Source: Kaistia defluvii (lineage in GTDB: Bacteria > Pseudomonadota > Alphaproteobacteria > Rhizobiales > Kaistiaceae). From it: a stretch of 64,000 bases of DNA. Position numbers and translations under genes: made by a program. The notes beneath the pieces were generated by a model. That model worked only from the letters and a program-made list of their open reading frames with translations, did not search any database and had not been told where the DNA came from. The DNA lies in NCBI RefSeq assembly GCF_026343955.1, contig NZ_JAPKNI010000001.1, positions 434,001-498,000 of the forward strand, read 5' to 3'. Shown piece after piece: positions 1 to 64,000 of this stretch; within the stretch, counting starts at the first letter, position 1; each line of letters opens with the position of its first letter.

Positions 1-1
1 G

Positions 2-166
2 CCCGGCTCCGAGGTGATCCCCTATCTGGCGCCGCATGAATCGCGCCGCCTGTTCGGGGGCGCCAGCGACACGCCGCATTCGCATCACAACGCCTCGAAG
101 GACGCCCATGGTCATGGACATTCGCATGGCCACGGTCATTCCCATGACCACGATCATGACCACTGA
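2..166 (+). CDS. ureE: Urease accessory protein UreE, C-terminal fragment
   Basis: The window opens inside this gene; only the last 54 codons are present, ending at TGA 164-166. The visible tail contains a Leu-Ala-Pro-His stretch followed by a His-rich end of alternating His with Gly, Ser and Asp, finishing HDHDHDH. UreE is the nickel metallochaperone that hands Ni2+ to the UreG-containing urease activation complex in the cytoplasm, and a C-terminal His tail is typical of many UreE proteins. The assignment rests mainly on this tail and on the position just before ureF, ureG and ureD; the folded domains lie outside the window. The stop overlaps the ureF start, which suggests translational coupling. 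Confidence 0.8.
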   Translation, partial: PGSEVIPYLAPHESRRLFGGASDTPHSHHNASKDAHGHGHSHGHGHSHDHDHDH

Positions 167-869
167 GGGAGGCGGGTCCGACAGGTCCCTGTCGGAACTG
201 CTCTATCTGCTGCAATTCGCCGACTCCGCCCTGCCGGTCGGTGGTTTCTCGTTCTCGAACGGGCTGGAAACCGCCATTCAGCAGGGTATCGTCGACGGCC
301 CGGCGACGCTGCGCACCTACACGGAAACATCGATGTGGCAGGCTGCCACCAGCGATGGCGTGGCGGTGCTCTGCGCCCACCGGGCGGTCGAGGCCGGCGA
401 TGTCGACGAGCTGATGCGGATCGACCGGCTGACCTACCAGCGCAAGCTGAACGAGGAAACGCGCCTGATGACGGTTCGCATGGGCAAGAAGCTCTGCGAG
501 TTGTCGGCGGGCATGATCGAGGAACCGCTCCCGCGCGACTGGTTCCAGAAGATCAGGAGCGGGGAGACGCCCGGTACCCATCCGGTCAGCCTCGCCATCA
601 CCCTCGGCACGCTGAAGGCCAACCGGCGCGACGCGTTCGGCGTCCATCAGTATGGCGTGGCCAACGGCGTGCTCAGCGCCGCGCTGCGCCTGATGCGGAT
701 TTCGTTCGTCGATACGCAGAAGATCCTTCTGGACGTCACGGCCCGGGTGGATACCGCCTATGAGAGGGTCGCGGATGCGACCATCGACGAAATGGCGAGC
801 TTCTCGCCGATCATCGACATTCTCGCGGCGGTCCACGTCAAGGGCCACGTCCGCATGTTCATGAACTAA
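156..869 (+). CDS. ureF: Urease accessory protein UreF
   Basis: This 237-residue protein is a helical urease maturation factor that acts with UreG and UreD on the apo-urease to allow nickel and CO2 loading. The characteristic N-terminal stretch LLQFADSALPVGGFSFSNGLE is present in substance (residues about 14-34), with the LP.GGF..S.GLE pattern typical of the family. ATG 156 is preferred because it overlaps the ureE stop (TGA 164-166); an in-frame ATG at 144 is also possible. Reading further upstream would run through the His-tail codons of ureE in another frame. The protein ends 20 bp before ureG. Length and gene order match the family well. Confidence 0.93.
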   Translation: MTTEGGGSDRSLSELLYLLQFADSALPVGGFSFSNGLETAIQQGIVDGPATLRTYTETSMWQAATSDGVAVLCAHRAVEAGDVDELMRIDRLTYQRKLNEETRLMTVRMGKKLCELSAGMIEEPLPRDWFQKIRSGETPGTHPVSLAITLGTLKANRRDAFGVHQYGVANGVLSAALRLMRISFVDTQKILLDVTARVDTAYERVADATIDEMASFSPIIDILAAVHVKGHVRMFMN

Positions 870-889
870 CAAGGTAGCTGGATAGCACT

Positions 890-1525
890 ATGAAAAAGAT
901 CCCCCGCATCGGCATTGGTGGACCCGTCGGCTCCGGCAAGACCGCCATCATCGAGGCGATCACGCCTGTGCTCGTGAAGCTCGGCTATCGCATCCTGGTG
1001 ATCACAAACGACGTCGTCACCACCGAAGACGCCAAGCATGTGCAGCGCACGCTGCGCGGCATCCTGCTGGAAGAGCGCATCATCGGCGTCGAGACCGGCG
1101 GCTGCCCGCATACCGCCGTGCGCGAAGACCCGAGCATGAACCTCGCCGCCGTCGAGGAGATGGAAGCGAAGTTCCCCGATTCCGACCTCGTGCTGATCGA
1201 GAGCGGCGGCGACAACCTGACGCTCACCTTCAGCCCGGCCCTGGTCGACTTCTTCATCTACGTGATCGACGTCGCCGCCGGCGACAAGATCCCGCGCAAG
1301 AACGGCCCCGGCGTCAGCCATTCCGACATCCTGGTCATCAACAAGACCGATCTGGCCCCCTATGTCGGCGCCAGCCTGAAGGTCATGGACGATGACTCCC
1401 GCATGATGCGCGGCAAGAAGCCTTTCGTCTTCACCAACTGCAAGACGAATGAAGGCATCGAGGAGCTGACCGACCTGATCCGCCAGAACCTGCTGTTCGA
1501 AACCACCGAAAAAGCAGGCGCGTGA
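890..1525 (+). CDS. ureG: Urease accessory GTPase UreG
   Basis: This 211-residue protein is the SIMIBI-class GTPase that powers nickel delivery during urease maturation. The P-loop GPVGSGKT lies at residues 11-18, a Cys-Pro-His motif (GGCPHTA) around residue 72 is the known UreG metal site, the ESGGDNLT segment is the conserved switch region, and the guanine-specificity motif NKTD is near residue 150. Length is normal for the family (about 200-210). The start follows a purine-rich stretch (aaggtagc) after ureF. The stop TGA overlaps the ureD start as TGATG, so ureF, ureG and ureD are probably read from one message. Confidence 0.97.
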
Positions 1526-2433
1526 TGTTCAGCGGCGCCCGGGAACTGGGGGCTTATCAGGATGAGCCCCCTCAGCTGCCGAGCGGCTCCTTCGGCAAGA
1601 ACGCGATGTTGCGGCTCGGTTTCGAACCGGGTCCGCATCGCAGTCTCTTGCGCACCCTGCACCGCCGTGCGCCCCTGATCGTCCAGCAGGCGCTCTACTG
1701 GGACGAGGAGATGCCGGGCCTGCCCTGCGTCTCCATCATCTCCAATGCCGGCGGTATCCTGCAGGGGGACCGCAACGTCGTCGAGATCGACATGGCGGCC
1801 GGCTCGCAGGCGCATGTCACGACCCAGTCGGCGACCCGCATCCACGAGATGGACGCCAACTATGCCAGCCAGACCCAGGAACTGACCCTGGCGGCTGGCT
1901 CCTACCTGGAATACATCGCGCGCCCGATCATTCCGGCGAGGAACTCGCGCTTCATCCAGGCAACCAAGGTTTCGATCGATCCGACGGCGACGCTGATCTA
2001 CTCGGAGATCCTGATGCCGGGCCGCAAGCATTACGGCGACGGCGAGATCTTCCAGTACAAGCTGTTCTCGTCGACGGTCGAAGCGGCGCGGCCCGACGGC
2101 ACGGCGCTGTTCGCGGAGAAGTTCGTGATCGAGCCCGACGTCAGCGAACTCTCGCGCATGGGCGTGATGGGCGGCTTCCATGTCTTCGGCAACGTCATCG
2201 TGCTGACGCCGAAGGAGAACGCCGACGCCCTGTTCGACCGGGTCACGCCGGCCTTCGACGCGGACAACGAGATCGCCTATGGCGCCAGCCGCCTGCCGAA
2301 CGATGCCGGCATCATCTTCAAGGTGCTGGCGATGGAATCGGCGCCGGTGATGGCCAAGATCCGCGAGTTCTGGTCCGAAGCGCGCGAGATCGCCGCCGGC
2401 CACAGGGTGCCCGAGAACTTTCTCTGGGCCTGA
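1525..2433 (+). CDS. ureD: Urease accessory protein UreD (UreH)
   Basis: This protein of about 302 residues belongs to the UreD/UreH family, the scaffold that docks UreF-UreG onto apo-urease. Family-typical segments are visible: GGILQGDRN with SNAGG just before it (residues about 73-85), an ARPIIPARNSRF segment and an EILMPGRKHYGDGE segment around the middle. ATG 1525 overlaps the ureG stop as TGATG; a GTG one codon upstream (1522) is the alternative. The gene closes the accessory set E-F-G-D seen in the second urease operon of Brucella, where a urea transporter follows as it does here. Confidence 0.93.
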   Translation: MFSGARELGAYQDEPPQLPSGSFGKNAMLRLGFEPGPHRSLLRTLHRRAPLIVQQALYWDEEMPGLPCVSIISNAGGILQGDRNVVEIDMAAGSQAHVTTQSATRIHEMDANYASQTQELTLAAGSYLEYIARPIIPARNSRFIQATKVSIDPTATLIYSEILMPGRKHYGDGEIFQYKLFSSTVEAARPDGTALFAEKFVIEPDVSELSRMGVMGGFHVFGNVIVLTPKENADALFDRVTPAFDADNEIAYGASRLPNDAGIIFKVLAMESAPVMAKIREFWSEAREIAAGHRVPENFLWA

Positions 2434-2470
2434 GGCCCGACCGGAAGGTCGCGGCACCACCGCAATCGAC

Positions 2471-2531
2471 CCGCCGGCGCCTGGCCGGCGGCGGCAACCA
2501 ATTTGGGACGGTCACGTCGCCGAGGGGCGAC
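2471..2531 (+). other. Two stem-loops in the ureD-transporter spacer
   Basis: The spacer holds two perfect inverted repeats. CCGCCGGC (2471-2478) pairs with GCCGGCGG (2484-2491) around a five-base loop, and GTCGCC (2516-2521) pairs with GGCGAC (2526-2531) around GAGG. No T-run follows either, so they do not look like intrinsic terminators. They could protect or process the intercistronic RNA or reduce read-through. Structure is seen in the sequence; function is inference. Confidence 0.35.
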
Positions 2532-2550
2532 CAACGACAAGGGGGACACG

Positions 2551-3573
2551 ATGTCGGATGCGCTCTCTGCCTGGACAGGCTTCACGCAAAGGAATGCGCT
2601 CGCGCGCTTCCTGGACATCAACCTGCGCGGTGCCGGCCAGGTCATCTTCCAGAACAATCCCCTCACCGGCCTGTTCTTCCTCGTCGCCATCCTCTGGGGC
2701 GCGATCGCCAGCGGCCAGATCGACATCGCCATTGGCGCGGTCGTGGCCCTGGTCGTGGCGACCGTCACCGCCATGCTGCTGAATGTGGACCAGACGTCGC
2801 TCGAACAGGGAATGTTCGGCTTCAACGGCGTGCTGGTGGGCGTCGCGGTGCCGACCCTGCTCGCCGATGGAGCGGCGATGTGGTTCATCCTTCTCGTTGG
2901 CGCGGCGGTCTCGACCGTCGTGATGCTCGCCGTGTCCAAGGTGATGAAGACTTGGGAAGCGCCGGCGCTCACCTTCCCGTTCGTGCTGACCTCCTGGTTC
3001 CTGGTGCTCGGCGCGTATTCCTTCGGGCATCTGCCGATCGCCTCGATGGGCCCGGCGGCCCTGCCGCATGCGCAGGACATGGCTGGCGCGGATTCGGCGC
3101 TGAATGTCACGGAGTTGCTGCTGGCTTGGCTCAAGGGCCCGGCGCAGGTCTTCCTGATCAACAATCCGGTCAGCGGCGTGCTCGTGCTGCTCGGCCTGCT
3201 TGTCTCGTCCGCCTGGGCGGCAGGCCTCGCGGCGATTGGCGCGGCGGTGGCGCTGGCCGTTTCGCTGGCGCTCGGCGCCAGCCTCGCCGCCGTGACGGCC
3301 GGCCTCTACGGCTTCAGCCCCGTCCTGACGGCGGTCGGCCTCGGCTGCGTCTTCTATGCGCCCTCCCCGCGCGTTCTCGGCTTCGCGCTGCTCGGCACCG
3401 TCTTCACCGTGCTGGTCCAGGGCGCCATGAATGCCGGTGTCGCGCCGCTCGGCATCCCGACCTTCACCGCCCCGTTCGTCTTCGTCACCTGGCTGTTCCT
3501 GCTGCCCAAGGCCGACCTGAAGCCGCATCCGCATGGCCTCATGCAGGGCGGGCTGTTCAAGAAGACGCCCTGA
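2551..3573 (+). CDS. Urea transporter, UT-B/Yut family
   Basis: This 340-residue polytopic inner-membrane protein resembles the urea transporter family (the ureT gene of the Brucella ure-2 operon occupies the same place). The internal duplication of the family is readable: QVIFQNNPLTGLFF near residue 30 matches QVFLINNPVSGVLV near residue 206, and GMFGFNGVLVGVAV matches GLYGFSPVLTAVGL. Nearly the whole chain is hydrophobic. ATG 2551 is chosen because AAGGGGG lies just upstream; a TTG at 2503 would add residues not expected in the family. Location after the urease accessory genes supports urea uptake feeding urease. The symbol ureT is used in Brucella but is left blank here. Confidence 0.88.
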   Translation: MSDALSAWTGFTQRNALARFLDINLRGAGQVIFQNNPLTGLFFLVAILWGAIASGQIDIAIGAVVALVVATVTAMLLNVDQTSLEQGMFGFNGVLVGVAVPTLLADGAAMWFILLVGAAVSTVVMLAVSKVMKTWEAPALTFPFVLTSWFLVLGAYSFGHLPIASMGPAALPHAQDMAGADSALNVTELLLAWLKGPAQVFLINNPVSGVLVLLGLLVSSAWAAGLAAIGAAVALAVSLALGASLAAVTAGLYGFSPVLTAVGLGCVFYAPSPRVLGFALLGTVFTVLVQGAMNAGVAPLGIPTFTAPFVFVTWLFLLPKADLKPHPHGLMQGGLFKKTP

Positions 3574-3647
3574 CGGGAGCCCCGCGCTCCCGCCATCCGC
3601 CAAGACGAACCGTCTTGGCGATGCCTCTGCCTGTTCCGGGGAAAATC

Positions 3648-4733
3648 ATGACGATCGCGCTGTATGTTCTGGCCTTTCTTGTGGGCGCCATCCTGCTCGC
3701 CCTCTATTTCCGCTCGATCGTCGTCGTCGCGCTGCTGAACTCGAAAACGAACGACTTCGTCGAGCGCAATGCCCGGCGGAGCGCGGTCGCCATCATCCAG
3801 CGCTTCATCGGCCGGAGCATCGGCTATACCGAGATCCAGCGGCGCCAGGCCTGGATCATGCCGCTCTTCGTGCTGCTCGCGGTGGTGACGTGGTTCCTGC
3901 TGGTGCAGATCGCGTTCACCGGCATTCTCTGGGGCCTGCGCATCGAGCCGGATTTCTGGCGGGCGCTGAGCGCCAGCGGTTCGGCGCTCAGCACGCTCGG
4001 CTATCTCACGCCCTCGACGCTGGTCGGCGAATACCTTGCCGTCTTCCAGGCTGCGATCGGCCTCGCCGTCGTGATGCTGCTCTTCACCTTCGTTCCCGGC
4101 TACCAGGCCGCGATCCAGACCCGCGAGCGAAGGGTCGGCTGGTTCTATGCCCGTACCGAGGACGAAGCCAGCAGCGAACGCTATCTGGGCTGGCTCCTCG
4201 AAGAGAAGGACGACGGCAGCATCGGCGAGGGCTGGGAGGACTGGGAGAACTGGTTCCGCGGCATCCGCGAAACCCATACGCTGTCGCCGATCCTTTCCTA
4301 TGTCCCGTCGATCTATCCCGGCACAAGCTGGATCGCCACATCGCTCAGCGTGCTCGATACCGCAACGGCGCTGGCGGCCTGCCTCGGCCGCCAGGCGCCG
4401 GCGGAAGCCCGGCTCTGCCGTCGGGAGGGCGCCACCACGATGCGTCTCCTGGCCGCCGCACTCGACGTCGGCGCGCCGCGCCGCCCGAACGACCGCGCCG
4501 CCAACACCAACCGCTTCGACAGGCTCTACGACGCGCTCGTCACCGCCGGATTGCCAGTGATCCACGATCGGGCCGAATGCCGCCGCAGCTATCTTGCCAT
4601 GCGGGTGGAATACGCCCCGTTCATCCATCAGATCGCCCTGGCAACCCTGACGCCGACCTCGGTGCTCGACGTCACCGGGCCGTTCCTCGGCACGGCTTCC
4701 GCACCGAACGAGCCGATCCACAGCGCGATCTAG
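3648..4733 (+). CDS. Two-TM ion-channel-like membrane protein
   Basis: The 361-residue product has an N-terminal membrane helix (residues about 2-22), a second strong helix (about 64-85), a short re-entrant-looking segment SASGSALSTLGYLTP (about 108-122), and a third helix (about 128-148), then a soluble domain of about 210 residues. Helix, pore-like loop containing TLGY, helix resembles a potassium-channel core, where TVGYG would be usual; here the filter would read STLGYL. That reading is inference. ATG 3648 follows CCGGGGAAAATC; an in-frame ATG at 3621 is possible. The gene lies 75 bp after the urea transporter. The soluble domain has a Trp/Glu-rich patch around residues 195-207 and is not recognised. 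Confidence 0.6.
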   Translation: MTIALYVLAFLVGAILLALYFRSIVVVALLNSKTNDFVERNARRSAVAIIQRFIGRSIGYTEIQRRQAWIMPLFVLLAVVTWFLLVQIAFTGILWGLRIEPDFWRALSASGSALSTLGYLTPSTLVGEYLAVFQAAIGLAVVMLLFTFVPGYQAAIQTRERRVGWFYARTEDEASSERYLGWLLEEKDDGSIGEGWEDWENWFRGIRETHTLSPILSYVPSIYPGTSWIATSLSVLDTATALAACLGRQAPAEARLCRREGATTMRLLAAALDVGAPRRPNDRAANTNRFDRLYDALVTAGLPVIHDRAECRRSYLAMRVEYAPFIHQIALATLTPTSVLDVTGPFLGTASAPNEPIHSAI

Positions 4734-4744
4734 GCACCTGGCGC

Positions 4745-4880
4745 CCCCTGCGCCCCTCTCCTGGAAGGGAACACCGAGCCCTCTCCCTGCCCGCTCCGGA
4801 AGCGGACGGGGCGGACCGGCGCGCTTCCGGAATCGCCCAGGTCGCTCCTGGGCGACGGCGCATCTCGCCTTCGTGGACGG
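4745..4880. repeat. Degenerate CTCTCC-type intergenic repeat
   Basis: The converging genes at 4733 and 4909 are separated by GC-rich sequence with CCCTCTCC runs and short inverted repeats (for example CCGCTCCGGAAGCGG near 4790). It resembles the better preserved palindromic elements at 20.4, 32.4 and 46.8 kb but is too decayed to align with confidence. No terminator with a T-run is visible. Confidence 0.25.
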
Positions 4881-4908
4881 AGCAAGGCGCGGATCCTGCC
4901 CTTGCCCC

Positions 4909-6915
4909 TTACTGTGCCGGCTGCATCAGCTGCGACAGCCGCGCCAGTTCGAAATCGACCTCCTGAAAGGCCGCATCCGCGTCCGGGCTCGTTGCCGCGA
5001 GCGCATCCGGCGCCTCGGTGCCACCAACCGCGGAGCCGGTTCGCAAGCCCTCGAGCCTGGCGAGGCGGCGCTCGACACTGGCGGGGTCGAGCGTGACGGC
5101 GCCCGAAAGACGGAGTTGCGCCAATCCGGTGATGCGGTCGCACAGGCGCTCTGCCTCGACGACCGCCGGGAACCATGCGGCGGCCTCGCGGCTGGCGGGC
5201 GGCGGTTCGGCGATGGCGCGCTGCAGGCCGGCGCGCACATTGGACAGGCTTCGATAGGCGGCCGTCATCGCGCTGAACAGCTTTCCAGGCGCGGCCGCCT
5301 TGTCGGCGGCATCGGTGGCGCAGGCGGCCCGCAAATAGACCTCCGACGCCGCCACCGCGCGATCAAAGGACTGGCGGATCTCCGGGACGGGATCGCGCGG
5401 CCAGATCAGATAGCCGAACACGACGGCGATGCCGGAACCAATCAGCGTGTCGACAAGCCGTTGCGCGCCGAAATCGACCGTCCCCTGCGCGGTCATGTCG
5501 ATCAGGATCAGGATCAGCGGCGTCATGAAGGCGCATTGCATGGCATAGCCGCGTTGCCCCGCACCCGGCAGGACCAATCCAAGCGCCGCCATGCAGGCGA
5601 ACAGCCAGATCCCCTTCGGGATGAGGGTGAGAATGGCCACACCGATGAACACGCCGATGATCGTGCCGATCGAACGCTGCATCGCGCGGACGAAGACGGA
5701 TCCGAAGTCGGGCTTCAGCACGATCACCACGCAGAGCGGGATCCAATAGGATCGGACTCCGCCGAGATAGCTCTGCGCCGCGAAGGCGATGGCAAGGCAA
5801 AGGGCCAGCCGCAGCGCCGAGATGACGACGTCGCGGCCCGGCGCGAGGCGGCCGATCCGGTCGAGCCACCAGCGCCGCTCCAGCAAGGACGGCGAAGGCA
5901 TGGGATGGGGACGCGACGCACCGGCGGCCGCCTGGGTCCGGGGCGCCTCGCCCGGCCAGATCTCGTCGCACAGGCGGCCGACATAGCGCATCAGCAGCGG
6001 CGCGTCCGGCGCGACTTCCGCGCCCGCGGGCCGCGCTCCGCTCTTGGCCACGGCGTGGGCGATCTGCTCGAGCCGATGCCCGGCCGCGTGCAGGGTCTCG
6101 ACCGAATTGCCGCCGGCAACCAGGGTGGAAAAAATCAGGCTCGCCGTCGACAGGATCGCGGCGCGGCGGTTGCTGTCCGGCGTGCTGCCTTCATTGCCGA
6201 GCCGCGTTTCGAGCAGGCCGGAATAGGCCTTGAGCATCGCGTCGGTGACATGGCGGCGCTGCCGCTCGAATGGAGTGTCGAGCGCGGCTGCCACCTGGGC
6301 CGGCGGGGGATCGGCATCGATCCGCGCCAGATGCGACAGCGACCGTAGCAATTGCGCCAGCGTCGTCCGTTCCGGCAGATGGCGGTCGAACGCCGCCTCG
6401 ATCCCCAGCAACAGCGCGGCAAAGGCGGCGCCACCGGCAAACAGCAGCGTCGGCAACCAGATCGATGCCGGAGGATGGCCGGCGCCCGCGATCACCGCCA
6501 GCATCAGCATCTGCATGGCCGCCTTCGAGAAGACCGCGCCATAGCCGCTGATCAGGCCGGAAAGAATGCCGACCAGGATCAGCATGACCAGGGTCAGCAG
6601 CCCGTGCCCCGACACCAGCGACCCCAGCACGAAGCCGGACATGGCGATCGGGACGATGATCAGGAAGTTATGGAGACGGACCGAATAGGGATCGGACTGG
6701 ACCTTGATCGAATTCAGCAACGCGCCGAGCGCGACCAGGATGGCGGATTCCGTCTGGCCGGTGATCAGCCCGACCACCATCGGCACCGTCACCGCGATGG
6801 CCAGGCGGATCGACTGGCGCCACGGCCAGGCCGCCTTCGGATTGAGCCGCGTCAGGTTCACGAGCCATTCGGCAGGCCTGTAATGCATTCGCTGTACCAT
6901 TGTCGCACCGGCCAT
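4909..6915 (-). CDS. FUSC family membrane protein (aromatic-compound exporter type)
   Basis: This 668-residue inner-membrane protein has the two-block plan of the FUSC/YccS/AaeB family: a hydrophobic bundle at about residues 27-180, a long soluble helical stretch, a second hydrophobic bundle at about 395-520 containing the segment GGVRSYWIPLCVVIVLKPDF, and a soluble C-terminus. That segment matches the family pattern around YWIPLT..VLKP. Members export aromatic carboxylic acids or similar toxic compounds, usually with a membrane-fusion partner; none is nearby. ATG 6915 is the first start; Met6 and Met10 are alternatives. Confidence 0.8.
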   Translation of the reverse strand: MAGATMVQRMHYRPAEWLVNLTRLNPKAAWPWRQSIRLAIAVTVPMVVGLITGQTESAILVALGALLNSIKVQSDPYSVRLHNFLIIVPIAMSGFVLGSLVSGHGLLTLVMLILVGILSGLISGYGAVFSKAAMQMLMLAVIAGAGHPPASIWLPTLLFAGGAAFAALLLGIEAAFDRHLPERTTLAQLLRSLSHLARIDADPPPAQVAAALDTPFERQRRHVTDAMLKAYSGLLETRLGNEGSTPDSNRRAAILSTASLIFSTLVAGGNSVETLHAAGHRLEQIAHAVAKSGARPAGAEVAPDAPLLMRYVGRLCDEIWPGEAPRTQAAAGASRPHPMPSPSLLERRWWLDRIGRLAPGRDVVISALRLALCLAIAFAAQSYLGGVRSYWIPLCVVIVLKPDFGSVFVRAMQRSIGTIIGVFIGVAILTLIPKGIWLFACMAALGLVLPGAGQRGYAMQCAFMTPLILILIDMTAQGTVDFGAQRLVDTLIGSGIAVVFGYLIWPRDPVPEIRQSFDRAVAASEVYLRAACATDAADKAAAPGKLFSAMTAAYRSLSNVRAGLQRAIAEPPPASREAAAWFPAVVEAERLCDRITGLAQLRLSGAVTLDPASVERRLARLEGLRTGSAVGGTEAPDALAATSPDADAAFQEVDFELARLSQLMQPAQ

Positions 6916-7028
6916 CGCCGGGGCCGCAACCGGAGGCTTTGGCGATTCACCAGCCTAATCTTATAGTTGGTAAAGCCGGGCAGGGAAACGGCAGCGATCC
7001 GCCGGACCTCGGATGTCACCGCGCGCCG

Positions 7029-7658
7029 TCAGCCGCCGACATGCACCCAGGCATAGGCGAGAAGCGCCACGACGCCGACAAGGATCCCGGCCAGAAAGGC
7101 CGCGACGATCCACCCCGTCGGCGCAGCCGCCATGGCAGGCGCAATGACCTCCGGCGCCTCGACCGCTGGTTCGCGGCCGAGCCGGCGCCGGTCCCGGCGC
7201 GGCGTCTCCGCCTGCGCGGCGGCGCGCCGCAACAGCCAGTCGCCCTCCAGCGCGCGGTCGCGCTCGATGATCCGCTCGGCGACGTAGTGCATGACACAGT
7301 CGGCCATGTCATCGAGATCGGCGGTCTCGAGAATGACGGTGCGGCCGAGCCGCGTGTCCTTCAGGAAGCGATAGGTTCGACGGTCGCGCGCCATAGAGAC
7401 GAAGGAGGTCATGTCGATCCAGAAGCGCGGCTGACTGCCGGTATCGATCTGCGCCACGAACTGGTCGTCGCCCTCGGGAACCTCCGCGAAGACGCCGCGC
7501 AATTCATCGGCCAGCAGGTCGAGCCTGGCCCGTTCGGCGTCCCTCAGTTCCACCACCACGTCGGCGCGCTCCGCCTCCGCCAGCCGGACCTTGCGGATCG
7601 CATCGGCGAGATGGCGGACATTGGAAGGCGAACCCTGCCTGCCGCTGGCGTCGGTCAT
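7029..7658 (-). CDS. Unknown protein with C-terminal membrane anchor
   Basis: I do not recognise this 209-residue protein. The first 120 residues look soluble and acidic/basic mixed, with a motif-like stretch FWIDMTSFVSMARDRRTYRFL and then LDDMADCVMHYVAERIIERD. An arginine-rich segment follows, and one hydrophobic helix (about residues 181-203) ends the chain, so it is probably a tail-anchored inner-membrane protein with its main domain in the cytoplasm. ATG 7658 is chosen because GGAG lies seven bases upstream; the reading frame is open further but that part has no protein-like composition. It is divergent from the binding-protein gene at 7852, sharing a 193-bp control region. Confidence 0.6.
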   Translation of the reverse strand: MTDASGRQGSPSNVRHLADAIRKVRLAEAERADVVVELRDAERARLDLLADELRGVFAEVPEGDDQFVAQIDTGSQPRFWIDMTSFVSMARDRRTYRFLKDTRLGRTVILETADLDDMADCVMHYVAERIIERDRALEGDWLLRRAAAQAETPRRDRRRLGREPAVEAPEVIAPAMAAAPTGWIVAAFLAGILVGVVALLAYAWVHVGG

Positions 7659-7851
7659 CCCCTGGCTCCGAAGTGATGCGATCTCATGCCGCCACCCTAG
7701 CAAATCCGCAGCAACGCCGCATCCCCCGGATCGAGCATGGGCCCGGGCGCGCGGAACCCTGTGACGCCACATCCCGGAAAAGCACGACAAAGGCTTGAGA
7801 TCGCCTGAATTCTGACGATTATCGCGCCCGGGTCGGGACGGATACGGAGAC

Positions 7852-9771
7852 ATGATGATGCGATTCGCCTGGATCGCCGGTGCGATGCTCGCGGCAACTG
7901 CCGCGCTTCCCGCCAGCGCCGACGTGATCTATCCGCGCGGGCTGGTGAAGGCCCCGGAGACGCTCGACCCGCAGAAGGCCGCGACCTTCAACGAGACTCC
8001 CATCCTCTACGATTTGTTCGAGGGTCTGGTCGCGCTCGATGGCGAGGGCAAGACCGTCCCCGGCGCCGCCGAGAGCTGGACGATCTCGCCCGACGGCCTC
8101 GTCTACACCTTCCGGCTGCGCGACGGCGCGCGCTGGTCGAATGGCGACGTGGTCAAGGCCGCCGATTTCGTCGCCTCGTTCCGCCGCCTGTTCGCGCCCG
8201 AGACGGGCGCGACCGAGACGGGGCCGTTGCTCGTCATCAAGAACGCCGCCGCCATCCAGCAGGGCAGCGCCAAGGCCGACACGCTGGGCGTCGCGGCGCC
8301 GGATGCCAAGACGCTGGAGATCACGCTGGAACGGCCGGTGCCGACCTTCCTCGGCCGCTTGGCCCTTCCGGTGGCTCTGCCCGTCAACGTCACGTCGATC
8401 CGCAAGCTCGGCGCCGATTTCGGCACCACGGGCAAGATCGTTTCGAACGGCGCCTATCGCCTGGCCGCGATCGACAAGAAGGACGGCTATATCCTCGTCA
8501 AGAACCCGCGCTTCCGCGATGCCAAGGCGATGCCGATCGACAGTGTCGTCTACAAGGCGTTCGACGATGTCGCCGGCTGCGTCGAGGCCTATCGCGCCAA
8601 GGCGGTGCTTTCCTGCCCCGACGTTCCGACCGAGAACCTCGCCGAACTGAAAGGGGAATTCGGCGGCGCGCTGCGGCTCGCGCCCTTCCCCGGCACCTAT
8701 TATTTCGCGATCAACACCACCAAGAAGCCGTTCGACAAGGTGGAGGTGCGCCGGGCCCTGTCGCTCGCCATCGACCGCGAGGCGCTCGCCAGCGCCGTCT
8801 GGTCGGGCGGCATGGTGCCGGCCGACACGCTGGTCCCTCCCGCCCTTTCCGCCTCGCCGGCCGCAACGCCCCAGCCGATCGAGACCCGCCGCGCCGAAGC
8901 CCGCAAGCTGCTCGAGGCTGCCGGTTTCGGCGAACTCGCCGCCGTGGCGCCAGCACCCGAGGATGCCGGCAAGCCAATCGCCGCGGCAGACGCGGCCCCT
9001 GCGAACGCCCCGGGCGAAAAGCCCATGGAGAACAAGCCCCTGGCCGACAAACCGGCCGAAAGCACCGCTTCGGGGACGAAGGACGCCGCCAATCCCGACG
9101 TGACCTATTCGATCACCGCCAAGCCGAGCGTCATCATGCCGGGTGATGCGGCGCCGGTTGCCGAAACGCCGGCTGACGAGAAGGCACCAGCCGACAAGCC
9201 GGCGGCGCAGTCGGCTGCGCCTGCGGCTCCCGATGCCAGGTCTTCGGTTCCTGCTGCCAAGGAAGAAAAAGCAGCGGGGGACACCGGCCCCAGCCCGCTG
9301 CGCCTGACCATCCGCGTCGGCACCGGCCTTGGCCATGAGGAGACGGCGCGTATCGTCGCCGACCAGTGGAAGAAGATCGGGGTCGAGGCGACGATCGTCA
9401 CCGAGGCCAACCCGGCGCATTTCGCGCGGCTGCGCGATGGCGGGGATTTCGATGTCGCGCGAACCGGCTGGATCGCCGACGAGGCCGATCCGATCGACCT
9501 GCTGACGGTGCTGCGCAGCGACAATGTCCGCTTCAACTATCCGCGCTACACCAACCGCGATTTTGACAAGCTGCTGGACCAGGCGGCCGTCGACATGGAC
9601 CGGGAGCGTCGCCAGCAGGAACTCGGCGCGGCAGCGGCCTTGCTTGCCGCCGACGCGCCGATCATTCCCTTGCTTGGCTACGTCTCGCTATCGCTGGTGT
9701 CGCCGACACTGACAGGCTGGAGCGACAACATGCTCAACGTCCACCCGACCCGCTTCCTCGCGGTCAATTAG
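7852..9771 (+). CDS. Oligopeptide-type ABC transporter solute-binding protein with low-complexity insert
   Basis: This 639-residue protein is an SBP_bac_5 (OppA-like) periplasmic binding protein. A signal peptide (residues about 1-24, ending PASAD) is followed by the usual opening KAPETLDPQKA and FEGLV segments. Normal family sequence continues to ARKLLEAAGFG (about 350-360). An Ala/Pro/Lys/Asp-rich segment of about 120 residues (about 361-480, with repeats such as PADKPA) then precedes SPLRLTIRVGTG, where the family normally continues directly. It is therefore about 100 residues longer than usual. No permease or ATPase gene lies nearby, so its partners must be elsewhere. Three ATG codons lie at 7852, 7855 and 7858, after the purine-rich stretch GGATACGGAGA. 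Confidence 0.88.
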   Translation: MMMRFAWIAGAMLAATAALPASADVIYPRGLVKAPETLDPQKAATFNETPILYDLFEGLVALDGEGKTVPGAAESWTISPDGLVYTFRLRDGARWSNGDVVKAADFVASFRRLFAPETGATETGPLLVIKNAAAIQQGSAKADTLGVAAPDAKTLEITLERPVPTFLGRLALPVALPVNVTSIRKLGADFGTTGKIVSNGAYRLAAIDKKDGYILVKNPRFRDAKAMPIDSVVYKAFDDVAGCVEAYRAKAVLSCPDVPTENLAELKGEFGGALRLAPFPGTYYFAINTTKKPFDKVEVRRALSLAIDREALASAVWSGGMVPADTLVPPALSASPAATPQPIETRRAEARKLLEAAGFGELAAVAPAPEDAGKPIAAADAAPANAPGEKPMENKPLADKPAESTASGTKDAANPDVTYSITAKPSVIMPGDAAPVAETPADEKAPADKPAAQSAAPAAPDARSSVPAAKEEKAAGDTGPSPLRLTIRVGTGLGHEETARIVADQWKKIGVEATIVTEANPAHFARLRDGGDFDVARTGWIADEADPIDLLTVLRSDNVRFNYPRYTNRDFDKLLDQAAVDMDRERRQQELGAAAALLAADAPIIPLLGYVSLSLVSPTLTGWSDNMLNVHPTRFLAVN

Positions 9772-9871
9772 AGCGTTTTCGAGCGAAGTGCGTACCGGTT
9801 CGCGTGAAGAAAACGCGATCCGACAAGGAGTGAGCCTTTCCCCGTTTCAGCGAAACGGGGAAAGGCTCTAG
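9768..9871. repeat. Dispersed intergenic repeat, copy 1 (TAG-ended palindromic element)
   Basis: The element begins TTAGAGCGTTTTCGAGCG, continues through a GTACCGGTTCGCGTGAAG core, and ends GGCTCTAG. Its right half is a perfect 16-bp stem (9832-9847 with 9853-9868, loop CAGCG). The same element, in the opposite orientation, lies at 49668-49772 and, partly degraded, at 62984-63052. The first TAG is the stop codon of the upstream binding-protein gene. Confidence 0.8.
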
Positions 9872-9887
9872 CGTCGGCGCAACCGGC

Positions 9888-10151
9888 TTAGCGACAGGCG
9901 ACGTAGTGGCGGCGGCCGTAATTGTCGCGCCAGTAGCAACGACCGGTCGCGTCCGCGATGATCGCGCCGGTCACCGCGCCAACACCGGCGCCGATCGCCG
10001 CTGCGCCGACGCTGCCGCCGGCAATGCCGCCGACCGCTGCGCCCGTGAGGCCGCCGACGACGGCGCCGTCACCAGTGCGGGAGCCGGTCGTGCAGCCGGC
10101 AAGGACGGCGCCGGTCAGGGCGAGAGCGATCACCAGGGAACTTTTCTTCAT
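9888..10151 (-). CDS. Glycine-zipper lipoprotein (first of tandem pair)
   Basis: This 87-residue protein has a lipoprotein signal peptide with lipobox LAGC (Cys20), then a Gly/Ala-rich region with GxxxG repeats (glycine zipper, about residues 32-66, of the 17-kDa antigen/SlyB type) and a short polar end TGRCYWRDNYGRRHY. It should be an outer- or inner-membrane-attached small lipoprotein of the envelope; precise role unknown. The start ATG 10151 has a perfect AGGAGGT four bases upstream; longer in-frame openings lack lipoprotein logic. It is nearly identical to the next gene, pointing to a recent tandem duplication. Confidence 0.85.
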   Translation of the reverse strand: MKKSSLVIALALTGAVLAGCTTGSRTGDGAVVGGLTGAAVGGIAGGSVGAAAIGAGVGAVTGAIIADATGRCYWRDNYGRRHYVACR

Positions 10152-10290
10152 GTCGACCTCCTCTGGACGCCGCCGGGGGGCACGTCCTGAATGCATGATT
10201 GCCAAATTGTAATGCAGGAGGTCCGCGATGGGTTCCGAGGCGACGCGTCCGGCCATCTCGCCGGCGCGCCAAAGGGCCCGGAGCCGAGGC

Positions 10291-10331
10291 AAAAAAAAAG
10301 AAACGGCCGGAACCAGGTTCCGGCCGTTTTT
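10291..10331 (-). terminator. Bidirectional-looking intrinsic terminator
   Basis: AAACGGCCGGAAC (10301-10313) pairs perfectly with GTTCCGGCCGTTT (10317-10329) around CAG. A run of nine A on the left gives a U-run for leftward transcription of the upstream lipoprotein gene, and a T-run follows on the right. It is the best intrinsic terminator in the window. Confidence 0.9.
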
Positions 10332-10442
10332 AGGTCGGCAGCCGCACCCTCCCCGATCGGGTCGGACGGCCGCGCGATCTGGCGAGGCAGGAGACGGCCG
10401 ATGCGCAGCGCGCCGCGGTCCGCCTCATGCCCCGGGAAGCGA

Positions 10443-10706
10443 TTAGCGGCAGGACGTGTAGTGACGACGGCCGTAACGGTCCTTCCAGTAGCAGCGACCG
10501 GTCGCATCGGCGATGATCGCGCCGGTGACCGCACCGACGCCAGCGCCGATGGCTGCCGCGCCGACGCTGCCGCCAGCGATGCCGCCAATGGCTGCACCGG
10601 CGAGGCCGCCGACAACGGCACCGTCACCAGCGCGCGAACCGGTGGTGCAGCCAGCTGCCACTGCGCCGAGGGCAACGAGCATAACGAGCGTAGAAGCCTT
10701 CTTCAT
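10443..10706 (-). CDS. Glycine-zipper lipoprotein (second of tandem pair)
   Basis: This 87-residue protein duplicates the gene at 9888-10151: signal peptide with lipobox AAGC (Cys20), the same GDGAVVGG start of the mature part, the same glycine-zipper core and the same TGRCYW ... GRRHY end. Differences cluster in the signal peptide and the last ten residues. ATG 10706 is preceded by GACAGGAGAG. The gene has its own terminator (10291-10331), so the two copies are separate units rather than one operon. Confidence 0.85.
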   Translation of the reverse strand: MKKASTLVMLVALGAVAAGCTTGSRAGDGAVVGGLAGAAIGGIAGGSVGAAAIGAGVGAVTGAIIADATGRCYWKDRYGRRHYTSCR

Positions 10707-10960
10707 CAATCTCTCCTGTCGATGTGAACCCCCGAGGGAGGCCGTCCGAGCGGACCCGTCCGGCTCCCCCGCATTGGCGCTCGATCCAGACCCCGGCATT
10801 CGCGAGAATCGCCGGAGACCGACATCAAAGCCATGCACCCGCGCCCCTTGAAGGGTCAGTCAGGCTTGAAGTCAAGCTAGCTGTTCTCCAGAGCACAGAG
10901 AAGCGGCAAGTCGAATCGGAACCACCACTTCTAATTCCGTTGTCAACAGAAGTATAATAG

Positions 10961-12253
10961 TCACACGATGCCGCTGGAGCTTCCGCCGGAAGACGGCCGC
11001 TCGGCTGTAACCTTGGCGCGGTAGCCGGCCGCGCGATACACGCCGACCGGGTCGATCGCGCCGCCCTTGGCGAGCCGCGCCTTGGCGAGGATCGGGCCGA
11101 CATCGGTGGTGAAGGCGCGCTTCAGCGACTGGTTCGCCATCAGCACGTCGTTCGACTCCTGATAGCCCGCGAGTACAGGCCGGTCGACCAGCAGCGCCTG
11201 CGTATAGGCGCGCAGGATCTCGATCGCGCTGGTCATCAGGCTCTCGATCGGGTCGGTCACATTGTGCGACTGGTCGATCATGTAGGCGGGCGTGAAGCCC
11301 TTGGCCTTGCGATATTCGGCATCGACCAGCTCGTTGAAGACGAGGAAGAGCTGGAACGGGTTGATCGACCCGGCATCGAGGTCGTCGTCGCCATATTTCG
11401 AATCGTTGAAGTGGAAGCCGGCCAGCTTCTCGAACTGGATCAGCCGGGCCACGATCATCTCGATGTTGACGTTGGGCGCATGGTGGCCGAGGTCGACGAG
11501 GCAGAAAGCCTTGGGGCCGAGTTCCTGCGCGATCATGTAGTTGGTGCCCCAGTCCTGCACCACGGTCGAGTAGAAGGCGGGCTCGTAGAGCTTGTGCTCG
11601 GTGAAGACGCGCCAGTCATCCGGCAGCGCCGCATAGACCGACTTCATCGCGCCGAGATAGCGCTCGAACGCGCCGGTGAAATTCGACTGGCCGGGGAAGT
11701 TGGAGCCGTCGCCGATCCACACCGTCAGCGCCTTGGAGCCGAGCGCCTTGCCGATCTCGATCGTCTCGATGTTGTGCTCGATCGCCTGCTGGCGAACGGC
11801 CGCATCGGTGTGCGACAGCGAGCCGAACTTGTAGGAATGCTTCTGGTCCTTGGCGTCGGAGAAGGTGTTGGAGTTCATCGCGTCGAAGCCGAGGCCGAGC
11901 GAATCCGCCTTGGCCTTCAGTTCCCTGACGTCGGCCTTGTCCCAGGGGTTGTGCAGCGAGACGTTCGGTGTCGCCCGCGTCAGCTGGTTGATGACGGCGC
12001 AATCGTCGAGCTTCTCGAAGATGCCGCGCGGCTCGCCGGGGCCGGCGAAGCGGGCGAAGCGGGTGCCGCCGGTGCCGACGCCCCAGGAGGGCACGGCGAC
12101 GGTGAAGGCGGCGACCTTGCGGGTGATGACGTCGATGTCGATGCCGCGCCGGTCGAGCTGCTCGCCGAGCGAGGCATAGTCATTGGCGAGCGCGGCTTCC
12201 TCGGCCTTGTTCTTTTCGGCCAGAAGATCGGAAGAGATCGGAAGATCGGTCAT
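10961..12253 (-). CDS. rhaI: L-rhamnose isomerase (RhaI-type sugar isomerase)
   Basis: This 430-residue cytoplasmic TIM-barrel enzyme should convert L-rhamnose to L-rhamnulose. Its length and sequence style match the Pseudomonas-type L-rhamnose isomerase rather than E. coli RhaA. Metal- and substrate-site segments are visible: VSLHNPWDK, VWIGDGSNFPGQ, TEHKLYEPAFYSTVVQDWG, LVDLGHHAPNVN, and GFHFNDSKYGDDDLDAGS. ATG 12253 is chosen because GGGAGG lies about ten bases upstream and it gives the family length. It sits downstream of rhaD in a leftward operon, 197 bp apart, and opposite the rhamnose transport genes. Confidence 0.93.
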   Translation of the reverse strand: MTDLPISSDLLAEKNKAEEAALANDYASLGEQLDRRGIDIDVITRKVAAFTVAVPSWGVGTGGTRFARFAGPGEPRGIFEKLDDCAVINQLTRATPNVSLHNPWDKADVRELKAKADSLGLGFDAMNSNTFSDAKDQKHSYKFGSLSHTDAAVRQQAIEHNIETIEIGKALGSKALTVWIGDGSNFPGQSNFTGAFERYLGAMKSVYAALPDDWRVFTEHKLYEPAFYSTVVQDWGTNYMIAQELGPKAFCLVDLGHHAPNVNIEMIVARLIQFEKLAGFHFNDSKYGDDDLDAGSINPFQLFLVFNELVDAEYRKAKGFTPAYMIDQSHNVTDPIESLMTSAIEILRAYTQALLVDRPVLAGYQESNDVLMANQSLKRAFTTDVGPILAKARLAKGGAIDPVGVYRAAGYRAKVTAERPSSGGSSSGIV

Positions 12254-12450
12254 GTGGCGGGTCCTCCCCAAGCCTATGTTCATGGAACGGCCCGGCTGCC
12301 GAAGCCGCCTGGGACCGTTCGAGAATTCTCTAGGCCGAGCCGGGTGGCGTGGTCGTCGAGAACCGGAGCGGAGCGGACTTTGGGTCCGTGAGCACCGGAA
12401 GCGCAGAAGACCGCGTCAGACGGCCGGCCTAGTAGAATTGGCGGACGGTC

Positions 12451-14553
12451 TCAGCGCGTGAACGAAATCACGTTGCCCGCATCCACATTGATGATGTTGC
12501 CGGTCGACTTGTTGGACAGGTCGGCGGCGAGGAAATAGGCGGCCTCGGCGATGTCTTCCGGGAACACGCTGCGCTTCAGGAGCGAGCGGTTGCGGTAGAA
12601 CTCCTCGAGATCATCCTCGCCGATCTTGTTGGATTCGGCGCGCTGCTGGCGCCACTCGCCCTGCCAGATCTTCGATCCGCGCAGCACCGCATCCGGGTTG
12701 ATCGTGTTGACGCGGATGCCGAACGGCGCGCCTTCCAGCGCCAGGCAGCGGGCGAGATGGATCTCGGCCGCCTTGGCGGTGCAATAGGCGGAAGCGCCGG
12801 CCGAGGCCGCGAGGCCGTTCTTCGAGGCGATGAAGACGATCGAGCCGCCGAGCTTCTGCGTCTTCATGATCCGGTAGGCGGCGCGCGAGACGAGGAAGTA
12901 GCCGGTCGCCAGGATCGCGATGTTCTTGTCCCAGGTCTCCAGCGTCGTCTCCTCGAAGGGCGCCGCCGACGAGATGCCGGCGTTGGAGACCAGGATGTCG
13001 ATGCCGCCAAATTCGATCAGCGTATCGTGGAACGCCTTCTCGACGGCCGCTTCGCTGGTGACGTTGGCGATGACGCCGCGGATGTTGTCCTTGCCGAACT
13101 TGGCGCCAAGGCCGGAGACGGTCGTGTCGAGCGCGTTCTGGTCGATGTCGGCGATCATGACGACCGCGCCTTCCTGCAGGTAGCGGACGGCGGTGGCCGA
13201 CCCGATGCCGCCGGCGCCGCCGGTGATGAAGGCGATGCGGCCGGCGAGCGACTTCGGCTTCGGCATGCGCTGCAGCTTGGCTTCCTCGAGCAGCCAGTAC
13301 TCGATATCGAAGGCTTCCTGCTCGTCGAGACCGACATAGGTCGAGACCGTCGAGGCGCCGCGCATCACGTTGATGGCGTTGACGTAGAACTCGCCGGCAA
13401 TGCGGGCGGTCGCCTTGTCGCGGGCAAAGGTGATCATGCCGACGCCGGGGATCAGATAGACGACGGCGTTGGGGTCGCGCATCGCCGGGCTGTTGGCATG
13501 CTTGCAGCGCTCGTAATAGGCGGCGTAATCGGCGCGATAGGCGTCGAGCGCGCCATCCAGGCCGGCGAGCACCGCGTCCAGATTGTCCTTGGCCGGATCG
13601 TAGTCGACGACCAGCGGACGGATCTTGGTGCGCAGGAAATGATCGGGGCAGGACGTGCCGAGGGCCGCCAATGCGCGAAGCTGAGCGGAATTGACGAATT
13701 CGAGCACGGCCGGCTGGTCGTCGAAATGACCGATCTTGGATTCCGTCTTGCCGATCCGGCCGCGGATCTGCGGCATCAGCGCGGCCGCCACGGCGCGGCG
13801 CTTGTCGGCGTCGAGCGACGGCGAGACGGCGCCGCCGAAGATCGGCTTGCCTTCCGTCTCCTTGGCGAACCACTCGATCGCCTTGTTGATGATCTCGAGC
13901 GTCAGCTCATAGGCGTCCTTGGAGGTGTTGGCCCAGGTGAACAGGCCGTGGCTCTCGAGCACGACGCCCTTGGCGTTGGGGTTCTCGTTGGCGAACTTGG
14001 ACAGCCACAGGCCGAGCTCGAAGCCGGGGCGCTTCCAGGGCAGCCAGCCGATGGCGTCGCCATAGATCTGCTGCGTCAGCTCCCTGGAGTTCTGCGACGC
14101 GGCGATGGCGATGATCGCGTCCGGATGCATGTGGTCGACATGCTTGTAGGGCACGTAGGCGTGCAGCGCCGTGTCGATCGAGGCGGCGCGCGGGTTCAGG
14201 TTGAACGTGCAGTGCGGCAGCAGGCCGACCATCTCGTCCTCATGCTCGAGGCCGCGATAGATGCCCTTCAGTGCTTCCAGCTTGTCCTGATAGAGGGTCG
14301 CGAAACCGTCGAGCTTCATCGAGCCGACATCGCCGCCCGAGCCCTTGACCCAGAGCACCGTGACGTCCTCGCCGGAGAGCGGGTCCTTCTCGGTGACCTT
14401 GGCCGAGGTGTTTCCGCCGCCGAAATTGGTGATCCGCTTGTCGGAACCGAGCAGGTTCGAGCGATACAGCAGAAGCTCGGACTCGCTGAGGCCGGCGGCC
14501 TTGGCGTCATCCCAGCGATTGTCGAGGCGGTGCGAGGAGGCGGGTGAGGTCAT
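12451..14553 (-). CDS. rhaD: Bifunctional rhamnulose-1-phosphate aldolase/short-chain dehydrogenase
   Basis: This 700-residue protein is a two-domain fusion: an N-terminal class II aldolase domain (about residues 30-420, with GGGNTSAK, VKGSGGDVG, VDHMHPDAI and ESHGLFTWA supplying the metal-binding His and phosphate-site residues) and a C-terminal SDR domain (about 430-700, with the nucleotide motif TGGAGGIG and catalytic S...YCTAK). It should cleave L-rhamnulose-1-phosphate to dihydroxyacetone phosphate and L-lactaldehyde, the SDR half oxidising or reducing the aldehyde product. Length equals the known family (about 699). ATG 14553 is chosen to match it; the ribosome site is weak. Transcribed left toward rhaI. 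Confidence 0.93.
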   Translation of the reverse strand: MTSPASSHRLDNRWDDAKAAGLSESELLLYRSNLLGSDKRITNFGGGNTSAKVTEKDPLSGEDVTVLWVKGSGGDVGSMKLDGFATLYQDKLEALKGIYRGLEHEDEMVGLLPHCTFNLNPRAASIDTALHAYVPYKHVDHMHPDAIIAIAASQNSRELTQQIYGDAIGWLPWKRPGFELGLWLSKFANENPNAKGVVLESHGLFTWANTSKDAYELTLEIINKAIEWFAKETEGKPIFGGAVSPSLDADKRRAVAAALMPQIRGRIGKTESKIGHFDDQPAVLEFVNSAQLRALAALGTSCPDHFLRTKIRPLVVDYDPAKDNLDAVLAGLDGALDAYRADYAAYYERCKHANSPAMRDPNAVVYLIPGVGMITFARDKATARIAGEFYVNAINVMRGASTVSTYVGLDEQEAFDIEYWLLEEAKLQRMPKPKSLAGRIAFITGGAGGIGSATAVRYLQEGAVVMIADIDQNALDTTVSGLGAKFGKDNIRGVIANVTSEAAVEKAFHDTLIEFGGIDILVSNAGISSAAPFEETTLETWDKNIAILATGYFLVSRAAYRIMKTQKLGGSIVFIASKNGLAASAGASAYCTAKAAEIHLARCLALEGAPFGIRVNTINPDAVLRGSKIWQGEWRQQRAESNKIGEDDLEEFYRNRSLLKRSVFPEDIAEAAYFLAADLSNKSTGNIINVDAGNVISFTR

Positions 14554-14696
14554 GATCAAAGCTGCTCTTGATCGGTCGCCGCCGCGCAGATGCGAGCGCA
14601 TTCGGATCGGCGAACCATCCACGGGGGACGTCGCTCGGCCTTTCGAGCCGAGGACCACGCAATTGCGGATCATGATCTGTCAGCCACTTCGGGCTT

Positions 14697-14710
14697 TGTC
14701 AATCAAAAGC
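14697..14710 (-). promoter_or_regulatory. Leftward rha promoter/operator element
   Basis: On the minus strand this reads GCTTTTGATTGACA and contains a TTGACA -35 hexamer pointing toward rhaD. It matches 13 of 14 bases of the rightward element at 14788-14801, so the divergent promoters carry mirrored copies of the same site. It is a likely binding site for the DeoR-type regulator or part of both promoters. Confidence 0.5.
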
Positions 14711-14745
14711 GGTCAGATATGGGCCATACCGCAGCGCAATATGAC

Positions 14746-14824
14746 CGATAATGATCCTTTTGCGCCGCATCATTATCGATGATGATCGTTTTTGATTGAC
14801 AATCATCGGAAAGCTTGGAAAATC
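14746..14824 (+). promoter_or_regulatory. Rightward rha promoter with DeoR-type operator repeats
   Basis: Two direct repeats, CGATAATGATCCTTTTG (14746-14762) and CGATGATGATCGTTTTTG (14777-14794), are 31 bp apart, about three helical turns. The second runs into GTTTTTGATTGACA (14788-14801), whose TTGACA (14796-14801) is followed after 17 bp by AAAATC as a weak -10. The arrangement fits repression by the adjacent DeoR-family regulator relieved by a rhamnose intermediate; that step is inference. Confidence 0.5.
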
Positions 14825-14844
14825 CGGGCCAGTCGGAGGGTTGC

Positions 14845-15636
14845 ATGCACGAAATCGAGCGTCACAGGATCATCCTCGGCGAGGTGGCCGAGCGCCCCGT
14901 CGTCACGGTGGCGCAGCTCGTCGGCCTCACCGGCGCCTCCGAGGCCACGATCCGTCGCGACATCACCGCGCTCAACGATGTCGGCCAGCTGCGCAAGGTG
15001 CGCGGCGGCGCCGAGCGGCGGCATGGCGAGAACGGCATCGGCAGCCTGATGACGCCGGCCTTCGAGGAAACCCGGCTGCAGAACCTCGCCGCCAAGCGGG
15101 CGATCGCACGGGCCGCCGCCGCCTTGGTCGAGGACGGCGAATCCATCATCGTCAATGGCGGCACCACCACCTATTGCCTCGGCCCCTATATCGCCGAGCG
15201 CAAGCTGCGCGTGCTGACCAATTCGCTCGATCTCGCGCTCTACCTGATCGCCAATGGCGATTGCCAGGTCGTGCTGCCGGGCGGCGACGTCCATCGCGAG
15301 CAGCGCATGGTCGTCAGCCCCTATACCAGCGACACCGTCATCGAGCATTTCTATGCCGGGAAATATTTCCTCGGCGCCCATGCCATCCGCCGCCAGGGCC
15401 TGATCGAGGGCGATCCCGTGCTGATCAAGGCCGAACAGAAGATGCTGAAGCAGGCCGAGCAGGTGATCGCGCTGGTCGACGGCTCCAAGTTCCAGCCGCG
15501 CGGCAGCCTGATCCTCTGTCCGCTGACGCAGCTCGACCGCGTCATCACCGACAGTTCCGCCCCGCAGGAAGCCTGCGACATGCTGCGGGACGCCGGCGTC
15601 ATCGTCGACGTCGTGGAGGTTCCGCCGGAAAGCTGA
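14845..15636 (+). CDS. rhaR: DeoR/GlpR family transcriptional regulator of rhamnose genes
   Basis: This 263-residue protein has an N-terminal DeoR winged helix (residues about 5-58, with VAQLVGLTGASEATIRRDI as the helix-turn-helix) and a C-terminal sugar-phosphate sensor domain (ILVNGGTTTYCLG-like phosphate site read here as IIVNGGTTTYCLG, and VDGSKF near the end). It most likely represses the divergent rhaD-rhaI and rhamnose transport operons. ATG 14845 has GGAGGG five bases upstream; the longer TTG start at 14815 would include promoter sequence. It is the first gene of the rightward operon, followed after 73 bp by the ABC ATPase. The name follows Rhizobium leguminosarum. Confidence 0.85.
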   Translation: MHEIERHRIILGEVAERPVVTVAQLVGLTGASEATIRRDITALNDVGQLRKVRGGAERRHGENGIGSLMTPAFEETRLQNLAAKRAIARAAAALVEDGESIIVNGGTTTYCLGPYIAERKLRVLTNSLDLALYLIANGDCQVVLPGGDVHREQRMVVSPYTSDTVIEHFYAGKYFLGAHAIRRQGLIEGDPVLIKAEQKMLKQAEQVIALVDGSKFQPRGSLILCPLTQLDRVITDSSAPQEACDMLRDAGVIVDVVEVPPES

Positions 15637-15709
15637 TGCCCGCAAGTCCCGCCAATCCCGGCCAATAAGAATCGGCGCAAAGCCGAACATTCAAGGGAAA
15701 CGCCACGTT

Positions 15710-17218
15710 ATGCAGCCGATCCTCGCACTCGACGGGGTCTCGAAGTCGTTCGCCGGCGTTCACGCGCTGAAGAACGTCTCCTTCGATGTCCGACCGGGCG
15801 AAGTGCATGCGCTCATGGGAGAGAACGGCGCGGGAAAGTCGACGCTGATCAAGGTCATGGCCGGCGTCCATGCCCCCGACAGCGGCGAAATCCGCGTCAA
15901 TGGCGAGGTCGTGCGCTTCGCCTCGCCGCGCGAGGCCCGCGCCGCCGGCATCGCGACGGTCTACCAGGAACTCCTGCTCTTTCCCGAGCTCTCCGTCGCC
16001 GAAAACATCTTCCTCGGCCACGCGCCGCGCACCACGATGAACGCCCTCGACTGGCCGAAGATGCGCAATGAGGCGCGCCGGCTGCTCGACGACCTCGACA
16101 GCCACGACCTCGACGTCGATGCCCGCGTCGGCAGCCTCTCGGTCGCCAACCGCCAGCGCGTCGAGATCGCCAAGGCGCTGTCGCAGGATGCGCGCGTGCT
16201 GATCATGGACGAGCCGACGGCAGCGCTAGCCGACGCCGATGCGCGCCGGCTGATGGATGTCGTGCGCCGCCTGCGCGATCGCGGCGTCGCCATCGTCTAT
16301 GTCTCGCACCGCATGCCGGAGATCTTCGCGCTGGCCACCCGCGTCTCGGTGCTGCGCGACGGCGCCTATGTCGGCACCAGCGATATCGGCGACATCACCG
16401 AGGCCGAGCTGGTCTCGATGATGGTCGGCCGCCCCGTCGACCAGTTGTTCCCCAAGGCCAATACCGAGATCGGCGCGACCGTTCTGGAGCTGCGCAATGT
16501 CGGCTATCGCGACGAAATCGAGAACATTTCGCTGACGCTGCGCGCCGGCGAGATCGTCGGCATTGCCGGGCTGATCGGATCGGGCCGCACCGAGCTGGCG
16601 CTGACCATGTTCGGCATCACGCCGGCGACGTCGGGCGAGATCCTGCTCGACGGCAAGCCGATCGCCATCACCAGCCCGAAACAGGCGCGCGACCTCGGCA
16701 TCGCCTATGTGCCGGAAGATCGCGGCCTGCAGGGTCTTATCAAGTCGCAGACCATCCGCGAAAACCTGTCGCTGTCGCTGCTCGACCGGATCTCGACGGC
16801 CAGCATCATCAACCGCGCCAAGGAATCGAGCCTGGCGCGCGAGTTGATCAAGCGCTTCGGCATCCGCGCCCGCGGCCCGGAACAGCGGGTCCGCCAGCTC
16901 TCCGGCGGCAACCAGCAGAAGGTCGTGCTGGCGAAATGGGTGGCGACCGAACCGCGCGTGCTGATCATGGACGAGCCGACGCGAGGCATCGACGTCGGCG
17001 CCAAGGCGGAGATCCACGCGCTGATGAGCCGGCTCGCCGGCCAGGGCCTGGCCGTCCTGATGATCTCCAGTGAGCTGCCCGAGGTTCTCGGCATGAGCGA
17101 CCGCGTGCTGGTCATGAACAATGGCCGCATCGTCGCCGAATTCGCCCGCGCGCATGCGACGCCCGACAGCGTCGGCGCCGCCATGATGCAGACCCAGACG
17201 CTGGCGGAGGTGGCGTGA
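15710..17218 (+). CDS. rhaT: Rhamnose ABC transporter ATP-binding protein
   Basis: This 502-residue protein has the tandem ATPase plan of ribose/rhamnose importers. The first domain has Walker A GENGAGKST and Walker B LIMDEPT with a weak signature (SVANRQRVE). The second has the degenerate Walker A GLIGSGRTE and a good signature LSGGNQQKV with LIMDEPTRGID. This asymmetry is normal for the RbsA group. It energises uptake with the two permeases and binding protein that follow. The stop overlaps the permease start (TGATG). The symbol follows rhizobial usage and is not the E. coli symporter RhaT. Confidence 0.88.
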   Translation: MQPILALDGVSKSFAGVHALKNVSFDVRPGEVHALMGENGAGKSTLIKVMAGVHAPDSGEIRVNGEVVRFASPREARAAGIATVYQELLLFPELSVAENIFLGHAPRTTMNALDWPKMRNEARRLLDDLDSHDLDVDARVGSLSVANRQRVEIAKALSQDARVLIMDEPTAALADADARRLMDVVRRLRDRGVAIVYVSHRMPEIFALATRVSVLRDGAYVGTSDIGDITEAELVSMMVGRPVDQLFPKANTEIGATVLELRNVGYRDEIENISLTLRAGEIVGIAGLIGSGRTELALTMFGITPATSGEILLDGKPIAITSPKQARDLGIAYVPEDRGLQGLIKSQTIRENLSLSLLDRISTASIINRAKESSLARELIKRFGIRARGPEQRVRQLSGGNQQKVVLAKWVATEPRVLIMDEPTRGIDVGAKAEIHALMSRLAGQGLAVLMISSELPEVLGMSDRVLVMNNGRIVAEFARAHATPDSVGAAMMQTQTLAEVA

Positions 17219-18204
17219 TGTCCTTGTCCGCACCCGCCGCCGCCCGTCCCGCCCCGCCGATGCGCCTGCTGAAGCGCGTCGCCGCCTATGGCCAGGAGTT
17301 CATCCTGCTCGGCGCCATCGCGGCGCTGTTCATCATCGTCGGCATCATCAGCCCGCGCTTCTTCGGCGCCAACAACATCTCCAACATCTTCGCCGGCAAC
17401 GCCTACATCGCGGTCGCTGCGATCGGCATGTCGCTGGTCATCATCTCCGGCCATATCGACGTTGCCGTCGGCTCGCTGATCGGCGTGCTGGCGACGATTT
17501 CGGGCCTGCTGGCGGTCAACGGCTATCCGATCTGGCTGGCCTGGCTGGCTCCGGTCGTCATCGGCATGATCGTCAATGCCGGCGTCGGATCGCTGGTCGC
17601 CTATCTCCGCATCCCGTCCATCGTCGTGACGCTCGGCATGCTGTCGATCCTCAAGGGCGGCCTGATCAGCGTCACCTCCGGCGCCTGGATCACCAACCTG
17701 CCCGAGGATTACCTGATCGCGCAGTTCCGCCTGCTCGGCGTGCCCTCGCCCGTCTGGTTCATGGTGATCCTGACGGCGCTGGTCGCCGTCTGGATGCGCT
17801 ATTCCAGCTTCGGCCGGACGATCTACGCGATCGGCGGCAATGTGGAGGCCGCGCGCGTCGCCGGGATCCAGGTCGAGCGCTCGACGGTGATCGTCTTCGC
17901 CATCCACGGCGCCTTCGCCGGCATCGCGGCCGTGCTGTTCGCCACCCAGCTGCAGGTGATCCAGTCGACCGTGCCGCCCAATCTGGAACTGACCGTGATC
18001 ACCGCCTCCGTCGTCGGTGGCGTCTCGATCCTCGGCGGCACCGGCACGGTGATCGGCTCGACGCTGGCCGCCATCCTGTTCGCCGCGATCGCCTCCTCGC
18101 TCATCTTCCTCAACGTCTCCGCCTATTGGCTGCGCTCGGTGCAGGGTCTGCTGATCCTCATCACCGTGCTTGCCGACATGGCGCGTCGACGCCGGCTCCG
18201 GTGA
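17218..18204 (+). CDS. rhaP: Rhamnose ABC transporter permease 1
   Basis: This 328-residue protein has about nine hydrophobic segments and the family markers SGHIDVAVGS (about residues 78-87) and GGNVEAARVAGI (about 205-216), typical of BPD_transp_2 sugar permeases. Start ATG 17218 overlaps the ATPase stop; GTG 17215 is equally possible. A Pro/Ala-rich start of about 20 residues precedes the first helix. It pairs with the next permease to form the membrane channel. Confidence 0.88.
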   Translation: MSLSAPAAARPAPPMRLLKRVAAYGQEFILLGAIAALFIIVGIISPRFFGANNISNIFAGNAYIAVAAIGMSLVIISGHIDVAVGSLIGVLATISGLLAVNGYPIWLAWLAPVVIGMIVNAGVGSLVAYLRIPSIVVTLGMLSILKGGLISVTSGAWITNLPEDYLIAQFRLLGVPSPVWFMVILTALVAVWMRYSSFGRTIYAIGGNVEAARVAGIQVERSTVIVFAIHGAFAGIAAVLFATQLQVIQSTVPPNLELTVITASVVGGVSILGGTGTVIGSTLAAILFAAIASSLIFLNVSAYWLRSVQGLLILITVLADMARRRRLR

Positions 18205-18211
18205 CGCTCCG

Positions 18212-19162
18212 ATGACCGCAACCCTTCGCTCCCTGCTTCGGCACGAAACGATCCTCGCCATCCTCCTGGTCATCGTGCTCGCCGCGCTGGCGACCCAGTC
18301 GGATCGCTTCTTCACCACCGCCAACCTGCTCAACCAGGGCCGGCTGATGACCGAGGTCGGGCTAGTCGCGCTGGCGATGACCTTCGTCATCGTCACCGGC
18401 GGCATCGATCTCTCGGTCGGTTCGATCCTGGGCCTGACCGCGATCCTGCTCGGCGTGTTCTGGCACAATCTTGGCCTGCCGCTGCCGGCAGCCATGGTAC
18501 TGGCGGTGCTCGCCGGCGGCATTGGCGGCCTGATCAACGGGCTGATCATCACCCGCTTCAAGGTGCCGCCGCTGATCGCGACTCTGGCGACGCTCGCGCT
18601 CTATCGCGGCCTTGCCGAGGGCATCAGCCAGGCCCGCTCCGTGCGCGGCTATCCCGAGTGGTTCTTCGTGCTTGGCCAGGGCGAAGTCTGGGGCGTGCCG
18701 ACGCAGCTCTGGATCCTCGGCGTGCTCGTCGTCATTGCCGCCGTCGTCCTCGGCCTCACCACCTTCGGCCGCGCCACCTACGCGACCGGCGCCAACGAGA
18801 CCGGCGCGCGCTTCTCCGGCATCGGCGTCGATCGCACCAAGATGCTGATCTACACCGCCTCCGGTCTTGTTGCCGGCGTGGCCGGCGTCATCTTCGTCTC
18901 GCGCGTTTCGACGACGCGTTCCGACATGGGCACCGGCCTCGAACTCGACGTCATCACGGCCGTGGTTCTCGGCGGCACGTCGATCTTCGGCGGACGCGGC
19001 ACCATCATCGGCACCGTTCTCGGCCTCATCCTGATGCAGGCGCTGAAGAACGGTCTCGCTTTGTCCGGGGTCAAGGGCGACGGCACCATCGTCGTCATCG
19101 GCCTCGTACTCATCCTCGCGATCGTCGCGAGCAACATCTTCAGCCGCGAAGGCGACGGCTGA
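18212..19162 (+). CDS. rhaQ: Rhamnose ABC transporter permease 2
   Basis: This 316-residue BPD_transp_2 permease carries VTGGIDLSVGS (about residues 61-71) and GANETGARFSGIGV (about 195-208), the same landmarks as its neighbour. The start is ATG 18212, eight bases after the stop of permease 1; a longer reading to 18170 would overlap it heavily. Two different permeases in one sugar importer is the usual rhizobial rhamnose arrangement. Confidence 0.88.
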   Translation: MTATLRSLLRHETILAILLVIVLAALATQSDRFFTTANLLNQGRLMTEVGLVALAMTFVIVTGGIDLSVGSILGLTAILLGVFWHNLGLPLPAAMVLAVLAGGIGGLINGLIITRFKVPPLIATLATLALYRGLAEGISQARSVRGYPEWFFVLGQGEVWGVPTQLWILGVLVVIAAVVLGLTTFGRATYATGANETGARFSGIGVDRTKMLIYTASGLVAGVAGVIFVSRVSTTRSDMGTGLELDVITAVVLGGTSIFGGRGTIIGTVLGLILMQALKNGLALSGVKGDGTIVVIGLVLILAIVASNIFSREGDG

Positions 19163-19231
19163 GTCTGCAGGGGATGGAAGGGTCTCGCCAAAACAACAAA
19201 GGCCCGGAAGTCATTTTGGAGGAGAAGAGCA

Positions 19232-20338
19232 ATGTTGAAGAGAACCGTAGCCCTGGCACTTGGACTGAGCCTGGGCGTGAGCAGCGCGGTCCTCGCCGCG
19301 ACCTGGACCGGCGGCGACGACCTGCCGACCAACCCGCTCGCCTGCGACGGCACGGCGGCGGCGCCCGTCGCCAAGCCCTATGATGGCGGCGAAGTCACCA
19401 ACCAGCCCGATCGCAAGGGCAAGCCGATCAAGGTCGTCGACGTGCCGAAGCTGATCGGCATCGGCTATTTCAATGCCACCTCGAAGGGCATTGCCGAAGC
19501 CGCCAAGGAACTGGGCAATGTCGACGTCAAGACCGACGGCCCGACCCAGGCGAACATCGACCAGCAGATCTCGTTCATCGACAACTACATCACCTCCGGC
19601 GTCGACGGCATCCTGTTCGCCGCCAACGATCCGGTCGCGATCGCGCCGGTGCTGAAGAAGGCGCTGGCCGCCGGCATCAACGTCGTCGGCTATGACGCCA
19701 ATTCCGAGCCGAATGCGCGCCAGTGGTTCGTCAACCAGGCCGAATTCAACGGCATCGCCAAGTCGCTCGTCGACAACATGGCGAAGGAAATCGGCGAGGA
19801 CGGCTCGTTCGCCATCGTCACCTCGACCTTCACCACGCCGAACCAGGCGCGCTGGATCTCCGAGATGGCCGCCTATCAGGAAAAGTGCCATCCCAAGATG
19901 AAGTGGCTGGAGACGGTCGAAGCGCAGGAAGACAACGTCCTGTCCTTCAATCAGGCCACGACGCTGATCAACAAGCATGGCTCGGACCTCAAGGGCATCT
20001 TCGGCATGACCTCGGTCGCGACCCCGGCATCCGCCGAGGCCGTCACCCAGGCCGGCCAGTGCGGCAAGGTCGCCGTCATCGGCCTCGCCACGCCGAACGC
20101 GATGAAGCCCTATGTCGACAAGGATTGCGTCAAGTCGGTCGTGCTCTGGAACCCCGTCGACCTCGGCTATGCGGCGATGTACACGCTGCGCGCCGCCGCC
20201 GATGGCGACCTGAAGCCCGGCGCGACCTCGGTCAAGGCCGGCAAGCTCGGCGACCTCCAGGTGATCAACGGCTCCGAGATCCTGCTCGGCGCGCCCTACA
20301 CCTTCACCAAGGAAAACATCAACGACTTCGACTTCTAG
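19232..20338 (+). CDS. rhaS: Rhamnose ABC transporter periplasmic binding protein
   Basis: This 368-residue protein has a signal peptide (about residues 1-23, cut after VLAA) and a Peripla_BP_4 ribose-type fold. Landmarks are DGPTQANIDQQISFIDNYI, VDGILFAANDP, GINVVGYDANSE and a late ILLGAPYTF segment. GGAGGAG lies about eight bases before ATG 19232. It captures the sugar for the ABC transporter encoded just upstream. A strong intrinsic terminator follows, so the transporter is probably the end of one transcript with the aldolase and kinase genes read separately or by read-through. Confidence 0.9.
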   Translation: MLKRTVALALGLSLGVSSAVLAATWTGGDDLPTNPLACDGTAAAPVAKPYDGGEVTNQPDRKGKPIKVVDVPKLIGIGYFNATSKGIAEAAKELGNVDVKTDGPTQANIDQQISFIDNYITSGVDGILFAANDPVAIAPVLKKALAAGINVVGYDANSEPNARQWFVNQAEFNGIAKSLVDNMAKEIGEDGSFAIVTSTFTTPNQARWISEMAAYQEKCHPKMKWLETVEAQEDNVLSFNQATTLINKHGSDLKGIFGMTSVATPASAEAVTQAGQCGKVAVIGLATPNAMKPYVDKDCVKSVVLWNPVDLGYAAMYTLRAAADGDLKPGATSVKAGKLGDLQVINGSEILLGAPYTFTKENINDFDF

Positions 20339-20354
20339 TCGAATCGTCGCGGAC

Positions 20355-20389
20355 GCGAGGCAGGGGCAGCCCTGCCTCGCGCTGTTTTT
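20355..20389 (+). terminator. Intrinsic terminator after the rhamnose binding protein
   Basis: GCGAGGCAGGG (20355-20365) pairs perfectly with CCCTGCCTCGC (20370-20380) around GCAG, followed by GCTGTTTTT. It lies 16 bp after the binding-protein stop. Confidence 0.88.
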
Positions 20390-20408
20390 GAGGATGGTCT
20401 GCCGTTAC

Positions 20409-20540
20409 TTCACCTCTCACCGAGGAAGAGGTCGACGGCCCTAGGCCGGCGGGTGAGGGTTTGGAGTCCCATCCGGAGAATTCCCCAGACCCTCCCCCGG
20501 AGCTTCGCTCCGACCTCTCCCTCAGGGAGAGGCGAAGTCG
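20409..20540. repeat. CTCTCC palindromic intergenic repeat, copy A
   Basis: The left part (CACCTCTCACCGAGGAAGAGG, GGCGGGTGAGGGTTT) is mirrored by the right part (CCCTCCCCCGGAGC, CCTCTCCCTCAGGGAGAGG), making one long imperfect palindrome with its own small hairpins at each end. Copies lie at 32358-32487 and 46792-46954, with partial forms at 24832 and 36545. It ends about 60 bp before the aldolase start. Confidence 0.75.
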
Positions 20541-20599
20541 GATCTCAAAATCCGTTCTCGAGGGTCCGTTCGCAAAAAATACCCATCCGGAGCCGGAAC

Positions 20600-21655
20600 T
20601 TGACCACCCATACCGACGACGCCGAATTCGCCGCCCTGCGCCGGGCCTCCGCCATGCTGGGGCGCGATCCGCTGCGCACGCAGGCGGCCGGCGGCAATAC
20701 CTCGCTGAAGCGCGATGGCGTGCTCTGGGTCAAGGCGTCCGGCACCTGGCTCGCGGAAGCCGAGGAACGCGAGATCTTCCTGCCCGTCTCGCTGCCGCCG
20801 CTGCTCGACGCCGTCCACGCGAATGACGAGCGCGCTGCCAAGGCGACGGATTTCGTCGTCGCGGACGCCAATCCGCAGGGACTGCGTCCCTCGGTCGAAA
20901 CCTCGGTCCATGCCGTGCTGCCGCAGGCCGTGGTGCTGCACATCCATTGCGTCGAGACGGTCGCGCAGGTCGCCCGCGCCGAGGCGCGCGACGCCATCGC
21001 CGCCCGGCTGGACGGGCTCGACGGCATCCTCTGGTCCTATGTGCCCTATGTGAAGCCCGGCCTGCCGCTGGCGCGCGAGATCGAAGCCGTCTCGCCGGCC
21101 GGCACCAATGTCGTGCTGCTCGGCAATCATGGCCTGATCGTCGCCGCCGAGACGGTCGCCGGGGCGGTCGCCCTGATCGAGCGCGTCAGCGCGGCGCTGG
21201 CGGCGCCCGTTCGCTCCGCGCCGGCCGCCGATATCGGCGCCCTGGAGGCGCTGGCCGGGGGTTCGCCCTATCGCCTGCCGACCGACCCGGCGGCGCATGC
21301 CACCGCAACCGATCCCGCCCGCCTGGCCATCGCCGCGCGCGGCACGCTCTATCCCGATCACGTCGTGTTCCTCGGCAGCGGCACCGCCGTGCTGGCAGAA
21401 GGCGATACGCCCTCCGCCGTCGCCGAGCGATCCGAACTGCCGCCCATGCTGCTCGCCGTGCCTGGCAAGGGCGTGCTGATCCACCGCGAGGTGCTGCGCG
21501 GCGGCGACGCGCTCGCCCGCGCTTTGGCCGAGGTGACCGGCCGGATCGAGGCCGACGCACCGCTCCGCTTCCTCACGGTCGACGAGGAACAGGAGCTTGT
21601 GACGTGGGACGCCGAGATCTATCGCCGCTCGCTCGCCGCCGCCGCGAAGAACTGA
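20600..21655 (+). CDS. Class II aldolase/adducin family protein
   Basis: This 351-residue protein has the class II aldolase signatures: GGNTSLK (about residues 30-36), KASGTWLA, the metal ligands in HIHCVETV (about 115-122) and GNHGLIVAA (about 175-183). It would cleave a ketose phosphate or act as a related epimerase/decarboxylase. No SDR domain is present, unlike the rhaD product. The start is probably TTG 20600, with GGAG eight bases upstream; earlier in-frame starts lie in the repeat element. The next kinase begins five bases after its stop. Together they look like a kinase-aldolase pair for L-rhamnulose or a related 6-deoxy sugar such as L-fuculose. Confidence 0.8.
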   Translation: MTTHTDDAEFAALRRASAMLGRDPLRTQAAGGNTSLKRDGVLWVKASGTWLAEAEEREIFLPVSLPPLLDAVHANDERAAKATDFVVADANPQGLRPSVETSVHAVLPQAVVLHIHCVETVAQVARAEARDAIAARLDGLDGILWSYVPYVKPGLPLAREIEAVSPAGTNVVLLGNHGLIVAAETVAGAVALIERVSAALAAPVRSAPAADIGALEALAGGSPYRLPTDPAAHATATDPARLAIAARGTLYPDHVVFLGSGTAVLAEGDTPSAVAERSELPPMLLAVPGKGVLIHREVLRGGDALARALAEVTGRIEADAPLRFLTVDEEQELVTWDAEIYRRSLAAAAKN

Positions 21656-21660
21656 CCATC

Positions 21661-23031
21661 ATGCCCGAAGCCGTCGCCGTCCTCGACATCGGCAAGTCGA
21701 ACGCCAAGCTGGCGCTGCTCGATTTCGACAGCCGCGCCGTGCTCGCCATCCGCACCCGCAGGAACACCGTGCAGGCGGGACCGCCCTACCCGCATTTCGA
21801 CGTCGACGGGATCTGGGAGTGGTTTCTCGAGGGACTGGCGGAATTTGCCGGCCAGGCCGAGATCACCGCGATCTCGACCACGACGCACGGGGCGGCGATC
21901 GCGGTGCTGGGCGAGGACGGCCTGGCGCTGCCGGTGCTGGACTACGAGCATCCCGGCCCCGACGAATTCGCCGACGACTACCGTTTGGCACGCGGCGATT
22001 TCGCCGAGATCCTGTCGCCCGACCTGCCGGGCGGCCTCAATGCGGGGCGGCAATTGTTCTGGATGGCGCGCCGCTTCCCGGAGGCATTCGCGAAGGCCAC
22101 GGCGATCGTGCCCTATCCGCAATACTGGGTCTGGCGGCTCACCGGAAAGCGCGTCGCCGAGGCGACGTCGTTCGGCGCGCATAGCGACCTCTGGAACGGC
22201 CGCGGCCAGACCTATTCGAAGCTCGCCGAGACGCAGGGCTGGACAAAGCTGTTCCCGCCGCGCGCCGCGCCCTGGGACACCGTCGGACCGGTGCTGCCCG
22301 AGATCGCGGAACGGACCGGCCTGTCCCCAAACTGCCGCGTCGTCGCCGGCATCCACGACTCGAACGCCAGCCTGCTGCCGCACATACTGGACCGCGCCCT
22401 GCCCTTCACTGTGATCTCGACCGGCACCTGGATGATCTCGTTCGCCGCCGGCGGCAGCCTCGATCATCTGCATCCCGAGCGTGGCGGCCTCGCCTATGCC
22501 GATGCCTTCGCCCGGCCGGTGCCGTCGGCCATGTCGATGGCGGGGCGCGAGTTCGAGATCCTGACCGACGGCAAGGCGACCGAGCCCTCCCAAGCCGAGA
22601 TCGCCACCGTCCTCGGGCGCAAGATCATGGCGCTGCCCGCCTTTGTCGCCGGCAATGGCCCGTTCGGCCATCGCCGGGGCAGTTGGTCGGTCGATCCCGC
22701 GACCCTTTCGCCGGGCGAGCGCACGGCTGCCGCCAGCCTCTATGTCGCTCTCGTCGCCCAAACCTGCCTGGCGCTCACCGGCGCGCAGGGACCCGTGCTG
22801 GTCGAAGGTCCGTTCGCCCGGAACAAGCTGTTCCTGTCCGCGCTGGCGGCGCTCGTCGACCGGCCTGTGATTGGCCGTCCGGATGCGACCGGCACGACGG
22901 AAGGCGCGGCGCTGCTGGCCGATGGCCCCGATTCCAGCAGCAAGGCCGCGCCGGACCCGATGCCTGCCGAACCGCACGGCGGCGATTTCGCGGCCTATGC
23001 GGCGCAGTGGAAAGAGCAGGCGGAAACCTGA
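21661..23031 (+). CDS. FGGY-family carbohydrate kinase (paralogue 1)
   Basis: This 456-residue protein has the ASKHA nucleotide fold: phosphate-1 motif [16 protein letters not shown] near the N-terminus, then [25 protein letters not shown], the hinge motif [12 protein letters not shown] and the adenosine site [10 protein letters not shown]. It resembles the rhizobial rhamnulose kinase RhaK group rather than E. coli RhaB. More than half of its residues appear identical to the kinase at 23426-24808, so the pair arose by duplication. ATG 21661 follows the aldolase stop by five bases. Substrate is probably a ketose from a 6-deoxyhexose; whether it is rhamnulose or fuculose cannot be told from sequence. 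Confidence 0.85.
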
Positions 23032-23102
23032 GGCATCACCCATCCGGCTCTGAAATGTTATGGTCGCGCGGAGACGTCCCGCGATCCGTCCAGGAGATCC
23101 CC

Positions 23103-23417
23103 GTGCAGAAATACGCCTTCAAGATGCAGCTCCATCCGGGCCAGGAAGCGGAATACAAGCGCCGCCATGACGAGATCTGGCCGGAGCTCTCGGCCCTGCT
23201 GAAGGAAGCCGGCGTCTCGGACTATTCGATCCACCTCGACCGCGAGACCTCGACGCTGTTCGCGGTGCTCTGGCGCACCGACGAGCACGGCATGGACGCC
23301 CTGCCCGCCCATCCGGTCATGCAGCGCTGGTGGGCGCATATGGCGGATATCATGGCGTCGCATCGGAATAACGAGCCGATCGCGACGCCGCTCGAAACCG
23401 TCTTCCACATGCCGTGA
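23103..23417 (+). CDS. rhaM: L-rhamnose mutarotase
   Basis: This 104-residue protein matches the RhaM/RhaU family in length and motifs: the opening [12 protein letters not shown], then [18 protein letters not shown], and WWAHMADIM near the end. It speeds interconversion of alpha- and beta-L-rhamnopyranose, feeding the isomerase. The start is GTG 23103, with AGGAG seven bases upstream. Its stop overlaps the GTG of the following kinase reading frame, so the two are tightly coupled, as in rhizobial rhaU-rhaK. In Rhizobium the gene is called rhaU. Confidence 0.92.
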
Positions 23418-23425
23418 CCGGTTCC

Positions 23426-24808
23426 ATGCCCCACGCTGCCCTCCCCAAGGCCACCATCGTCCTCGACATTGGCAAGACCAACGCCAAGCTGGCGCTGGTC
23501 GATGACGAGACGCGCGCGATCCTCGCGATCCGCACCACCGCCAACGAAGTCCTGACCGAGGGGCTCTATCCGCATTTCGACGTCGAGCGGATCTGGAAAT
23601 GGATCCTGGAGGGCCTGGCGGAATTCGCCGGCCAGGCGGCGGTCGGCTGCATCTCGACCACCACCCATGGCGCCGCGGTCGCCGTCACGGACGGCCACGA
23701 CCTCGTGATGCCGATCCTCGACTATGAGTTCAAGGGACCGGACTCCGTTGCCGAGCCCTACCGCGCCCTGCGCGGCGCGTTCTGGGAAACGCTCTCGCCG
23801 GACCTTCCCGGCGGCCTCAATGTCGGCCGGCAACTGTTCTGGCAGGAGCGGACCTATCCGTCCGCCTTCGGCCGTGCGAAGACGATCCTGTTCTATCCGC
23901 AATACTGGGTCTGGCGGCTCACCGGCGTCGCCGTCAGCGAGCCGACGACACTTGGCTGCCATACCGATCTCTGGAACCCGGAAGCCGGCACCTTCTCGCG
24001 GCTCGCCGATGATCGCGGCTGGTCGAAGCTGTTCCCGCCCATGGTGCATCCCTGGGATACCGCCGGCACGCTCCTGCCGGCGCTCGCCGCGAAGACGGGG
24101 CTGCCGGCCGATTGCCGCGTCGTCGCCGGCATCCATGACAGCAATGCCAGCCTGCTGCCGCATGTCCTGCGTCGCCGCGCGCCGTTTGCGGTGATCTCGA
24201 CCGGCACGTGGCTGATCCTGTTCGCGGTCGGCGGCTCGATCGCCGATCTCGACCCGGCGCGCGACTGCCTCGCCAATGTCGATGCGCTCGGCCGCGCCGT
24301 GCCCTCGGCCCGCTTCATGGCGGGACGGGAATATTCGCTGCTGACCGGGGATGCGAAAGCCGTTCCGACCGAGGCGGAGATTGCCCGCGTCGTGAACGAG
24401 CGGATCATGGCGCTGCCCTCCTTCGCGCCCGGCACGGGGCCCTTCGCCTTCCGCGAGGGCCATTGGAGCCACGACCCGGCGACGCTGACGCCGGGCGAGA
24501 GGATCGTGGCGGCAAGCCTCTATTGCGCGCTGACCGCCGAAACCTGCCTGCAGCTGACGGGCGCCGCCGGCCCGATCGTCGTCGAGGGGCCGATCTCGCG
24601 CAACGCGCTGTTCCTGTCGGCGCTGACCAGCCTTGTCGGCCGCCCCGTGGTCGCCCGCACCGACGCGACCGGCACGACCGAGGGCGCGGCCCTGCTTGCC
24701 AAGGGCCCTGACGGCGTCGGCCCCGGCCTCCCCGATGCCGACCCCGCCCCGCCCTTCGCGCACGACCTGACGGCCTATGCGACCGCCTGGCGCGAGACGA
24801 CGGAGTGA
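23426..24808 (+). CDS. rhaK: FGGY-family rhamnulose kinase (paralogue 2)
   Basis: This 460-residue ASKHA kinase has VLDIGKTNAKLALVDDE near the start, then [35 protein letters not shown] and ISTGTWLILF. Its position immediately after the mutarotase matches rhaK of Rhizobium leguminosarum, so I assign phosphorylation of L-rhamnulose to this copy with moderate confidence; the other paralogue may share or extend the role. ATG 23426 is used; GTG 23414, which overlaps the rhaM stop as GTGA, would add four residues. A compact hairpin follows the stop. Confidence 0.85.
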   Translation: MPHAALPKATIVLDIGKTNAKLALVDDETRAILAIRTTANEVLTEGLYPHFDVERIWKWILEGLAEFAGQAAVGCISTTTHGAAVAVTDGHDLVMPILDYEFKGPDSVAEPYRALRGAFWETLSPDLPGGLNVGRQLFWQERTYPSAFGRAKTILFYPQYWVWRLTGVAVSEPTTLGCHTDLWNPEAGTFSRLADDRGWSKLFPPMVHPWDTAGTLLPALAAKTGLPADCRVVAGIHDSNASLLPHVLRRRAPFAVISTGTWLILFAVGGSIADLDPARDCLANVDALGRAVPSARFMAGREYSLLTGDAKAVPTEAEIARVVNERIMALPSFAPGTGPFAFREGHWSHDPATLTPGERIVAASLYCALTAETCLQLTGAAGPIVVEGPISRNALFLSALTSLVGRPVVARTDATGTTEGAALLAKGPDGVGPGLPDADPAPPFAHDLTAYATAWRETTE

Positions 24809-24831
24809 GATCTGGCTGGAAGCTTGGCTTC

Positions 24832-24864
24832 CTTCATCTCTCCCCCAGGGAGAGGTGAAGGAAG
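24832..24864 (+). terminator. Short CTCTCC hairpin between converging genes
   Basis: CCTTCATCTCTCCC and GGGAGAGGTGAAGG form a near-perfect stem (one mismatch) around a three-base loop (CCA). It is a shortened form of the palindromic repeat and probably ends rhaK and the opposing RpiR gene; no T-run follows. Confidence 0.5.
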
Positions 24865-24874
24865 ATCCTGCAAC

Positions 24875-25714
24875 CTACTCGCCGCGGCGCAGGCGCTCGA
24901 GCGCCTCGAGGCGGTCGCGCGCCACGCTGCTCTGCTCGGCCACGCCCGCCGTCAGCGCCTCGGCGAGCAGCAGCAGGCCGGCACTGGAATCCCACACCGA
25001 CGGCGCCGGCACATGGGCCGGCAAGACATGGCGGGCAACCTTGGAGATCGGCGAAAGCCAGGGATCGGTGATCAGGATGATCCGCGCGCCCTGCCGCGCC
25101 GCACGCTCGGCAAAGACGACGAGATCGTCGGAATAGCGCCGGATGTCGAACAGGACGATCACGTCCTGCTTGCCGATGTCGAGCAGCCGGTCGAACCAGG
25201 CCGCCGGCTGGCCTTCGATATGCTGGACATGCGGCCGCAGCACGCGCAAATGCGTGGCCATATAGGCGGCGATCGCATCGGTGAAGCGGCCGCCCAGCAG
25301 ATGCAGCGGCCGCCTTGGGTCGGCGATGAGCCGTACCGCGGCGTCGAACTCCTCGCGCGGCACGTTTTCCGCCGTGGCGCGCAGATTGGCGATCGCGGCC
25401 AGCGCGAACGCGTCGAGCGGATCGCCGGATGGAGACGTGCCGCCCTTGGTCAGGGGCGTGGCGCGCTGCGCCGCCAGTTCCTGCTTCAGCCCGTCCTGGA
25501 AAGCGCCATAGCTGGAAAAGCCGAGCTTGGCGATCATCCGCAGCACGGTCGGCGCGCTGACGCCGGCGGCCTCGCCGAAGCGGGCGGCGGTATCGAGCCC
25601 CGCCATCGGATACCCGGCGAGCAGCCGATGCGCCGCGCGGCGCTCATTCGGCGTCAGCCGCCCGAGATCGCGCCGGATCTGTTCGGCGATCGAAGCCCCA
25701 TTCCCGCTGTTCAT
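24875..25714 (-). CDS. MurR/RpiR family transcriptional regulator
   Basis: This 279-residue protein has the N-terminal RpiR helix-turn-helix domain (about residues 8-80: LTPNERRAAHRLL, FGEAAGVSAPTVLRMIAKLGFSSY) and a C-terminal SIS sugar-phosphate/ligand domain (about 115-260: LHLLGGRFTDAIAAYMA, VIVLFDIRRYSDD, IILITDPWLSP). RpiR proteins sense phospho-sugars or other small ligands. It is divergent from the amidohydrolase-permease-ligase operon, with 122 bp between start codons, and is the obvious candidate regulator of it. ATG 25714 is used; a start ten codons earlier is possible. Confidence 0.88.
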   Translation of the reverse strand: MNSGNGASIAEQIRRDLGRLTPNERRAAHRLLAGYPMAGLDTAARFGEAAGVSAPTVLRMIAKLGFSSYGAFQDGLKQELAAQRATPLTKGGTSPSGDPLDAFALAAIANLRATAENVPREEFDAAVRLIADPRRPLHLLGGRFTDAIAAYMATHLRVLRPHVQHIEGQPAAWFDRLLDIGKQDVIVLFDIRRYSDDLVVFAERAARQGARIILITDPWLSPISKVARHVLPAHVPAPSVWDSSAGLLLLAEALTAGVAEQSSVARDRLEALERLRRGE

Positions 25715-25751
25715 GCCACTCTGCCGCCGCCCCTGTTGCCGCATCGGAAGG

Positions 25752-25812
25752 CAGTTGACGCCTGTATTTCAGAATTGACGCGCCACACCCACCCTGTAAC
25801 GTATATTTCAGT
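25752..25812 (+). promoter_or_regulatory. Putative RpiR operator repeats and promoter
   Basis: Two similar blocks, CTGTATTTCAGAATTG (25761-25776) and GTATATTTCAGTTCG (25801-25815), share GTAT(AT)TTCAG in the same orientation and lie in the short divergent control region. TTGACG occurs twice (25755 and 25775) as possible -35 elements. The TTTCA core is like sites reported for some MurR/RpiR proteins; assignment is tentative. Confidence 0.35.
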
Positions 25813-25836
25813 TCGGCGGCATCGGGGAGTCGAACG

Positions 25837-26700
25837 ATGTCGCAGCACCGGAAGCAGGCGCGACGTTCGGGGGATCGGGTCATGGCGAATGGCTTGGCAG
25901 GCGCGGCACGCGAAGCGGCAACGCCCTTGCTCGCGAGCGACGAGCCACCCGTTGTGGACCTGCAGGACAGCGGCAACGGTCCCTTCGTCTTCCTGTGCGA
26001 ACACGCCTCCAACCGCCTGCCCAAGGCGCTCGGCGACCTCGGCCTGCCGGCCGAGGCACTGACGCGCCACATCGCCTGGGATCCCGGCGCGGCCGCGATG
26101 ACGCTCGGCCTCGCCACCCGGCTTGGCAGCCCGGCGATCCTGCAGAGCTATTCGCGCCTCGTCATCGACTGCAATCGCGAGCCGGGCCTGCCGGACGCGA
26201 TCACGACGCTGTCCGAAGATACCGAGATCCCCGGAAACCGGGATCTCGGTCCGGCGGCACGGCAGCAGCGCGTCGATGCGATCTGGGCGCCGTTCCACGC
26301 GGCGATCGACGACCTCGTCGCGACGCGCATCGCGGCCCGGACCCCCACCGTGATCGTCACGCTGCATTCCTTCACGCCGGTCTATCGCGGCCTGCCGCGG
26401 CCCTGGCATGTCGGCATCATTTCCAGCGGCGAGCGCAGCTTTGCCGAGGCGATGCTGTCGGCGCTCCGGCGCGATGCCGCGCTGGAGGTCGGCGACGACG
26501 AACCCTATTCGGCGCGCGACCATGTCGACTACACGATCCGCCGGCACGGCTTCGACCGCGGCCTGCCGCACGTGATGATCGAGGTCCGCAACGATCTCGT
26601 GCAAAGCGCCACCGATGTCGCGGCCTGGGTAGACCGGCTGGCCGCCGCGCTCGTCGAGTGCGCCACCGCCACCGGCCTTCCACCGACCCAAGAAGACTGA
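25837..26700 (+). CDS. N-formylglutamate amidohydrolase-like protein
   Basis: This 287-residue protein belongs to the FGase/HutG amidohydrolase family. Landmarks are FVFLCEHASNRLP (about residues 47-59), HIAWDPGA (about 78-85), a DCNREPG segment (about 110-116), VTLHSFTPVYRG (about 171-182) and VMIEVRNDLV (about 249-258), which carry the His, Asp and Glu of the zinc site. It hydrolyses an amide bond on glutamate. Since no histidine-degradation genes are present, the neighbouring glutamine-synthetase-like ligase and dehydrogenases suggest its substrate is a gamma-glutamylated intermediate. ATG 25837 follows GGGGAG by seven bases; ATG 25882 is an alternative. Confidence 0.82.
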   Translation: MSQHRKQARRSGDRVMANGLAGAAREAATPLLASDEPPVVDLQDSGNGPFVFLCEHASNRLPKALGDLGLPAEALTRHIAWDPGAAAMTLGLATRLGSPAILQSYSRLVIDCNREPGLPDAITTLSEDTEIPGNRDLGPAARQQRVDAIWAPFHAAIDDLVATRIAARTPTVIVTLHSFTPVYRGLPRPWHVGIISSGERSFAEAMLSALRRDAALEVGDDEPYSARDHVDYTIRRHGFDRGLPHVMIEVRNDLVQSATDVAAWVDRLAAALVECATATGLPPTQED

Positions 26701-26895
26701 GGGAGATGACGCTTTCCTTCGCGACGGCGAACGAGACCAACAAGCCAGCAAGCAGGGCGGGCCGAACGGCGCAGACCGAAAGCCCGAAACGACCCGAGCG
26801 GATATTGCCGCCCGGCACCGAACAAAGGGGAACTTCATCCGATCCAGATCGCAGCCGGGCTGCGGCCGGACGGCAACAGAGACGGGAGCAGTTTG

Positions 26896-28476
26896 ATGAG
26901 TCACATCGAGGGGTACTCTGAAAGCGACAAGAAGGCGGACGTCCACGTCCTTCACTCCATGGGCTACGCGCAGGAACTCGAGCGGCGCATGAGCCGCTTC
27001 TCGAACTTCGCGATCTCGTTTTCGATCATCTGCATCCTGTCGGGCGGCATCAATTCGCTTGCCCAGGCAACGTCGGGCGCCGGCGGCGCCGGCATCGGCA
27101 TCGGCTGGCCGGTGGGCTGCCTGATCTCGGGCGTCTTCGCGCTGGCGATGGCGCAGATCAGTTCCGCCTATCCGACGGCCGGCGGCCTCTATCACTGGGG
27201 CTCGATCCTCGGCAACCGCTTCACCGGCTGGGTCACCGCCTGGTTCAACCTGCTCGGCCTCGTCACCGTGCTCGGCGCCATCAATGTCGGCACCTATTAT
27301 TTCTTCGTCGGCGCCTTCGGCCCGACCTTCGGCTGGGAAGACACGACGACTTCCCGCGTGCTGTTCCTCACCGTGCTGACCGGCGCGCAGGCGCTGATCA
27401 ACCACATGGGCATCGGCCTCACCGCCAAGCTGACCGATTTCTCCGGCTATCTGATCTTCGTCACCGCGCTGGTGCTGGCGATCGTCTGCCTCGCCGCCGC
27501 GCCGAGCTATGATTTCGCGCGGCTGTTCACCTTCGGCAATTATTCCGGCCAGGCGACGATGGCCGCCGATGGCACGCTGACCGGCGCGCCGGTCTGGCCG
27601 GCGGTTTCGGGCTGGTGGGTGTTCCTGCTCGGCCTGCTGCTGCCGATCTACACGATCACCGGCTACGACGCATCGGCGCATACCTCCGAGGAGACCCTGA
27701 AGGCGGCCCATTCCGTGCCGCGCGGCATGGTGATGTCGGTCGTGTGGGCGGCCGTGTTCGGCTACATCATGCTGTGCTCGTTCGTGCTGATGCTGCCCAA
27801 CATGGACGATGCCGCCAAGCAGGGCTGGAACGTGTTCTTCTGGGCGATGGACGTCCAGGTGAAGCCGACCGTGAAGATCATCCTCTATGTCGCGATCTTC
27901 GTGTCGCAATTCCTCTGTGGCCTGGCGACGGTCACCTCCGTGTCGCGCATGATCTTCGCCTTCTCGCGCGATGGCGGCCTGCCGGCGTCGCGGGCGCTGT
28001 CGAAGGTGAGCCCGAGATTCCGCACGCCGGTGGCGGCGATCTGGACCGGCGCGATCCTCGCCGTGCTGTTCGTCTGGGGCTCGTCGCTCGTCTCGATCGG
28101 CGATACGCCGGTCTACACGATCGTCGTCTCCTGCACGGTCATCTTCCTGTTTTTCTCCTTCGTCATCCCGATCGTGCTGGGCCTGCTCGCCTATGGCACG
28201 CCCAAATGGCCGGCCATGGGGCCGTGGAATATGGGCCGCGGCCTGTTCTCGCTGTTCGCGATCCTGTCCGTCGTCGCTATGGTGCTGATCTTCTTCATCG
28301 GCGTTCAGCCGCCGAACGAATGGGCGCTCTACATCACAATCGGCTTCCTGGTGCTGACGGCGATCATCTGGCTCGCCTTCGAAAGCCGCCGCTTCCAGGG
28401 CCCGCCGATCGGCGACGTCATCGCCAAGCGGCAGGCCGAAATCGCCGCGGCCGAAAAGGCGGTCGGCGAGATCTGA
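26896..28476 (+). CDS. APC-superfamily amino acid/amine permease
   Basis: This 526-residue membrane protein has about twelve hydrophobic segments and resembles the ACT (amino acid/choline) group of the APC superfamily. Landmarks are FSNFAISFSIICILSGGI (first helix), SSAYPTAGGLYHWGSIL, ITGYDASAHTSEET in the sixth-helix region and MIFAFSRDGGLP. Members move GABA, choline, ethanolamine or similar amines by cation symport. ATG 26896 follows GGGAG by about eight bases; a TTG just before it is less likely. Its place between an amidohydrolase and a gamma-glutamyl-ligase-like gene suggests uptake of the amine that the pathway consumes. Confidence 0.85.
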   Translation: MSHIEGYSESDKKADVHVLHSMGYAQELERRMSRFSNFAISFSIICILSGGINSLAQATSGAGGAGIGIGWPVGCLISGVFALAMAQISSAYPTAGGLYHWGSILGNRFTGWVTAWFNLLGLVTVLGAINVGTYYFFVGAFGPTFGWEDTTTSRVLFLTVLTGAQALINHMGIGLTAKLTDFSGYLIFVTALVLAIVCLAAAPSYDFARLFTFGNYSGQATMAADGTLTGAPVWPAVSGWWVFLLGLLLPIYTITGYDASAHTSEETLKAAHSVPRGMVMSVVWAAVFGYIMLCSFVLMLPNMDDAAKQGWNVFFWAMDVQVKPTVKIILYVAIFVSQFLCGLATVTSVSRMIFAFSRDGGLPASRALSKVSPRFRTPVAAIWTGAILAVLFVWGSSLVSIGDTPVYTIVVSCTVIFLFFSFVIPIVLGLLAYGTPKWPAMGPWNMGRGLFSLFAILSVVAMVLIFFIGVQPPNEWALYITIGFLVLTAIIWLAFESRRFQGPPIGDVIAKRQAEIAAAEKAVGEI

Positions 28477-28482
28477 ACCTTT

Positions 28483-28514
28483 GCGGACCGGGCGGCTCCT
28501 CGCTGCCCGGTCCG
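28483..28514 (+). terminator. Stem-loop after the permease gene
   Basis: GCGGACCGGGC (28483-28493) pairs perfectly with GCCCGGTCCGC (28504-28514) around a ten-base loop, seven bases after the permease stop. No T-run follows, so it may be a weak or Rho-assisted stop or an mRNA-stability element. Confidence 0.45.
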
Positions 28515-28566
28515 CTCCCGCGGCATGCTGCCATCCCGGAGGCCCGCCTCCGGCACTGAGGCTCAC

Positions 28567-28629
28567 CGCTTCTCCGCACGGCCCGTAGGCCGTGGGCGGC
28601 CGGATCCGATCCGGCCGCCCGGAGAAGCG
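28567..28629 (+). other. Three-way-junction inverted-repeat structure before the GS-like gene
   Basis: Three nested perfect stems are present. P1: CGCTTCTCC (28567-28575) with GGAGAAGCG (28621-28629). P2: CACGGCC (28577-28583) with GGCCGTG (28588-28594), loop CGTA. P3: GGCGGCCGGATC (28595-28606) with GATCCGGCCGCC (28608-28619). The RNA would fold as a three-way junction ending 26 bases before the start codon. It could be a structured 5' regulatory element, an attenuator, or a palindromic repeat element; nothing in the sequence decides. Confidence 0.5.
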
Positions 28630-28655
28630 TTCGACGGATCGAACAAGGAACTGCC

Positions 28656-30020
28656 ATGGCCGGAAACCTGACGCTGAATGAGCTCGAGACGGCAATCGCC
28701 GACGGCACGATCGACACGGTGATCGTCGCCTTCCCCGACATGCAGGGACGCCTCGTCGGCAAGCGTTTCACCGGCCGCTTCTTCCTCGACAGCGCCATCA
28801 ACGAAACGCATGCATGCAACTACCTGCTCACCGTCGACATCGATATGGAGCCGGTGCCCGGCTACAAGGCGGCGAGCTGGAAGAAGGGTTATGGCGATTT
28901 CGTCCTGAAGCCGGACGTTTCGACCCTGCGCCGCATTCCCTGGCTCGAGGGCACGGCGCTGATGCTGGCCGATGTCTGCGACCACCATGGCGACGACCTT
29001 GCCCATGCGCCGCGCTCGATCCTGAAGGCGCAGTTGAAGCGGCTGGCCGACCGCGACATGAAGGCGTTCTTCGCCTCCGAGCTCGAATTCTACGCCTTCG
29101 ACGAGACGACCGAGAGCGCGAGCGGCAAGCGCTGGCGCGGCCTGAAGACGATGGGCGACAACATCGAGGACTACCAGATCCTCCAGACCACCAAGAACGA
29201 GCCGCTGCTGCGCGCGATCCGCAACGGGTTGATGGGCGCCGGCATCCCGATCGAGAATTCCAAGGGCGAATGGGGCCCGGGCCAGGAGGAGGTCAACATC
29301 CGCTATGCGGAAGCCCTCGAAATGGCCGACTGGCACGTCATCATGAAGAACGGCATCAAGGAGATCGCGCATCTTCAGAACCGCGCCGTCACCTTCATGG
29401 CGAAGTGGCGCTACGACCTCGCCGGTTCGTCGTCGCACATCCACTCCTCGCTCTGGGACGGCTCCGGCAAGAAGGCGCTGTTCTCCGATCCGAAGGATCC
29501 GCTCGGCATGTCGGCGACGATGAAATCCTGGCTCGCCGGCCACCTCGCCCATGCCGGCGAGATGACGGCGTTCCTCGCTCCCTACATCAACTCCTACAAG
29601 CGCTTCCAGGTCGGCACCTTCGCGCCGACCAAGGCGGTCTGGTCCGTCGACAACCGCACCGCCGGCTTCCGCGTCGTCGGCGAAGGCAAGTCGGTGCGCA
29701 CCGAATGCCGTATCGGCGGCTCCGACCTGAACCCCTATCTTGCCTTCTCCGGCCTGATCGCGGCCGGCCTGCACGGCATCGACGAGAAGCTGGAGCTGGA
29801 GCCGGCCTTTGCCGGCGACGCCTATTATGCCGCCGACCTGCCCGAGGTGCCGAAGACGCTGCGCGACGCGATCGCAGCGCTGGACGGCTCGAAGGTGCTG
29901 CGCGCGGCACTGGGAGACGAGGTGGTTGAGCACTATCTGCACACCGCCCGCTGGGAGCAGCACGAATATGACCGCCGCGTCACGGATTGGGAGTTGCAGC
30001 GCGGCTTCGAGCGGTATTGA
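28656..30020 (+). CDS. Glutamine-synthetase family gamma-glutamyl-amine ligase
   Basis: This 454-residue protein is a glutamine synthetase homologue of the PuuA/GlnA4/IpuC-like group rather than GlnA. Catalytic landmarks are present: FFASELEFYAF (Glu ligands, about residues 133-143), GPGQEEVNIRYAE (about 207-219), SSSHIHSSLWDG (about 257-268) and RTECRIGGSDLNPYLA near 350. The adenylylation-site region of GlnA is not apparent. Such enzymes join glutamate to an amine (putrescine, ethanolamine, isopropylamine). AAGGAA precedes ATG 28656. With an aldehyde dehydrogenase, Fe-type alcohol dehydrogenase and amidohydrolase nearby, an amino-alcohol substrate is the best guess. Confidence 0.85.
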   Translation: MAGNLTLNELETAIADGTIDTVIVAFPDMQGRLVGKRFTGRFFLDSAINETHACNYLLTVDIDMEPVPGYKAASWKKGYGDFVLKPDVSTLRRIPWLEGTALMLADVCDHHGDDLAHAPRSILKAQLKRLADRDMKAFFASELEFYAFDETTESASGKRWRGLKTMGDNIEDYQILQTTKNEPLLRAIRNGLMGAGIPIENSKGEWGPGQEEVNIRYAEALEMADWHVIMKNGIKEIAHLQNRAVTFMAKWRYDLAGSSSHIHSSLWDGSGKKALFSDPKDPLGMSATMKSWLAGHLAHAGEMTAFLAPYINSYKRFQVGTFAPTKAVWSVDNRTAGFRVVGEGKSVRTECRIGGSDLNPYLAFSGLIAAGLHGIDEKLELEPAFAGDAYYAADLPEVPKTLRDAIAALDGSKVLRAALGDEVVEHYLHTARWEQHEYDRRVTDWELQRGFERY

Positions 30021-30027
30021 ACACATA

Positions 30028-30066
30028 GAGTGTGCATTTGACACACTCATGTTTATTCCCTAGCGT
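30028..30066 (+). promoter_or_regulatory. Promoter and palindromic operator of the toxin-antitoxin pair
   Basis: GAGTGTG (30028-30034) and CACACTC (30042-30048) form a perfect inverted repeat separated by seven bases. TTGACA (30038-30043) lies inside it and is followed after 17 bp by TAGCGT as a weak -10. An operator over the -35 is what autoregulated toxin-antitoxin promoters usually look like. It starts eight bases after the ligase stop. Confidence 0.6.
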
Positions 30067-30093
30067 CACCTGAACTCTTTGGAGGGAGGCCCC

Positions 30094-30531
30094 ATGAGCA
30101 AATATGACCCGCTGGCACACTTCCTCGAACGCTGCACAGAGTCGGAGGTCCGGATGACCTTCGAGGAGATCGAGGGAATTCTGGGCTTTCCGCTTCCGCC
30201 ATCCCAAACGCATCGGGCCTGGTGGAGCAACAATGCCAGCAACAACGTCATGACGAAGGCGTGGCTGTCGGCCGGCTTTGAAACCGAGCAGGTGGACCTG
30301 GAAGGCCGCAAGCTCGTATTTCGTCGGGTCAAGCCTATCGCCTCGTCCCGCCAGACAGGCGAAGGCGGCAAAGCGCCCGGCAAGAAGTCGCCTCGCCGCA
30401 ACCCGCTCTTTGGCTTCATGGCCGGTACGTTCACGATCGCACCGGGGACCGATCTGACGGCTCCGGCGGATGGCGAATGGGCCGATATGGCATGGGGCAA
30501 ATCAAGCCGGGGTCGTGAGGATGCCGCGTGA
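30094..30531 (+). CDS. Putative antitoxin with DUF7662-like N-terminal domain
   Basis: This 145-residue protein begins with a compact domain (about residues 1-82) that resembles the DUF7662 family: YDPLAHFLER, MTFEEIEGILGFPLPPS, HRAWWSNN and AWLSAGFETEQVDLEGR. A basic linker (about 84-108) leads to a tail, FGFMAGTFTIAPGTDLTAP and then EWADMAWGK, that resembles the toxin-binding end of Phd/VapB-type antitoxins (G..KG...IA.DFD.PLP). GGAGGGAGG lies just before ATG 30094. Its stop overlaps the start of the PIN toxin as GTGA. The N-terminal domain would serve as the DNA-binding or partner domain; that is inference. Confidence 0.6.
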   Translation: MSKYDPLAHFLERCTESEVRMTFEEIEGILGFPLPPSQTHRAWWSNNASNNVMTKAWLSAGFETEQVDLEGRKLVFRRVKPIASSRQTGEGGKAPGKKSPRRNPLFGFMAGTFTIAPGTDLTAPADGEWADMAWGKSSRGREDAA

Positions 30532-30941
30532 CGCAGCTTCTTCTCGACACCTGCGCCATGATCTGGGTCGCAGGCAACGCCGATCTGGCCGAGCCCGCCA
30601 TCGCGGCGCTGGACGATGCCGAGGACGAAGCCATGTCGATCTTCCTGTCGCCCATATCGGCATGGGAAATCGGGCTCCTCGTCGCGCGCAATCGACTGAC
30701 TCTGCCGACGCGACCGAAGGCCTGGCTGGATCGGCTCCTGAAGGCGCCCAATCTAAGGCTGGCCCAGTTGCCGCCGGGCGTTCTCATCGATTCCGCTTTT
30801 CTACCCGGAACTCCCCCGCGCGATCCCGCCGACCGGATCATCATAGCGACAGCCCGGGAATATGATCTCACAATAATGACTCGAGACCGCGTTATCCTTG
30901 ACTATGCTGAAGCCGGGCACGTCCGGGCTATTGCTTGTTGA
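30528..30941 (+). CDS. PIN-domain ribonuclease toxin (VapC type)
   Basis: This 137-residue protein is a PIN-domain nuclease. The acidic metal-binding residues are in place: Asp7 (LLLDTCAMIW), Glu47 (SPISAWEIGLL), Asp102 (DPADRIIIATA) and Asp120 (IMTRDRVILDY). Toxins of this group cleave tRNA or rRNA when free of antitoxin. The start is GTG 30528, overlapping the antitoxin stop by four bases. The aldehyde dehydrogenase gene begins only ten bases after its stop, so the pair sits inside, and may be co-transcribed with, the catabolic operon. Confidence 0.85.
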   Translation: MTQLLLDTCAMIWVAGNADLAEPAIAALDDAEDEAMSIFLSPISAWEIGLLVARNRLTLPTRPKAWLDRLLKAPNLRLAQLPPGVLIDSAFLPGTPPRDPADRIIIATAREYDLTIMTRDRVILDYAEAGHVRAIAC

Positions 30942-30951
30942 AAGAACCACT

Positions 30952-32355
30952 ATGAACGCCCCCGTCCTGAAGATCATCACGCCCGTCGATGGCTCGGTCT
31001 ATGCCGAGCGGCCGCTGGCTTCCGAAGCCGATGTGCTGGCCACGCTGGAAAAGGCCAGGGTGGCGCAGCGCGACTGGCGCACCGTTCCCGTCTCCGAGCG
31101 TGAAAGAATGGCGACCGCCTTCGTCGATGCCATGGTGGCCGAGAAGGACAAGGTGGCCGAGCTTATCGCCTGGCAGATGGGCCGGCCGATCCGCTATGGC
31201 CATGGCGAGATGCGCGGCTTCGAGGAGCGCGCCCGCTACATGATCGCCATCGCGGCGAGGTCGCTGACCGATATCGACGCCGGTCCGAAGGAAGGCTTCA
31301 AGCGTTATATCCGCCGCGAGCCGCTCGGCGTCTGCCTGAACCTGCCGGCCTGGAACTTCCCCTACATGACGGCGCTCAATGCCGTGCTGCCCGCCATCCT
31401 CGCCGGCAACACCGTCGTCATGAAGCATTCGAGCCAGACGGCGCTGGTGGCCGAGCATTTCGCCTCATCCTTCGCCCAAGGCGGCCTGCCGGCGGACGTA
31501 TTCCAGTTCGTCAACATGACGCATGAGACGACCGACAAGGTGATCCGCTCCGGCCTCGTCGACCAGGTCGGCTTCACCGGCTCGACCGCCGGAGGCCGCA
31601 ACATCATGGCCTCGGTCGCCGGCGCGCCGAACTTCCCGGCCACCTGCCTGGAGCTGGGCGGCAAGGATCCGGCCTATGTCCGACCGGACGTCAACCTCCC
31701 CTTCGCGGTCGAAAACATCGTCGATGGCGGCTTCTTCAATTCCGGCCAGTCCTGCTGCGCCATGGAGCGCGTCTATGTGCATGAGGCGGTCTATGACCGC
31801 TTCGTCGAGGGCGTCGTCGCCACCGTCAACGCCTACAGGCTCGGCAGCCCGACCGATCCGGACACGACGCTCGGACCCGTGGTGCGTGCCTCGGCGGCCG
31901 CGTTCATCCAGGGCCAGATAGACGAGGCCATCCGCCAGGGCGCCAGGGGGCTGATCGATCCAAAGCATTTCCCGGAGGCCAAGGCCGGCACGCCCTATCT
32001 CGCGCCGCAGGTGCTGGTCGATGTCGACCATTCGATGCGGGTGATGAAAGAAGAGACCTTCGGCCCTGCCTTCGGCATCATGAAGGTCAAGTCGGATGAG
32101 GAAGCGATCCGGCTGATGAACGATTCCGAATTCGGCCTCACCGCCGCGATCTGGACCGAGGACCTCGCCGCTGCGGAAGCGATCGGCGACCGGATCGAGA
32201 CCGGCACGGTGTTCATGAACCGCTGCGACTATGTCGATCCGGCGCTGGCCTGGACCGGCGTCAAGGCGACCGGACGCGGCGCCAGCCTGTCTGAGGTCGG
32301 CTACGAGCAGCTGACCCGGCCGAAGAGCTTTCACCTTCGCACCAAGACCGACTAG
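30952..32355 (+). CDS. NAD(P)-dependent aldehyde dehydrogenase
   Basis: This 467-residue protein has the complete ALDH signature: NLPAWNFPYMTALNAVLPA with the catalytic Asn, the SSQT cofactor region, GSTAGG, LELGGKDP with the general-base Glu (about residue 235), and FFNSGQSCC with the catalytic Cys (about 268). It oxidises an aldehyde to the acid. In this operon the substrate would be the aldehyde formed by the following iron-type dehydrogenase, possibly still gamma-glutamylated. ATG 30952 is chosen since it gives the normal ALDH start; upstream codons belong to the toxin gene. Confidence 0.92.
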   Translation: MNAPVLKIITPVDGSVYAERPLASEADVLATLEKARVAQRDWRTVPVSERERMATAFVDAMVAEKDKVAELIAWQMGRPIRYGHGEMRGFEERARYMIAIAARSLTDIDAGPKEGFKRYIRREPLGVCLNLPAWNFPYMTALNAVLPAILAGNTVVMKHSSQTALVAEHFASSFAQGGLPADVFQFVNMTHETTDKVIRSGLVDQVGFTGSTAGGRNIMASVAGAPNFPATCLELGGKDPAYVRPDVNLPFAVENIVDGGFFNSGQSCCAMERVYVHEAVYDRFVEGVVATVNAYRLGSPTDPDTTLGPVVRASAAAFIQGQIDEAIRQGARGLIDPKHFPEAKAGTPYLAPQVLVDVDHSMRVMKEETFGPAFGIMKVKSDEEAIRLMNDSEFGLTAAIWTEDLAAAEAIGDRIETGTVFMNRCDYVDPALAWTGVKATGRGASLSEVGYEQLTRPKSFHLRTKTD

Positions 32356-32357
32356 GT

Positions 32358-32487
32358 CACTTCGCCTCTCCCTGAGGGAGAGGTCGGCCCCCAGGGCCGG
32401 GTGAGGGTTTACGCCCTATCCGGATACCCTCCCAAACCCTCTCCCACCGGCTTCGCCGTCGACCTCCCCTCTGGGGGAGGTGAAGCA
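32358..32487. repeat. CTCTCC palindromic intergenic repeat, copy B
   Basis: CACTTCGCCTCTCCCTGAGG at the left is mirrored by CCTCCCCTCTGGGGGAGGTGAAG at the right; inner parts GGGTGAGGGTTT and AAACCCTCTCCC also mirror. It fills the gap between the aldehyde dehydrogenase and the alcohol dehydrogenase, and the latter's likely ribosome-binding purines (AAAGGA) follow it directly. Confidence 0.75.
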
Positions 32488-32499
32488 AAGGATCCCGAG

Positions 32500-33675
32500 A
32501 TGCTCGACAACTACGCCTCGCTGAACGCGAACTGGTCCTATCCCACCGCCATCCGCTTTGGCGCCGGCCGCATTGCCGAGCTGCCGGCGGCGCTGACGGC
32601 GACAGGCATTCAGAAGCCGCTCTTCGTCACCGATCCCGGCCTCGTGGCGCTGCCGATCGTGAAGAAGACGCTGGCGATCCTCGACGAGGCCAAGGTCGAA
32701 TACGCCGTCTTCTCCAAGGTCGACGGCAATCCGACGCTGGCCAATCTCGATGAGGGCCTCGCCGTCTACAAGGCCGGCGGGCATGACGGCGTCGTCGCCT
32801 TCGGCGGCGGCTCGGCGATGGATATCGGCAAGACCATCGCCTTCATGTCGGGCCAGACGCGGCCGGTATTCGATTTCGAGGACCGCGCCGACTGGTGGAC
32901 CCGCGCCGACCCGAAGGGCATCGCCCCGATCATCGCCGTGCCGACCACCGCCGGCACCGGCTCGGAAGTCGGCCGCGCCTCGGTCGTGACCGATCCGTCC
33001 GACCACACCAAGAAGATCATCTTCCATCCGCTGATGCTGCCGAAGATCGTCATCTCCGACCCGGAGCTGACCGTCGACCTGCCGGCGAAGATCACGGCCT
33101 GGACCGGCATGGACGCGCTGTCGCATTCGCTGGAGGCGTTCTGCAGCCCGTTCTTCCATCCGATGTCGGCCGGCATCGCGCTCGAAGGCATGCGGCTGGT
33201 CAAGGACTGGCTGCCCAAGGCCGTGAAGGACGGCCACGACATCCAGGCGCGTTCGCAGATGCTGATCGCCTCGTCGATGGGCGCCGTCGCCTTCCAGAAG
33301 GGACTCGGCGCGATGCATGCCATGAGCCATCCGAGCTCAAGCCTGCGCGGCACGCATCACGGCCTGACCAACGCCGTCGTCATGCCCTATGTGCTCGCCT
33401 TCAACGGCAAGGCGATCGACGCCAAGCTGGCCGCCGCCGCCCGCTATCTCGACCTGCCCGGCCAGAGCGCGTCGAGCTTCGTCGACTGGGTGCTGGCGAT
33501 TCGCGAGGAACTGGCCATTCCGCACACGCTGAAGGAAATCGGCGTGGATGAAACCGTGCTGCCGGAAGCGGCCCGCATGGCGGAGCTCGACCCCTCGACC
33601 GGCGGCAATCCCATCGCCGTGACCGCCGCCGACTATGATCTCCTGTTCCGGAACGCAATCAACGGCAGGCTCTGA
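32500..33675 (+). CDS. Iron-containing alcohol dehydrogenase
   Basis: This 391-residue protein belongs to the group III (Fe-ADH) family. Landmarks are FGGGSAMDIGKTIA (NAD site, about residues 104-117), VPTTAGTGSEV, and the metal ligands in DALSHSLEAF (Asp, His about 206-210) and AMHAMSHP ... GTHHG (two further His about 272-288). It interconverts an alcohol and an aldehyde with NAD(P). Immediately after an aldehyde dehydrogenase and a gamma-glutamyl-ligase-like gene it is well placed to oxidise the hydroxyl of an amino-alcohol adduct. AAAGGA precedes ATG 32500. Confidence 0.9.
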   Translation: MLDNYASLNANWSYPTAIRFGAGRIAELPAALTATGIQKPLFVTDPGLVALPIVKKTLAILDEAKVEYAVFSKVDGNPTLANLDEGLAVYKAGGHDGVVAFGGGSAMDIGKTIAFMSGQTRPVFDFEDRADWWTRADPKGIAPIIAVPTTAGTGSEVGRASVVTDPSDHTKKIIFHPLMLPKIVISDPELTVDLPAKITAWTGMDALSHSLEAFCSPFFHPMSAGIALEGMRLVKDWLPKAVKDGHDIQARSQMLIASSMGAVAFQKGLGAMHAMSHPSSSLRGTHHGLTNAVVMPYVLAFNGKAIDAKLAAAARYLDLPGQSASSFVDWVLAIREELAIPHTLKEIGVDETVLPEAARMAELDPSTGGNPIAVTAADYDLLFRNAINGRL

Positions 33676-33758
33676 ACGCGATTGCACGCGCGGCGTGGTC
33701 TTGCACCGTCGCGCGTGACACGCCATGAAGGGCACCATTCGCGTCCGGAGAAACGTCA

Positions 33759-34712
33759 ATGCCGAGCCCTACCGTTCAGAGCCCTGTTTCCCAGAGCCCT
33801 GACATCGTCTGTATTGGCGAACCCCTGTTCGAACTCAATCAGGCCAAGGGCTCCGAGGCGTTCCTGCCGGGGCATGGCGGCGACACGTCCAACTGCGCGA
33901 TCGCGGCCGCCCGCCAGGGCGCGTCGGTCGGCTATGTAACGGCCGTCGGCGCCGATAATTTCGGCCAGTCCTTCCTCGATCTGTGGAAGAAGGAAGGCGT
34001 GGATTTCAGCGCGGTCAAGGTCGACCCCGCCGCGCCGACCGGCATCTATTTCGTGACCCACGGCCCCGAAGGCCATGTCTTCTCCTATCGCCGCGCCGGT
34101 TCGGCCGCGAGCCGGATGACGCCGGAAGAGCTTTCGCTGGACTACATTCGCGGCGCCAAGGTGATCCACACCTCCGGCATCAGCCAGGCCATTTCCTCGC
34201 AGGCCGCCGACCTCGTCTTCAAGGCGATGAAGACCGCGCGCGAAGCCGGCGTGCTGGTGTCCTATGACACCAATCTGCGCCTGCGCCTCTGGCCGATCGA
34301 GCGCGCCCGCGCCGTCATCCATGCCGCGGCGGCGCTCGCCGACATCCTGAAGACCAGCTCCGACGACGCCTTCGAACTGACCGGGGAAGAGGACGCCGAC
34401 AAGATCGCCGACTTCTATCTCGGCCTCGGCCCGAAGATCGTCATCGTCACGCAGGGCGCCGACGGCGCGCTGGTCGCGACGAAGGAAAAGCGCATGGTGA
34501 TCCCGGCAATCGCCGTGAAGCCGGTCGATGCCACCGGCGCCGGCGACACCTTCGACGGCGCCTTCCTGACGGAGTATCTGCGTTCGGGCGATCCCTTCGC
34601 CGCCGCGCGCTATGCCAATGCGGCGGCCGGCCTCGCCACCGAAGGCTATGGCGCCGTGGCGCCGATGCCGACGCGCAGCGCCGTCGAAGCGGCACTCCTC
34701 AACCGAAAATGA
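33759..34712 (+). CDS. PfkB-family sugar kinase (KdgK-like)
   Basis: This 317-residue ribokinase-fold kinase shows both PfkB signatures: GGDTSNCAIAAARQG (about residues 46-60) and DATGAGDTFDGAF (about 257-269, with the catalytic Asp). The opening VCIGEPLFELNQ and the YRRAGSAAS stretch are like 2-keto-3-deoxygluconate kinases, but ribokinase or fructokinase activity is also possible. GGAG lies eight bases before ATG 33759. Its stop overlaps the next gene as ATGA. It is 83 bp after the alcohol dehydrogenase and may not belong to that pathway. Confidence 0.85.
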   Translation: MPSPTVQSPVSQSPDIVCIGEPLFELNQAKGSEAFLPGHGGDTSNCAIAAARQGASVGYVTAVGADNFGQSFLDLWKKEGVDFSAVKVDPAAPTGIYFVTHGPEGHVFSYRRAGSAASRMTPEELSLDYIRGAKVIHTSGISQAISSQAADLVFKAMKTAREAGVLVSYDTNLRLRLWPIERARAVIHAAAALADILKTSSDDAFELTGEEDADKIADFYLGLGPKIVIVTQGADGALVATKEKRMVIPAIAVKPVDATGAGDTFDGAFLTEYLRSGDPFAAARYANAAAGLATEGYGAVAPMPTRSAVEAALLNRK

Positions 34713-35941
34713 CGACAGTCGAACGGGCCAGCGCTTCCCTTCGGGAGCCCTCGAGGACGGCCGGACAACCGGTTCGCCGTTCCGTGGTCTATCTCGGCGG
34801 CTACGATCCCGTGACGCCGGAGAAGTTCTTCGCCCGTCAGGCGCGCGAACTCGGCCATTTCCGCGCCACCTGGGATGTCGACGTGACGCCGACCCCGGCC
34901 CGTCCGTCGTCGGATGGCCATGTCTGGCGCACGGAAATCGAGACCCGGGGCGACGGATGGAACGTCGAAACCGACTTTCGCCTGCTCGCCTGGGACGATC
35001 TGGTCAAGGGCGACTTTGCACGGCCGATCTGGCAGCGCATCCCGCTATCCCTCGGACTCCTGGCCGATTTCCTCGTTTCCGGCACGATCTTTCGCTATTT
35101 TCTGGCCGCCTGGCGCTTCGGCCTCTACTTCGTGGCGCCTTTCTTCCTCTCGCTGCTATTCGTCATCGCTGCGGCGATGGCCGCCGCGCTGGTGCTGCGC
35201 CTGGACAACGCGATCGCCGCCTGGCTGGCCCCCGTCATCGCCGTCCTCGTCTATGTCGGGCTGATGCGATGGCCGGGAAACCGCTGGTTCGTCAGCCACC
35301 TGCTCGATGCGCGGGTTTTCATGGGCGAGTACATGCGCGGGTGGCGGCCGGACATGGAAGCGCGGCTCGACCGCTTTGCCCGCGAGATCGTCGCCGTCGC
35401 GGCCGAGCCTGGGCTCGACGAACTTCTGATCATCGGCCACAGCCAGGGCAGCGTCTTCGCGCTCGAGGCGCTGGAACGTGCGCTCTCGCTCGATCCGGCC
35501 ATCACCCGGCGCGGCCTGCCGATCTCGGTCATGACGGTCGGTTCCTGCGTGCTGCAGCTCGGCCTGCACCCGGCGGCGAAGCAGCTTCGCGCCCGGGTCC
35601 AGCGCCTGCAGGCCGAGGATGGCGTCGAGTGGCTCGAATTCCAGACCTTGACCGATGTGGTGAATTTCTACCGGACCGACCCGGCCAGGCTGATGCGGCT
35701 CAAGCCGTCGGCGAACCGGATCTTTCCGCATGTGCTCAATGTGCGCATCCGCGAAATGCTGCAGCCGGCCGATTACAGCCGGATCCGCAACAGTCTTTTC
35801 CGTGTGCACTATCAGTTCGTCATGGGAAACACGCGCCGCTACTTCTATGATTTCTTCCTGATTTGTTGTGGTCCGACGGTCCTGCGCGAGCGCTTCTCCC
35901 TGGCCGAGAAGCCAGCGGCGCGGAACCATACGGAAGCCTGA
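34709..35941 (+). CDS. Membrane-associated alpha/beta-hydrolase-like protein
   Basis: This 410-residue protein has a soluble start, two adjacent hydrophobic segments (about residues 133-160 and 168-190) and then a domain with the nucleophile-elbow motif LLIIGHSQGSVFALE (about residues 231-245), typical of serine hydrolases/lipases of the alpha/beta fold. The remaining acid and His of the triad cannot be placed with certainty. It would be an inner-membrane enzyme with a cytoplasmic hydrolase domain. The start ATG overlaps the kinase stop by four bases, so the two genes are coupled. Specific substrate unknown. Confidence 0.6.
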   Translation: MTTVERASASLREPSRTAGQPVRRSVVYLGGYDPVTPEKFFARQARELGHFRATWDVDVTPTPARPSSDGHVWRTEIETRGDGWNVETDFRLLAWDDLVKGDFARPIWQRIPLSLGLLADFLVSGTIFRYFLAAWRFGLYFVAPFFLSLLFVIAAAMAAALVLRLDNAIAAWLAPVIAVLVYVGLMRWPGNRWFVSHLLDARVFMGEYMRGWRPDMEARLDRFAREIVAVAAEPGLDELLIIGHSQGSVFALEALERALSLDPAITRRGLPISVMTVGSCVLQLGLHPAAKQLRARVQRLQAEDGVEWLEFQTLTDVVNFYRTDPARLMRLKPSANRIFPHVLNVRIREMLQPADYSRIRNSLFRVHYQFVMGNTRRYFYDFFLICCGPTVLRERFSLAEKPAARNHTEA

Positions 35942-35950
35942 GGGGACGAC

Positions 35951-36541
35951 ATGACGCAATTTGCCGCCACGATGTGCTGGGTCGCCGGACTGGTGATCTG
36001 GTTCATCATCCGCCTCCCCCACCAGCGCCGCGCCCGCAAGCATGCGATCGTCGATTCCCGCAATCGCGGCGGCCAGCAGACGCTGGTGGCGATCTCGGTC
36101 GTCGGCCTCGGCCTGGTTCCGGCCTTCTGGGCGCTGACCGGGATGGGCGCTCCGAGGGGGGCCAACCTGCCCTTCTCGCCCGCCGTCGCCTATGCCGGCA
36201 TCGTCGCCGTCATCGCCTATCTCTGGTTCTTCTATCGCAGCCACAAGGATCTCGGCCACAACTGGTCGGCGACCCTGGAGATCCGCGCCAAGCACACGCT
36301 GGTGACGAGCGGCGTCTACCACTATGTCCGCCACCCGATGTATGTGTCGTTTTGGCTGATGGCGATAGCACAGGCGCTTTTGCTGCAGAACTGGTTCGTC
36401 GGCCTCGCTGGCATCGTCGGCGTCGGCATCCTGTATTTCTTCCGCGTGAAGAAGGAAGAAAAACTGATGCTGGACACGTTCGGCAGCGTCTATCGCACCT
36501 ATGCGAGCAAGACCGCCCGGCTGATCCCGTATATCTACTAG
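35951..36541 (+). CDS. Isoprenylcysteine carboxyl methyltransferase (ICMT) family protein
   Basis: This 196-residue polytopic membrane protein has the family end-motif: GVYHYVRHPMYVSFWL (about residues 118-133) and KKEEKLMLDTFGSVYRTY (about 168-185), which form the S-adenosylmethionine and substrate pocket in ICMT and the phospholipid methyltransferase superfamily. Bacterial members methylate varied lipid-like substrates; prenyl-Cys proteins are not expected. GAGGGG precedes ATG 35951; it starts nine bases after the hydrolase gene and is probably in the same operon. Confidence 0.82.
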   Translation: MTQFAATMCWVAGLVIWFIIRLPHQRRARKHAIVDSRNRGGQQTLVAISVVGLGLVPAFWALTGMGAPRGANLPFSPAVAYAGIVAVIAYLWFFYRSHKDLGHNWSATLEIRAKHTLVTSGVYHYVRHPMYVSFWLMAIAQALLLQNWFVGLAGIVGVGILYFFRVKKEEKLMLDTFGSVYRTYASKTARLIPYIY

Positions 36542-36544
36542 GGG

Positions 36545-36661
36545 CTCAGGTCCCTTACCCAACCCTCTCCCGCAAGCGGCGAGGGCTTTTCCGCCGATGT
36601 CAGGCGACGAGGCGCGGGAGGCTCCCTCTCCCGCGCGCGGGAGAGGGCTGAGGTGAGGGGC
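36545..36661. repeat. CTCTCC-type repeat, divergent copy
   Basis: CCTTACCCAACCCTCTCCCG at the left and CGGGAGAGGGCTGAGGTGAGG at the right mirror each other, with an internal CTCTCCCGCGCGCGGGAGAG hairpin near 36625-36648. It lies between converging genes and may end both transcripts. Confidence 0.6.
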
Positions 36662-36663
36662 TG

Positions 36664-37653
36664 CTACTTCGCGGGCGCGTTCATCGCCGCGAGCAGCTTC
36701 GCGCCGTTGTTCTCGAACATCTTGAGATAGGTCGGCGCCGGGCCGTCCGGCGGCGACAGCGCGTCGGAGAACAGCTCGCCGCCGATCTTGACGCCGGTCT
36801 CGCGCGCGATCTGGTTCAGCAGGCGCGGATCGGTGATGTTCTCGGCGAACAGCGCCGTGATCTTCTCCGCCTTGATCTGGCGGATGATCTTGGCGACGTC
36901 GGCGGCCGAGGCCTCGCTCTCCGTGCTCACGCCCTCCGGCGCGACGAACTGGATGCCATAGGCATCGGCAAAGTAGCCGAAGGCGTCATGGCTGGTGACG
37001 ATCTTGCGCCGCTCGGCCGGAACCCTGGCGAATTCCGCCTTGAACTTCGCGTCGATCGCCTTCAGGGCCGTCGCCAGCTCTTCCCCCTTGGCCTTGTACT
37101 CGGCCGCGTTCTCCGGGTCGGCGGCGGAGAACCCGGCGACGATGTTCTGGACATAGAGCACGCCGTTCAGCGGATTCTGCCAGGCATGCGGATCGACGCT
37201 ATGCGAATGGCCTTCATGCGCGGCATGATCGTGGCCGTCATGGTCATGCCCCGCCTCGGCCTCGGCCTCCGGCTTGTCGTGGTCATGCCCCTCTTCTTCC
37301 TCCGCGCCGGTCCAGGCGATCGGCTTGACGCCTGCGGTGGCGATGACCTTCTCGCCCTTGAAGCCGGAGACGTTGATCAGCCGGCCGAGCCAGCCTTCGA
37401 GGCCGAGGCCGTTCTCGACCAGCACCGCCGCGCCGCCCATCGCCTTGGCGTCGGCCGGGCTCGGTTCGAAGGTGTGGGCGTCGCCGTTCGGGCCGACCAG
37501 CGTGCGGACCTCGACATGGTCCCCGCCGATCTCGCTCGCGAGATCGCCGAGAACCGAGAAGGTCGCGACGACCTTGAGCTTGTCGGCCGCCTGGGCCGGC
37601 AGCGCCGTGCTCAGGGCAAGCGCCGCCGCGATGAGCCAAAGACTTGACTTCAT
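36664..37653 (-). CDS. znuA: Zinc ABC transporter substrate-binding protein ZnuA
   Basis: This 329-residue protein has a signal peptide (about residues 1-22) and the cluster A-I metal-binding fold: VVATFSVLGDLA, the first metal His in DAHTFEPSPAD, a loop very rich in His, Asp and Glu (about residues 118-150), DPHAWQNP, SHDAFGYFADAYG and the late Asp region. The His-rich loop points to zinc rather than manganese. ATG 37653 has AGGAGAA upstream; an ATG at 37671 is possible. It is the last gene of a leftward znu operon under a Zur-like box. Confidence 0.92.
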   Translation of the reverse strand: MKSSLWLIAAALALSTALPAQAADKLKVVATFSVLGDLASEIGGDHVEVRTLVGPNGDAHTFEPSPADAKAMGGAAVLVENGLGLEGWLGRLINVSGFKGEKVIATAGVKPIAWTGAEEEEGHDHDKPEAEAEAGHDHDGHDHAAHEGHSHSVDPHAWQNPLNGVLYVQNIVAGFSAADPENAAEYKAKGEELATALKAIDAKFKAEFARVPAERRKIVTSHDAFGYFADAYGIQFVAPEGVSTESEASAADVAKIIRQIKAEKITALFAENITDPRLLNQIARETGVKIGGELFSDALSPPDGPAPTYLKMFENNGAKLLAAMNAPAK

Positions 37654-37685
37654 TGGGTAGTTCTCCTGCATTGGAAACGTAGAAT

Positions 37686-38558
37686 TCAGCCCCTCAGGTG
37701 CCTTGCGCGCAGGGCCTGGCTGGCAAAGCTGCCATGGCGGCCCGCGAGTATGGAGAGAGCGTGGATCGCACCGGCCGCCAGGATGATCGCCGGCGAGGTC
37801 GGCAATTCGGCGTGATAGGAAACCAGCAGGCCAACCAGCGACGACACGATGCCGATGATGGCGGAGGCGACGATCTGGCCCGGCACGGTCTCGCTCCAGA
37901 AGCGGGCCGAGGCGGCGGGAAGGACAATCAACCCCACCACCATCAGCGTGCCGAGCGCATTGAACCCGCCGACCAGATTGAGCACGACCAGCGCCAGGAA
38001 GAGGAAATGCGCGAGGCCACCGGCGCCGCCGACGCTCTTCAGGAAGCCGGGATCGAAGCATTCCGCGACCAGCAGCCGGTAGATCAGCGCCAGCGACAGC
38101 AGCGTCACCGTCGCGATGCCGCCGATCAGGTAGATCGAGGGATCATCCAGCGCCAGCACGTTGCCGAACAGCACGTGCAGCAGGTCGATGTTCGAGCCTT
38201 TGATCGAGACGATCATCACGCCGAGCCCGAGCGAGACGAGATAGAAGGCGGCAAAGCTCGCATCCTCGCGCAGCGGCGTGGTGCGGGCGATGGCGCCGGC
38301 GCCGAGCGCCACCAGCAGGCCGGCCGCGACACCGCCCACCGTCATCGCGAACAGCGAGAAGCCGGACAGGAGGAAGCCGATCGCGGCACCGGGCAGGATT
38401 GCATGCGCCATCACATCGCCCATCAGGCTCATGCGGCGCAGCACCAGGAACACCCCGATCGGCGCGCCGGAAATCGATAGCGCCAGGCAGCCCATCAGGG
38501 CGCGGCGCATGAAGCCGAATTCGATGAACGGCCCGAAGAGAAGATCATAGAGGGCCAT
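37686..38558 (-). CDS. znuB: Zinc ABC transporter permease ZnuB
   Basis: This 290-residue ABC-3 family permease has about eight hydrophobic helices and the conserved opening ALMGCLALSISGAPIGVFLVLRR followed by SLMGDVMAHAILPG, diagnostic of zinc/manganese permeases. Its ATG overlaps the stop of the ATPase gene (TGATG on the minus strand), so the two are coupled. Upstream in-frame codons belong to the ATPase gene. Confidence 0.93.
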   Translation of the reverse strand: MALYDLLFGPFIEFGFMRRALMGCLALSISGAPIGVFLVLRRMSLMGDVMAHAILPGAAIGFLLSGFSLFAMTVGGVAAGLLVALGAGAIARTTPLREDASFAAFYLVSLGLGVMIVSIKGSNIDLLHVLFGNVLALDDPSIYLIGGIATVTLLSLALIYRLLVAECFDPGFLKSVGGAGGLAHFLFLALVVLNLVGGFNALGTLMVVGLIVLPAASARFWSETVPGQIVASAIIGIVSSLVGLLVSYHAELPTSPAIILAAGAIHALSILAGRHGSFASQALRARHLRG

Positions 38559-39310
38559 CAGGCAGGCATCTCGCACAGCTCGGCATTGTCTTCGAACGCC
38601 TCGTGCAGATGCCGGGCACGGGCGAGATTGGCGTCGGTCATCACCTCGGCCGTCGGCCCCCAGGCAACTTTCTCTCGCGCCAGAAGCAGGGTTTCGGGGA
38701 TGCGCTCGCGCACGATGTCGAGGTCGTGCAGCACGGTGACGACCGTGCGGCCCTCGCCATGCCAGCTCTGGATCAGCGCCAGCAATTCCTCCGTCGTGCG
38801 CGCGTCGATCGCCGTGAACGGCTCGTCGAGCAGGATCAGCCGGGTGTCCTGCAGCAGCAGCCTGGCGAACAGGGCCCGCTGGAACTGGCCGCCCGACAGC
38901 GTGCCGATGATCCGATCCTCGAAGCCAGTGAGGCCAACGGCGGCCAAGGCCGCCTCGACCGCGCCGAGCTGCCTGCGGCCGATCGACGAGAAGATGCCGG
39001 CCTTGCGCCACAGGCCCATGGCCGCGACGTCGAGCACGCGCATCGGAAAGGAGCGGTCGAGCGCGCTCTGCTGCGGCAGATAGCCGATATCGGAGCGGCC
39101 GACGCCGTCGAGCGCGATACGGCCGCTATCGGGCTTGATCAGGCCGACAATGCCCTTGAGCAGCGTCGACTTGCCGGCGCCATTCGGCCCGAAGATCGCC
39201 GTGAACGAACCCGGCTCGAACGAACCGGAAAGATGATGCACCGCCGGATGGCGCCGATAGGACAGCGTCAGATTATCGAGGCGGATGGAGGGAGCGTTGC
39301 GTTTCAGCAT
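38558..39310 (-). CDS. znuC: Zinc ABC transporter ATP-binding protein ZnuC
   Basis: This 250-residue ATPase has Walker A GPNGAGKST, Q-loop YLPQQSA, signature LSGGQFQRA, Walker B LILLDEPFTAID and the switch His in VLHDLD. The C-terminal part includes a His-containing stretch. It powers zinc uptake with ZnuB and ZnuA. It begins seven bases after the stop of the small His-rich membrane protein and overlaps znuB. Confidence 0.92.
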   Translation of the reverse strand: MLKRNAPSIRLDNLTLSYRRHPAVHHLSGSFEPGSFTAIFGPNGAGKSTLLKGIVGLIKPDSGRIALDGVGRSDIGYLPQQSALDRSFPMRVLDVAAMGLWRKAGIFSSIGRRQLGAVEAALAAVGLTGFEDRIIGTLSGGQFQRALFARLLLQDTRLILLDEPFTAIDARTTEELLALIQSWHGEGRTVVTVLHDLDIVRERIPETLLLAREKVAWGPTAEVMTDANLARARHLHEAFEDNAELCEMPA

Positions 39311-39317
39311 GTCGGTC

Positions 39318-39575
39318 TCAGGAAATCGCCCAGAAGATGCCGATCCAGATCAACCCGATCAGCAGCACCGCGATCACCAGGCGCTCGATCGCCGAGGCGA
39401 GAAACATGGAATGCTTGTAGGCGCGCGGAATGGCGACGGCATCGTGCGGCGCGGCGTGCACATGGCCGGCGGAATGCGCATGGCCGTGGCTGTGACCATG
39501 ATGGTGATCCTGCCCCGGTGCCGAGGCGGGGATCGTCCCGCCCTTCGCCGCTATGCCTGGAATCACGTTTGCCAT
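39318..39575 (-). CDS. Small His-rich single-pass membrane protein of the zinc operon
   Basis: This 85-residue protein has a soluble start with a dense metal-binding stretch of alternating His (about residues 24-45, for example DHHHGHSHGHAH) and one hydrophobic helix near the end (about 62-83). It is the first gene of the znu operon, seven bases before znuC, and 31 bases downstream of a Zur-like box. A role in binding or passing zinc at the membrane is likely from composition and position; I do not recognise a named family. Confidence 0.75.
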   Translation of the reverse strand: MANVIPGIAAKGGTIPASAPGQDHHHGHSHGHAHSAGHVHAAPHDAVAIPRAYKHSMFLASAIERLVIAVLLIGLIWIGIFWAIS

Positions 39576-39606
39576 GGCTGGTTCGTCCCGCTGCCGATTG
39601 CTCGAC

Positions 39607-39624
39607 GTTATGTTATATCATTTC
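39607..39624 (-). promoter_or_regulatory. Zur-like zinc box
   Basis: On the minus strand the site reads GAAATGATATAACATAAC, close to the Zur consensus (GAAATGTTATANTATAACATTTC). It lies 32-49 bases upstream of the first znu operon gene, where bound Zur would block transcription in zinc-rich cells. Confidence 0.75.
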
Positions 39625-39813
39625 ACGCGATGCAAGACCCGCATGGCGAATTTTTCCAGCCGGCCACGGCAACAGAGTCGCAGGGCCGCGCTGCGCTCCG
39701 ACGCCATGTGCATCACGAAGACTGTCGGCCCCGACTCGTAGCCGCAAAGTCGAGCTTGCCAATTCCGCAAGGCGATCAAGAACTCAGCGGCAGAGCAGGC
39801 TCAAACACTGGAA

Positions 39814-39828
39814 TTAGAATAATTTCAA
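39814..39828. promoter_or_regulatory. Possible Irr/Fur-like iron box
   Basis: TTAGAATAATTTCAA partly resembles the rhizobial iron control element (TTTAGAA...TTCTAAA) and lies upstream of the imelysin cluster. Only one half-site fits well, so this is a weak call. Confidence 0.25.
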
Positions 39829-39938
39829 GGTGTTACATATTCTTGACTCATCTGGCCAAGAGGTCCAAACGTCGCCCATCCGCGCCACGATCGGTGGACG
39901 CTTTAACAACAGGTGCTGCCTGTTGATTGGAGTGGACG

Positions 39939-40007
39939 ATGGATTTTGCCTTCCCCCGCGCGCTGCCGCATCCGGCCCGGCGCGCCTGTTCCAAGGATAT
40001 GCGCTGA
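39939..40007 (+). CDS. 22-codon leader ORF
   Basis: ATG 39939 has GGAG five bases upstream and opens a 22-residue peptide (MDFAFPRALPHPARRACSK then DMR). Its TGA (40005-40007) overlaps the ATG of the next gene as TGATG. The arrangement looks like a translationally coupling leader for the Cys-rich protein. It could instead be chance, since the longer frame of the next gene also reads through this region from GTG 39932. Confidence 0.45.
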   Translation: MDFAFPRALPHPARRACSKDMR

Positions 40008-40507
40008 TGGCGACGCGCCTGCCCTGTGGATCCCCCAGCCGCTATCTCGAGCGGCAACCGGAAAAGCTGGTTGTCGAGGGCCTGCGCCGCTGGATGCAGG
40101 GCTGCGAGCGCGGTTCGGCGACGTGCTGGGAACTGGCCGCGAGCCTCTACGCCGAGGAGCTGGGTTCGGCAGACGGACGGCGCGTCCTGGGCGCGCTGGC
40201 GCATTGGGTCGAAGCGCTGCGCAGCTGGATGGACCGGCCCGCCGGCCTGTCTCCCTCGCACTGCCCGCGCCTTTGCCTCGACGAATGCTGTGCCGTCTCG
40301 ATGATCGCCGCTTGCCAGAATGATGACGAAGGCAGCCTGCTCGACGCCATGGAGCGGCTGATCCTGCCGGAGGGCCATGCCGAGGTCGTCCGAGCCACCC
40401 GGATCTTCGCCGAAGCCCTCGCCGATACCGGCCAGATCCTCATCCCGGTCCCGCAGGCCGTGATCCACGAGATCGCCACCCGCCCCTGCCGCCGGCTGTT
40501 TCACTGA
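40007..40507 (+). CDS. Cys-rich protein of unknown function upstream of imelysin
   Basis: This 166-residue protein is not of a named family that I can recall, though similar proteins precede iron-related genes in rhizobia. It opens ATRLPCGSPSRYLERQPEKL, has GCERGSATCWELA around residues 31-43, HCPRLCLDECCAVS around 85-98 and ends RPCRRLFH. The clustered cysteines (about nine in total) could bind a metal or iron-sulfur centre, or haem. No signal peptide is seen. ATG 40007 follows AAGGAT by about ten bases; GTG 39932 is an alternative. It precedes imelysin 1 by 33 bp. Confidence 0.6.
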   Translation: MATRLPCGSPSRYLERQPEKLVVEGLRRWMQGCERGSATCWELAASLYAEELGSADGRRVLGALAHWVEALRSWMDRPAGLSPSHCPRLCLDECCAVSMIAACQNDDEGSLLDAMERLILPEGHAEVVRATRIFAEALADTGQILIPVPQAVIHEIATRPCRRLFH

Positions 40508-40540
40508 ATTCACCGCACCCATTCACGCACGGAGACGATT

Positions 40541-41821
40541 GTGAACCTCAAGAAGATGCTTCTCGCCGCCACGGCGGTGCTTGCCCTTTCGGGCGCCGCG
40601 CCGGCCCTGGCCGCCGACGCCCCGGCCGCCAGCGCCGTGCTCAAGACCTATGGCGATATCGCGCAGGCGAAGTATGAAGACGCGCTGGCCGGCGCCAAGG
40701 CCCTGAACGTCGCCGTCGACGCGCTGATCGCCAACCCGACCGACGCGACGCTGGCCGCCGCCCGCGACGCCTGGAAGGCTTCGCGCCCGGCCTATCAGCA
40801 GACCGAGGTCTACCGCTTCGGCAATGCCATCGTCGACGATTGGGAAGGCCGCGTGAACGCCTGGCCGCTCGATGAGGGTCTGATCGACTATGTCGACGCC
40901 AAGTCCTATGGCGACAGCTCGGATTCGAACCCGCTCTATGCCGCCAACGTCATCGCCAACAAGACGCTGCAGATCGGCCCGGACAAGGTCGACGCGACGG
41001 TGATCAACGCCGATCTGCTGCACAAGCTGCAGGAAGCCGGCGACGTCGAGGCGAATGTCGCCACCGGCTATCATGCGATCGAGTTCCTGCTCTGGGGCCA
41101 GGACCTGAACGGCACCGGCCCGGGCGCCGGCAACCGCCCCGCGACCGATTTCGACACCAAGAACTGCACCAACGGCAATTGCGATCGCCGCGCCGCCTTC
41201 CTGAAGGCAGCGACCGACCTGCTGGTTGCCGATCTCGAAGAGATGGCCGCCAACTGGAAGGCCGATGGCGAGGCGCGCAAGCAGCTTGCCGCCAAGGGTG
41301 ACGAGGGCGGCCTCGCCACCATCCTCACCGGCATCGGCTCGCTCTCCTATGGTGAACTGGCCGGCGAGCGCATGAAGCTCGGCCTGATCCTGCACGATCC
41401 GGAAGAGGAGCATGACTGCTTCTCCGACAACACGGCCAACAGCCACTATTACGACCAGGCCGGCATGGTCGCCGCCTGGCAGGGCAAGTACACCCGCACC
41501 GACGGCACCACGGTCGAAGGTCCGAGCATCCGCGACCTCGCGGCTGCCAAGAACGCAGACGCCGCCAAGCGCGTCGACGACGCGCTGGCCGTCACCACCG
41601 CCAAGATGCAGGTTCTCAAGGACACGTCCGACAAGGGCGAGGCCTACGACCAGATGATCGGTGCCGACAACGCAGCCGGCAATGCCATCGTGCAGGCGGC
41701 GATCGACGGCCTCGTCGGCCAGACCCGCGCGGTCGAGGCCGTCGTCGCGGCGCTGGGCCTGAAGATCGAGGTCGAAGGTTCCGACAGCCTCGACAACCCG
41801 GCCGCCGTCAACGCCGAGTAA
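40541..41821 (+). CDS. Imelysin family (peptidase M75) iron-regulated protein 1
   Basis: This 426-residue protein has a signal peptide (about residues 1-25, ending ALAAD) and the imelysin core with the GxHxxE motif as GYHAIEFLLWGQD (about residues 176-188), plus WPLDEGLIDYVD and the second-half features ERMKLGLILHDPEEEHDCFSD. IrpA/EfeO-like imelysins are periplasmic and linked to iron acquisition; peptidase activity is doubtful for most. The start is GTG 40541 with GGAG six bases upstream. It is the first exported protein of the cluster. Confidence 0.9.
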   Translation: MNLKKMLLAATAVLALSGAAPALAADAPAASAVLKTYGDIAQAKYEDALAGAKALNVAVDALIANPTDATLAAARDAWKASRPAYQQTEVYRFGNAIVDDWEGRVNAWPLDEGLIDYVDAKSYGDSSDSNPLYAANVIANKTLQIGPDKVDATVINADLLHKLQEAGDVEANVATGYHAIEFLLWGQDLNGTGPGAGNRPATDFDTKNCTNGNCDRRAAFLKAATDLLVADLEEMAANWKADGEARKQLAAKGDEGGLATILTGIGSLSYGELAGERMKLGLILHDPEEEHDCFSDNTANSHYYDQAGMVAAWQGKYTRTDGTTVEGPSIRDLAAAKNADAAKRVDDALAVTTAKMQVLKDTSDKGEAYDQMIGADNAAGNAIVQAAIDGLVGQTRAVEAVVAALGLKIEVEGSDSLDNPAAVNAE

Positions 41822-41900
41822 CGGTCACAATTGGTCCCTATTGCGGACCGCAATTCCGGCGTGGCCACCTTCCGTGGCCACGCCACCAGAGCCCCTTATC

Positions 41901-43352
41901 ATGATCTCGCGCCGTTCCATCCTTTTGGGTTCCGCCGCCATGGCAGGCTCCGTCCTGTTTGGCCGCCCGGACCGCGCTCCGGCCTTTACCCGGCCGCTGC
42001 CGCCCACGGCCGCGATCGGCGCGGAGAGCGTCGTATCGATCGAACTGAAGGCGGCGGAGCGCCAGCTTTCGCTCCCCTGCTTCGACGGCAAGAGCCTGCC
42101 GCTCTGGACCTTCACCGACGCGGCGCAGCCACCCGTCGTGCGGCTAAGGCTGGGCCAGCGCCTCAACACCCATCTCGTCAACGGGCTGACCCGGCCGGGC
42201 GAGCATGTCTCGATCCATTGGCATGGCATCCGCCTGCCCAACGACCAGGATGGCGTGCCCTATCTGGTGCAGCCGCCGGTCGAGCCAGGCGAGAGCTACG
42301 ACTATTCCTTCGTGCCGCCCGACACCGGCACCTTCTTCTTCCACACCCACTGCAACTCGGCCGAACAGCTTGGCCGCGGCCTGTTTGGCGTCCTGATCAT
42401 CGAGGGCGACGCGCCGGAGCCGTATGACGCCGACGAACTGGTGGTGCTGAAAGACTGGCGCATCGACGAGGCCGGTACCGGCTTCCTGCCCTTCCTGACC
42501 CAGGAAGGCGCCGGCAAGGCCGGCACCTTCGGCACGGTGCGCAGCGTCAACGGCGCCATCCGGCCCGACATCCCGCTGCCGGCCTCCGCCGATGTCCGCC
42601 TGCGCATCGTCAATGTCGACCCGACCCGCCTGACGGAGATCGGCATCGAGGGCGCCGAGGCCGCGGTCGTGGCGATCGACGGCATCGCCTGCCCGCCCTT
42701 CCCGCTCCGCTCCTGGCGCATGGGACCGGCAATGCGCGCCGACCTGATCGTCCGCACCCCGGCCGATGGCGGCACCGCGACGCTGGTCGATTATTTCGCC
42801 GCGAAGCCGGTGCCGCTCGCGCGGCTCGTCGCTCAGGGGCCGGCGCGCCGGCAGGGGCCGTTCGATCCGGCGCCGCTCGCCGCCGGCCGGATTCCCCCGC
42901 CCGATCTTGCCAACGCGACTCGGTTTCCGATCACCTTCTCCGCCACCGCCACCGGCGCGGCCGTCGCGGATCTGGTCGCAGACGGTGCGCCGCTCGGGCC
43001 GCTTTGCCTTTCGGAGAGCAATCTCTGGGCGATCAACAAGGCGTCCTGGCCGAGCGACATGCATCAGATCCCGCCGCCCATGACGACGCTGGAGCGCGGC
43101 AAGACCTATATTTTCGAGCTGCGAAACGTCACGCCGCACATGCACCCGATCCATTTGCACGGCCACAGTTTCAGCGTGCTGAAATCGAACCGCCGCGACC
43201 TGCCGGAGCATCACGCCGACACGGTGCTGCTGCTGCCGAAGGAGCGGATGGAAATCGCCTTCGTCGCCGACAACCCCGGCAAATGGATGCTCCACTGTCA
43301 CATCATCGAGCATCAGGAGACCGGCATGATGGCGTGGTTCGAGGTCGCGTGA
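41901..43352 (+). CDS. Multicopper oxidase with Tat signal
   Basis: This 483-residue protein begins with a twin-arginine signal (SRRSILLGSAAMAG) and carries all four copper-binding stretches: HWHG (about residue 110), HTH (about 150), HPIHLHGH (about 415) and HCHIIEHQETGM (about 464-475), the last with the type 1 copper Cys, His and Met ligands. It should be a periplasmic oxidase of laccase or ferroxidase type. Between an imelysin and a di-haem cytochrome, ferrous iron oxidation is a reasonable guess. ATG 41901 gives the Tat start; earlier codons do not. Confidence 0.9.
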   Translation: MISRRSILLGSAAMAGSVLFGRPDRAPAFTRPLPPTAAIGAESVVSIELKAAERQLSLPCFDGKSLPLWTFTDAAQPPVVRLRLGQRLNTHLVNGLTRPGEHVSIHWHGIRLPNDQDGVPYLVQPPVEPGESYDYSFVPPDTGTFFFHTHCNSAEQLGRGLFGVLIIEGDAPEPYDADELVVLKDWRIDEAGTGFLPFLTQEGAGKAGTFGTVRSVNGAIRPDIPLPASADVRLRIVNVDPTRLTEIGIEGAEAAVVAIDGIACPPFPLRSWRMGPAMRADLIVRTPADGGTATLVDYFAAKPVPLARLVAQGPARRQGPFDPAPLAAGRIPPPDLANATRFPITFSATATGAAVADLVADGAPLGPLCLSESNLWAINKASWPSDMHQIPPPMTTLERGKTYIFELRNVTPHMHPIHLHGHSFSVLKSNRRDLPEHHADTVLLLPKERMEIAFVADNPGKWMLHCHIIEHQETGMMAWFEVA

Positions 43353-43363
43353 GGATCGCGCCG

Positions 43364-44578
43364 ATGCGCCTGCGCCACGCCGTTCTGGCGCTCGCTTTGT
43401 TCACGGCAGTGCCGGCGATCGCCACGGCCGATGGCCTGGACGGGGCGATCGGGAAGGCGCTGTTCGACCGGATCTGGGTGCAGGCGCCCTCCTCGACGCT
43501 CGCCAATGACGGGCTGGGGCCGCTGTTCAACGAAAAGAGCTGCGCCAGTTGCCATTCCGGCAAGGCCCTCTCCGCCAAGCTCACCGTGAAGCCGGACGGC
43601 ACACTGGCCCATCGGGGTCTGGCGACGCGCCTCGGCGATGCCCATGGGGTCACCGACCCGGTCTATGGCCGCCAGATCCAGCCCCGCGCCGTCTCCGGCC
43701 TGATCAGCGAAGGCACGGTTACCTATGCGCTGCCGGACGTTCCCGGCGACCCGCTCGCCGTCATCTTCGCGCCGAGCCGCGGCGATCTTGCGCCCGACAC
43801 CCGCCTTGGGCCCCGCCAGGCGCCGTCGCTGCGTGGCATCGGCCTGGTCGAAAAGGTGGACGAGGCCGCCGTGCTGGCGCTCGCCGAACGCAACAGGACG
43901 CATCCCGACGGCATTGGTGGCCGGCCGCACTTGGTGCAGGTCGACGGCAAGCCGGTGCTCGGCCGATATGGCTGGAAAGCCTCCGCGCCGAGCCTGAGCC
44001 AGATGACCTCCGACGCCTTCATGCTCGATATCGGCATGTCGAGCCCGCTGGCGCCCTTCCCGCATGGCGATTGCACGAAGGCCGAGCCCGATTGCCTCGC
44101 CGCCCCCGACGGCCGAAGCCCGACCTTCGACAATGAAGAGATCTCCGGCGAGATGGTGCGGCTGCTCAACGCCTATCTGAAGAGCCTCGCCGCGCCGAAG
44201 CCGGTCGATCCGCCGCCGCCGGGCGCCGCGCTGTTCGCTTCGGCCGGCTGCGCCGCCTGTCATGTGCCGGATCTGCCGGCCAAGGGTGGCGGCACGGTTG
44301 CGATCTACAGCGACCTGCTGCTGCACGACATGGGCCCCGGCCTGGACGACGGCGTCGGCGAACCGGGCGTCGCCTCGTCCGAATGGCGCACGGCACCGCT
44401 TACCACCCTCGCCTTTCGCAAGGATGCCGACCGACGCTACCTGCATGATGGCCGGGCCGGCACGCTGGATGAGGCCATCCGTGCGCATGGCGGCGAAGCC
44501 ACGGCCGCGAAAACACGCTATGAAGCCCTTGTGGCGGCCGACCGGGCCGCGCTCGTCGCCTATCTGGAAACGCTATGA
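43364..44578 (+). CDS. Di-haem c-type cytochrome (DHOR/thiol oxidoreductase family)
   Basis: This 404-residue protein has a signal peptide (about residues 1-21) and two haem-binding motifs, CASCH (about residue 55) and CAACH (about 300), with the family segment LLHDMGPGLDDG ... SSEWRTAPL near 325-345. The DUF1111/DHOR family is periplasmic and often paired with imelysins. ATG 43364 has GAGGAT eight bases upstream; GTG 43349, overlapping the oxidase stop, would add five residues. Its stop overlaps imelysin 2 (ATGA). It could pass electrons from the copper oxidase or act on iron directly; not known. Confidence 0.88.
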   Translation: MRLRHAVLALALFTAVPAIATADGLDGAIGKALFDRIWVQAPSSTLANDGLGPLFNEKSCASCHSGKALSAKLTVKPDGTLAHRGLATRLGDAHGVTDPVYGRQIQPRAVSGLISEGTVTYALPDVPGDPLAVIFAPSRGDLAPDTRLGPRQAPSLRGIGLVEKVDEAAVLALAERNRTHPDGIGGRPHLVQVDGKPVLGRYGWKASAPSLSQMTSDAFMLDIGMSSPLAPFPHGDCTKAEPDCLAAPDGRSPTFDNEEISGEMVRLLNAYLKSLAAPKPVDPPPPGAALFASAGCAACHVPDLPAKGGGTVAIYSDLLLHDMGPGLDDGVGEPGVASSEWRTAPLTTLAFRKDADRRYLHDGRAGTLDEAIRAHGGEATAAKTRYEALVAADRAALVAYLETL

Positions 44579-45678
44579 TCGCGATCACCAAACGCCTGCT
44601 GCTGCTGTCGCCCCTGCTGCTCGCGGCGCGGCGCGCCTTCGCGCAATCCGGCGACGCACCGGCCAAGCCGGGCCCCAGCACGGAAGCGCTGGACAAGGTC
44701 GCGAAGAAGGCGATCGACGATTATTTCATCCCCTCCTACGAGGCGCTGCGCGACGCGACGGCCAAGCTGGTCGCGGCGATGGGCGAGAGTTGCAAGACCC
44801 CGACCGCGGCGCCGAGTGAAGCGGTTCGCGCCGCCTTCACCGCCGTGCTGCAGGCCTGGGCGCATGTCGATTTCCTGCGCTTCGGACCGATGGCGGAAAA
44901 AGTCCGGCTCGAGCGCTTCTCCTTCCTGCCGGATCCGCATGGCACCGGCGCGCGCCAGTTGCGCCAGATCCTGGCGAAGCCCGATCCCGCGCTCCTCGAA
45001 CCCGGCGCGATCGCCAAGAAGAGCGCCGCCGTGCAGGGCATGCCGGCCTTCGAGGCGCTGGTCTTCGGCGCTTCCGACGCCGCCGAGACCTCCGCCTATC
45101 GCTGCCAGCTGGCGCTTCGCATCGCCGAGAACCTCAACCTGATCGCCACCGAGGCGGTGACGGAATGGACCCGTCAGGGCGGCTGGCGCGATCTGATGCT
45201 GAACCCGGGCGGCGCCAACATCGTCTATCGCGACGCGACCGAGCCGCTTGTCGAGATCCTGAAGGCGGTTGTCACCGGCCTGCAGCAGATGCGCGACCAG
45301 CGCCTGCTGCCGGCGCTGGGCAAATCGATCGAGACGGCAAAGCCCGGCCGTGGCGCCTTCGTCAAATCCGGCGAGAGCTTCGCCTATCTGAACGCGTCCG
45401 CCGATGCGATCGACCGGCTGGTCGAACGCTCCGACGTGTTCACCCTGACGCCTGCCCAGGCCGCGACGCTGCTGGCCGCCACCGAAGCGGCGATGACCGA
45501 TTTCCGCCAGTCGATCGATGTCGGCAAGCCCTGGCCGGAGGCGCTGGCCGACCCGGCCAGCTATGCCCGGTTGCAACATGCCTTCGAGGTGCTGAAGACG
45601 GTCGAGGACATCTTCAATTTCCGCTTCGCGGAGGCGGCGGGCATCTCGCCAGGGTTCAATGCGCTCGATGGCGACTGA
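44575..45678 (+). CDS. Imelysin family protein 2
   Basis: This 367-residue protein has a signal peptide (about residues 1-23) and an imelysin fold: AFTAVLQAWAHVDFLRFGP and a motif GMPAFEALVFG where GxHxxE would have His; here it is replaced by Pro (as often in this second type), so the metal site is altered. Helical stretches near the end (VEDIFNFRFAEAAGISPGFNALDGD) fit the family. Its start overlaps the cytochrome stop by four bases, and its end overlaps the next gene. Confidence 0.85.
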   Translation: MIAITKRLLLLSPLLLAARRAFAQSGDAPAKPGPSTEALDKVAKKAIDDYFIPSYEALRDATAKLVAAMGESCKTPTAAPSEAVRAAFTAVLQAWAHVDFLRFGPMAEKVRLERFSFLPDPHGTGARQLRQILAKPDPALLEPGAIAKKSAAVQGMPAFEALVFGASDAAETSAYRCQLALRIAENLNLIATEAVTEWTRQGGWRDLMLNPGGANIVYRDATEPLVEILKAVVTGLQQMRDQRLLPALGKSIETAKPGRGAFVKSGESFAYLNASADAIDRLVERSDVFTLTPAQAATLLAATEAAMTDFRQSIDVGKPWPEALADPASYARLQHAFEVLKTVEDIFNFRFAEAAGISPGFNALDGD

Positions 45679-46774
45679 GGCGACCGGCATCCGCGCACTG
45701 GCCGGGCGCGCGCTGCGCGCGATCCTGCCCTTTGCCCGCGAGGAAGGCGGCGCGACGGCGCGGCAGGTTTTCGTCTCCTCGGTCCGCGTCGGCCCGCGCC
45801 AGCACGAACTGCTTCTCATCGACGAGCGGGGTGCGGCGGTCGGCCGGATGAAGCTCGCCGGCCGCGCGCATGACATCGCCGTCGATCCCGAGCGCAAGCG
45901 TCTCGCCGTCTTTGCCCGCCGGCCCGGCTATTTCGCCGTCATCGTCGATGCTGAATCCTGCACGCCGCTGGCGACGATCACCCCGCCCGAGGGGCATCAT
46001 TTCTTCGGTCACGGCATCTTTTCCGCCGATGGCCGCCTGCTCTACGCCACCGAGAACCGCTTCGGCGACGATCGCTCGCGTGGCGTCGTCGGCATCTATG
46101 ATGCGAGCGGCGAGAGTTATCAGCGCATCGGCGAATTCGAGACGCATGGCGTCGACGCGCATGAAATGCTGCTGGCCGGCGATGGCCGCACGCTGGTGAT
46201 CGCCAATGGCGGCATCGAGACCCACCCGGACTATGGCCGGCAGAAGCTGAACCTGGCCGAGATGCGCCCCTCGATCGTCCGCATCGACAGCGACACCGGC
46301 GATCTGCTCGACGAGACGGTGCTGGATAGCTCGCTCAACCGGCTTTCCATGCGCCACATGACCTTCGACGGCGCGGGCTCGGTGTGGTTCGGCTGCCAGT
46401 GGGAAGGCGAGCGCGGCGTGCGCCCGCCTCTGGTCGGGCGGATCGGCAGGGACGGCAAGGCGACGCTGATGGCCTTTCCGGACAAGGTCGCGACACTGGC
46501 GCGCAACTATATCGGCTCTGTCGTGGCGAGCCGCGACGGCTCGACCATCGCCACATCGTCGCCGATCGGCGGCCAGGTGTTCTTCTGGGATGCGACGAGC
46601 GGCGATTTCCGCGATTGCGTGGCGCTGCCGGATGGCTGCGGCATCGCGGCGACCGAGGGCGAAGCGTTTCTGGCCACCGCCGGCGACGGCCGCGTCATGC
46701 GCGCAAGAAACGGCAAACTGACACCGGTCGCACGGCGGGAAGCGCAGTTCGACAATCACCTGCGCCGGATCTGA
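45659..46774 (+). CDS. DUF1513 family beta-propeller-like protein
   Basis: This 371-residue protein matches the DUF1513 family that ends imelysin clusters. Landmarks are RAHDIAVDP, FFGHGIFSADGRLLYATEN, FETHGVDAHEMLL, VIANGGIETHPDYGR, MRHMTFD and an end AQFDNHLRRI. The fold is a WD/YVTN-type propeller. Members normally carry a Tat or Sec signal; here I see no clear export signal in the first 40 residues. The start ATG 45659 lies inside imelysin 2; ATG 45668 is an alternative. Confidence 0.8.
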   Translation: MRSMATEATGIRALAGRALRAILPFAREEGGATARQVFVSSVRVGPRQHELLLIDERGAAVGRMKLAGRAHDIAVDPERKRLAVFARRPGYFAVIVDAESCTPLATITPPEGHHFFGHGIFSADGRLLYATENRFGDDRSRGVVGIYDASGESYQRIGEFETHGVDAHEMLLAGDGRTLVIANGGIETHPDYGRQKLNLAEMRPSIVRIDSDTGDLLDETVLDSSLNRLSMRHMTFDGAGSVWFGCQWEGERGVRPPLVGRIGRDGKATLMAFPDKVATLARNYIGSVVASRDGSTIATSSPIGGQVFFWDATSGDFRDCVALPDGCGIAATEGEAFLATAGDGRVMRARNGKLTPVARREAQFDNHLRRI

Positions 46775-46791
46775 GGCCGGGCACGGCATAT

Positions 46792-46954
46792 TTACCTCTC
46801 CCTGAGGGAGAGGCCGACGGCCGAAGGCCGGCGGGTGACGGTTTACGGCCTATCCGCCTTGGCGCTTCAAGGGGTGCCGGCAGTTCTATCCTGCGGGTTC
46901 CCTAAACCTCACCCGGAGCTTCGCTCCGAGCTCGCCCTCAGGGAGAGATGAAGG
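46792..46954. repeat. CTCTCC palindromic intergenic repeat, copy C
   Basis: ACCTCTCCCTGAGGGAGAGG at the left is mirrored by CTCGCCCTCAGGGAGAG at the right; GGCGGGTGACGGTTT mirrors AACCTCACCCGGAGC. It is the longest copy, with a spacer of about 60 bp, and lies between converging genes. Confidence 0.75.
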
Positions 46955-46978
46955 ATAGAGAGCCCTCGATCGAGCGCC

Positions 46979-48208
46979 CTACTGCGCGTGCACCGCCGCT
47001 AGCCGGCGTTCCTCATCGACGATGTAGTCCCGGATCACCGGGACATCGTCGCGCTGCTTGGAAAGCAGCATCTGGAACACGAAGTTCGAGCCATGCAGGA
47101 AGCCGAGCTCGACCGAGGCCAGATAGAAATCCCACATCCGGCAGAAGCGATCGCCCATCATGGCGACGGCCTCCTCCCGCTTTGCCTCATAGGCGAGCCG
47201 CCAGTCGCGGATCGTCCAGTAATAGTGCAGCCGCAGGCTCTCCATGTCGGCGCACCAGGTTCCCGTCCGCTCCAGCGACGCGAACACTTCCGACAGCGCC
47301 GGAACATAACCGCCGGGGAAGATGTACTTGCGGATGAACGGCGCGGTGGTCCCGGGCGGCGACATCCGGCCGATGCAATGGACGAGCGCGAAGCCGCCCG
47401 GCTTGGTCAGGCGCTGGATGGTCTCGAAGTAATTGTCGAAATTCGAGACGCCGATCGCCTCCATCATGGCGATCGACACGACGCGGTCATAGCGGCCTTC
47501 GAGATGACGATAGTCCTGCTCCAGGAAGGTCACCTTGTCGTCGACGTTTTCTTCCAGCGCCCGCGCCCGCGCCACGCCGATCTGCTCGGGCGAGAGGGAC
47601 ACGGAGGTGACGCGCACGTCGTAGTTGCGGGCCAGGAACGTCGCGAGCGCGCCCCAGCCGGAGCCGATTTCGGCAATATGCATGCCCGGCTCGAGCTTCA
47701 GCTTGGCGGCGATGTGGCGAAGCTTGTCGATCTGCGCCTGGTGCAGCCCGACATCCGGCGCCGTATAATAGGCGCAGGAATAGGTCATCGTGTCGTCCAG
47801 CCAGAGTTGGTAGAACTTCGGCGGGATATCGTAGTGATGCTTGATGTTTTCGGCCGCGAGCGGGATCGTGTTGCGCTGCTGGCTGCGGCGCAGGGTCCGC
47901 CAGACCTTGCGCAAGCCCTTCTGGATCGGATGCGCCGCGAGCCCGCTGCGATTGACCGAGAACAGCGATAGCAGGTCGAACGCCGTGCCGCCGTTCTCGA
48001 CCGTCATCCGCCCGTCCATATAGGCTTCGGCGGTCTTTAGTTCGGGATTGAGGAAGATCTCGCGCTCGACCTTCTTGTCGGCAAAGCGGATGGTGACGTC
48101 GGGACCGTTTTCGCCGGATCCGAAAACGTGCCGCTTGCCCTCGTGATCGAGCACGGTGAGGCGGCCATTGCGCACGAACCGCTTCAGCAGATGAGATAAC
48201 AGGCGCAT
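46979..48208 (-). CDS. cfa: Cyclopropane-fatty-acyl-phospholipid synthase
   Basis: This 409-residue protein is a SAM-dependent CFA synthase. Landmarks are HYDIPPKFYQLWLDDTMTYSCAYY (substrate region, about residues 124-147), the SAM site EIGSGWGALA (about 180-189), VVSIAMMEAIGVSNFD and FIRKYIFPGGYVP. It adds a methylene bridge to unsaturated fatty acids of membrane lipids, usually in stationary phase or acid stress. Length is slightly above E. coli Cfa. It is divergent from the TerC gene, with a 249-bp spacer in which I found no clear promoter. Confidence 0.93.
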   Translation of the reverse strand: MRLLSHLLKRFVRNGRLTVLDHEGKRHVFGSGENGPDVTIRFADKKVEREIFLNPELKTAEAYMDGRMTVENGGTAFDLLSLFSVNRSGLAAHPIQKGLRKVWRTLRRSQQRNTIPLAAENIKHHYDIPPKFYQLWLDDTMTYSCAYYTAPDVGLHQAQIDKLRHIAAKLKLEPGMHIAEIGSGWGALATFLARNYDVRVTSVSLSPEQIGVARARALEENVDDKVTFLEQDYRHLEGRYDRVVSIAMMEAIGVSNFDNYFETIQRLTKPGGFALVHCIGRMSPPGTTAPFIRKYIFPGGYVPALSEVFASLERTGTWCADMESLRLHYYWTIRDWRLAYEAKREEAVAMMGDRFCRMWDFYLASVELGFLHGSNFVFQMLLSKQRDDVPVIRDYIVDEERRLAAVHAQ

Positions 48209-48457
48209 GCGTACTCCCCCGTCCGACGACTGGGATCAAAGCGGCTCGATGGCGTTTGTGCAACCGGAAAGCGTCGTCCCCGGCCGGTAGACGGCTTTAC
48301 CGCCCGGCAAGCGCCGGCAGGTGCGCAACCCGCTCGTGCCGCCATGCATTGGGACATTAGCCGCACCACACGAATGCCCCGCTTTTGCTGGACATTCGGA
48401 TCGTCGTGCCCCAGATGTGCAGAACCCACCCATGACCTCCCCAAGGCTTCACTTCTG

Positions 48458-49093
48458 ATGGATTTTGTAGCTGCCGAGCTGGTCGCGCTCGCGACCGTCG
48501 TCCTCATCGACCTAGTCCTTGCCGGCGACAATGCGATCGTCGTCGGCATGGCGGCCGCTGGCCTTCCCAAGGACGTGCGCAAGAAGGCGATCATCGTCGG
48601 CATCGCGGCGGCGGCGGTCCTGCGCATCATCTTCGCGCTGTTCGCGACCAAGCTGCTCGGCATCATCGGCCTGACGCTGGCCGGCGGCATTCTGCTGCTC
48701 TGGGTCTGCTGGAAGCTCTGGCGCGAGATCCGTACCGACCATGACGCGGAGGCCGCCGAGCGGGAGGCGGCGATCGCCAGCGCCGAGGGCGCGCCGGGCA
48801 AGACCTTCAAGCAGGCCATTACCCAGATCATCGTCGCGGACGTGTCGATGTCGCTCGACAATGTTCTGGCGGTGGCCGGCACCGCGCGCGAGCATACCTG
48901 GGTGCTGGTTATCGGCCTGGTTCTGTCGGTGGCGCTGATGGGCGTCGCCGCCAATTTCGTCGCCCGCCTGCTGAAGCGGATGCCGTGGATAGCCTATGTC
49001 GGCCTCGCCGTCATCGCCTGGGTCGCCTTCAAGATGATCTTCGACGGCGGGCTGGAAGTGTTCCACTTCGCCGATGTCGCCGGGGTGTTTTGA
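48458..49093 (+). CDS. TerC family integral membrane protein
   Basis: This 211-residue protein has about seven hydrophobic helices and the family markers LIDLVLAGDNAIVVG (about residues 14-28) and IIVADVSMSLDNVLAVAG (about 128-145), where Asp-Asn pairs line the transport path. TerC/Alx/YkoY members export manganese or other divalent ions or help load exported metalloproteins. ATG 48458 gives the normal family start; longer frames have no signal sequence. Its TGA overlaps the TTG start of the next gene. Confidence 0.88.
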   Translation: MDFVAAELVALATVVLIDLVLAGDNAIVVGMAAAGLPKDVRKKAIIVGIAAAAVLRIIFALFATKLLGIIGLTLAGGILLLWVCWKLWREIRTDHDAEAAEREAAIASAEGAPGKTFKQAITQIIVADVSMSLDNVLAVAGTAREHTWVLVIGLVLSVALMGVAANFVARLLKRMPWIAYVGLAVIAWVAFKMIFDGGLEVFHFADVAGVF

Positions 49094-49671
49094 GCGCCGC
49101 GCGCGCCCATCCCCCGGCGCTGCCGCTGGCAGCCATTCTCACCGCCTTTGCCTGGAGCTTTGCCGAGGCGACGGTGTTCTTCATCGTCGCCGACGTGCTG
49201 CTGACCTTCATCGCCGTCGCCATGGGCCTGCGTGTCGCGCTGCTCGCCTCGCTCGCGGCCGCCATCGGCGCTGCTTGCGGCGGGATAGTCATGTGGCGCC
49301 ATGGCCTGGCCGATCCCGTCGCGGCGACAAACCTCCTGGCCGCCGTGCCCTTCGTTTCCGCCGGGATGATCGCCAAAGGCATGGCCGGCATGGCAAGCGC
49401 GGACTGGCCGCTCGCGATGCTGCGCGGGTCGATCACCGGCATTCCCTACAAGGTCTACGCCGTCGCCGCCGGCAAGGAGGGCCTGACCGCCCTGCTTTTC
49501 TTCAGCCTCACCATACCGGTACGCCTGCTGCGCTTCGCCGTGGCGAGCAGCCTCGTCGCCGCGATCGACGCGCCCCTTCGCCGCCGGTTCGACCTCAGGC
49601 GCCGCTGGATGCTGCTCGCGACGTTCTGGCTGTTGTTCTACGGCGAATTCGCGTGGCGCTGGTTCAGCTAG
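49090..49671 (+). CDS. Small polytopic membrane protein, YqaA/DedA-like
   Basis: This 193-residue protein has four to five hydrophobic helices. The opening AFAWSFAEATVFFIVADVLLTF resembles the re-entrant E...F/P.D region of YqaA/DedA (SNARE-associated) proteins, but the match is loose. The likely start is TTG 49090, overlapping the TerC stop by four bases; no ATG fits as well. Coupling to terC suggests a related membrane role. The TAG stop comes from the left end of a repeat element. Confidence 0.55.
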   Translation: MSAARAHPPALPLAAILTAFAWSFAEATVFFIVADVLLTFIAVAMGLRVALLASLAAAIGAACGGIVMWRHGLADPVAATNLLAAVPFVSAGMIAKGMAGMASADWPLAMLRGSITGIPYKVYAVAAGKEGLTALLFFSLTIPVRLLRFAVASSLVAAIDAPLRRRFDLRRRWMLLATFWLLFYGEFAWRWFS

Positions 49672-49772
49672 AGCCTTTCGCCGTTTCCTTGAACCGGCGT
49701 AACGCTCTGATTTCCTGTTGGCTCGCGCCTTCTTCACGCCAACCGGTACCCACTTCGCTCGAAGACGCTCTA
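49668..49772. repeat. Dispersed intergenic repeat, copy 2 (inverted)
   Basis: The element runs from CTAGAGCCTTTCGCC to GACGCTCTAG and is the reverse complement of the copy at 9768-9871, sharing GAGCGAAGTG, GTACCGGTT and GAGCCTTTC blocks. Its two CTAG ends supply the TAG stop codons of both converging genes on either side. Confidence 0.8.
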
Positions 49773-50318
49773 GCTCCGGATCTCGATCGGCGTGCCGGTC
49801 GGCACCTTCGACCAGATCTCCTGCATCTCCCTGTTGGTGACGGCGATGCAGCCGTCGGTCCAATCCCAGAGATGGTGCACCGGTCCCAGCCAGCCCCAGC
49901 CATTCGGCAGCCCGTGGATCATGATGTTGCCGCCGGGCGAATGGCCCGCCGCATCGGCCGCCGCCTGGTCCGCTTCGTTGGGATAGGAGATGTGCAGGCT
50001 GATATGCGCCATCGATTTCGGGTTGCGCCAGTCGATGGCATAGACGCCTTCCGGCGTCTTCTGGTCACCCTCGCGGCGCTTGGGGCCGGCATCGCCGGCG
50101 CCGCCGAGCGAGATCCGGTAGGTGGCGAGCACGGCATCGCCCTGACGCAGTTCAAGCCGCCGGTCCGATTTGTCGACGATGATCCGGTCGGCCTGCCGCT
50201 CGGCAGACGCCATGGCCGGCACGGGCCCCGATCCGATGCGCGCCATGCCGTGGTGATAACCCAACATGCCGGTGACCAGCACGATGGCGATGGTGGCAAC
50301 CCGAAACCAGACGCGCAC
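49770..50318 (-). CDS. L,D-transpeptidase (YkuD domain) family protein
   Basis: This protein of about 182 residues has one N-terminal membrane anchor (about residues 2-20) and a YkuD domain: LELRQGDAVLATYRISLG, TPEGVYAIDWRN, IMIHGLPNG and the active-site stretch WTDGCIAVTNREM holding the catalytic Cys, with His of HGL. It would cross-link or anchor peptidoglycan in the periplasm. Start GTG 50318 is favoured because GAGG lies six bases upstream; ATG 50351 and ATG 50372 are in frame but lack a ribosome site. Confidence 0.82.
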   Translation of the reverse strand: MRVWFRVATIAIVLVTGMLGYHHGMARIGSGPVPAMASAERQADRIIVDKSDRRLELRQGDAVLATYRISLGGAGDAGPKRREGDQKTPEGVYAIDWRNPKSMAHISLHISYPNEADQAAADAAGHSPGGNIMIHGLPNGWGWLGPVHHLWDWTDGCIAVTNREMQEIWSKVPTGTPIEIRS

Positions 50319-50596
50319 GCAAACCTCGAAAACAACCGAAACCGGGGCCATCAAACCGGCAAAGCCATGCAAAGGCTAGCAATTTCGACCGAAAGACCGC
50401 CAAACATTCGCAGGTATCCCGCTCCTGCCGCGCCGCCGCGCTTCTCTCGACCCAGCGAAATTGGCCCCCCATGCGCCAGACGTCGCGCTCCCGACTATCC
50501 AGGCGATCTCTGGCAAGCTCGCCGGCCATTCGGAAAAACGTTGCGCCGGGGTACCCTTCGCGACATGAGTCGGAGCGACAGGAAAGCGAGAGGCGG

Positions 50597-51313
50597 ATGG
50601 TCGATCTGCAACTGAAGCCGGCGCGGCGCGAAAAGCTCGCCGATATCCTTTACGGCCAGATCCTGGAACAGATCGTCTCCGGCACCTTCGCAGCCGGCGA
50701 CCGGCTGCCGTCGGAAAACGATATCTGCAAGGCCTTCGAAGTGTCGCGGCCGGTGGTGCGCGAGGCACTGCAGCGGCTGCAGGCGGACGGGTTGGTCATC
50801 GCGCGCCAGGGCGCCGGCACCTTCGTCTCGCACAAGCCGCCGGGCGGACTGCTGGCCTCGACCCCGCCGGAACAGGTCGCCAGCGTGCTGCGCGTCACCG
50901 AGGTTCGCATCGCCATCGAGACCGAATGCGCCCGCCTCGCCGCCGAACGCCGGTCGGACGCCGAACTCGCCGAGATCGAAGCCCGGCTGGGTGCCTTCGA
51001 GCAGGCGCTGCTTTCCGGCGAAGCCGGGCTGGAAGAGGACTTCGCCTTCCACCTCGCCATCGCCAACGCGACCGGCAACGAGGTTTTCCCGGCCGTGCTC
51101 GAAAGCCTGAAATGCCGGATCGAGGACTGGATGCGCAGCGCCCTCAACATGACCCGCCTCGGCTCCGAGCAGCGGCGCCGCACCATCGTCGAGGAGCACC
51201 GCAACATCTTCGACGCCATCGCCAGCCAGCAGGCCGACCAGGCCGCGCTCTACACCAAGTTCCATCTCGTCGAGGCGCGCCGGCGGTTGACCGACTCGCG
51301 TCGGGACCGCTGA
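50597..51313 (+). CDS. GntR/FadR family (FCD) transcriptional regulator
   Basis: This 238-residue protein has an N-terminal GntR winged helix (about residues 10-80: LADILYGQILEQIVSG, LPSENDICKAFEVSRPVVREALQRLQADGLV) and a C-terminal FCD ligand domain (about 90-230, with metal-site features in FHLAIANATGNEVF and EEHRNIFDAI). Such regulators usually control sugar-acid or carboxylate genes. The dehydrogenase and reductase genes that follow are its probable targets. ATG 50597 follows GAGAGG; upstream in-frame codons have no family match. Confidence 0.88.
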   Translation: MVDLQLKPARREKLADILYGQILEQIVSGTFAAGDRLPSENDICKAFEVSRPVVREALQRLQADGLVIARQGAGTFVSHKPPGGLLASTPPEQVASVLRVTEVRIAIETECARLAAERRSDAELAEIEARLGAFEQALLSGEAGLEEDFAFHLAIANATGNEVFPAVLESLKCRIEDWMRSALNMTRLGSEQRRRTIVEEHRNIFDAIASQQADQAALYTKFHLVEARRRLTDSRRDR

Positions 51314-51400
51314 TTTACTTGTAACTTTTCCTTACAATCCATCCCGGACGCGCGACGAGCGCCATCCCGCCGGCAAGCGGTCAGGATGGCGGCGAGGCGA

Positions 51401-52408
51401 TCAGCCCTTCAGCATGCCGTCAATGGCCAGCCTGTCGATCGCGGCGAGTTCGTCGGCGGTGAAGGTCGGCTTGTTGCGGCTCGCCACCGCATCCTCGATC
51501 TGCGAGACCTTGCTGGCGCCGATCAGCGCGGACGTCATGCGGCCATCGCGCATCACCCAGGAAAGCGCCATCTGCGCCAGCGTCTGGCCGCGCGCCCTGG
51601 CGATGTCGTTCAGGCCCTTCACGCGCTCCAGGTTCTGCGCCGATAGCGCGCTTTCGCGCAGCGACTGAGAATGACGGACCCGACTGTCGGCGGGAATGCC
51701 GTTCAGGTAGCGGTCCGAGAGCACGCCCTGTTCGAGCGGCGAGAACATGATGCAGCCCATGCCCTCCGTCTCCAGCGTGTCGAGCAGCCGGTCCTTCTCG
51801 GTCCAGCGGTCGAGCATGGAATAGCGCGGCTGGTGGATGACGATCGGCGTGCCGAGCCGGCGTGCGATCGCCGCAGCCTCGGCCGTCTGGGCCGACGAAT
51901 AGCTGGAGATGCCGATATAGAGCGCCTTGCCCTGGCGGACGATCGCATCGAGCGCGCCGATCGTCTCTTCCAGCGGCGTTTCCGGATCGAAGCGGTGCGA
52001 ATAGAAGATGTCGACATAGTCGAGCTTCATCCGCTTCAGGCTCTGCTCCAGGCTGGCGATCAGATATTTGCGGCTGCCCCATTCGCCATAGGGACCCGGC
52101 CACATCAGATAGCCGGCCTTGGACGAGATGATCAGTTCGTCGCGATAGGGTCTGAAGTCGCCGGTCACCATGGTGCCGAAGAATTCCTCGGCCGAGCCGG
52201 GCGGCGGGCCGTAATTGTTGGCGAGATCGAAATGGGTGATGCCGAGGTCGAAGGCGCGGTGGCACATCGCCCGCATCGTCTCGACCTTGCCGTCATGGCC
52301 GAAATTGTGCCAGAGGCCGAGCGAGATCTCCGGCAGCTTCAGCCCGCTCCGGCCCACGCGGTTGTACTTCATCGCGCCATAGCGATTGGCGGCAGCTTCA
52401 TAGACCAT
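51401..52408 (-). CDS. Aldo/keto reductase, YghZ (L-glyceraldehyde 3-phosphate reductase) type
   Basis: This 335-residue protein is an NADPH-dependent aldo-keto reductase. Landmarks are LGLWHNFG, HFDLANNYGPPPGSAEE (Asp and Tyr of the active site), ISSKAGYLMWPGPYGEWGSRK (catalytic Lys), YVDIFYSHRFD (catalytic His) and ALIGASKVSQIED (cofactor phosphate site). Sequence style fits the YghZ/Kv-beta-like group. GAGGAT lies seven bases before ATG 52408. It is divergent from the SDR gene at 52641, sharing a 232-bp control region. Confidence 0.9.
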   Translation of the reverse strand: MVYEAAANRYGAMKYNRVGRSGLKLPEISLGLWHNFGHDGKVETMRAMCHRAFDLGITHFDLANNYGPPPGSAEEFFGTMVTGDFRPYRDELIISSKAGYLMWPGPYGEWGSRKYLIASLEQSLKRMKLDYVDIFYSHRFDPETPLEETIGALDAIVRQGKALYIGISSYSSAQTAEAAAIARRLGTPIVIHQPRYSMLDRWTEKDRLLDTLETEGMGCIMFSPLEQGVLSDRYLNGIPADSRVRHSQSLRESALSAQNLERVKGLNDIARARGQTLAQMALSWVMRDGRMTSALIGASKVSQIEDAVASRNKPTFTADELAAIDRLAIDGMLKG

Positions 52409-52640
52409 GGAAGAATCCTCAGGGATGCGAAGCGGGGCCTGCCGGATCAAGCCGGCAAGGCGAACGAGCCATGCACCGAAAATCGTCAAACGAAGTGACA
52501 ATTCTGGGCGCTTGCCGCATCTTCGTCAAGCATCGGGCACTGCATCGCCCGGAGCGGCCTGCGTTGCGCGATCCGGCGAGCGATGCGATCAACCGGACCG
52601 GAGACTACAGGCGGACCCATCCGCCGATCGGGAGGACTGC

Positions 52641-53408
52641 ATGACGACGAAACTCTTCGACCTGACGGGGCGGGTCGCGCTCATCACCGGATCGAGCCGG
52701 GGCATCGGCTTTGCCATCGCCCGGGGTCTCGCGGAGGCCGGCGCCACCGTCGTGCTCAATGGCCGCGATGCCAAGACGCTGGAACCGGCCGCCGCCCAAC
52801 TGCGCGATGCCGGCCTCAACGCCAGCGCCTCGGTGTTCGACGTCTGCGATGCCGAGGCCGTCGCCCGGGCGGTCGACGCCATCGAGCGCGACATCGGGCC
52901 GATCGACATCGTCGTCAACAATGCCGGGACGCAGAAGCGCCTGCCGCTCGAGGATTTCACGCTCGAGCAGTGGCGCGAGGTGCTGGCGACCAATGTCGAC
53001 GCCGCCTTCCTCGTCGGCCAGGCCGTGGCGCGCAAGATGATCCCGCGCAAGCGCGGCAAGATCATCAACATCTGCTCGGTGACGAGCGAACTCGGCCGCG
53101 CGACGATCACGCCCTATTCGACCTCGAAGGGCGCGATCAAGATGATGACCAAAAGCATGTGCGCCGAATGGGCCAAGCACGGCATCAACGTCAACGGCAT
53201 CGGTCCCGGCTGGTTCAAGACGGAGCTGAACAAGGCGCTGGTCGAAAGCGAGAGCTTTCATGCCTGGCTGGCGCAGCGCGCGCCGATGGGCCGCTGGGGC
53301 GACACGCCGGAACTGGCCGGCGCCGCCATCTTCCTCGCCTCGGACGCGTCGAGCTACGTCAACGGCCACATCCTCTATGTCGACGGCGGCGTGACGGCAG
53401 TGGTGTAG
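52641..53408 (+). CDS. SDR-family gluconate 5-dehydrogenase-like oxidoreductase
   Basis: This 255-residue protein has the SDR fold: TGSSRGIGFAIA (NAD site), NNAGTQ, and the active site with S (about 144), Y..SK in PYSTSKGA. The start TKLFDLTGRVALITG is like gluconate 5-dehydrogenases (Ga5DH/IdnO). A similar protein (60585-61346) lies in the idonate locus. GGGAGG is found seven bases before ATG 52641. Substrate could be gluconate or another sugar acid; the GntR/FCD gene nearby fits. Confidence 0.85.
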   Translation: MTTKLFDLTGRVALITGSSRGIGFAIARGLAEAGATVVLNGRDAKTLEPAAAQLRDAGLNASASVFDVCDAEAVARAVDAIERDIGPIDIVVNNAGTQKRLPLEDFTLEQWREVLATNVDAAFLVGQAVARKMIPRKRGKIINICSVTSELGRATITPYSTSKGAIKMMTKSMCAEWAKHGINVNGIGPGWFKTELNKALVESESFHAWLAQRAPMGRWGDTPELAGAAIFLASDASSYVNGHILYVDGGVTAVV

Positions 53409-53451
53409 GGACGGAGGGCCGCACGGAGCCGGCGAGCAAGCCCTCCCTCGC

Positions 53452-53553
53452 CGTCATCCTCGCGAAGGCGAGGGTCCATCCAGCCCAAGATTGTCCGGAG
53501 AAACCTCCCGGAAGCACGGCTGAATGGATCCCGGGTCGCCGCCCGGGATGACG
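53452..53553. repeat. GTCATCC-type intergenic repeat
   Basis: GTCATCCTCGCGAAGGCGAGG at the left (CCTCGC/GCGAGG stem) and GGATCCCGGGTCGCCGCCCGGGATGAC at the right (a CCCGGG-containing stem) are mirrored by GTCATCC/GGATGAC. It resembles a widespread alphaproteobacterial palindromic repeat and lies between converging genes. Confidence 0.65.
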
Positions 53554-53602
53554 CCGGGTGGATTGGCTGGCGCGGGGGCAACTCGCCAAACGAAAGACCC
53601 CT

Positions 53603-55240
53603 TCACCCCTCGTAGCGCGCCTCCATCAGGTCGAGTTCGCGCACCAGCTTGCGCGCGGTCTCGCTGCCGATCTTCCGGGTGCGCAGCAGCCGGAAGATCG
53701 TTATGCGCTCGGCCTTCAGCCCGGCGACGCGCAGCCTCGCCTCGATCGCCTCGATCTGGCGGGCCAGCGCCGCATCCTCGCCGGCGCGCGACTGCGCCTC
53801 GATGCGGGCGCGGTAGAGATCCATGATGCGCGCCGCGGCGGCGACATAGAGGTCGGCGTCCGGCTTGCCCTCGGCCAGTTCGTGCTGGACCCGCTCGACC
53901 TCGGCGATGGCGGCTTCGGCGGCCGCCATTCGCGCCCGGTCTTCCTCCGCCCGCTGGCCGGTATTGGTCTCCAGATGCAGGCCATGCAGCAGCAGTGGCA
54001 GGCCGATGCTGGCGGCGACCAGCGACAGGATGATCACGCCCATCGCCAGGAAGATGGCGAGGTCCCGCGCCGGAAAGGGCGAGCCGTCGTTCAGCGCGAG
54101 CGGCAAGGTCAGCACGCCGGCAAGCGTGATCGCGCCGCGCACGCCGGCCAGCGACATCGCCACGACGAAGCGCCAGCTTGGCCGCTCGATGACGATCCCG
54201 CGCCGCCGCGCCCGGAACAGGCTGAAGCCGAGCGATACCCAGGCCCAGGCGAAGCGGAGCACTGCCAGCGCGAGGTTGATCGCGAGCACATAGACCAGCA
54301 GCCAGCCGGGATCGTGATGGCCGGTCAGGCGGACCGTTTCGACGGCGCTGCGCAGGATTGCCGGCAATTGTTCGCCAAGCAGCACGAAGATGATGCCGTT
54401 GGCCGCGAACTGGATCATGTCCCAAACGGTGCTGCGGCGCACCCGCGTGGTCGCCATCGCCTGGCCCGAGGCCTCGCTGAAGCTCATGGTCACGCCGGCG
54501 GACACCGCCGCGAGGATGCCCGAGCATTCCAGATGCTCGGCCAGCAGATAGGCGGCGAACGGGATTAGCAGGCTGATCAGGATCTGCGAGCCGGTGTCCT
54601 CGCCATAGTGGCGCGCCATCCAGTTCTTGGCCGCGTTGATGATCGAGGTGACCACGAAGCCGACGCCGAGGCCGCCGACCGCGACCCACACGAAATCCGC
54701 CGTCGCCTCATAGAGCGAGAAGGTCCCCGTCAGCGCAGCGGCGACGGCGAAGCGCAGGCAGACCAGACCCGACGCGTCGTTGAGCAGCGACTCGCCCTCC
54801 AGGATGTTCATCATGCGCTTCGGGATCGGGACGCGCGCGGCGATGGCCGAGACCGCGATCGGATCGGTCGGCGACAGCACGGCCGCCAGGGCAAAGGCGA
54901 CGGCGAGCGGCATGGCCGGAATCATGGCATGGATGAAGAGCCCGACGCCGAGCACGGTGAAGACGACGAGACCGAAGGCGAGCGCCAGGATGGTCTTGCT
55001 GTCGCGGACCAGCTCCTCCTTCGGGATGCGCCAGCCATCCAGGAACAGCAGCGGCGGCAGGAACAATAGGAAGAAGATGTCGGGATTGAGTGTGACCTGG
55101 AAGTCGCCGATCAGCCCGATCGCCCCGCCGAGCGCGATCTGGACCAGCGGGCGCGGGATCGGCAATCGCAGCATGCGTGAGAGAAACTCGCTCACCACAA
55201 CGGCGAGCAGGAGCACGAGAACGATCGTGATGGTTTCCAC
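53603..55240 (-). CDS. Na+/H+ antiporter (CPA1 family)
   Basis: This 545-residue protein has an N-terminal membrane domain of about 12 helices (residues about 5-400) and a soluble, charged C-terminal domain of about 115 residues rich in Ala, Glu and Arg that is probably helical. Landmarks are FLPPLLFLDGWR, SPTDPIAVSAI, EGESLLNDASGL (ion-binding Asn-Asp) and a GVRGAITLAGVLTLPL segment. It exchanges protons for Na+ or K+ at the inner membrane. Start GTG 55240 begins at the first helix; the longer frame to 55420 adds a non-family segment. Confidence 0.88.
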   Translation of the reverse strand: METITIVLVLLLAVVVSEFLSRMLRLPIPRPLVQIALGGAIGLIGDFQVTLNPDIFFLLFLPPLLFLDGWRIPKEELVRDSKTILALAFGLVVFTVLGVGLFIHAMIPAMPLAVAFALAAVLSPTDPIAVSAIAARVPIPKRMMNILEGESLLNDASGLVCLRFAVAAALTGTFSLYEATADFVWVAVGGLGVGFVVTSIINAAKNWMARHYGEDTGSQILISLLIPFAAYLLAEHLECSGILAAVSAGVTMSFSEASGQAMATTRVRRSTVWDMIQFAANGIIFVLLGEQLPAILRSAVETVRLTGHHDPGWLLVYVLAINLALAVLRFAWAWVSLGFSLFRARRRGIVIERPSWRFVVAMSLAGVRGAITLAGVLTLPLALNDGSPFPARDLAIFLAMGVIILSLVAASIGLPLLLHGLHLETNTGQRAEEDRARMAAAEAAIAEVERVQHELAEGKPDADLYVAAAARIMDLYRARIEAQSRAGEDAALARQIEAIEARLRVAGLKAERITIFRLLRTRKIGSETARKLVRELDLMEARYEG

Positions 55241-55454
55241 TGGCCCGCGGGTCCTGGCTTCGGGAGAGACGGCGCGATATACGCGACGACGGATGCCAAG
55301 GGACAGTGGCAGTTCGACTTTTTCGCGGCTGGCGGCGCAGAAACCTCGCCGCGCCCCCGAAGAATCATGGGCGCGGCAAGTCCGACTTTTTTTGACGATC
55401 CCGTCGGCCTCTTGGGGCATATTCGGGCTCCCGCGAGGAGAAGGGAACCATCCG

Positions 55455-55838
55455 ATGCTCTACGCCATCCTTTGCTACCATTCCGAAGCCGTCGTCACCG
55501 CCTGGACCCAGGAGGAAGACGATGCGGTGATGGCCAAGCTGCACGTCGTGCATGAAAAGCTCGCCCGCAACGGACAGCTCGGCCCGACGGCAAGGCTGCA
55601 CCCGAGCAAGGCGGCGACGACGCTGCTGAAAAACCAGGACCGGGTGATCGACGGGCCCTATGCCGAGACCAAGGAACAGTTGCTCGGCTTCTACGTCATC
55701 GACGTGGCCGACCGAGACGCGGCGCTTGAAGTCGCGCGCGACCTGACGCTGGCCAATCCCGGCGGCGCCTACGAACTGCGCCCGATCTCGCTGTTCATGC
55801 CGGGCGGCGGCCTTCCCGACGCGGTCGAGACGGCCTGA
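55455..55838 (+). CDS. YCII-related (DGPF) domain protein
   Basis: This 127-residue protein has the YCII/DGPF motif VIDGPYAETKEQLLGFYVIDV (about residues 72-92), with the usual start MLYAILCYHS. Family members are small cytoplasmic proteins, some of them enzymes, and often lie next to ECF sigma-factor genes; none is adjacent here. AAGGGA lies before ATG 55455. Confidence 0.85.
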   Translation: MLYAILCYHSEAVVTAWTQEEDDAVMAKLHVVHEKLARNGQLGPTARLHPSKAATTLLKNQDRVIDGPYAETKEQLLGFYVIDVADRDAALEVARDLTLANPGGAYELRPISLFMPGGGLPDAVETA

Positions 55839-55875
55839 TCCCGCATCATCGCGCGAAACGCACGGAACGCATGCC

Positions 55876-56274
55876 ATGAAAACCGACTGGAACCTCGTCC
55901 GGGACATGCTGAACGCCGCCGTCGACGCCTGCGAGCGGATCGAGGCGACGGGTTTCGCCCCGGCCGATCGCGACGCGACGCTCGACGTGCGCGGCCAGGC
56001 GGTCAGCATGCACGACTTCCTCGTCAGCGCCTGGACGTTCCCGGAAAACATCCGTTACCAGATCATCCGCGATCGTCATGACGCGCACGCCGACCGGCCC
56101 TATGTGCCGGAAACGGCGCGCATCCTTGTCGCCATGGCGGAAGCGAGTGCCGAACTGATTGGCGGTGCCAAGGCAAAGCCGGCCGATGCCGCCATTCGCC
56201 AGATGATCGACTGGTATCGCAACGATGCCGCGCCCGGCATCGAGGCGGCCATCACCCAAAATCGCCACACCTGA
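55876..56274 (+). CDS. Hypothetical protein
   Basis: I do not recognise this 132-residue protein. It looks helical and soluble, with no signal or membrane helix. Features are LNAAVDACERIEATGF, a VSMHDFLVSAWTFPENIRYQIIRD-like middle and a DAAIRQMIDWYRNDAAPGIE end; the two-bundle look and the His/Asp residues faintly recall DinB-like or DUF1993-like folds, but no motif supports this. It follows the YCII protein by 37 bp and is probably in the same operon. Confidence 0.6.
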   Translation: MKTDWNLVRDMLNAAVDACERIEATGFAPADRDATLDVRGQAVSMHDFLVSAWTFPENIRYQIIRDRHDAHADRPYVPETARILVAMAEASAELIGGAKAKPADAAIRQMIDWYRNDAAPGIEAAITQNRHT

Positions 56275-56276
56275 AC

Positions 56277-56309
56277 AGCGAAGCCGCGCGCTGACCGCGC
56301 GGCTTCGCT
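56277..56309. terminator. Strong hairpin between converging genes
   Basis: AGCGAAGCCGCGCG (56277-56290) pairs perfectly with CGCGCGGCTTCGCT (56296-56309) around CTGAC. It starts three bases after the upstream stop and ends ten before the ABC permease stop, so it can serve both strands. No long T-run. Confidence 0.7.
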
Positions 56310-56319
56310 CCGGCTTCGA

Positions 56320-57081
56320 TCAGTTCTTCAGCCGGTATCCAGTCTTGAAGATCCAGGTGATGATGCCGAGGCAGATCGCCAGGAAAACCAGGGTCATGAT
56401 GACGCTGATGCCGACATGGACGTCGGCGGTGCCGAAGAAGCTCCAGCGGAAGCCGCTGACCAGATAGACGACCGGATTGAGCAGCGCGACCTTCTGCCAG
56501 ACCGGCGGCAGCATGGTGATCGAATAGAAGCTGCCACCCAGGAAGGTCAGCGGCGTGACGATCAGCAGCGGCACCAGCTGCAGCTTCTCGAAGCCATCGG
56601 CCCAGATGCCGATGATGAAGCCGAACAGGCTGAAGGTGACGGCGGTGAGCACCAGGAACAGCAGCATCCAGAACGGATGCTGGACCTCGATCGGCACGAA
56701 CAGGCCGGCCGTCGCCAGGATGATCAGGGCGAGGATGATCGACTTGGTTGCCGCCGCGCCGACATAGCCGACGACGATCTCGAACGGCGCCACCGGCGCC
56801 GACAGCACTTCGTAGATGGTGCCGGTGAATTTCGGAAAATAGATGCCGAAGGACGCGTTGGAGATGCTCTGCGTCAGAAGCGACAGCATGATCAGCCCGG
56901 GCACGATGAACGAGCCGAAGCTGACGCCGTCGATCGCCTGCATGCGCGAACCGATCGCCGCGCCGAAGACGACGAAATAGAGCGAGGTGGAGATCACCGG
57001 CGCGATGATGCTCTGCAGCACGGTGCGGCCGGCCCGCGCCATCTCGAAGAGATAGATCGCGCGCATTGCGTGAAGATTCAT
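56320..57081 (-). CDS. ABC-2 type transporter permease
   Basis: This 253-residue protein has six hydrophobic helices and the ABC-2 landmarks [41 protein letters not shown] and a late [18 protein letters not shown] stretch. It forms the membrane part of an exporter with the ATPase upstream, whose stop overlaps its ATG. Substrates of this family include drugs, polysaccharides and lipids; none can be named here. Confidence 0.9.
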
Positions 57082-58004
57082 GACCGCTCACTCACCAGGC
57101 TGACGAAGATCTCTTCCAGCGAGCGCTGGCTCGTCTGCAGATCCTTGAAATGGATACCGGCCTTGCCGAGCGCACCGAGCACGTCGGCGATGCCCTTCTG
57201 CTCGGCATCGGCGTCATAGCTGTAGATCAGCTCGTTGCCGCCATCGCCGAGCGCCAGGCCATAGGCGCCGAGGCCATCCGGAATGGCGTGCAGCGGCTCC
57301 TGCAATTGCAGCGTCAGCTGCTTCTTGCCGAGCTTGCGCATCAGCTCGGCCTTTTCCTCAATCAGGATGATCCGCCCCCGATGGATGACGCCGATCCGGT
57401 CGGCCATCTCCTCGGCTTCCTCGATATAGTGGGTCGTCAGGATGATGGTGACGCCGCTTTCGCGCAGCTGCCGCACCACTTCCCACATGTCGCGCCGGAG
57501 CTCGACATCGACGCCGGCCGTCGGCTCGTCGAGGAACAGGATCTCCGGTTCGTGCGACAGCGCCTTGGCGATCATCACGCGGCGCTTCATGCCGCCGGAC
57601 AGCGTGCGGAGCCGGGAATCCCTTTTGTCCCACAGCGACAGCTCGCGCAGGATCTTCTCGATATGGGCCGGGTTCGGCGGCTTGCCGAACAGGCCGCGAC
57701 TGAAGGTGACGGTCGCCAGAACAGTCTCGAACGCATCGGTCGTCAGTTCCTGCGGCACCAGGCCGATGCGGGAGCGGGCGGCGCGGTATTCGGTGACGAC
57801 GTTATCGCCATCGGCCAGCACGGTGCCGGTCGAGGGATTGACGAGGCCGCAGATGATGCTGATCAGCGTCGTCTTGCCGGCGCCGTTCGGGCCGAGCAGC
57901 GCGAAGATTTCGCCCCTCTGGATATCGAGCGACACGTCTTTCAGCGCCTCGAAGCCTGACGCGTAGACTTTCGAGAGATTCGCGACGGAAATGATGTTTT
58001 GCAT
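57078..58004 (-). CDS. ABC-2 type transporter ATP-binding protein
   Basis: This 308-residue ATPase has Walker [10 protein letters not shown], signature LSGGMKRRV, Walker [13 protein letters not shown] and switch TTHYIEEAE, followed by a C-terminal extension of about 90 residues ending in the usual DrrA-like domain. It resembles the daunorubicin/Nod-type exporters. ATG 58004 starts the conserved [14 protein letters not shown]; eight extra codons upstream are less likely. Its stop overlaps the permease start (ATGA). Confidence 0.9.
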
Positions 58005-58068
58005 GACGCCGATAATAGCCGAGGCCAACGGCGTTTCGGCGAGATTTATGCAACAGCGCCCTCAAATT

Positions 58069-58596
58069 TCAGGGCGCGGCGACATCCTTGACCGGCGGGC
58101 GCTTGGGGTATTCGTGCCGCGGCGGCAGCCAGTGGTGCAGCGAGGCGACGCCGACGAGGCCGATGCTGCCGCCCAGCACGACGCCGAGCAGCGTGCCGCC
58201 CTGGATGGTCGAGGTGGCGGCGAGGATGGGAATGGCGCCTGCGGGCGGATGGGTGATGCGCAGCATCGACATCAGCGCGATGGCGACGCCGACCCCGGCC
58301 GCCGCCGCGACCCAGGCGCCGGGAAAGAAGGCGAGCGCCAGCAGCGTCACCGCCGTGGCGACGAGATAGCCGCCGATCACATTGGCGGGCTGGGCAAGCG
58401 GGCTCGCCGGCTGGCCGAACAGCAGCACGGCCGACGCGCCGAACGGCGCGATCAGGAAGGGCTCCTGTGTCAGCGCCGCCGCCGCTCCGACCGCGCCAAT
58501 GCCGATGGCCCCGCCAAGACCGGATTTCAGATGCGTCAGCGTCGTGCCGGAGCGCACTTCATGGCGGGTGACGAAGGGACGAAGGCGACGGGTCAT
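58069..58596 (-). CDS. HPP family membrane protein
   Basis: This 175-residue protein has four to five hydrophobic helices with the family motif in RITHPPAGAIPILAA (about residues 112-126) and FLIAPFGASAVLLFGQP. HPP proteins are inner-membrane; some transport nitrite in chloroplasts. No partner domain (CBS) is fused here. It ends 65 bp before the exporter ATPase start, on the same strand. Confidence 0.88.
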   Translation of the reverse strand: MTRRLRPFVTRHEVRSGTTLTHLKSGLGGAIGIGAVGAAAALTQEPFLIAPFGASAVLLFGQPASPLAQPANVIGGYLVATAVTLLALAFFPGAWVAAAAGVGVAIALMSMLRITHPPAGAIPILAATSTIQGGTLLGVVLGGSIGLVGVASLHHWLPPRHEYPKRPPVKDVAAP

Positions 58597-58895
58597 GGGG
58601 CTGCTGTGCTGGAAAAATCGGGCGCCCGGAGAATGGGCTTGCCCTTTTAGGCGAGCCTCGACGAAAAAACGAGCAATCTGGGTCTAGAAAACCCCTCCCT
58701 GGCGGAAAACGCTGGCTGTCCGGCCTGCACACGCGGGCTCGCTGCTGCGGGGCCACCTTTCCACAGCCCTGCGGGGCACGGACGCGGCGAAAGAATCTGG
58801 AAAGCAGGCCCCCCTATGATCGGGCTTGACGGAGGGGATGTTCCGTTCGGCCGCGTCGGTGGGCGATGCCGCGATCCAACTGCACCGAACCAACC

Positions 58896-59297
58896 ATGCG
58901 CTGGCGCCTGATCCGCATCCTGTTTCTGATCTATGTGGCATGGGCCATCTTCGCGCTGCTGCTCGTGCCGCTGAGCGCGTTCGGAATGGTGGCCGAAAAC
59001 CCGCTGGCCGCCGTGCTGGGGCTGGTGCTCGGACTGCCCTGGAGCGTGTTGCTGACCTGGTGGATCGACAGCTCCAGCCCGATCGTCAACTTCCTGCTGC
59101 TCGCCCTGGCGCTCGCCATCAATGGCGGCATCCTGCGCTACCTCTCCCGTCGTCCCCGCCCGGCACCGCCCGAGGAAGAGGATGACGACGAGGAGGAAGA
59201 GCTGGATAACGACGAAGACGATCCCGACGCGGATCTCGACGATGACTGGGACGAGGATTGGGATGAACCGGAACCGTCCCGCCCCCGGCGCCGGTAA
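58896..59297 (+). CDS. Small membrane protein with acidic tail
   Basis: This 133-residue protein has two to three hydrophobic segments (about residues 4-24, 35-54 and 62-82) and then a tail of about 45 residues made almost only of Asp, Glu and Pro with a few Trp (PPEEEDDDEEEEL, then DDDWDEDWDEPEP), ending Arg-rich. I do not recognise it. ATG 58896 starts next to the first helix; a start at 58866 is possible. No ribosome site is obvious at either. Confidence 0.55.
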   Translation: MRWRLIRILFLIYVAWAIFALLLVPLSAFGMVAENPLAAVLGLVLGLPWSVLLTWWIDSSSPIVNFLLLALALAINGGILRYLSRRPRPAPPEEEDDDEEEELDNDEDDPDADLDDDWDEDWDEPEPSRPRRR

Positions 59298-59386
59298 CCG
59301 GATCCGGCTGAGCCTTCGTGGCTCGGCCCAGCGTCACACCAGCCTCAACATGCCGAGGAGGCCCGGCGCGCGCCGCCCCGCCTCCC

Positions 59387-60415
59387 CTAGAACGCCAGCT
59401 GGACCTTCATGGCGCGCTTGCGGTCGCCGGCCGTTTCGAACGCCTCGCGGGCATCCTCGATGCCGAAACTGCCGGTGAGCAGCGGCCGCAGGTCGACCTT
59501 GCGCGCGTCGATCAGTTGGACCGCCAGCGGGAATTCGTCATGGAAGCGGAACGAGCCCGTCAGCGAGATCTCCTTCGCGACGACGACGTTCTGCGGCAGG
59601 GACAGTTCGCCGCCGAGACCGACCTGGACGATGGTGCCGCGCGGCCGGACCACGTCGAGGCCGGAGCGCAGCGCCCGCTCGTTGCCGGAACATTCGAACA
59701 TCACGCCGATGCTGCCCTTGTCGACGGCGAGCGCGGCCAGCGCCTCCGGCTCGCGCGCCATGTTGATGGTGCGGTCGGCGCCCAGTTCGCGGGCATAGGC
59801 GAGCGGCTCGTCGACGACATCGGTGACGATGATCTCGGCCGCGCCATGGAATCGGGCGGCGGCGACGGTGAGCGCGCCGATCGGGCCGCAACCGGTGATG
59901 AGCACGCGCTTGCCCAGCAGGGATGGCGCGCGCGACAGGGCATGCAGCGTGACGGCGAAAGGCTCGGCCATCGCCAGTTCGGCGACCGAGGCCTTGTCGC
60001 CCTTCTCGCACTGGGTCGCCATGCAGACTAGTTCCTGCCGGAACGCGCCCTGGATGTGCGGCATCGGCATGGCGCTGCCATAGAAGCGCATGTTCAGGCA
60101 CTGGTTCGGCAGGCCCTCATAGCAATAGCGGCAGGCGCGGCAGGGGCGCGACGGGTTGACGGCGACGCGGTCGCCCGGCTTGACGCGGGTGACGTCCGGC
60201 GCGACGGCGGCGACGGTGCCGGCCACCTCATGCCCCAGGATCATCGGCTCGCGCAGCTTCACCGTGCCGAAGCCGCCATGCTGGTAATAGTGCAGATCCG
60301 AGCCGCAGATGCCGCCCGCCTCGATGCGAACGGTGACTTCGCCCGGCCCCATCGCCCCGACTTCCCGCTCTTCGATCCTGAGATCATGGGCGGCATGAAT
60401 GACGACGGCGCGCAT
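59387..60415 (-). CDS. idnD: Zinc-type alcohol dehydrogenase, L-idonate 5-dehydrogenase-like
   Basis: This 342-residue MDR-family dehydrogenase has the catalytic zinc site (GGICGSDLHYYQHG, GHEVAGTV), the structural zinc cysteines (PCRACRYCYEGLPNQC) and the NAD-binding GCGPIGALTVAAA. Length and sequence match L-idonate 5-dehydrogenase, which oxidises L-idonate to 5-keto-D-gluconate. The divergent SDR gene would then reduce 5-ketogluconate to gluconate. The upstream region holds a 16-bp palindrome (60440-60455) that probably binds a LacI-type regulator. Confidence 0.85.
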   Translation of the reverse strand: MRAVVIHAAHDLRIEEREVGAMGPGEVTVRIEAGGICGSDLHYYQHGGFGTVKLREPMILGHEVAGTVAAVAPDVTRVKPGDRVAVNPSRPCRACRYCYEGLPNQCLNMRFYGSAMPMPHIQGAFRQELVCMATQCEKGDKASVAELAMAEPFAVTLHALSRAPSLLGKRVLITGCGPIGALTVAAARFHGAAEIIVTDVVDEPLAYARELGADRTINMAREPEALAALAVDKGSIGVMFECSGNERALRSGLDVVRPRGTIVQVGLGGELSLPQNVVVAKEISLTGSFRFHDEFPLAVQLIDARKVDLRPLLTGSFGIEDAREAFETAGDRKRAMKVQLAF

Positions 60416-60439
60416 TGGTTCTCTCCCTCGACAGGCTTT

Positions 60440-60455
60440 TTGTTATCGATATCAG
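60440..60455. promoter_or_regulatory. LacI-type operator 1 (idnD side)
   Basis: TTGTTATCGATATCAG is an imperfect palindrome matching the operators at 60525 and 61398. It resembles E. coli GntR/IdnR sites (ATGTTACCGATAACAT). It lies 25 bases upstream of the idnD start codon. Confidence 0.6.
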
Positions 60456-60513
60456 GATCTCACCGCAGTGCAAGCGAGGGCGGGTCCCGCCACCTCACCC
60501 GCGCCACGCCCGC

Positions 60514-60540
60514 TTGACAGTCCCTTGTTATCGATATCAC
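60514..60540 (+). promoter_or_regulatory. Promoter with LacI-type operator 2 (SDR side)
   Basis: TTGACA (60514-60519) is followed by TTGTTATCGATATCAC (60525-60540), so the operator covers the -10 area and a bound repressor would block the promoter. Confidence 0.6.
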
Positions 60541-60584
60541 GCTGGTTCCACGACCAATCAAAAACGGCTCTGGGGAGTGATCGC

Positions 60585-61346
60585 GTGAACCTGTTCGATC
60601 TCAGCGGGCGACTGGCCCTCGTCACGGGCGCCAGCAAGGGCATCGGCTATGCGGTGGCGGAGGCGCTCGCCTCGGCCGGCGCCCGCATCGTCCTCAACGC
60701 CCGGGACGAGACGCGGCTGGAACAGGCGCGCGCCGAACTCGCCGCCAAGGGCTATGACGTCCGCACGGCGGCCTTCGACGTCACCGATCCCGACGCGGTG
60801 ACCGCCGGCATCGAGGCCATCGAGACCGAGATCGGCCCGATCGACATCCTCGTCAACAATGCCGGCATGCAGCACCGCACGCCCCTGCAGGACTTCCCGC
60901 TCGAGGCGTGGCGCAAGATCGTCGCCACCAACATCGACAGCGTCTATCTGGTCGGCCAGGCGGTCGGTCGCCGCATGATCCCGCGCGGACGCGGCAAGAT
61001 CATCAATATCGGCTCGGTGCAGAGCGAAATGGCACGGCCGGGCATCGCCCCCTACACCGCGACCAAGGGCGCCGTGAAGATGCTGACCAAGGGCATGGCG
61101 ACCGACTGGGCCCGCTACGGCATCCAGGTCAACGGCATCGGCCCCGGCTATTTCAAGACCGAGCTGAACGCCGCCCTGGTCGCCGACGAGGCGTTCTCCG
61201 GCTGGCTCGCCAACCGGACGCCGGCCGGGCGCTGGGGCGACGTGCAGGAACTGGCCGGCGCCGCGATTTTCCTCGCCTCCGACGCCTCCAGCTTCGTCAA
61301 CGGCCACATCCTCTATGTCGATGGCGGCATCACCGCCAGCCTCTAG
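60585..61346 (+). CDS. SDR-family gluconate 5-dehydrogenase
   Basis: This 253-residue SDR has the cofactor site TGASKGIGYAVA, NNAGMQH, catalytic Ser near residue 140 and PYTATKGA with Tyr and Lys. It opens with the same NLFDLSGRLALVTG style as gluconate 5-dehydrogenase (IdnO). It should reduce 5-ketogluconate to D-gluconate in L-idonate breakdown. The start is GTG 60585 with GGGGAG seven bases upstream. It is divergent from idnD and closely similar to the SDR at 52641-53408. Confidence 0.88.
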   Translation: MNLFDLSGRLALVTGASKGIGYAVAEALASAGARIVLNARDETRLEQARAELAAKGYDVRTAAFDVTDPDAVTAGIEAIETEIGPIDILVNNAGMQHRTPLQDFPLEAWRKIVATNIDSVYLVGQAVGRRMIPRGRGKIINIGSVQSEMARPGIAPYTATKGAVKMLTKGMATDWARYGIQVNGIGPGYFKTELNAALVADEAFSGWLANRTPAGRWGDVQELAGAAIFLASDASSFVNGHILYVDGGITASL

Positions 61347-61382
61347 CCACCTTTAGGCGCGCGGCCGGCTCGCCGGCCGCGC

Positions 61383-61413
61383 TTGACAGGTCCAACATTG
61401 TTATCGATAACAA
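61383..61413 (+). promoter_or_regulatory. Promoter with perfect LacI-type operator 3 (transporter side)
   Basis: TTGACA (61383-61388) is followed by TTGTTATCGATAACAA (61398-61413), a perfect 16-bp palindrome and the strongest of the three sites. It precedes the sugar ABC transporter genes by about 70 bp, giving that operon its own regulated promoter. Confidence 0.7.
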
Positions 61414-61481
61414 GAGCAACCGGACAAAGAGCCGGACGATGCGAATAAGCGGTGACCGCGCCGCATCCAGGAGGGAACACC

Positions 61482-62987
61482 ATGATCGACGGAGGGGTCC
61501 TCCGCTTCGACGACGTCGCCAAATCCTTTGGCGGCACGCGAGCGCTGAAGGGCGTCAGTTTCGAGGTGGCGCGCGGTGAAGTCGTGGCGCTGCTGGGCGA
61601 AAACGGCGCCGGCAAATCGACCTTGATCAAGATCCTCGGCGGCATCTTCCGCGCCGATAGCGGCCATGTCACGATCGGCGGCGAACCCTACCGGCATCGC
61701 GCCCAGGCGCGCGGCGAACGCCAGAAGGTCGCCTTCATCCATCAGGATCTCGGCCTCGTCGAATGGATGACCGTGGCCGAGAACATGGGCCTTGCCCAGG
61801 GCTTCGCCGGGCGCGGCGGCAAGCGCGGCCTGATCGACTGGAAATCGACCGAGCAGCGCGCCGCGACGGCGCTGGAACTGGTCGGCTGCGATCTCGACCC
61901 GACGACCCGGGTCCACGCGCTGAGCCGCACGGAGAAATCGCTGGTCGCGATCGCCCGGGCTCTGGTGGTCGATTGCGACTTCCTCGTTCTCGACGAACCC
62001 ACCGCCAGCCTCCCGGCCGACGAGGTCGAGCGCCTGTTCGAGGCGATCCGCCGGCTGCGCGCCCGCGGCGTCGGCATGATCTACGTCTCGCACCGCCTCG
62101 ACGAGATCTTCCGCATCGCCGACCGCGTCGTCGTGATGCGCGACGGCCTCAAGGTCGGCGAAAAGCCGGTTTCCGAGACGACCCCGGACGAGTTGGTCAG
62201 CCTGATCGTCGGCTCGACGACGCTGGAGCTGTTCAAGAAGGGTGAACTCGGATCCGGCAAGGTGCGCGTCGCCATCCGCGACCTGGAGACGCCCTCCGCC
62301 GGGCCGGTCTCCTTCGATATCCGCCAGGGCGAACTGCTCGGCCTGGTCGGCCTGCGCGGCGCCGGGCAGGAGGAAATCGGCCGCGCCCTTTTCGGCGCCG
62401 CGCCGCATCGCGGCACGATCGAGATCGACGGCCAGGCGCCGGACCTCTCCTCGCCGCGCGCCGCGCTCCAGTCCGGCATCGGGCTGGTGGCACGCGACCG
62501 CACCGAGGAATCGGTCGCCTTCTCGCTTTCCGTCCGCGAAAACGCCTTCCTCAACCCGGCCGCCATCGGTCGCGGCCTGCTCTCCTATCTGTCGCCCCGC
62601 GCCGAAGCGCGCCAGGCCGTCGAACTCGGCGCCTCTGTCGGCCTTCGCCCCAACGATCCCGATTTGCCGATCGAGGGGCTTTCCGGCGGCAACCAGCAGA
62701 AGGTCGTGGTCGGGCGCTGGCTCGCCACCAACCGCCGCCTGCTGATCGCCGAGGATCCGACCGCCGGCGTCGATGTCGGGGCCAAGGCCGAGATCTACCG
62801 GCTGATCGCGCAGGCGCTGGAAAAGGGCCTCGCCGTCGTCGTCGTCTCGACCGATTTCGAGGAAATCGCCCATATCTGCCATCGGGCGCTCGTCTTCAAC
62901 CGGGGCAGGATCATCGCCGAGCTGACCGGCCCTGCCCTGACCACGCAATCGGTGATCACCGCGGCCTCCGCGTCGGAAGCAGCCTAG
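61482..62987 (+). CDS. Sugar ABC transporter ATP-binding protein (RbsA type)
   Basis: This 501-residue tandem ATPase has, in the first domain, Walker A GENGAGKST, a weak signature (LSRTEKSLVAIARAL) and FLVLDEPTASL, and in the second GLRGAGQEE, LSGGNQQKV and LLIAEDPTAGVD (Glu/Asp order swapped in Walker B relative to LIMDEPT). This unequal pair is typical of ribose-type importers. AGGAGGGA lies six bases before ATG 61482. It belongs to the idonate/gluconate-type locus and likely imports its substrate. The TAG stop lies at the left end of repeat copy 3. Confidence 0.9.
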   Translation: MIDGGVLRFDDVAKSFGGTRALKGVSFEVARGEVVALLGENGAGKSTLIKILGGIFRADSGHVTIGGEPYRHRAQARGERQKVAFIHQDLGLVEWMTVAENMGLAQGFAGRGGKRGLIDWKSTEQRAATALELVGCDLDPTTRVHALSRTEKSLVAIARALVVDCDFLVLDEPTASLPADEVERLFEAIRRLRARGVGMIYVSHRLDEIFRIADRVVVMRDGLKVGEKPVSETTPDELVSLIVGSTTLELFKKGELGSGKVRVAIRDLETPSAGPVSFDIRQGELLGLVGLRGAGQEEIGRALFGAAPHRGTIEIDGQAPDLSSPRAALQSGIGLVARDRTEESVAFSLSVRENAFLNPAAIGRGLLSYLSPRAEARQAVELGASVGLRPNDPDLPIEGLSGGNQQKVVVGRWLATNRRLLIAEDPTAGVDVGAKAEIYRLIAQALEKGLAVVVVSTDFEEIAHICHRALVFNRGRIIAELTGPALTTQSVITAASASEAA

Positions 62988-63052
62988 AACCCTTCGTTTA
63001 GTCGCGTTTTCTTCCCGCGAACCGGATCCGACTTCGCTCGAAAACGCTCCAG
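62984..63052. repeat. Dispersed intergenic repeat, copy 3 (partial, inverted)
   Basis: CTAGAACCCTTCG at the left runs through CGCGTTTTCTTCCCGCGAACC to GACTTCGCTCGAAAACGCTC, the reverse complement of the left half of copy 1 (9768-9871). The hairpin half is missing. The first TAG is the stop codon of the ATPase gene, and the next gene starts 12 bases after the element. Confidence 0.75.
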
Positions 63053-63063
63053 GAACCGCGCCC

Positions 63064-64000
63064 ATGTCCATGAACTCCGTCCGCTCCGATGCGCTGGAAC
63101 CGACCCGCAGCGAATTGAAGAACGCCTCCTTCGGCGAGCGCCTGCGCCGCCGCATCCCGGTCTATGGCCTGCCGATCCTGCTGGTGCTGCTGATCGTGAT
63201 CTTCTCGCTGATCCTGCCGCAGACCTTCCCGACCATGCTGAATGTGCGGTCGATCATCTCGGACAAGGCGATCATCGCCCTGCTCTCGCTCGCCGCCATG
63301 ATCCCGATGGCCGCCGGGAAGATCGACCTGACCGTCGGCTACGGCATCGTGCTCTGGCATATCCTGGCGATCAGCCTACAGACCATGGCCGGCATTCCCT
63401 GGCCCTTCGCCGTGCTGATCGTCATCCTGCTCGGCGCCTGCGTCGGCCTGCTGAACGGGCTGCTGGTCGAAGTCGCCCGCATCGACAGCTTCATCGCGAC
63501 GCTCGGCACCGGCACCGTGCTCTACGCGGTCGCGCTCTGGCACACCGGAGGCCGCCAGGTGGTGGCGCAGCTGCCGCAGGGCTTCCTGTCGCTGAACGGC
63601 ACCATGGTGTTCGGTCTGCCGATCACCGGGTTCTACGTGATCGGCCTCGCCATCGTGCTCTGGCTGATCCTCGAGCACCTGCCGATCGGCCGCTATCTCT
63701 ATGCCATCGGCGCCAATCCGAAGGCCGCAGCGCTCAACGGCATTCCCGTCCAGCGCTACACGATGGGCGCCTTCGTCGCCTCGGGCGCGCTGACGGCGGT
63801 CGCCGGCGTGCTGCTCGCATCGAAACTGCGCATCGGCCAGGCCAGCGTCGGCCTCGAATATCTGCTGCCGGCTCTGGTCGGCGCCTTTCTCGGCTCGACC
63901 ACGATCAAGCCGGGTCGCGTCAATGTCTGGGGCACGCTGGCCGGCGTCGCCATCCTGGCGGTCGGCATCGCCGGCATCCAGCAGTTCGGCGGGTCGTTCT
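63064..64000 (+). CDS. Sugar ABC transporter permease (truncated by window end)
   Basis: The first 312 codons of a BPD_transp_2 permease are present; the gene runs off the window. The markers AAGKIDLTVGYG (about residues 83-94) and GANPKAAALNGIPV (about 218-231) match RbsC-type permeases, and about eight hydrophobic segments are visible. ATG 63064 has AGGA nine bases upstream; ATG 63070 is close by. It is 76 bp after the ATPase gene with repeat copy 3 between, and is probably the membrane partner of that ATPase. Confidence 0.88.
   Translation, partial: MSMNSVRSDALEPTRSELKNASFGERLRRRIPVYGLPILLVLLIVIFSLILPQTFPTMLNVRSIISDKAIIALLSLAAMIPMAAGKIDLTVGYGIVLWHILAISLQTMAGIPWPFAVLIVILLGACVGLLNGLLVEVARIDSFIATLGTGTVLYAVALWHTGGRQVVAQLPQGFLSLNGTMVFGLPITGFYVIGLAIVLWLILEHLPIGRYLYAIGANPKAAALNGIPVQRYTMGAFVASGALTAVAGVLLASKLRIGQASVGLEYLLPALVGAFLGSTTIKPGRVNVWGTLAGVAILAVGIAGIQQFGGSF

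Follow-up and report, generated by a model that had tools for sequence, protein, structure and literature searches.

Which amine is handled by a glutamine synthetase (GS)-like ligase that is encoded between a permease and two dehydrogenases? The question arises from a window of 64,000 nucleotides of Kaistia defluvii DNA (the whole stretch that was analysed), in which an RpiR regulator gene is divergent from genes for an FGase-family amidohydrolase, an APC permease, the ligase, an aldehyde dehydrogenase (ALDH) and an iron-type alcohol dehydrogenase (Fe-ADH), in that order (Table 1). These six genes had been named in the original prediction, and open reading frames and Pfam matches locate all six of them at the same coordinates and on the same strands. 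We are confident, though short of certain, that together they make up an operon for the breakdown of ethanolamine via gamma-glutamylation. Lipid head groups commonly yield ethanolamine, and soil bacteria probably use this gene set to consume it via a temporary link to glutamate.

Table 1. Genes and candidate control elements of the locus (positions within the window).
Feature	Position	Strand	Basis and remarks
RpiR/MurR-type regulator (HTH_6 + SIS)	24875-25744	-	Pfam PF01418 + PF01380; divergent from operon
Conserved block TTTCAGAATTGAC-N15-TGTAACGTA, candidate promoter/operator	25767-25803	+	Divergent intergenic region; putative function
FGase-family amidohydrolase, predicted gamma-glutamylglycine amidohydrolase (GGAH)	25837-26700	+	PF05013, 151.6 bits
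APC-superfamily permease, predicted ethanolamine importer	26896-28476	+	PF13520
GS-like ligase, predicted ethanolamine gamma-glutamylase (ETAGA)	28656-30020	+	PF00120
Palindrome GAGTGTGCATTTGACACACTC containing TTGACA, candidate autoregulated promoter	30028-30048	.	5' of DUF7662-PIN pair; putative role
DUF7662 protein, antitoxin-like	30094-30531	+	PF24698, 58.9 bits; embedded in operon
PIN-domain protein (VapC-like)	30528-30941	+	PF01850, 45.9 bits; 4-bp overlap with DUF7662 gene
ALDH, predicted gamma-glutamylacetaldehydeamide dehydrogenase (GAADDH)	30952-32355	+	PF00171, 408 bits; ATG agreeing with homologues (mechanical ORF from 30898)
Fe-ADH, predicted gamma-glutamylethanolamide dehydrogenase (GETADH)	32500-33675	+	PF00465 + PF25137; start approximate, picked by eye from homologues (mechanical ORF from 32401)

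The proposed pathway and its known counterparts

The APC permease would bring in ethanolamine, which the ligase would couple to the gamma-carboxyl group of glutamate, using ATP. The Fe-ADH would then convert gamma-glutamylethanolamide to the aldehyde, the ALDH would convert the aldehyde to gamma-glutamylglycine, and the FGase-type enzyme would split this into glycine and glutamate. The last enzyme matches PDB 2odf (E 4.4e-53) and retains the blocks conserved across eight aligned family members. Glutamylation would shield the amine and bypass free acetaldehyde. In other words, with the amine protected and free acetaldehyde avoided, no shell should be needed. EutB and BMC shell proteins have no match in the window's genome (with a positive E. 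coli control for each), and the published Phaeobacter route likewise lacks a microcompartment, as had been predicted for the window. On the Aminobacter plasmid pAA03 the enzyme operon adjoins bhcRABC, a glyoxylate route, which the glycine from the operon could feed.

The pathway is already known and is not new: Chromohalobacter, Agrobacterium and Phaeobacter are all mentioned in the available text of PMC10132767. In Phaeobacter sp. MED193 the operon (MED193_10021-10056) encodes RpiR, GGAH, EtoVWX, ETAGA, GAADDH and GETADH, and phosphoethanolamine raises the binding protein, ligase, ALDH, Fe-ADH and GGAH (PMC10132767). The same source ties ethanolamine to phospholipid breakdown and gives a Kd of 7.9 uM for the binding of ethanolamine to EtoX. 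RpiR, GGAH, ligase, ALDH and Fe-ADH are of the same families and in the same order as in the window, an order also seen in Rhodobacteraceae loci. The predicted sequence of steps (glutamylation, oxidation of the alcohol and then of the aldehyde, release of glutamate) is that of the Phaeobacter pathway, as is the predicted course from ethanolamine to gamma-glutamylglycine (PMC10132767), and the pathway reading is thus supported. However, the Phaeobacter/Chromohalobacter type has the TRAP system EtoVWX, whereas the window has an APC permease and an embedded DUF7662-PIN pair.

The arrangement of RpiR divergent from FGase, permease, ligase, ALDH and Fe-ADH recurs on pSymB of Sinorhizobium meliloti Ak57 and pSK03 of Rhizobium leguminosarum, where the permeases are 80-81% identical to the window's (81% in S. 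meliloti). These operons differ in having no DUF7662-PIN pair in the gap and in their other neighbours, and their annotated records name no pathway. A parallel with the GlnA4 route of Streptomyces coelicolor had also been drawn, and this holds only in part. The glnA4 cluster (SCO1610-1615) shares an ethanolamine-glutamylating GS-like ligase, an ALDH and, in some species, a permease gene. The likeness is looser beyond that, since the cluster has another regulator, a short-chain dehydrogenase and a glutamine amidotransferase, and neither an Fe-ADH nor an FGase is listed in the available part of the source (PMC6529630). No short-chain dehydrogenase or glutamine amidotransferase was found among the window genes scanned, and the locus was not assigned to the GlnA4 route.

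Conservation, transport and control

Could these genes be neighbours by chance? The ligase is found in 127 of 297 sampled genomes of the window's order, where a shell-free ethanolamine route therefore looks frequent. In the surroundings of 40 sampled ligase loci, relatives of the Fe-ADH (34), the ALDH (33), the FGase (27) and RpiR (23) are present, and 25 of the loci have Fe-ADH, ALDH and FGase all beside the ligase. In each of 20 of these genomes a stretch taken at a distance of 50 kb served as a control, with 0 of 20 positive. The grouping exceeds chance, and the neighbourhood comparison proposed with the original prediction thus finds the genes co-conserved. The set is not universal, which counts against the operon reading. 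No ALDH was found downstream of the ligase, within the sequence stretch covered, in 25 of 124 loci, and two Kaistia species (L007, L010) have ligase, ALDH and Fe-ADH without RpiR, FGase or APC; their genomes contain no match to the APC at E <= 1e-30.

The transporter place varies. Among the 40 loci it is EtoX in 19, an APC in five and an Eat-like permease in three; two types never occur together, and 13 loci, some of them on short contigs, have none of the three, a further point against the reading. As the place varies, TRAP EtoVWX was treated as non-essential for the pathway. The best EtoX-like proteins in the window's genome are only 25% identical to EtoX and were not counted as EtoVWX. Because the place can be held by TRAP, Eat-like permease or APC, the window APC is predicted to import ethanolamine, and the operon thereby predicts a further ethanolamine permease. 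An observation that counts against this is that the best NCBIfam matches of the APC, TIGR00907 and then TIGR03428, are not ethanolamine permeases, both being under cut-off. The ethanolamine permease family TIGR00908, to which the Eat-like permease scores 368.3 bits (cut-off 381.75), has no match in the window's genome. The best NCBIfam family of the Fe-ADH, far under its cut-off, is 4-hydroxybutyrate dehydrogenase, which also speaks against the ethanolamine reading. None of the six operon genes reaches an NCBIfam cut-off. The TRAP binding protein of a Shimia operon (L020) matches PDB 4uab/4xf5 (E 4.6e-189), the chain of which we take to be Csal_0678; the structure model of the Shimia protein was too poor for use (pLDDT 40.5). 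Csal_0678 of Chromohalobacter salexigens binds ethanolamine (PMC4646407).

RpiR probably regulates the operon via the conserved block in the divergent intergenic region. TTTCAGAATTGAC-N15-TGTAACGTA has one match in the window and none in 100 shuffles, and it also occurs in the Kaistia-type APC loci L006, L008, L009, L011, L050 and L098. A comparison of k-mers and palindromes across 55 intergenic regions revealed no operator common to different families.

The substrate of the ligase

A tree of 64 ligases included the genome's own GlnA, PuuA and the annotated ipuC of pTC1, and left out GlnA4 of S. coelicolor. The window ligase falls in a Pseudomonadota clade of 51 rows (support 100/99) together with PDB 5dm3, which is Csal_0679 of Chromohalobacter according to the structure title, and with ligases from TRAP-type operons. 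GlnA, PuuA and IpuC are all outside this clade, and the phylogeny that had been called for accordingly sets the window ligase apart from each of them. The metal-ligand residues of the window ligase are retained. Ligases of Embleya and Nonomuraea (about 50% identical) are within a separate actinobacterial branch. Two relatives with 62-64% identity, L055 of Paraburkholderia and L013 of Trinickia, adjoin homoserine succinyltransferase genes outside such an operon, and because of them ligase homology alone leaves the amine unfixed.

What if the ligase is a true glutamine synthetase that assimilates ammonia and has its neighbours by chance? Among solved structures the nearest is 11zs, a glutamine synthetase by its title, and the ligase scores 225 bits to NCBIfam GlnA, though this is under the 429-bit cut-off. 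However, F322 stands in place of GSI E327, D172 aligns with the tyrosine of GGYFPVPP, and P68 aligns with D50, the last in a loosely aligned stretch (where D50 and Y179 lie in the GlnA row is assumed). The genome has a separate GlnA (L001), and the neighbours are co-conserved in 33-34 of the 40 loci against none of the 20 controls. The idea has next to no probability left, and glutamine synthetase identity was rejected on score, tree and residue replacements. A route for polyamines (PuuA-type) or alkylamines (IpuC-type) is very improbable as well. It draws on a general likeness, with 203 bits to NCBIfam GGputSyn and an ALDH that matches aminobutyraldehyde dehydrogenases, but 203 bits is far short of the 650-bit cut-off, and the ligase is outside the PuuA/IpuC branch; both assignments were rejected on these two grounds. 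Moreover, the Puu pathway for putrescine does not need an Fe-ADH, and the genome has another ligase (L002) that does group with PuuA. L002 adjoins reading frames that resemble, by eye, an aminotransferase and a polyamine-type binding protein.

An unlikely alternative, though one to be taken more seriously, keeps the chemistry and changes the main substrate to L-alaninol, 1-amino-2-propanol or serinol, which would give gamma-glutamyl-alanine or a similar amide. One clue is that the window ligase belongs to a subclade of 12 rows (support 100/98) that is sister to the 39-row group containing Csal_0679, and that one loop reads IDMEPVPG in the window and LEMATPGG in 5dm3. Another is PDB 4xf5, the same chain as 4uab, which holds what we take to be 2-amino-1-propanol. 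Yet Pseudoxanthomonas, with the same subclade and loop, has an Eat-like permease within its operon, and in Sinorhizobium the APC is 81% identical to the window's although the ligase lies across the split. A literature search on rhizobitoxine, serinol and glutamine synthetase together returned no paper. Ethanolamine is the substrate we favour.

The gene pair between ligase and ALDH

The 931 bp that separate ligase and ALDH contain two genes (30094-30941) that the original prediction had omitted. From their sequences they look like a toxin-antitoxin pair: as in type II pairs, two small genes overlap and one has a toxin-family PIN domain. The acidic PIN positions, including those that we presume to be catalytic, are invariant in the 12 gap members. 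In the antitoxin-like partner Pfam detects only DUF7662, and one gap member (L177) has HTH_3 instead, preceding a similar tail. PADLOC gave no match for the pair and PDB none for its PIN profile. The palindrome GAGTGTGCATTTGACACACTC is listed by the scan only as terminator-like (four such against 3.0 in shuffles), and the same scan flags no promoter there.

Among the 124 ligase loci that could be assessed in the order, 12 have such a pair in precisely the ligase-ALDH gap, and these carriers are scattered across the ligase tree (11 changes). In the close relatives L106, L167 and L177, the PIN proteins of the pairs share no more than about 42-50% identity. With these two observations a single recent insertion inherited by all carriers was rejected as a simple account; one ancient gain followed by many losses would be compatible with the count of 11 changes alone. 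One case can be read as a gain in which old intergenic sequence was replaced. A family restricted to this operon was rejected too, as 14 of 26 PIN places and 35 of 44 DUF7662 places are elsewhere.

We lean towards the view that the gap repeatedly receives pairs of one family (DUF7662 or HTH_3 plus PIN), which fit from ligase stop to ALDH start, replace old sequence, were gained several times independently and also use other gaps (5' of gatB and 5' of an AFG1-type ATPase gene). If so, the unsolved entry of such pairs into operons could be tested on closely related, naturally full and empty operons. The less expected part is that the pair settled in the same operon gap in several related bacteria. 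Type II pairs are known from intercistronic regions, as in relA-mazEF-mazG, dinB-yafNO-yafP and folA-ccd-apaH, where a small gene pair likewise lies between genes that adjoin directly in other strains; the window pair differs in its DUF7662 or HTH_3 partner with PIN and in the repeated use of one catabolic-operon slot (PMC7167474, as far as the available text extends).

A toxin-antitoxin-like pair in the ligase-ALDH gap

The part of this operon worth pursuing is the repeated filling of one gap, that between the ligase and aldehyde dehydrogenase (ALDH) genes, by a toxin-antitoxin-like family. All six operon genes claimed in the original prediction are found as described, in a window at G000:C1:434001-498000 of a 4.9 Mb genome (G000).

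Features of the operon region, in window positions
Feature	Position	Strand	Remark
RpiR	24875-25744	-	
Block TTTCAGAATTGAC-N15-TGTAACGTA	25767-25803		between RpiR and FGase; once in window, 0 in 100 shuffles
FGase (PF05013)	25837-26700		
APC permease	26896-28476		
Ligase	28656-30020		
Ligase-ALDH gap	30021-30951		931 bases; occupied, not empty
Palindrome with TTGACA	30028-30048		terminator-like count in scan near shuffle level
DUF7662 gene (PF24698)	30094-30531		4 bp overlap with PIN gene
PIN gene	30528-30941		ends 10 bp before ALDH start
ALDH	30952-32355		start fits here
Fe-ADH	to 33675		start probably near 32500

A consensus scan flagged no promoter at the palindrome. The block upstream of FGase recurs in six Kaistia-type APC loci and is a candidate promoter or operator; no operator common to the wider locus set was found.

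The pair was surveyed across the 126 ligase loci of the order in the tree (window included), 124 of which have at least 1 kb downstream. It lies in the gap, on the same strand, in 12 of the 124: the window, L009/L236, L237, L104, L239, L106, L122, L167, L171, L177, L199 and L215. In 11 of the 12 the DUF7662 match starts 53-99 bases past the ligase match, L177 matching by its tail only, and in 11 ALDH follows at 893-971 bases, L171 having no ALDH there. Loci without the pair have a median gap of 34 bases, exceeding 300 in three. In L177 a Cro/C1-type HTH (HTH_3) replaces DUF7662 ahead of a similar tail, with a PIN of the same group. This domain swap suggests that DUF7662 may act as the DNA-binding part of an antitoxin. 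L172 retains just a tail-like segment. The pair is absent from loci of the species-level ligase search outside the Kaistia group, and no paper naming DUF7662 was found in the literature searched. Other genes also occupy this gap: a glyoxalase-family (VOC) gene in L018 (11359-11733), L028 and L035, and other small frames in L024, L025, L174, L181 and L012, guessed by eye to be SnoaL-like or LysE-like.

Possible gain, exchange and preferred sites

The 12 carriers are scattered over the ligase tree, requiring 11 changes by a quick method. When closely related full and empty operons are compared per 150-base segment, ligase identity is 96-100% for L167/L169, 93-99% for L236/L234 and 92-99% for L215/L131; past the first segment, ALDH identity is 86-98, 93-99 and 96-98%, respectively. 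The empty gaps of the Kaistia group (L234, L235, L098) are mutually alike beyond shuffles (0 of 1000). The start of the L236 gap is unlike them (shuffled sequences did as well 262 and 112 times in 1000), and L236 is the sister of L234. Most simply, therefore, the pair would have been acquired in L236, with loss of the former gap sequence. The starts of the L236 and window gaps do resemble each other (0 of 1000 shuffles as good), so the two pairs may share an origin or have been exchanged. Exchange in place is also suggested among the close relatives L106, L177 and L167, whose PIN proteins are only about 42-50% identical and yet whose ALDH genes have an altered start in common (by eye). In the PIN tree, where resolution is poor, gap and other members are intermixed, with 4 changes.

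Toxin-antitoxin insertion between cistrons is already known as such (PMC7167474). The pair may have entered by recombination via the flanking genes or through a preference for the site. PF24698 occupies at least 44 places in at least 40 of 297 genomes, at least nine of them in the ligase gap; these are lower bounds, since no more than 19 candidates were scored in each genome and the three gap members of G010, G229 and G277 are not counted. About 0.004 gap places would be expected at random, given an assumed mean genome size, which is only a guide because the places are linked by descent and not independent. Among 30 PF24698 places examined, a PIN gene of this group accompanies 20, and 8 of these 20 are in the gap. 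A PIN profile, built from gap members and therefore biased towards them, finds at least 26 places in at least 26 genomes, 12 in the gap, with no more than 14 candidates scored in each genome. The family has other repeated intercistronic sites. A pair precedes gatB at three loci: L256, where an amidase-family gene flanks its other side (Pfam-checked), and L260 and L270, both judged by eye. Two more pairs, in L258 and L259 (Pfam-checked), precede the gene of an AFG1-type ATPase.

The ligase and its substrate

The glutamine-synthetase-like (GS-like) ligase is one of five GS-family places in G000, and its closest relative in the species-level collection is that of Kaistia terrae (95%). A tree was built from 64 rows: the window, 44 loci out of the 48 that the species-level search gave, 12 plasmid-record loci, E. 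coli PuuA, the four other paralogues of G000 and two PDB chains. It places the ligase in a 51-row Pseudomonadota clade (support 100/99) with PDB 5dm3 and the Sinorhizobium, Rhizobium and TRAP-type operons. The phylogeny proposed with the original prediction bears it out: own GlnA, PuuA and an annotated IpuC lie outside this clade, as do own L002, L004 and L005, in a tree with long outgroup branches (flagged by the program) and without S. coelicolor GlnA4. L004 and L005, two further GS-like ligases, each adjoin FGase-family genes and lie near a frame resembling a cysteine hydrolase by eye.

E142, E144, E205, E212, H261 and E350 are counterparts of the six metal-ligand residues given for GlnA4 in section 12 of PMC6529630, and are invariant in 30 of 30 aligned members. 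In place of GSI E327 the ligase has F322, GlnA4 likewise having F331, and the GGYFPVPP tyrosine aligns with D172 (D186 in one GlnA4 model). D50 aligns with P68 in a loosely aligned stretch, D50 and Y179 being taken at their presumed positions in the GlnA row. An AlphaFold model (pLDDT 76.3, pTM 0.84) matches first 11zs, a 2026 Brucella melitensis structure titled glutamine synthetase, and then 5dm3 (Csal_0679). As 11zs belongs to the amine-ligase clade in the 64-row tree, the enzyme name in its title may be generic.

Ethanolamine is indicated as the substrate by three lines of evidence: published work, the TRAP binding protein and the transporter place. The TRAP binding protein of one such operon (L020, Shimia) matches PDB 4uab/4xf5, and 4uab is, we take it, Csal_0678. 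Csal_0678 is described as binding ethanolamine (PMC4646407). The pathway guessed originally appears correct and is already known from Phaeobacter, where an operon has the same gene families in the same order and its proteins are raised on phosphoethanolamine (PMC10132767). That source gives ethanolamine binding by EtoX at 7.9 uM, four named analogues not being bound, and states that related genes have been shown to work this way in Chromohalobacter and Agrobacterium.

Among 40 sampled ligase loci, EtoX is found at 19, the APC at 5 and an Eat-like permease at 3; 13 have none of these, and no locus has two. The Eat-like permease is closest to the TIGR00908 ethanolamine permease (slightly below cut-off), and on a Thermomicrobium plasmid an annotated eat gene is found near a related ligase. 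G000 has no match to TIGR00908, nor to EutB or BMC shell proteins, in keeping with the predicted lack of a microcompartment; its best EtoX-like proteins are 25% identical. Because the transporter place varies and G000 lacks these close matches, the APC permease, 81% identical to that of the Sinorhizobium operon, is predicted to carry ethanolamine. No published description of it was found in literature listings and abstracts, which is not proof of absence. With an APC permease, found also in Sinorhizobium and Rhizobium operons, the pathway is ordinary in kind.

Conservation across the order

Of the 297 genomes sampled from the order, 127 have the ligase (E <= 1e-120). Every third of 126 hits (without G000 and one genome's second hit) was taken, the first 40 being examined over 8.5 kb per side, several shortened by contig ends. 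The co-conservation expected originally is seen: Fe-ADH is present in 34, ALDH in 33, FGase in 27 and RpiR in 23, and all of Fe-ADH, ALDH and FGase in 25, versus 0 of 20 control stretches 50 kb away (from 23 eligible) for each family, only short-chain dehydrogenase relatives appearing, in five. However, two observations count against co-conservation. Downstream ALDH was not found, within the stretch covered, in 25 of 124 assessable loci, and the K. granuli (L007) and K. adipata (L010) loci lack RpiR, FGase and APC beside ligase-ALDH-Fe-ADH. Their genomes have no APC match at E <= 1e-30, and the search for FGase there gave only paralogues, 40-42% identical. The K. terrae (L006) FGase frame is interrupted by one in-frame TGA.

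In three Hyphomicrobiales MAGs (L019 5503-9939, L031, L037) a MocR regulator, a GMC oxidoreductase and, as checked in L019, a DAO-type oxidoreductase replace RpiR-FGase-TRAP upstream of ligase-ALDH-Fe-ADH. On Aminobacter aminovorans pAA03 (L058 5175-15342) the enzyme operon, without a transporter, adjoins bhcRABC, a glyoxylate route into which glycine could feed. Ligase relatives of 62-64% in Paraburkholderia (L055 877-8356) and Trinickia (L013) lie inside a cluster resembling those of rhizobitoxine-type biosynthesis; annotated neighbours in L055 are an aminotransferase, a PLP enzyme, a desaturase, an amidotransferase family member and a homoserine succinyltransferase. Our guess is that these relatives glutamylate serinol.
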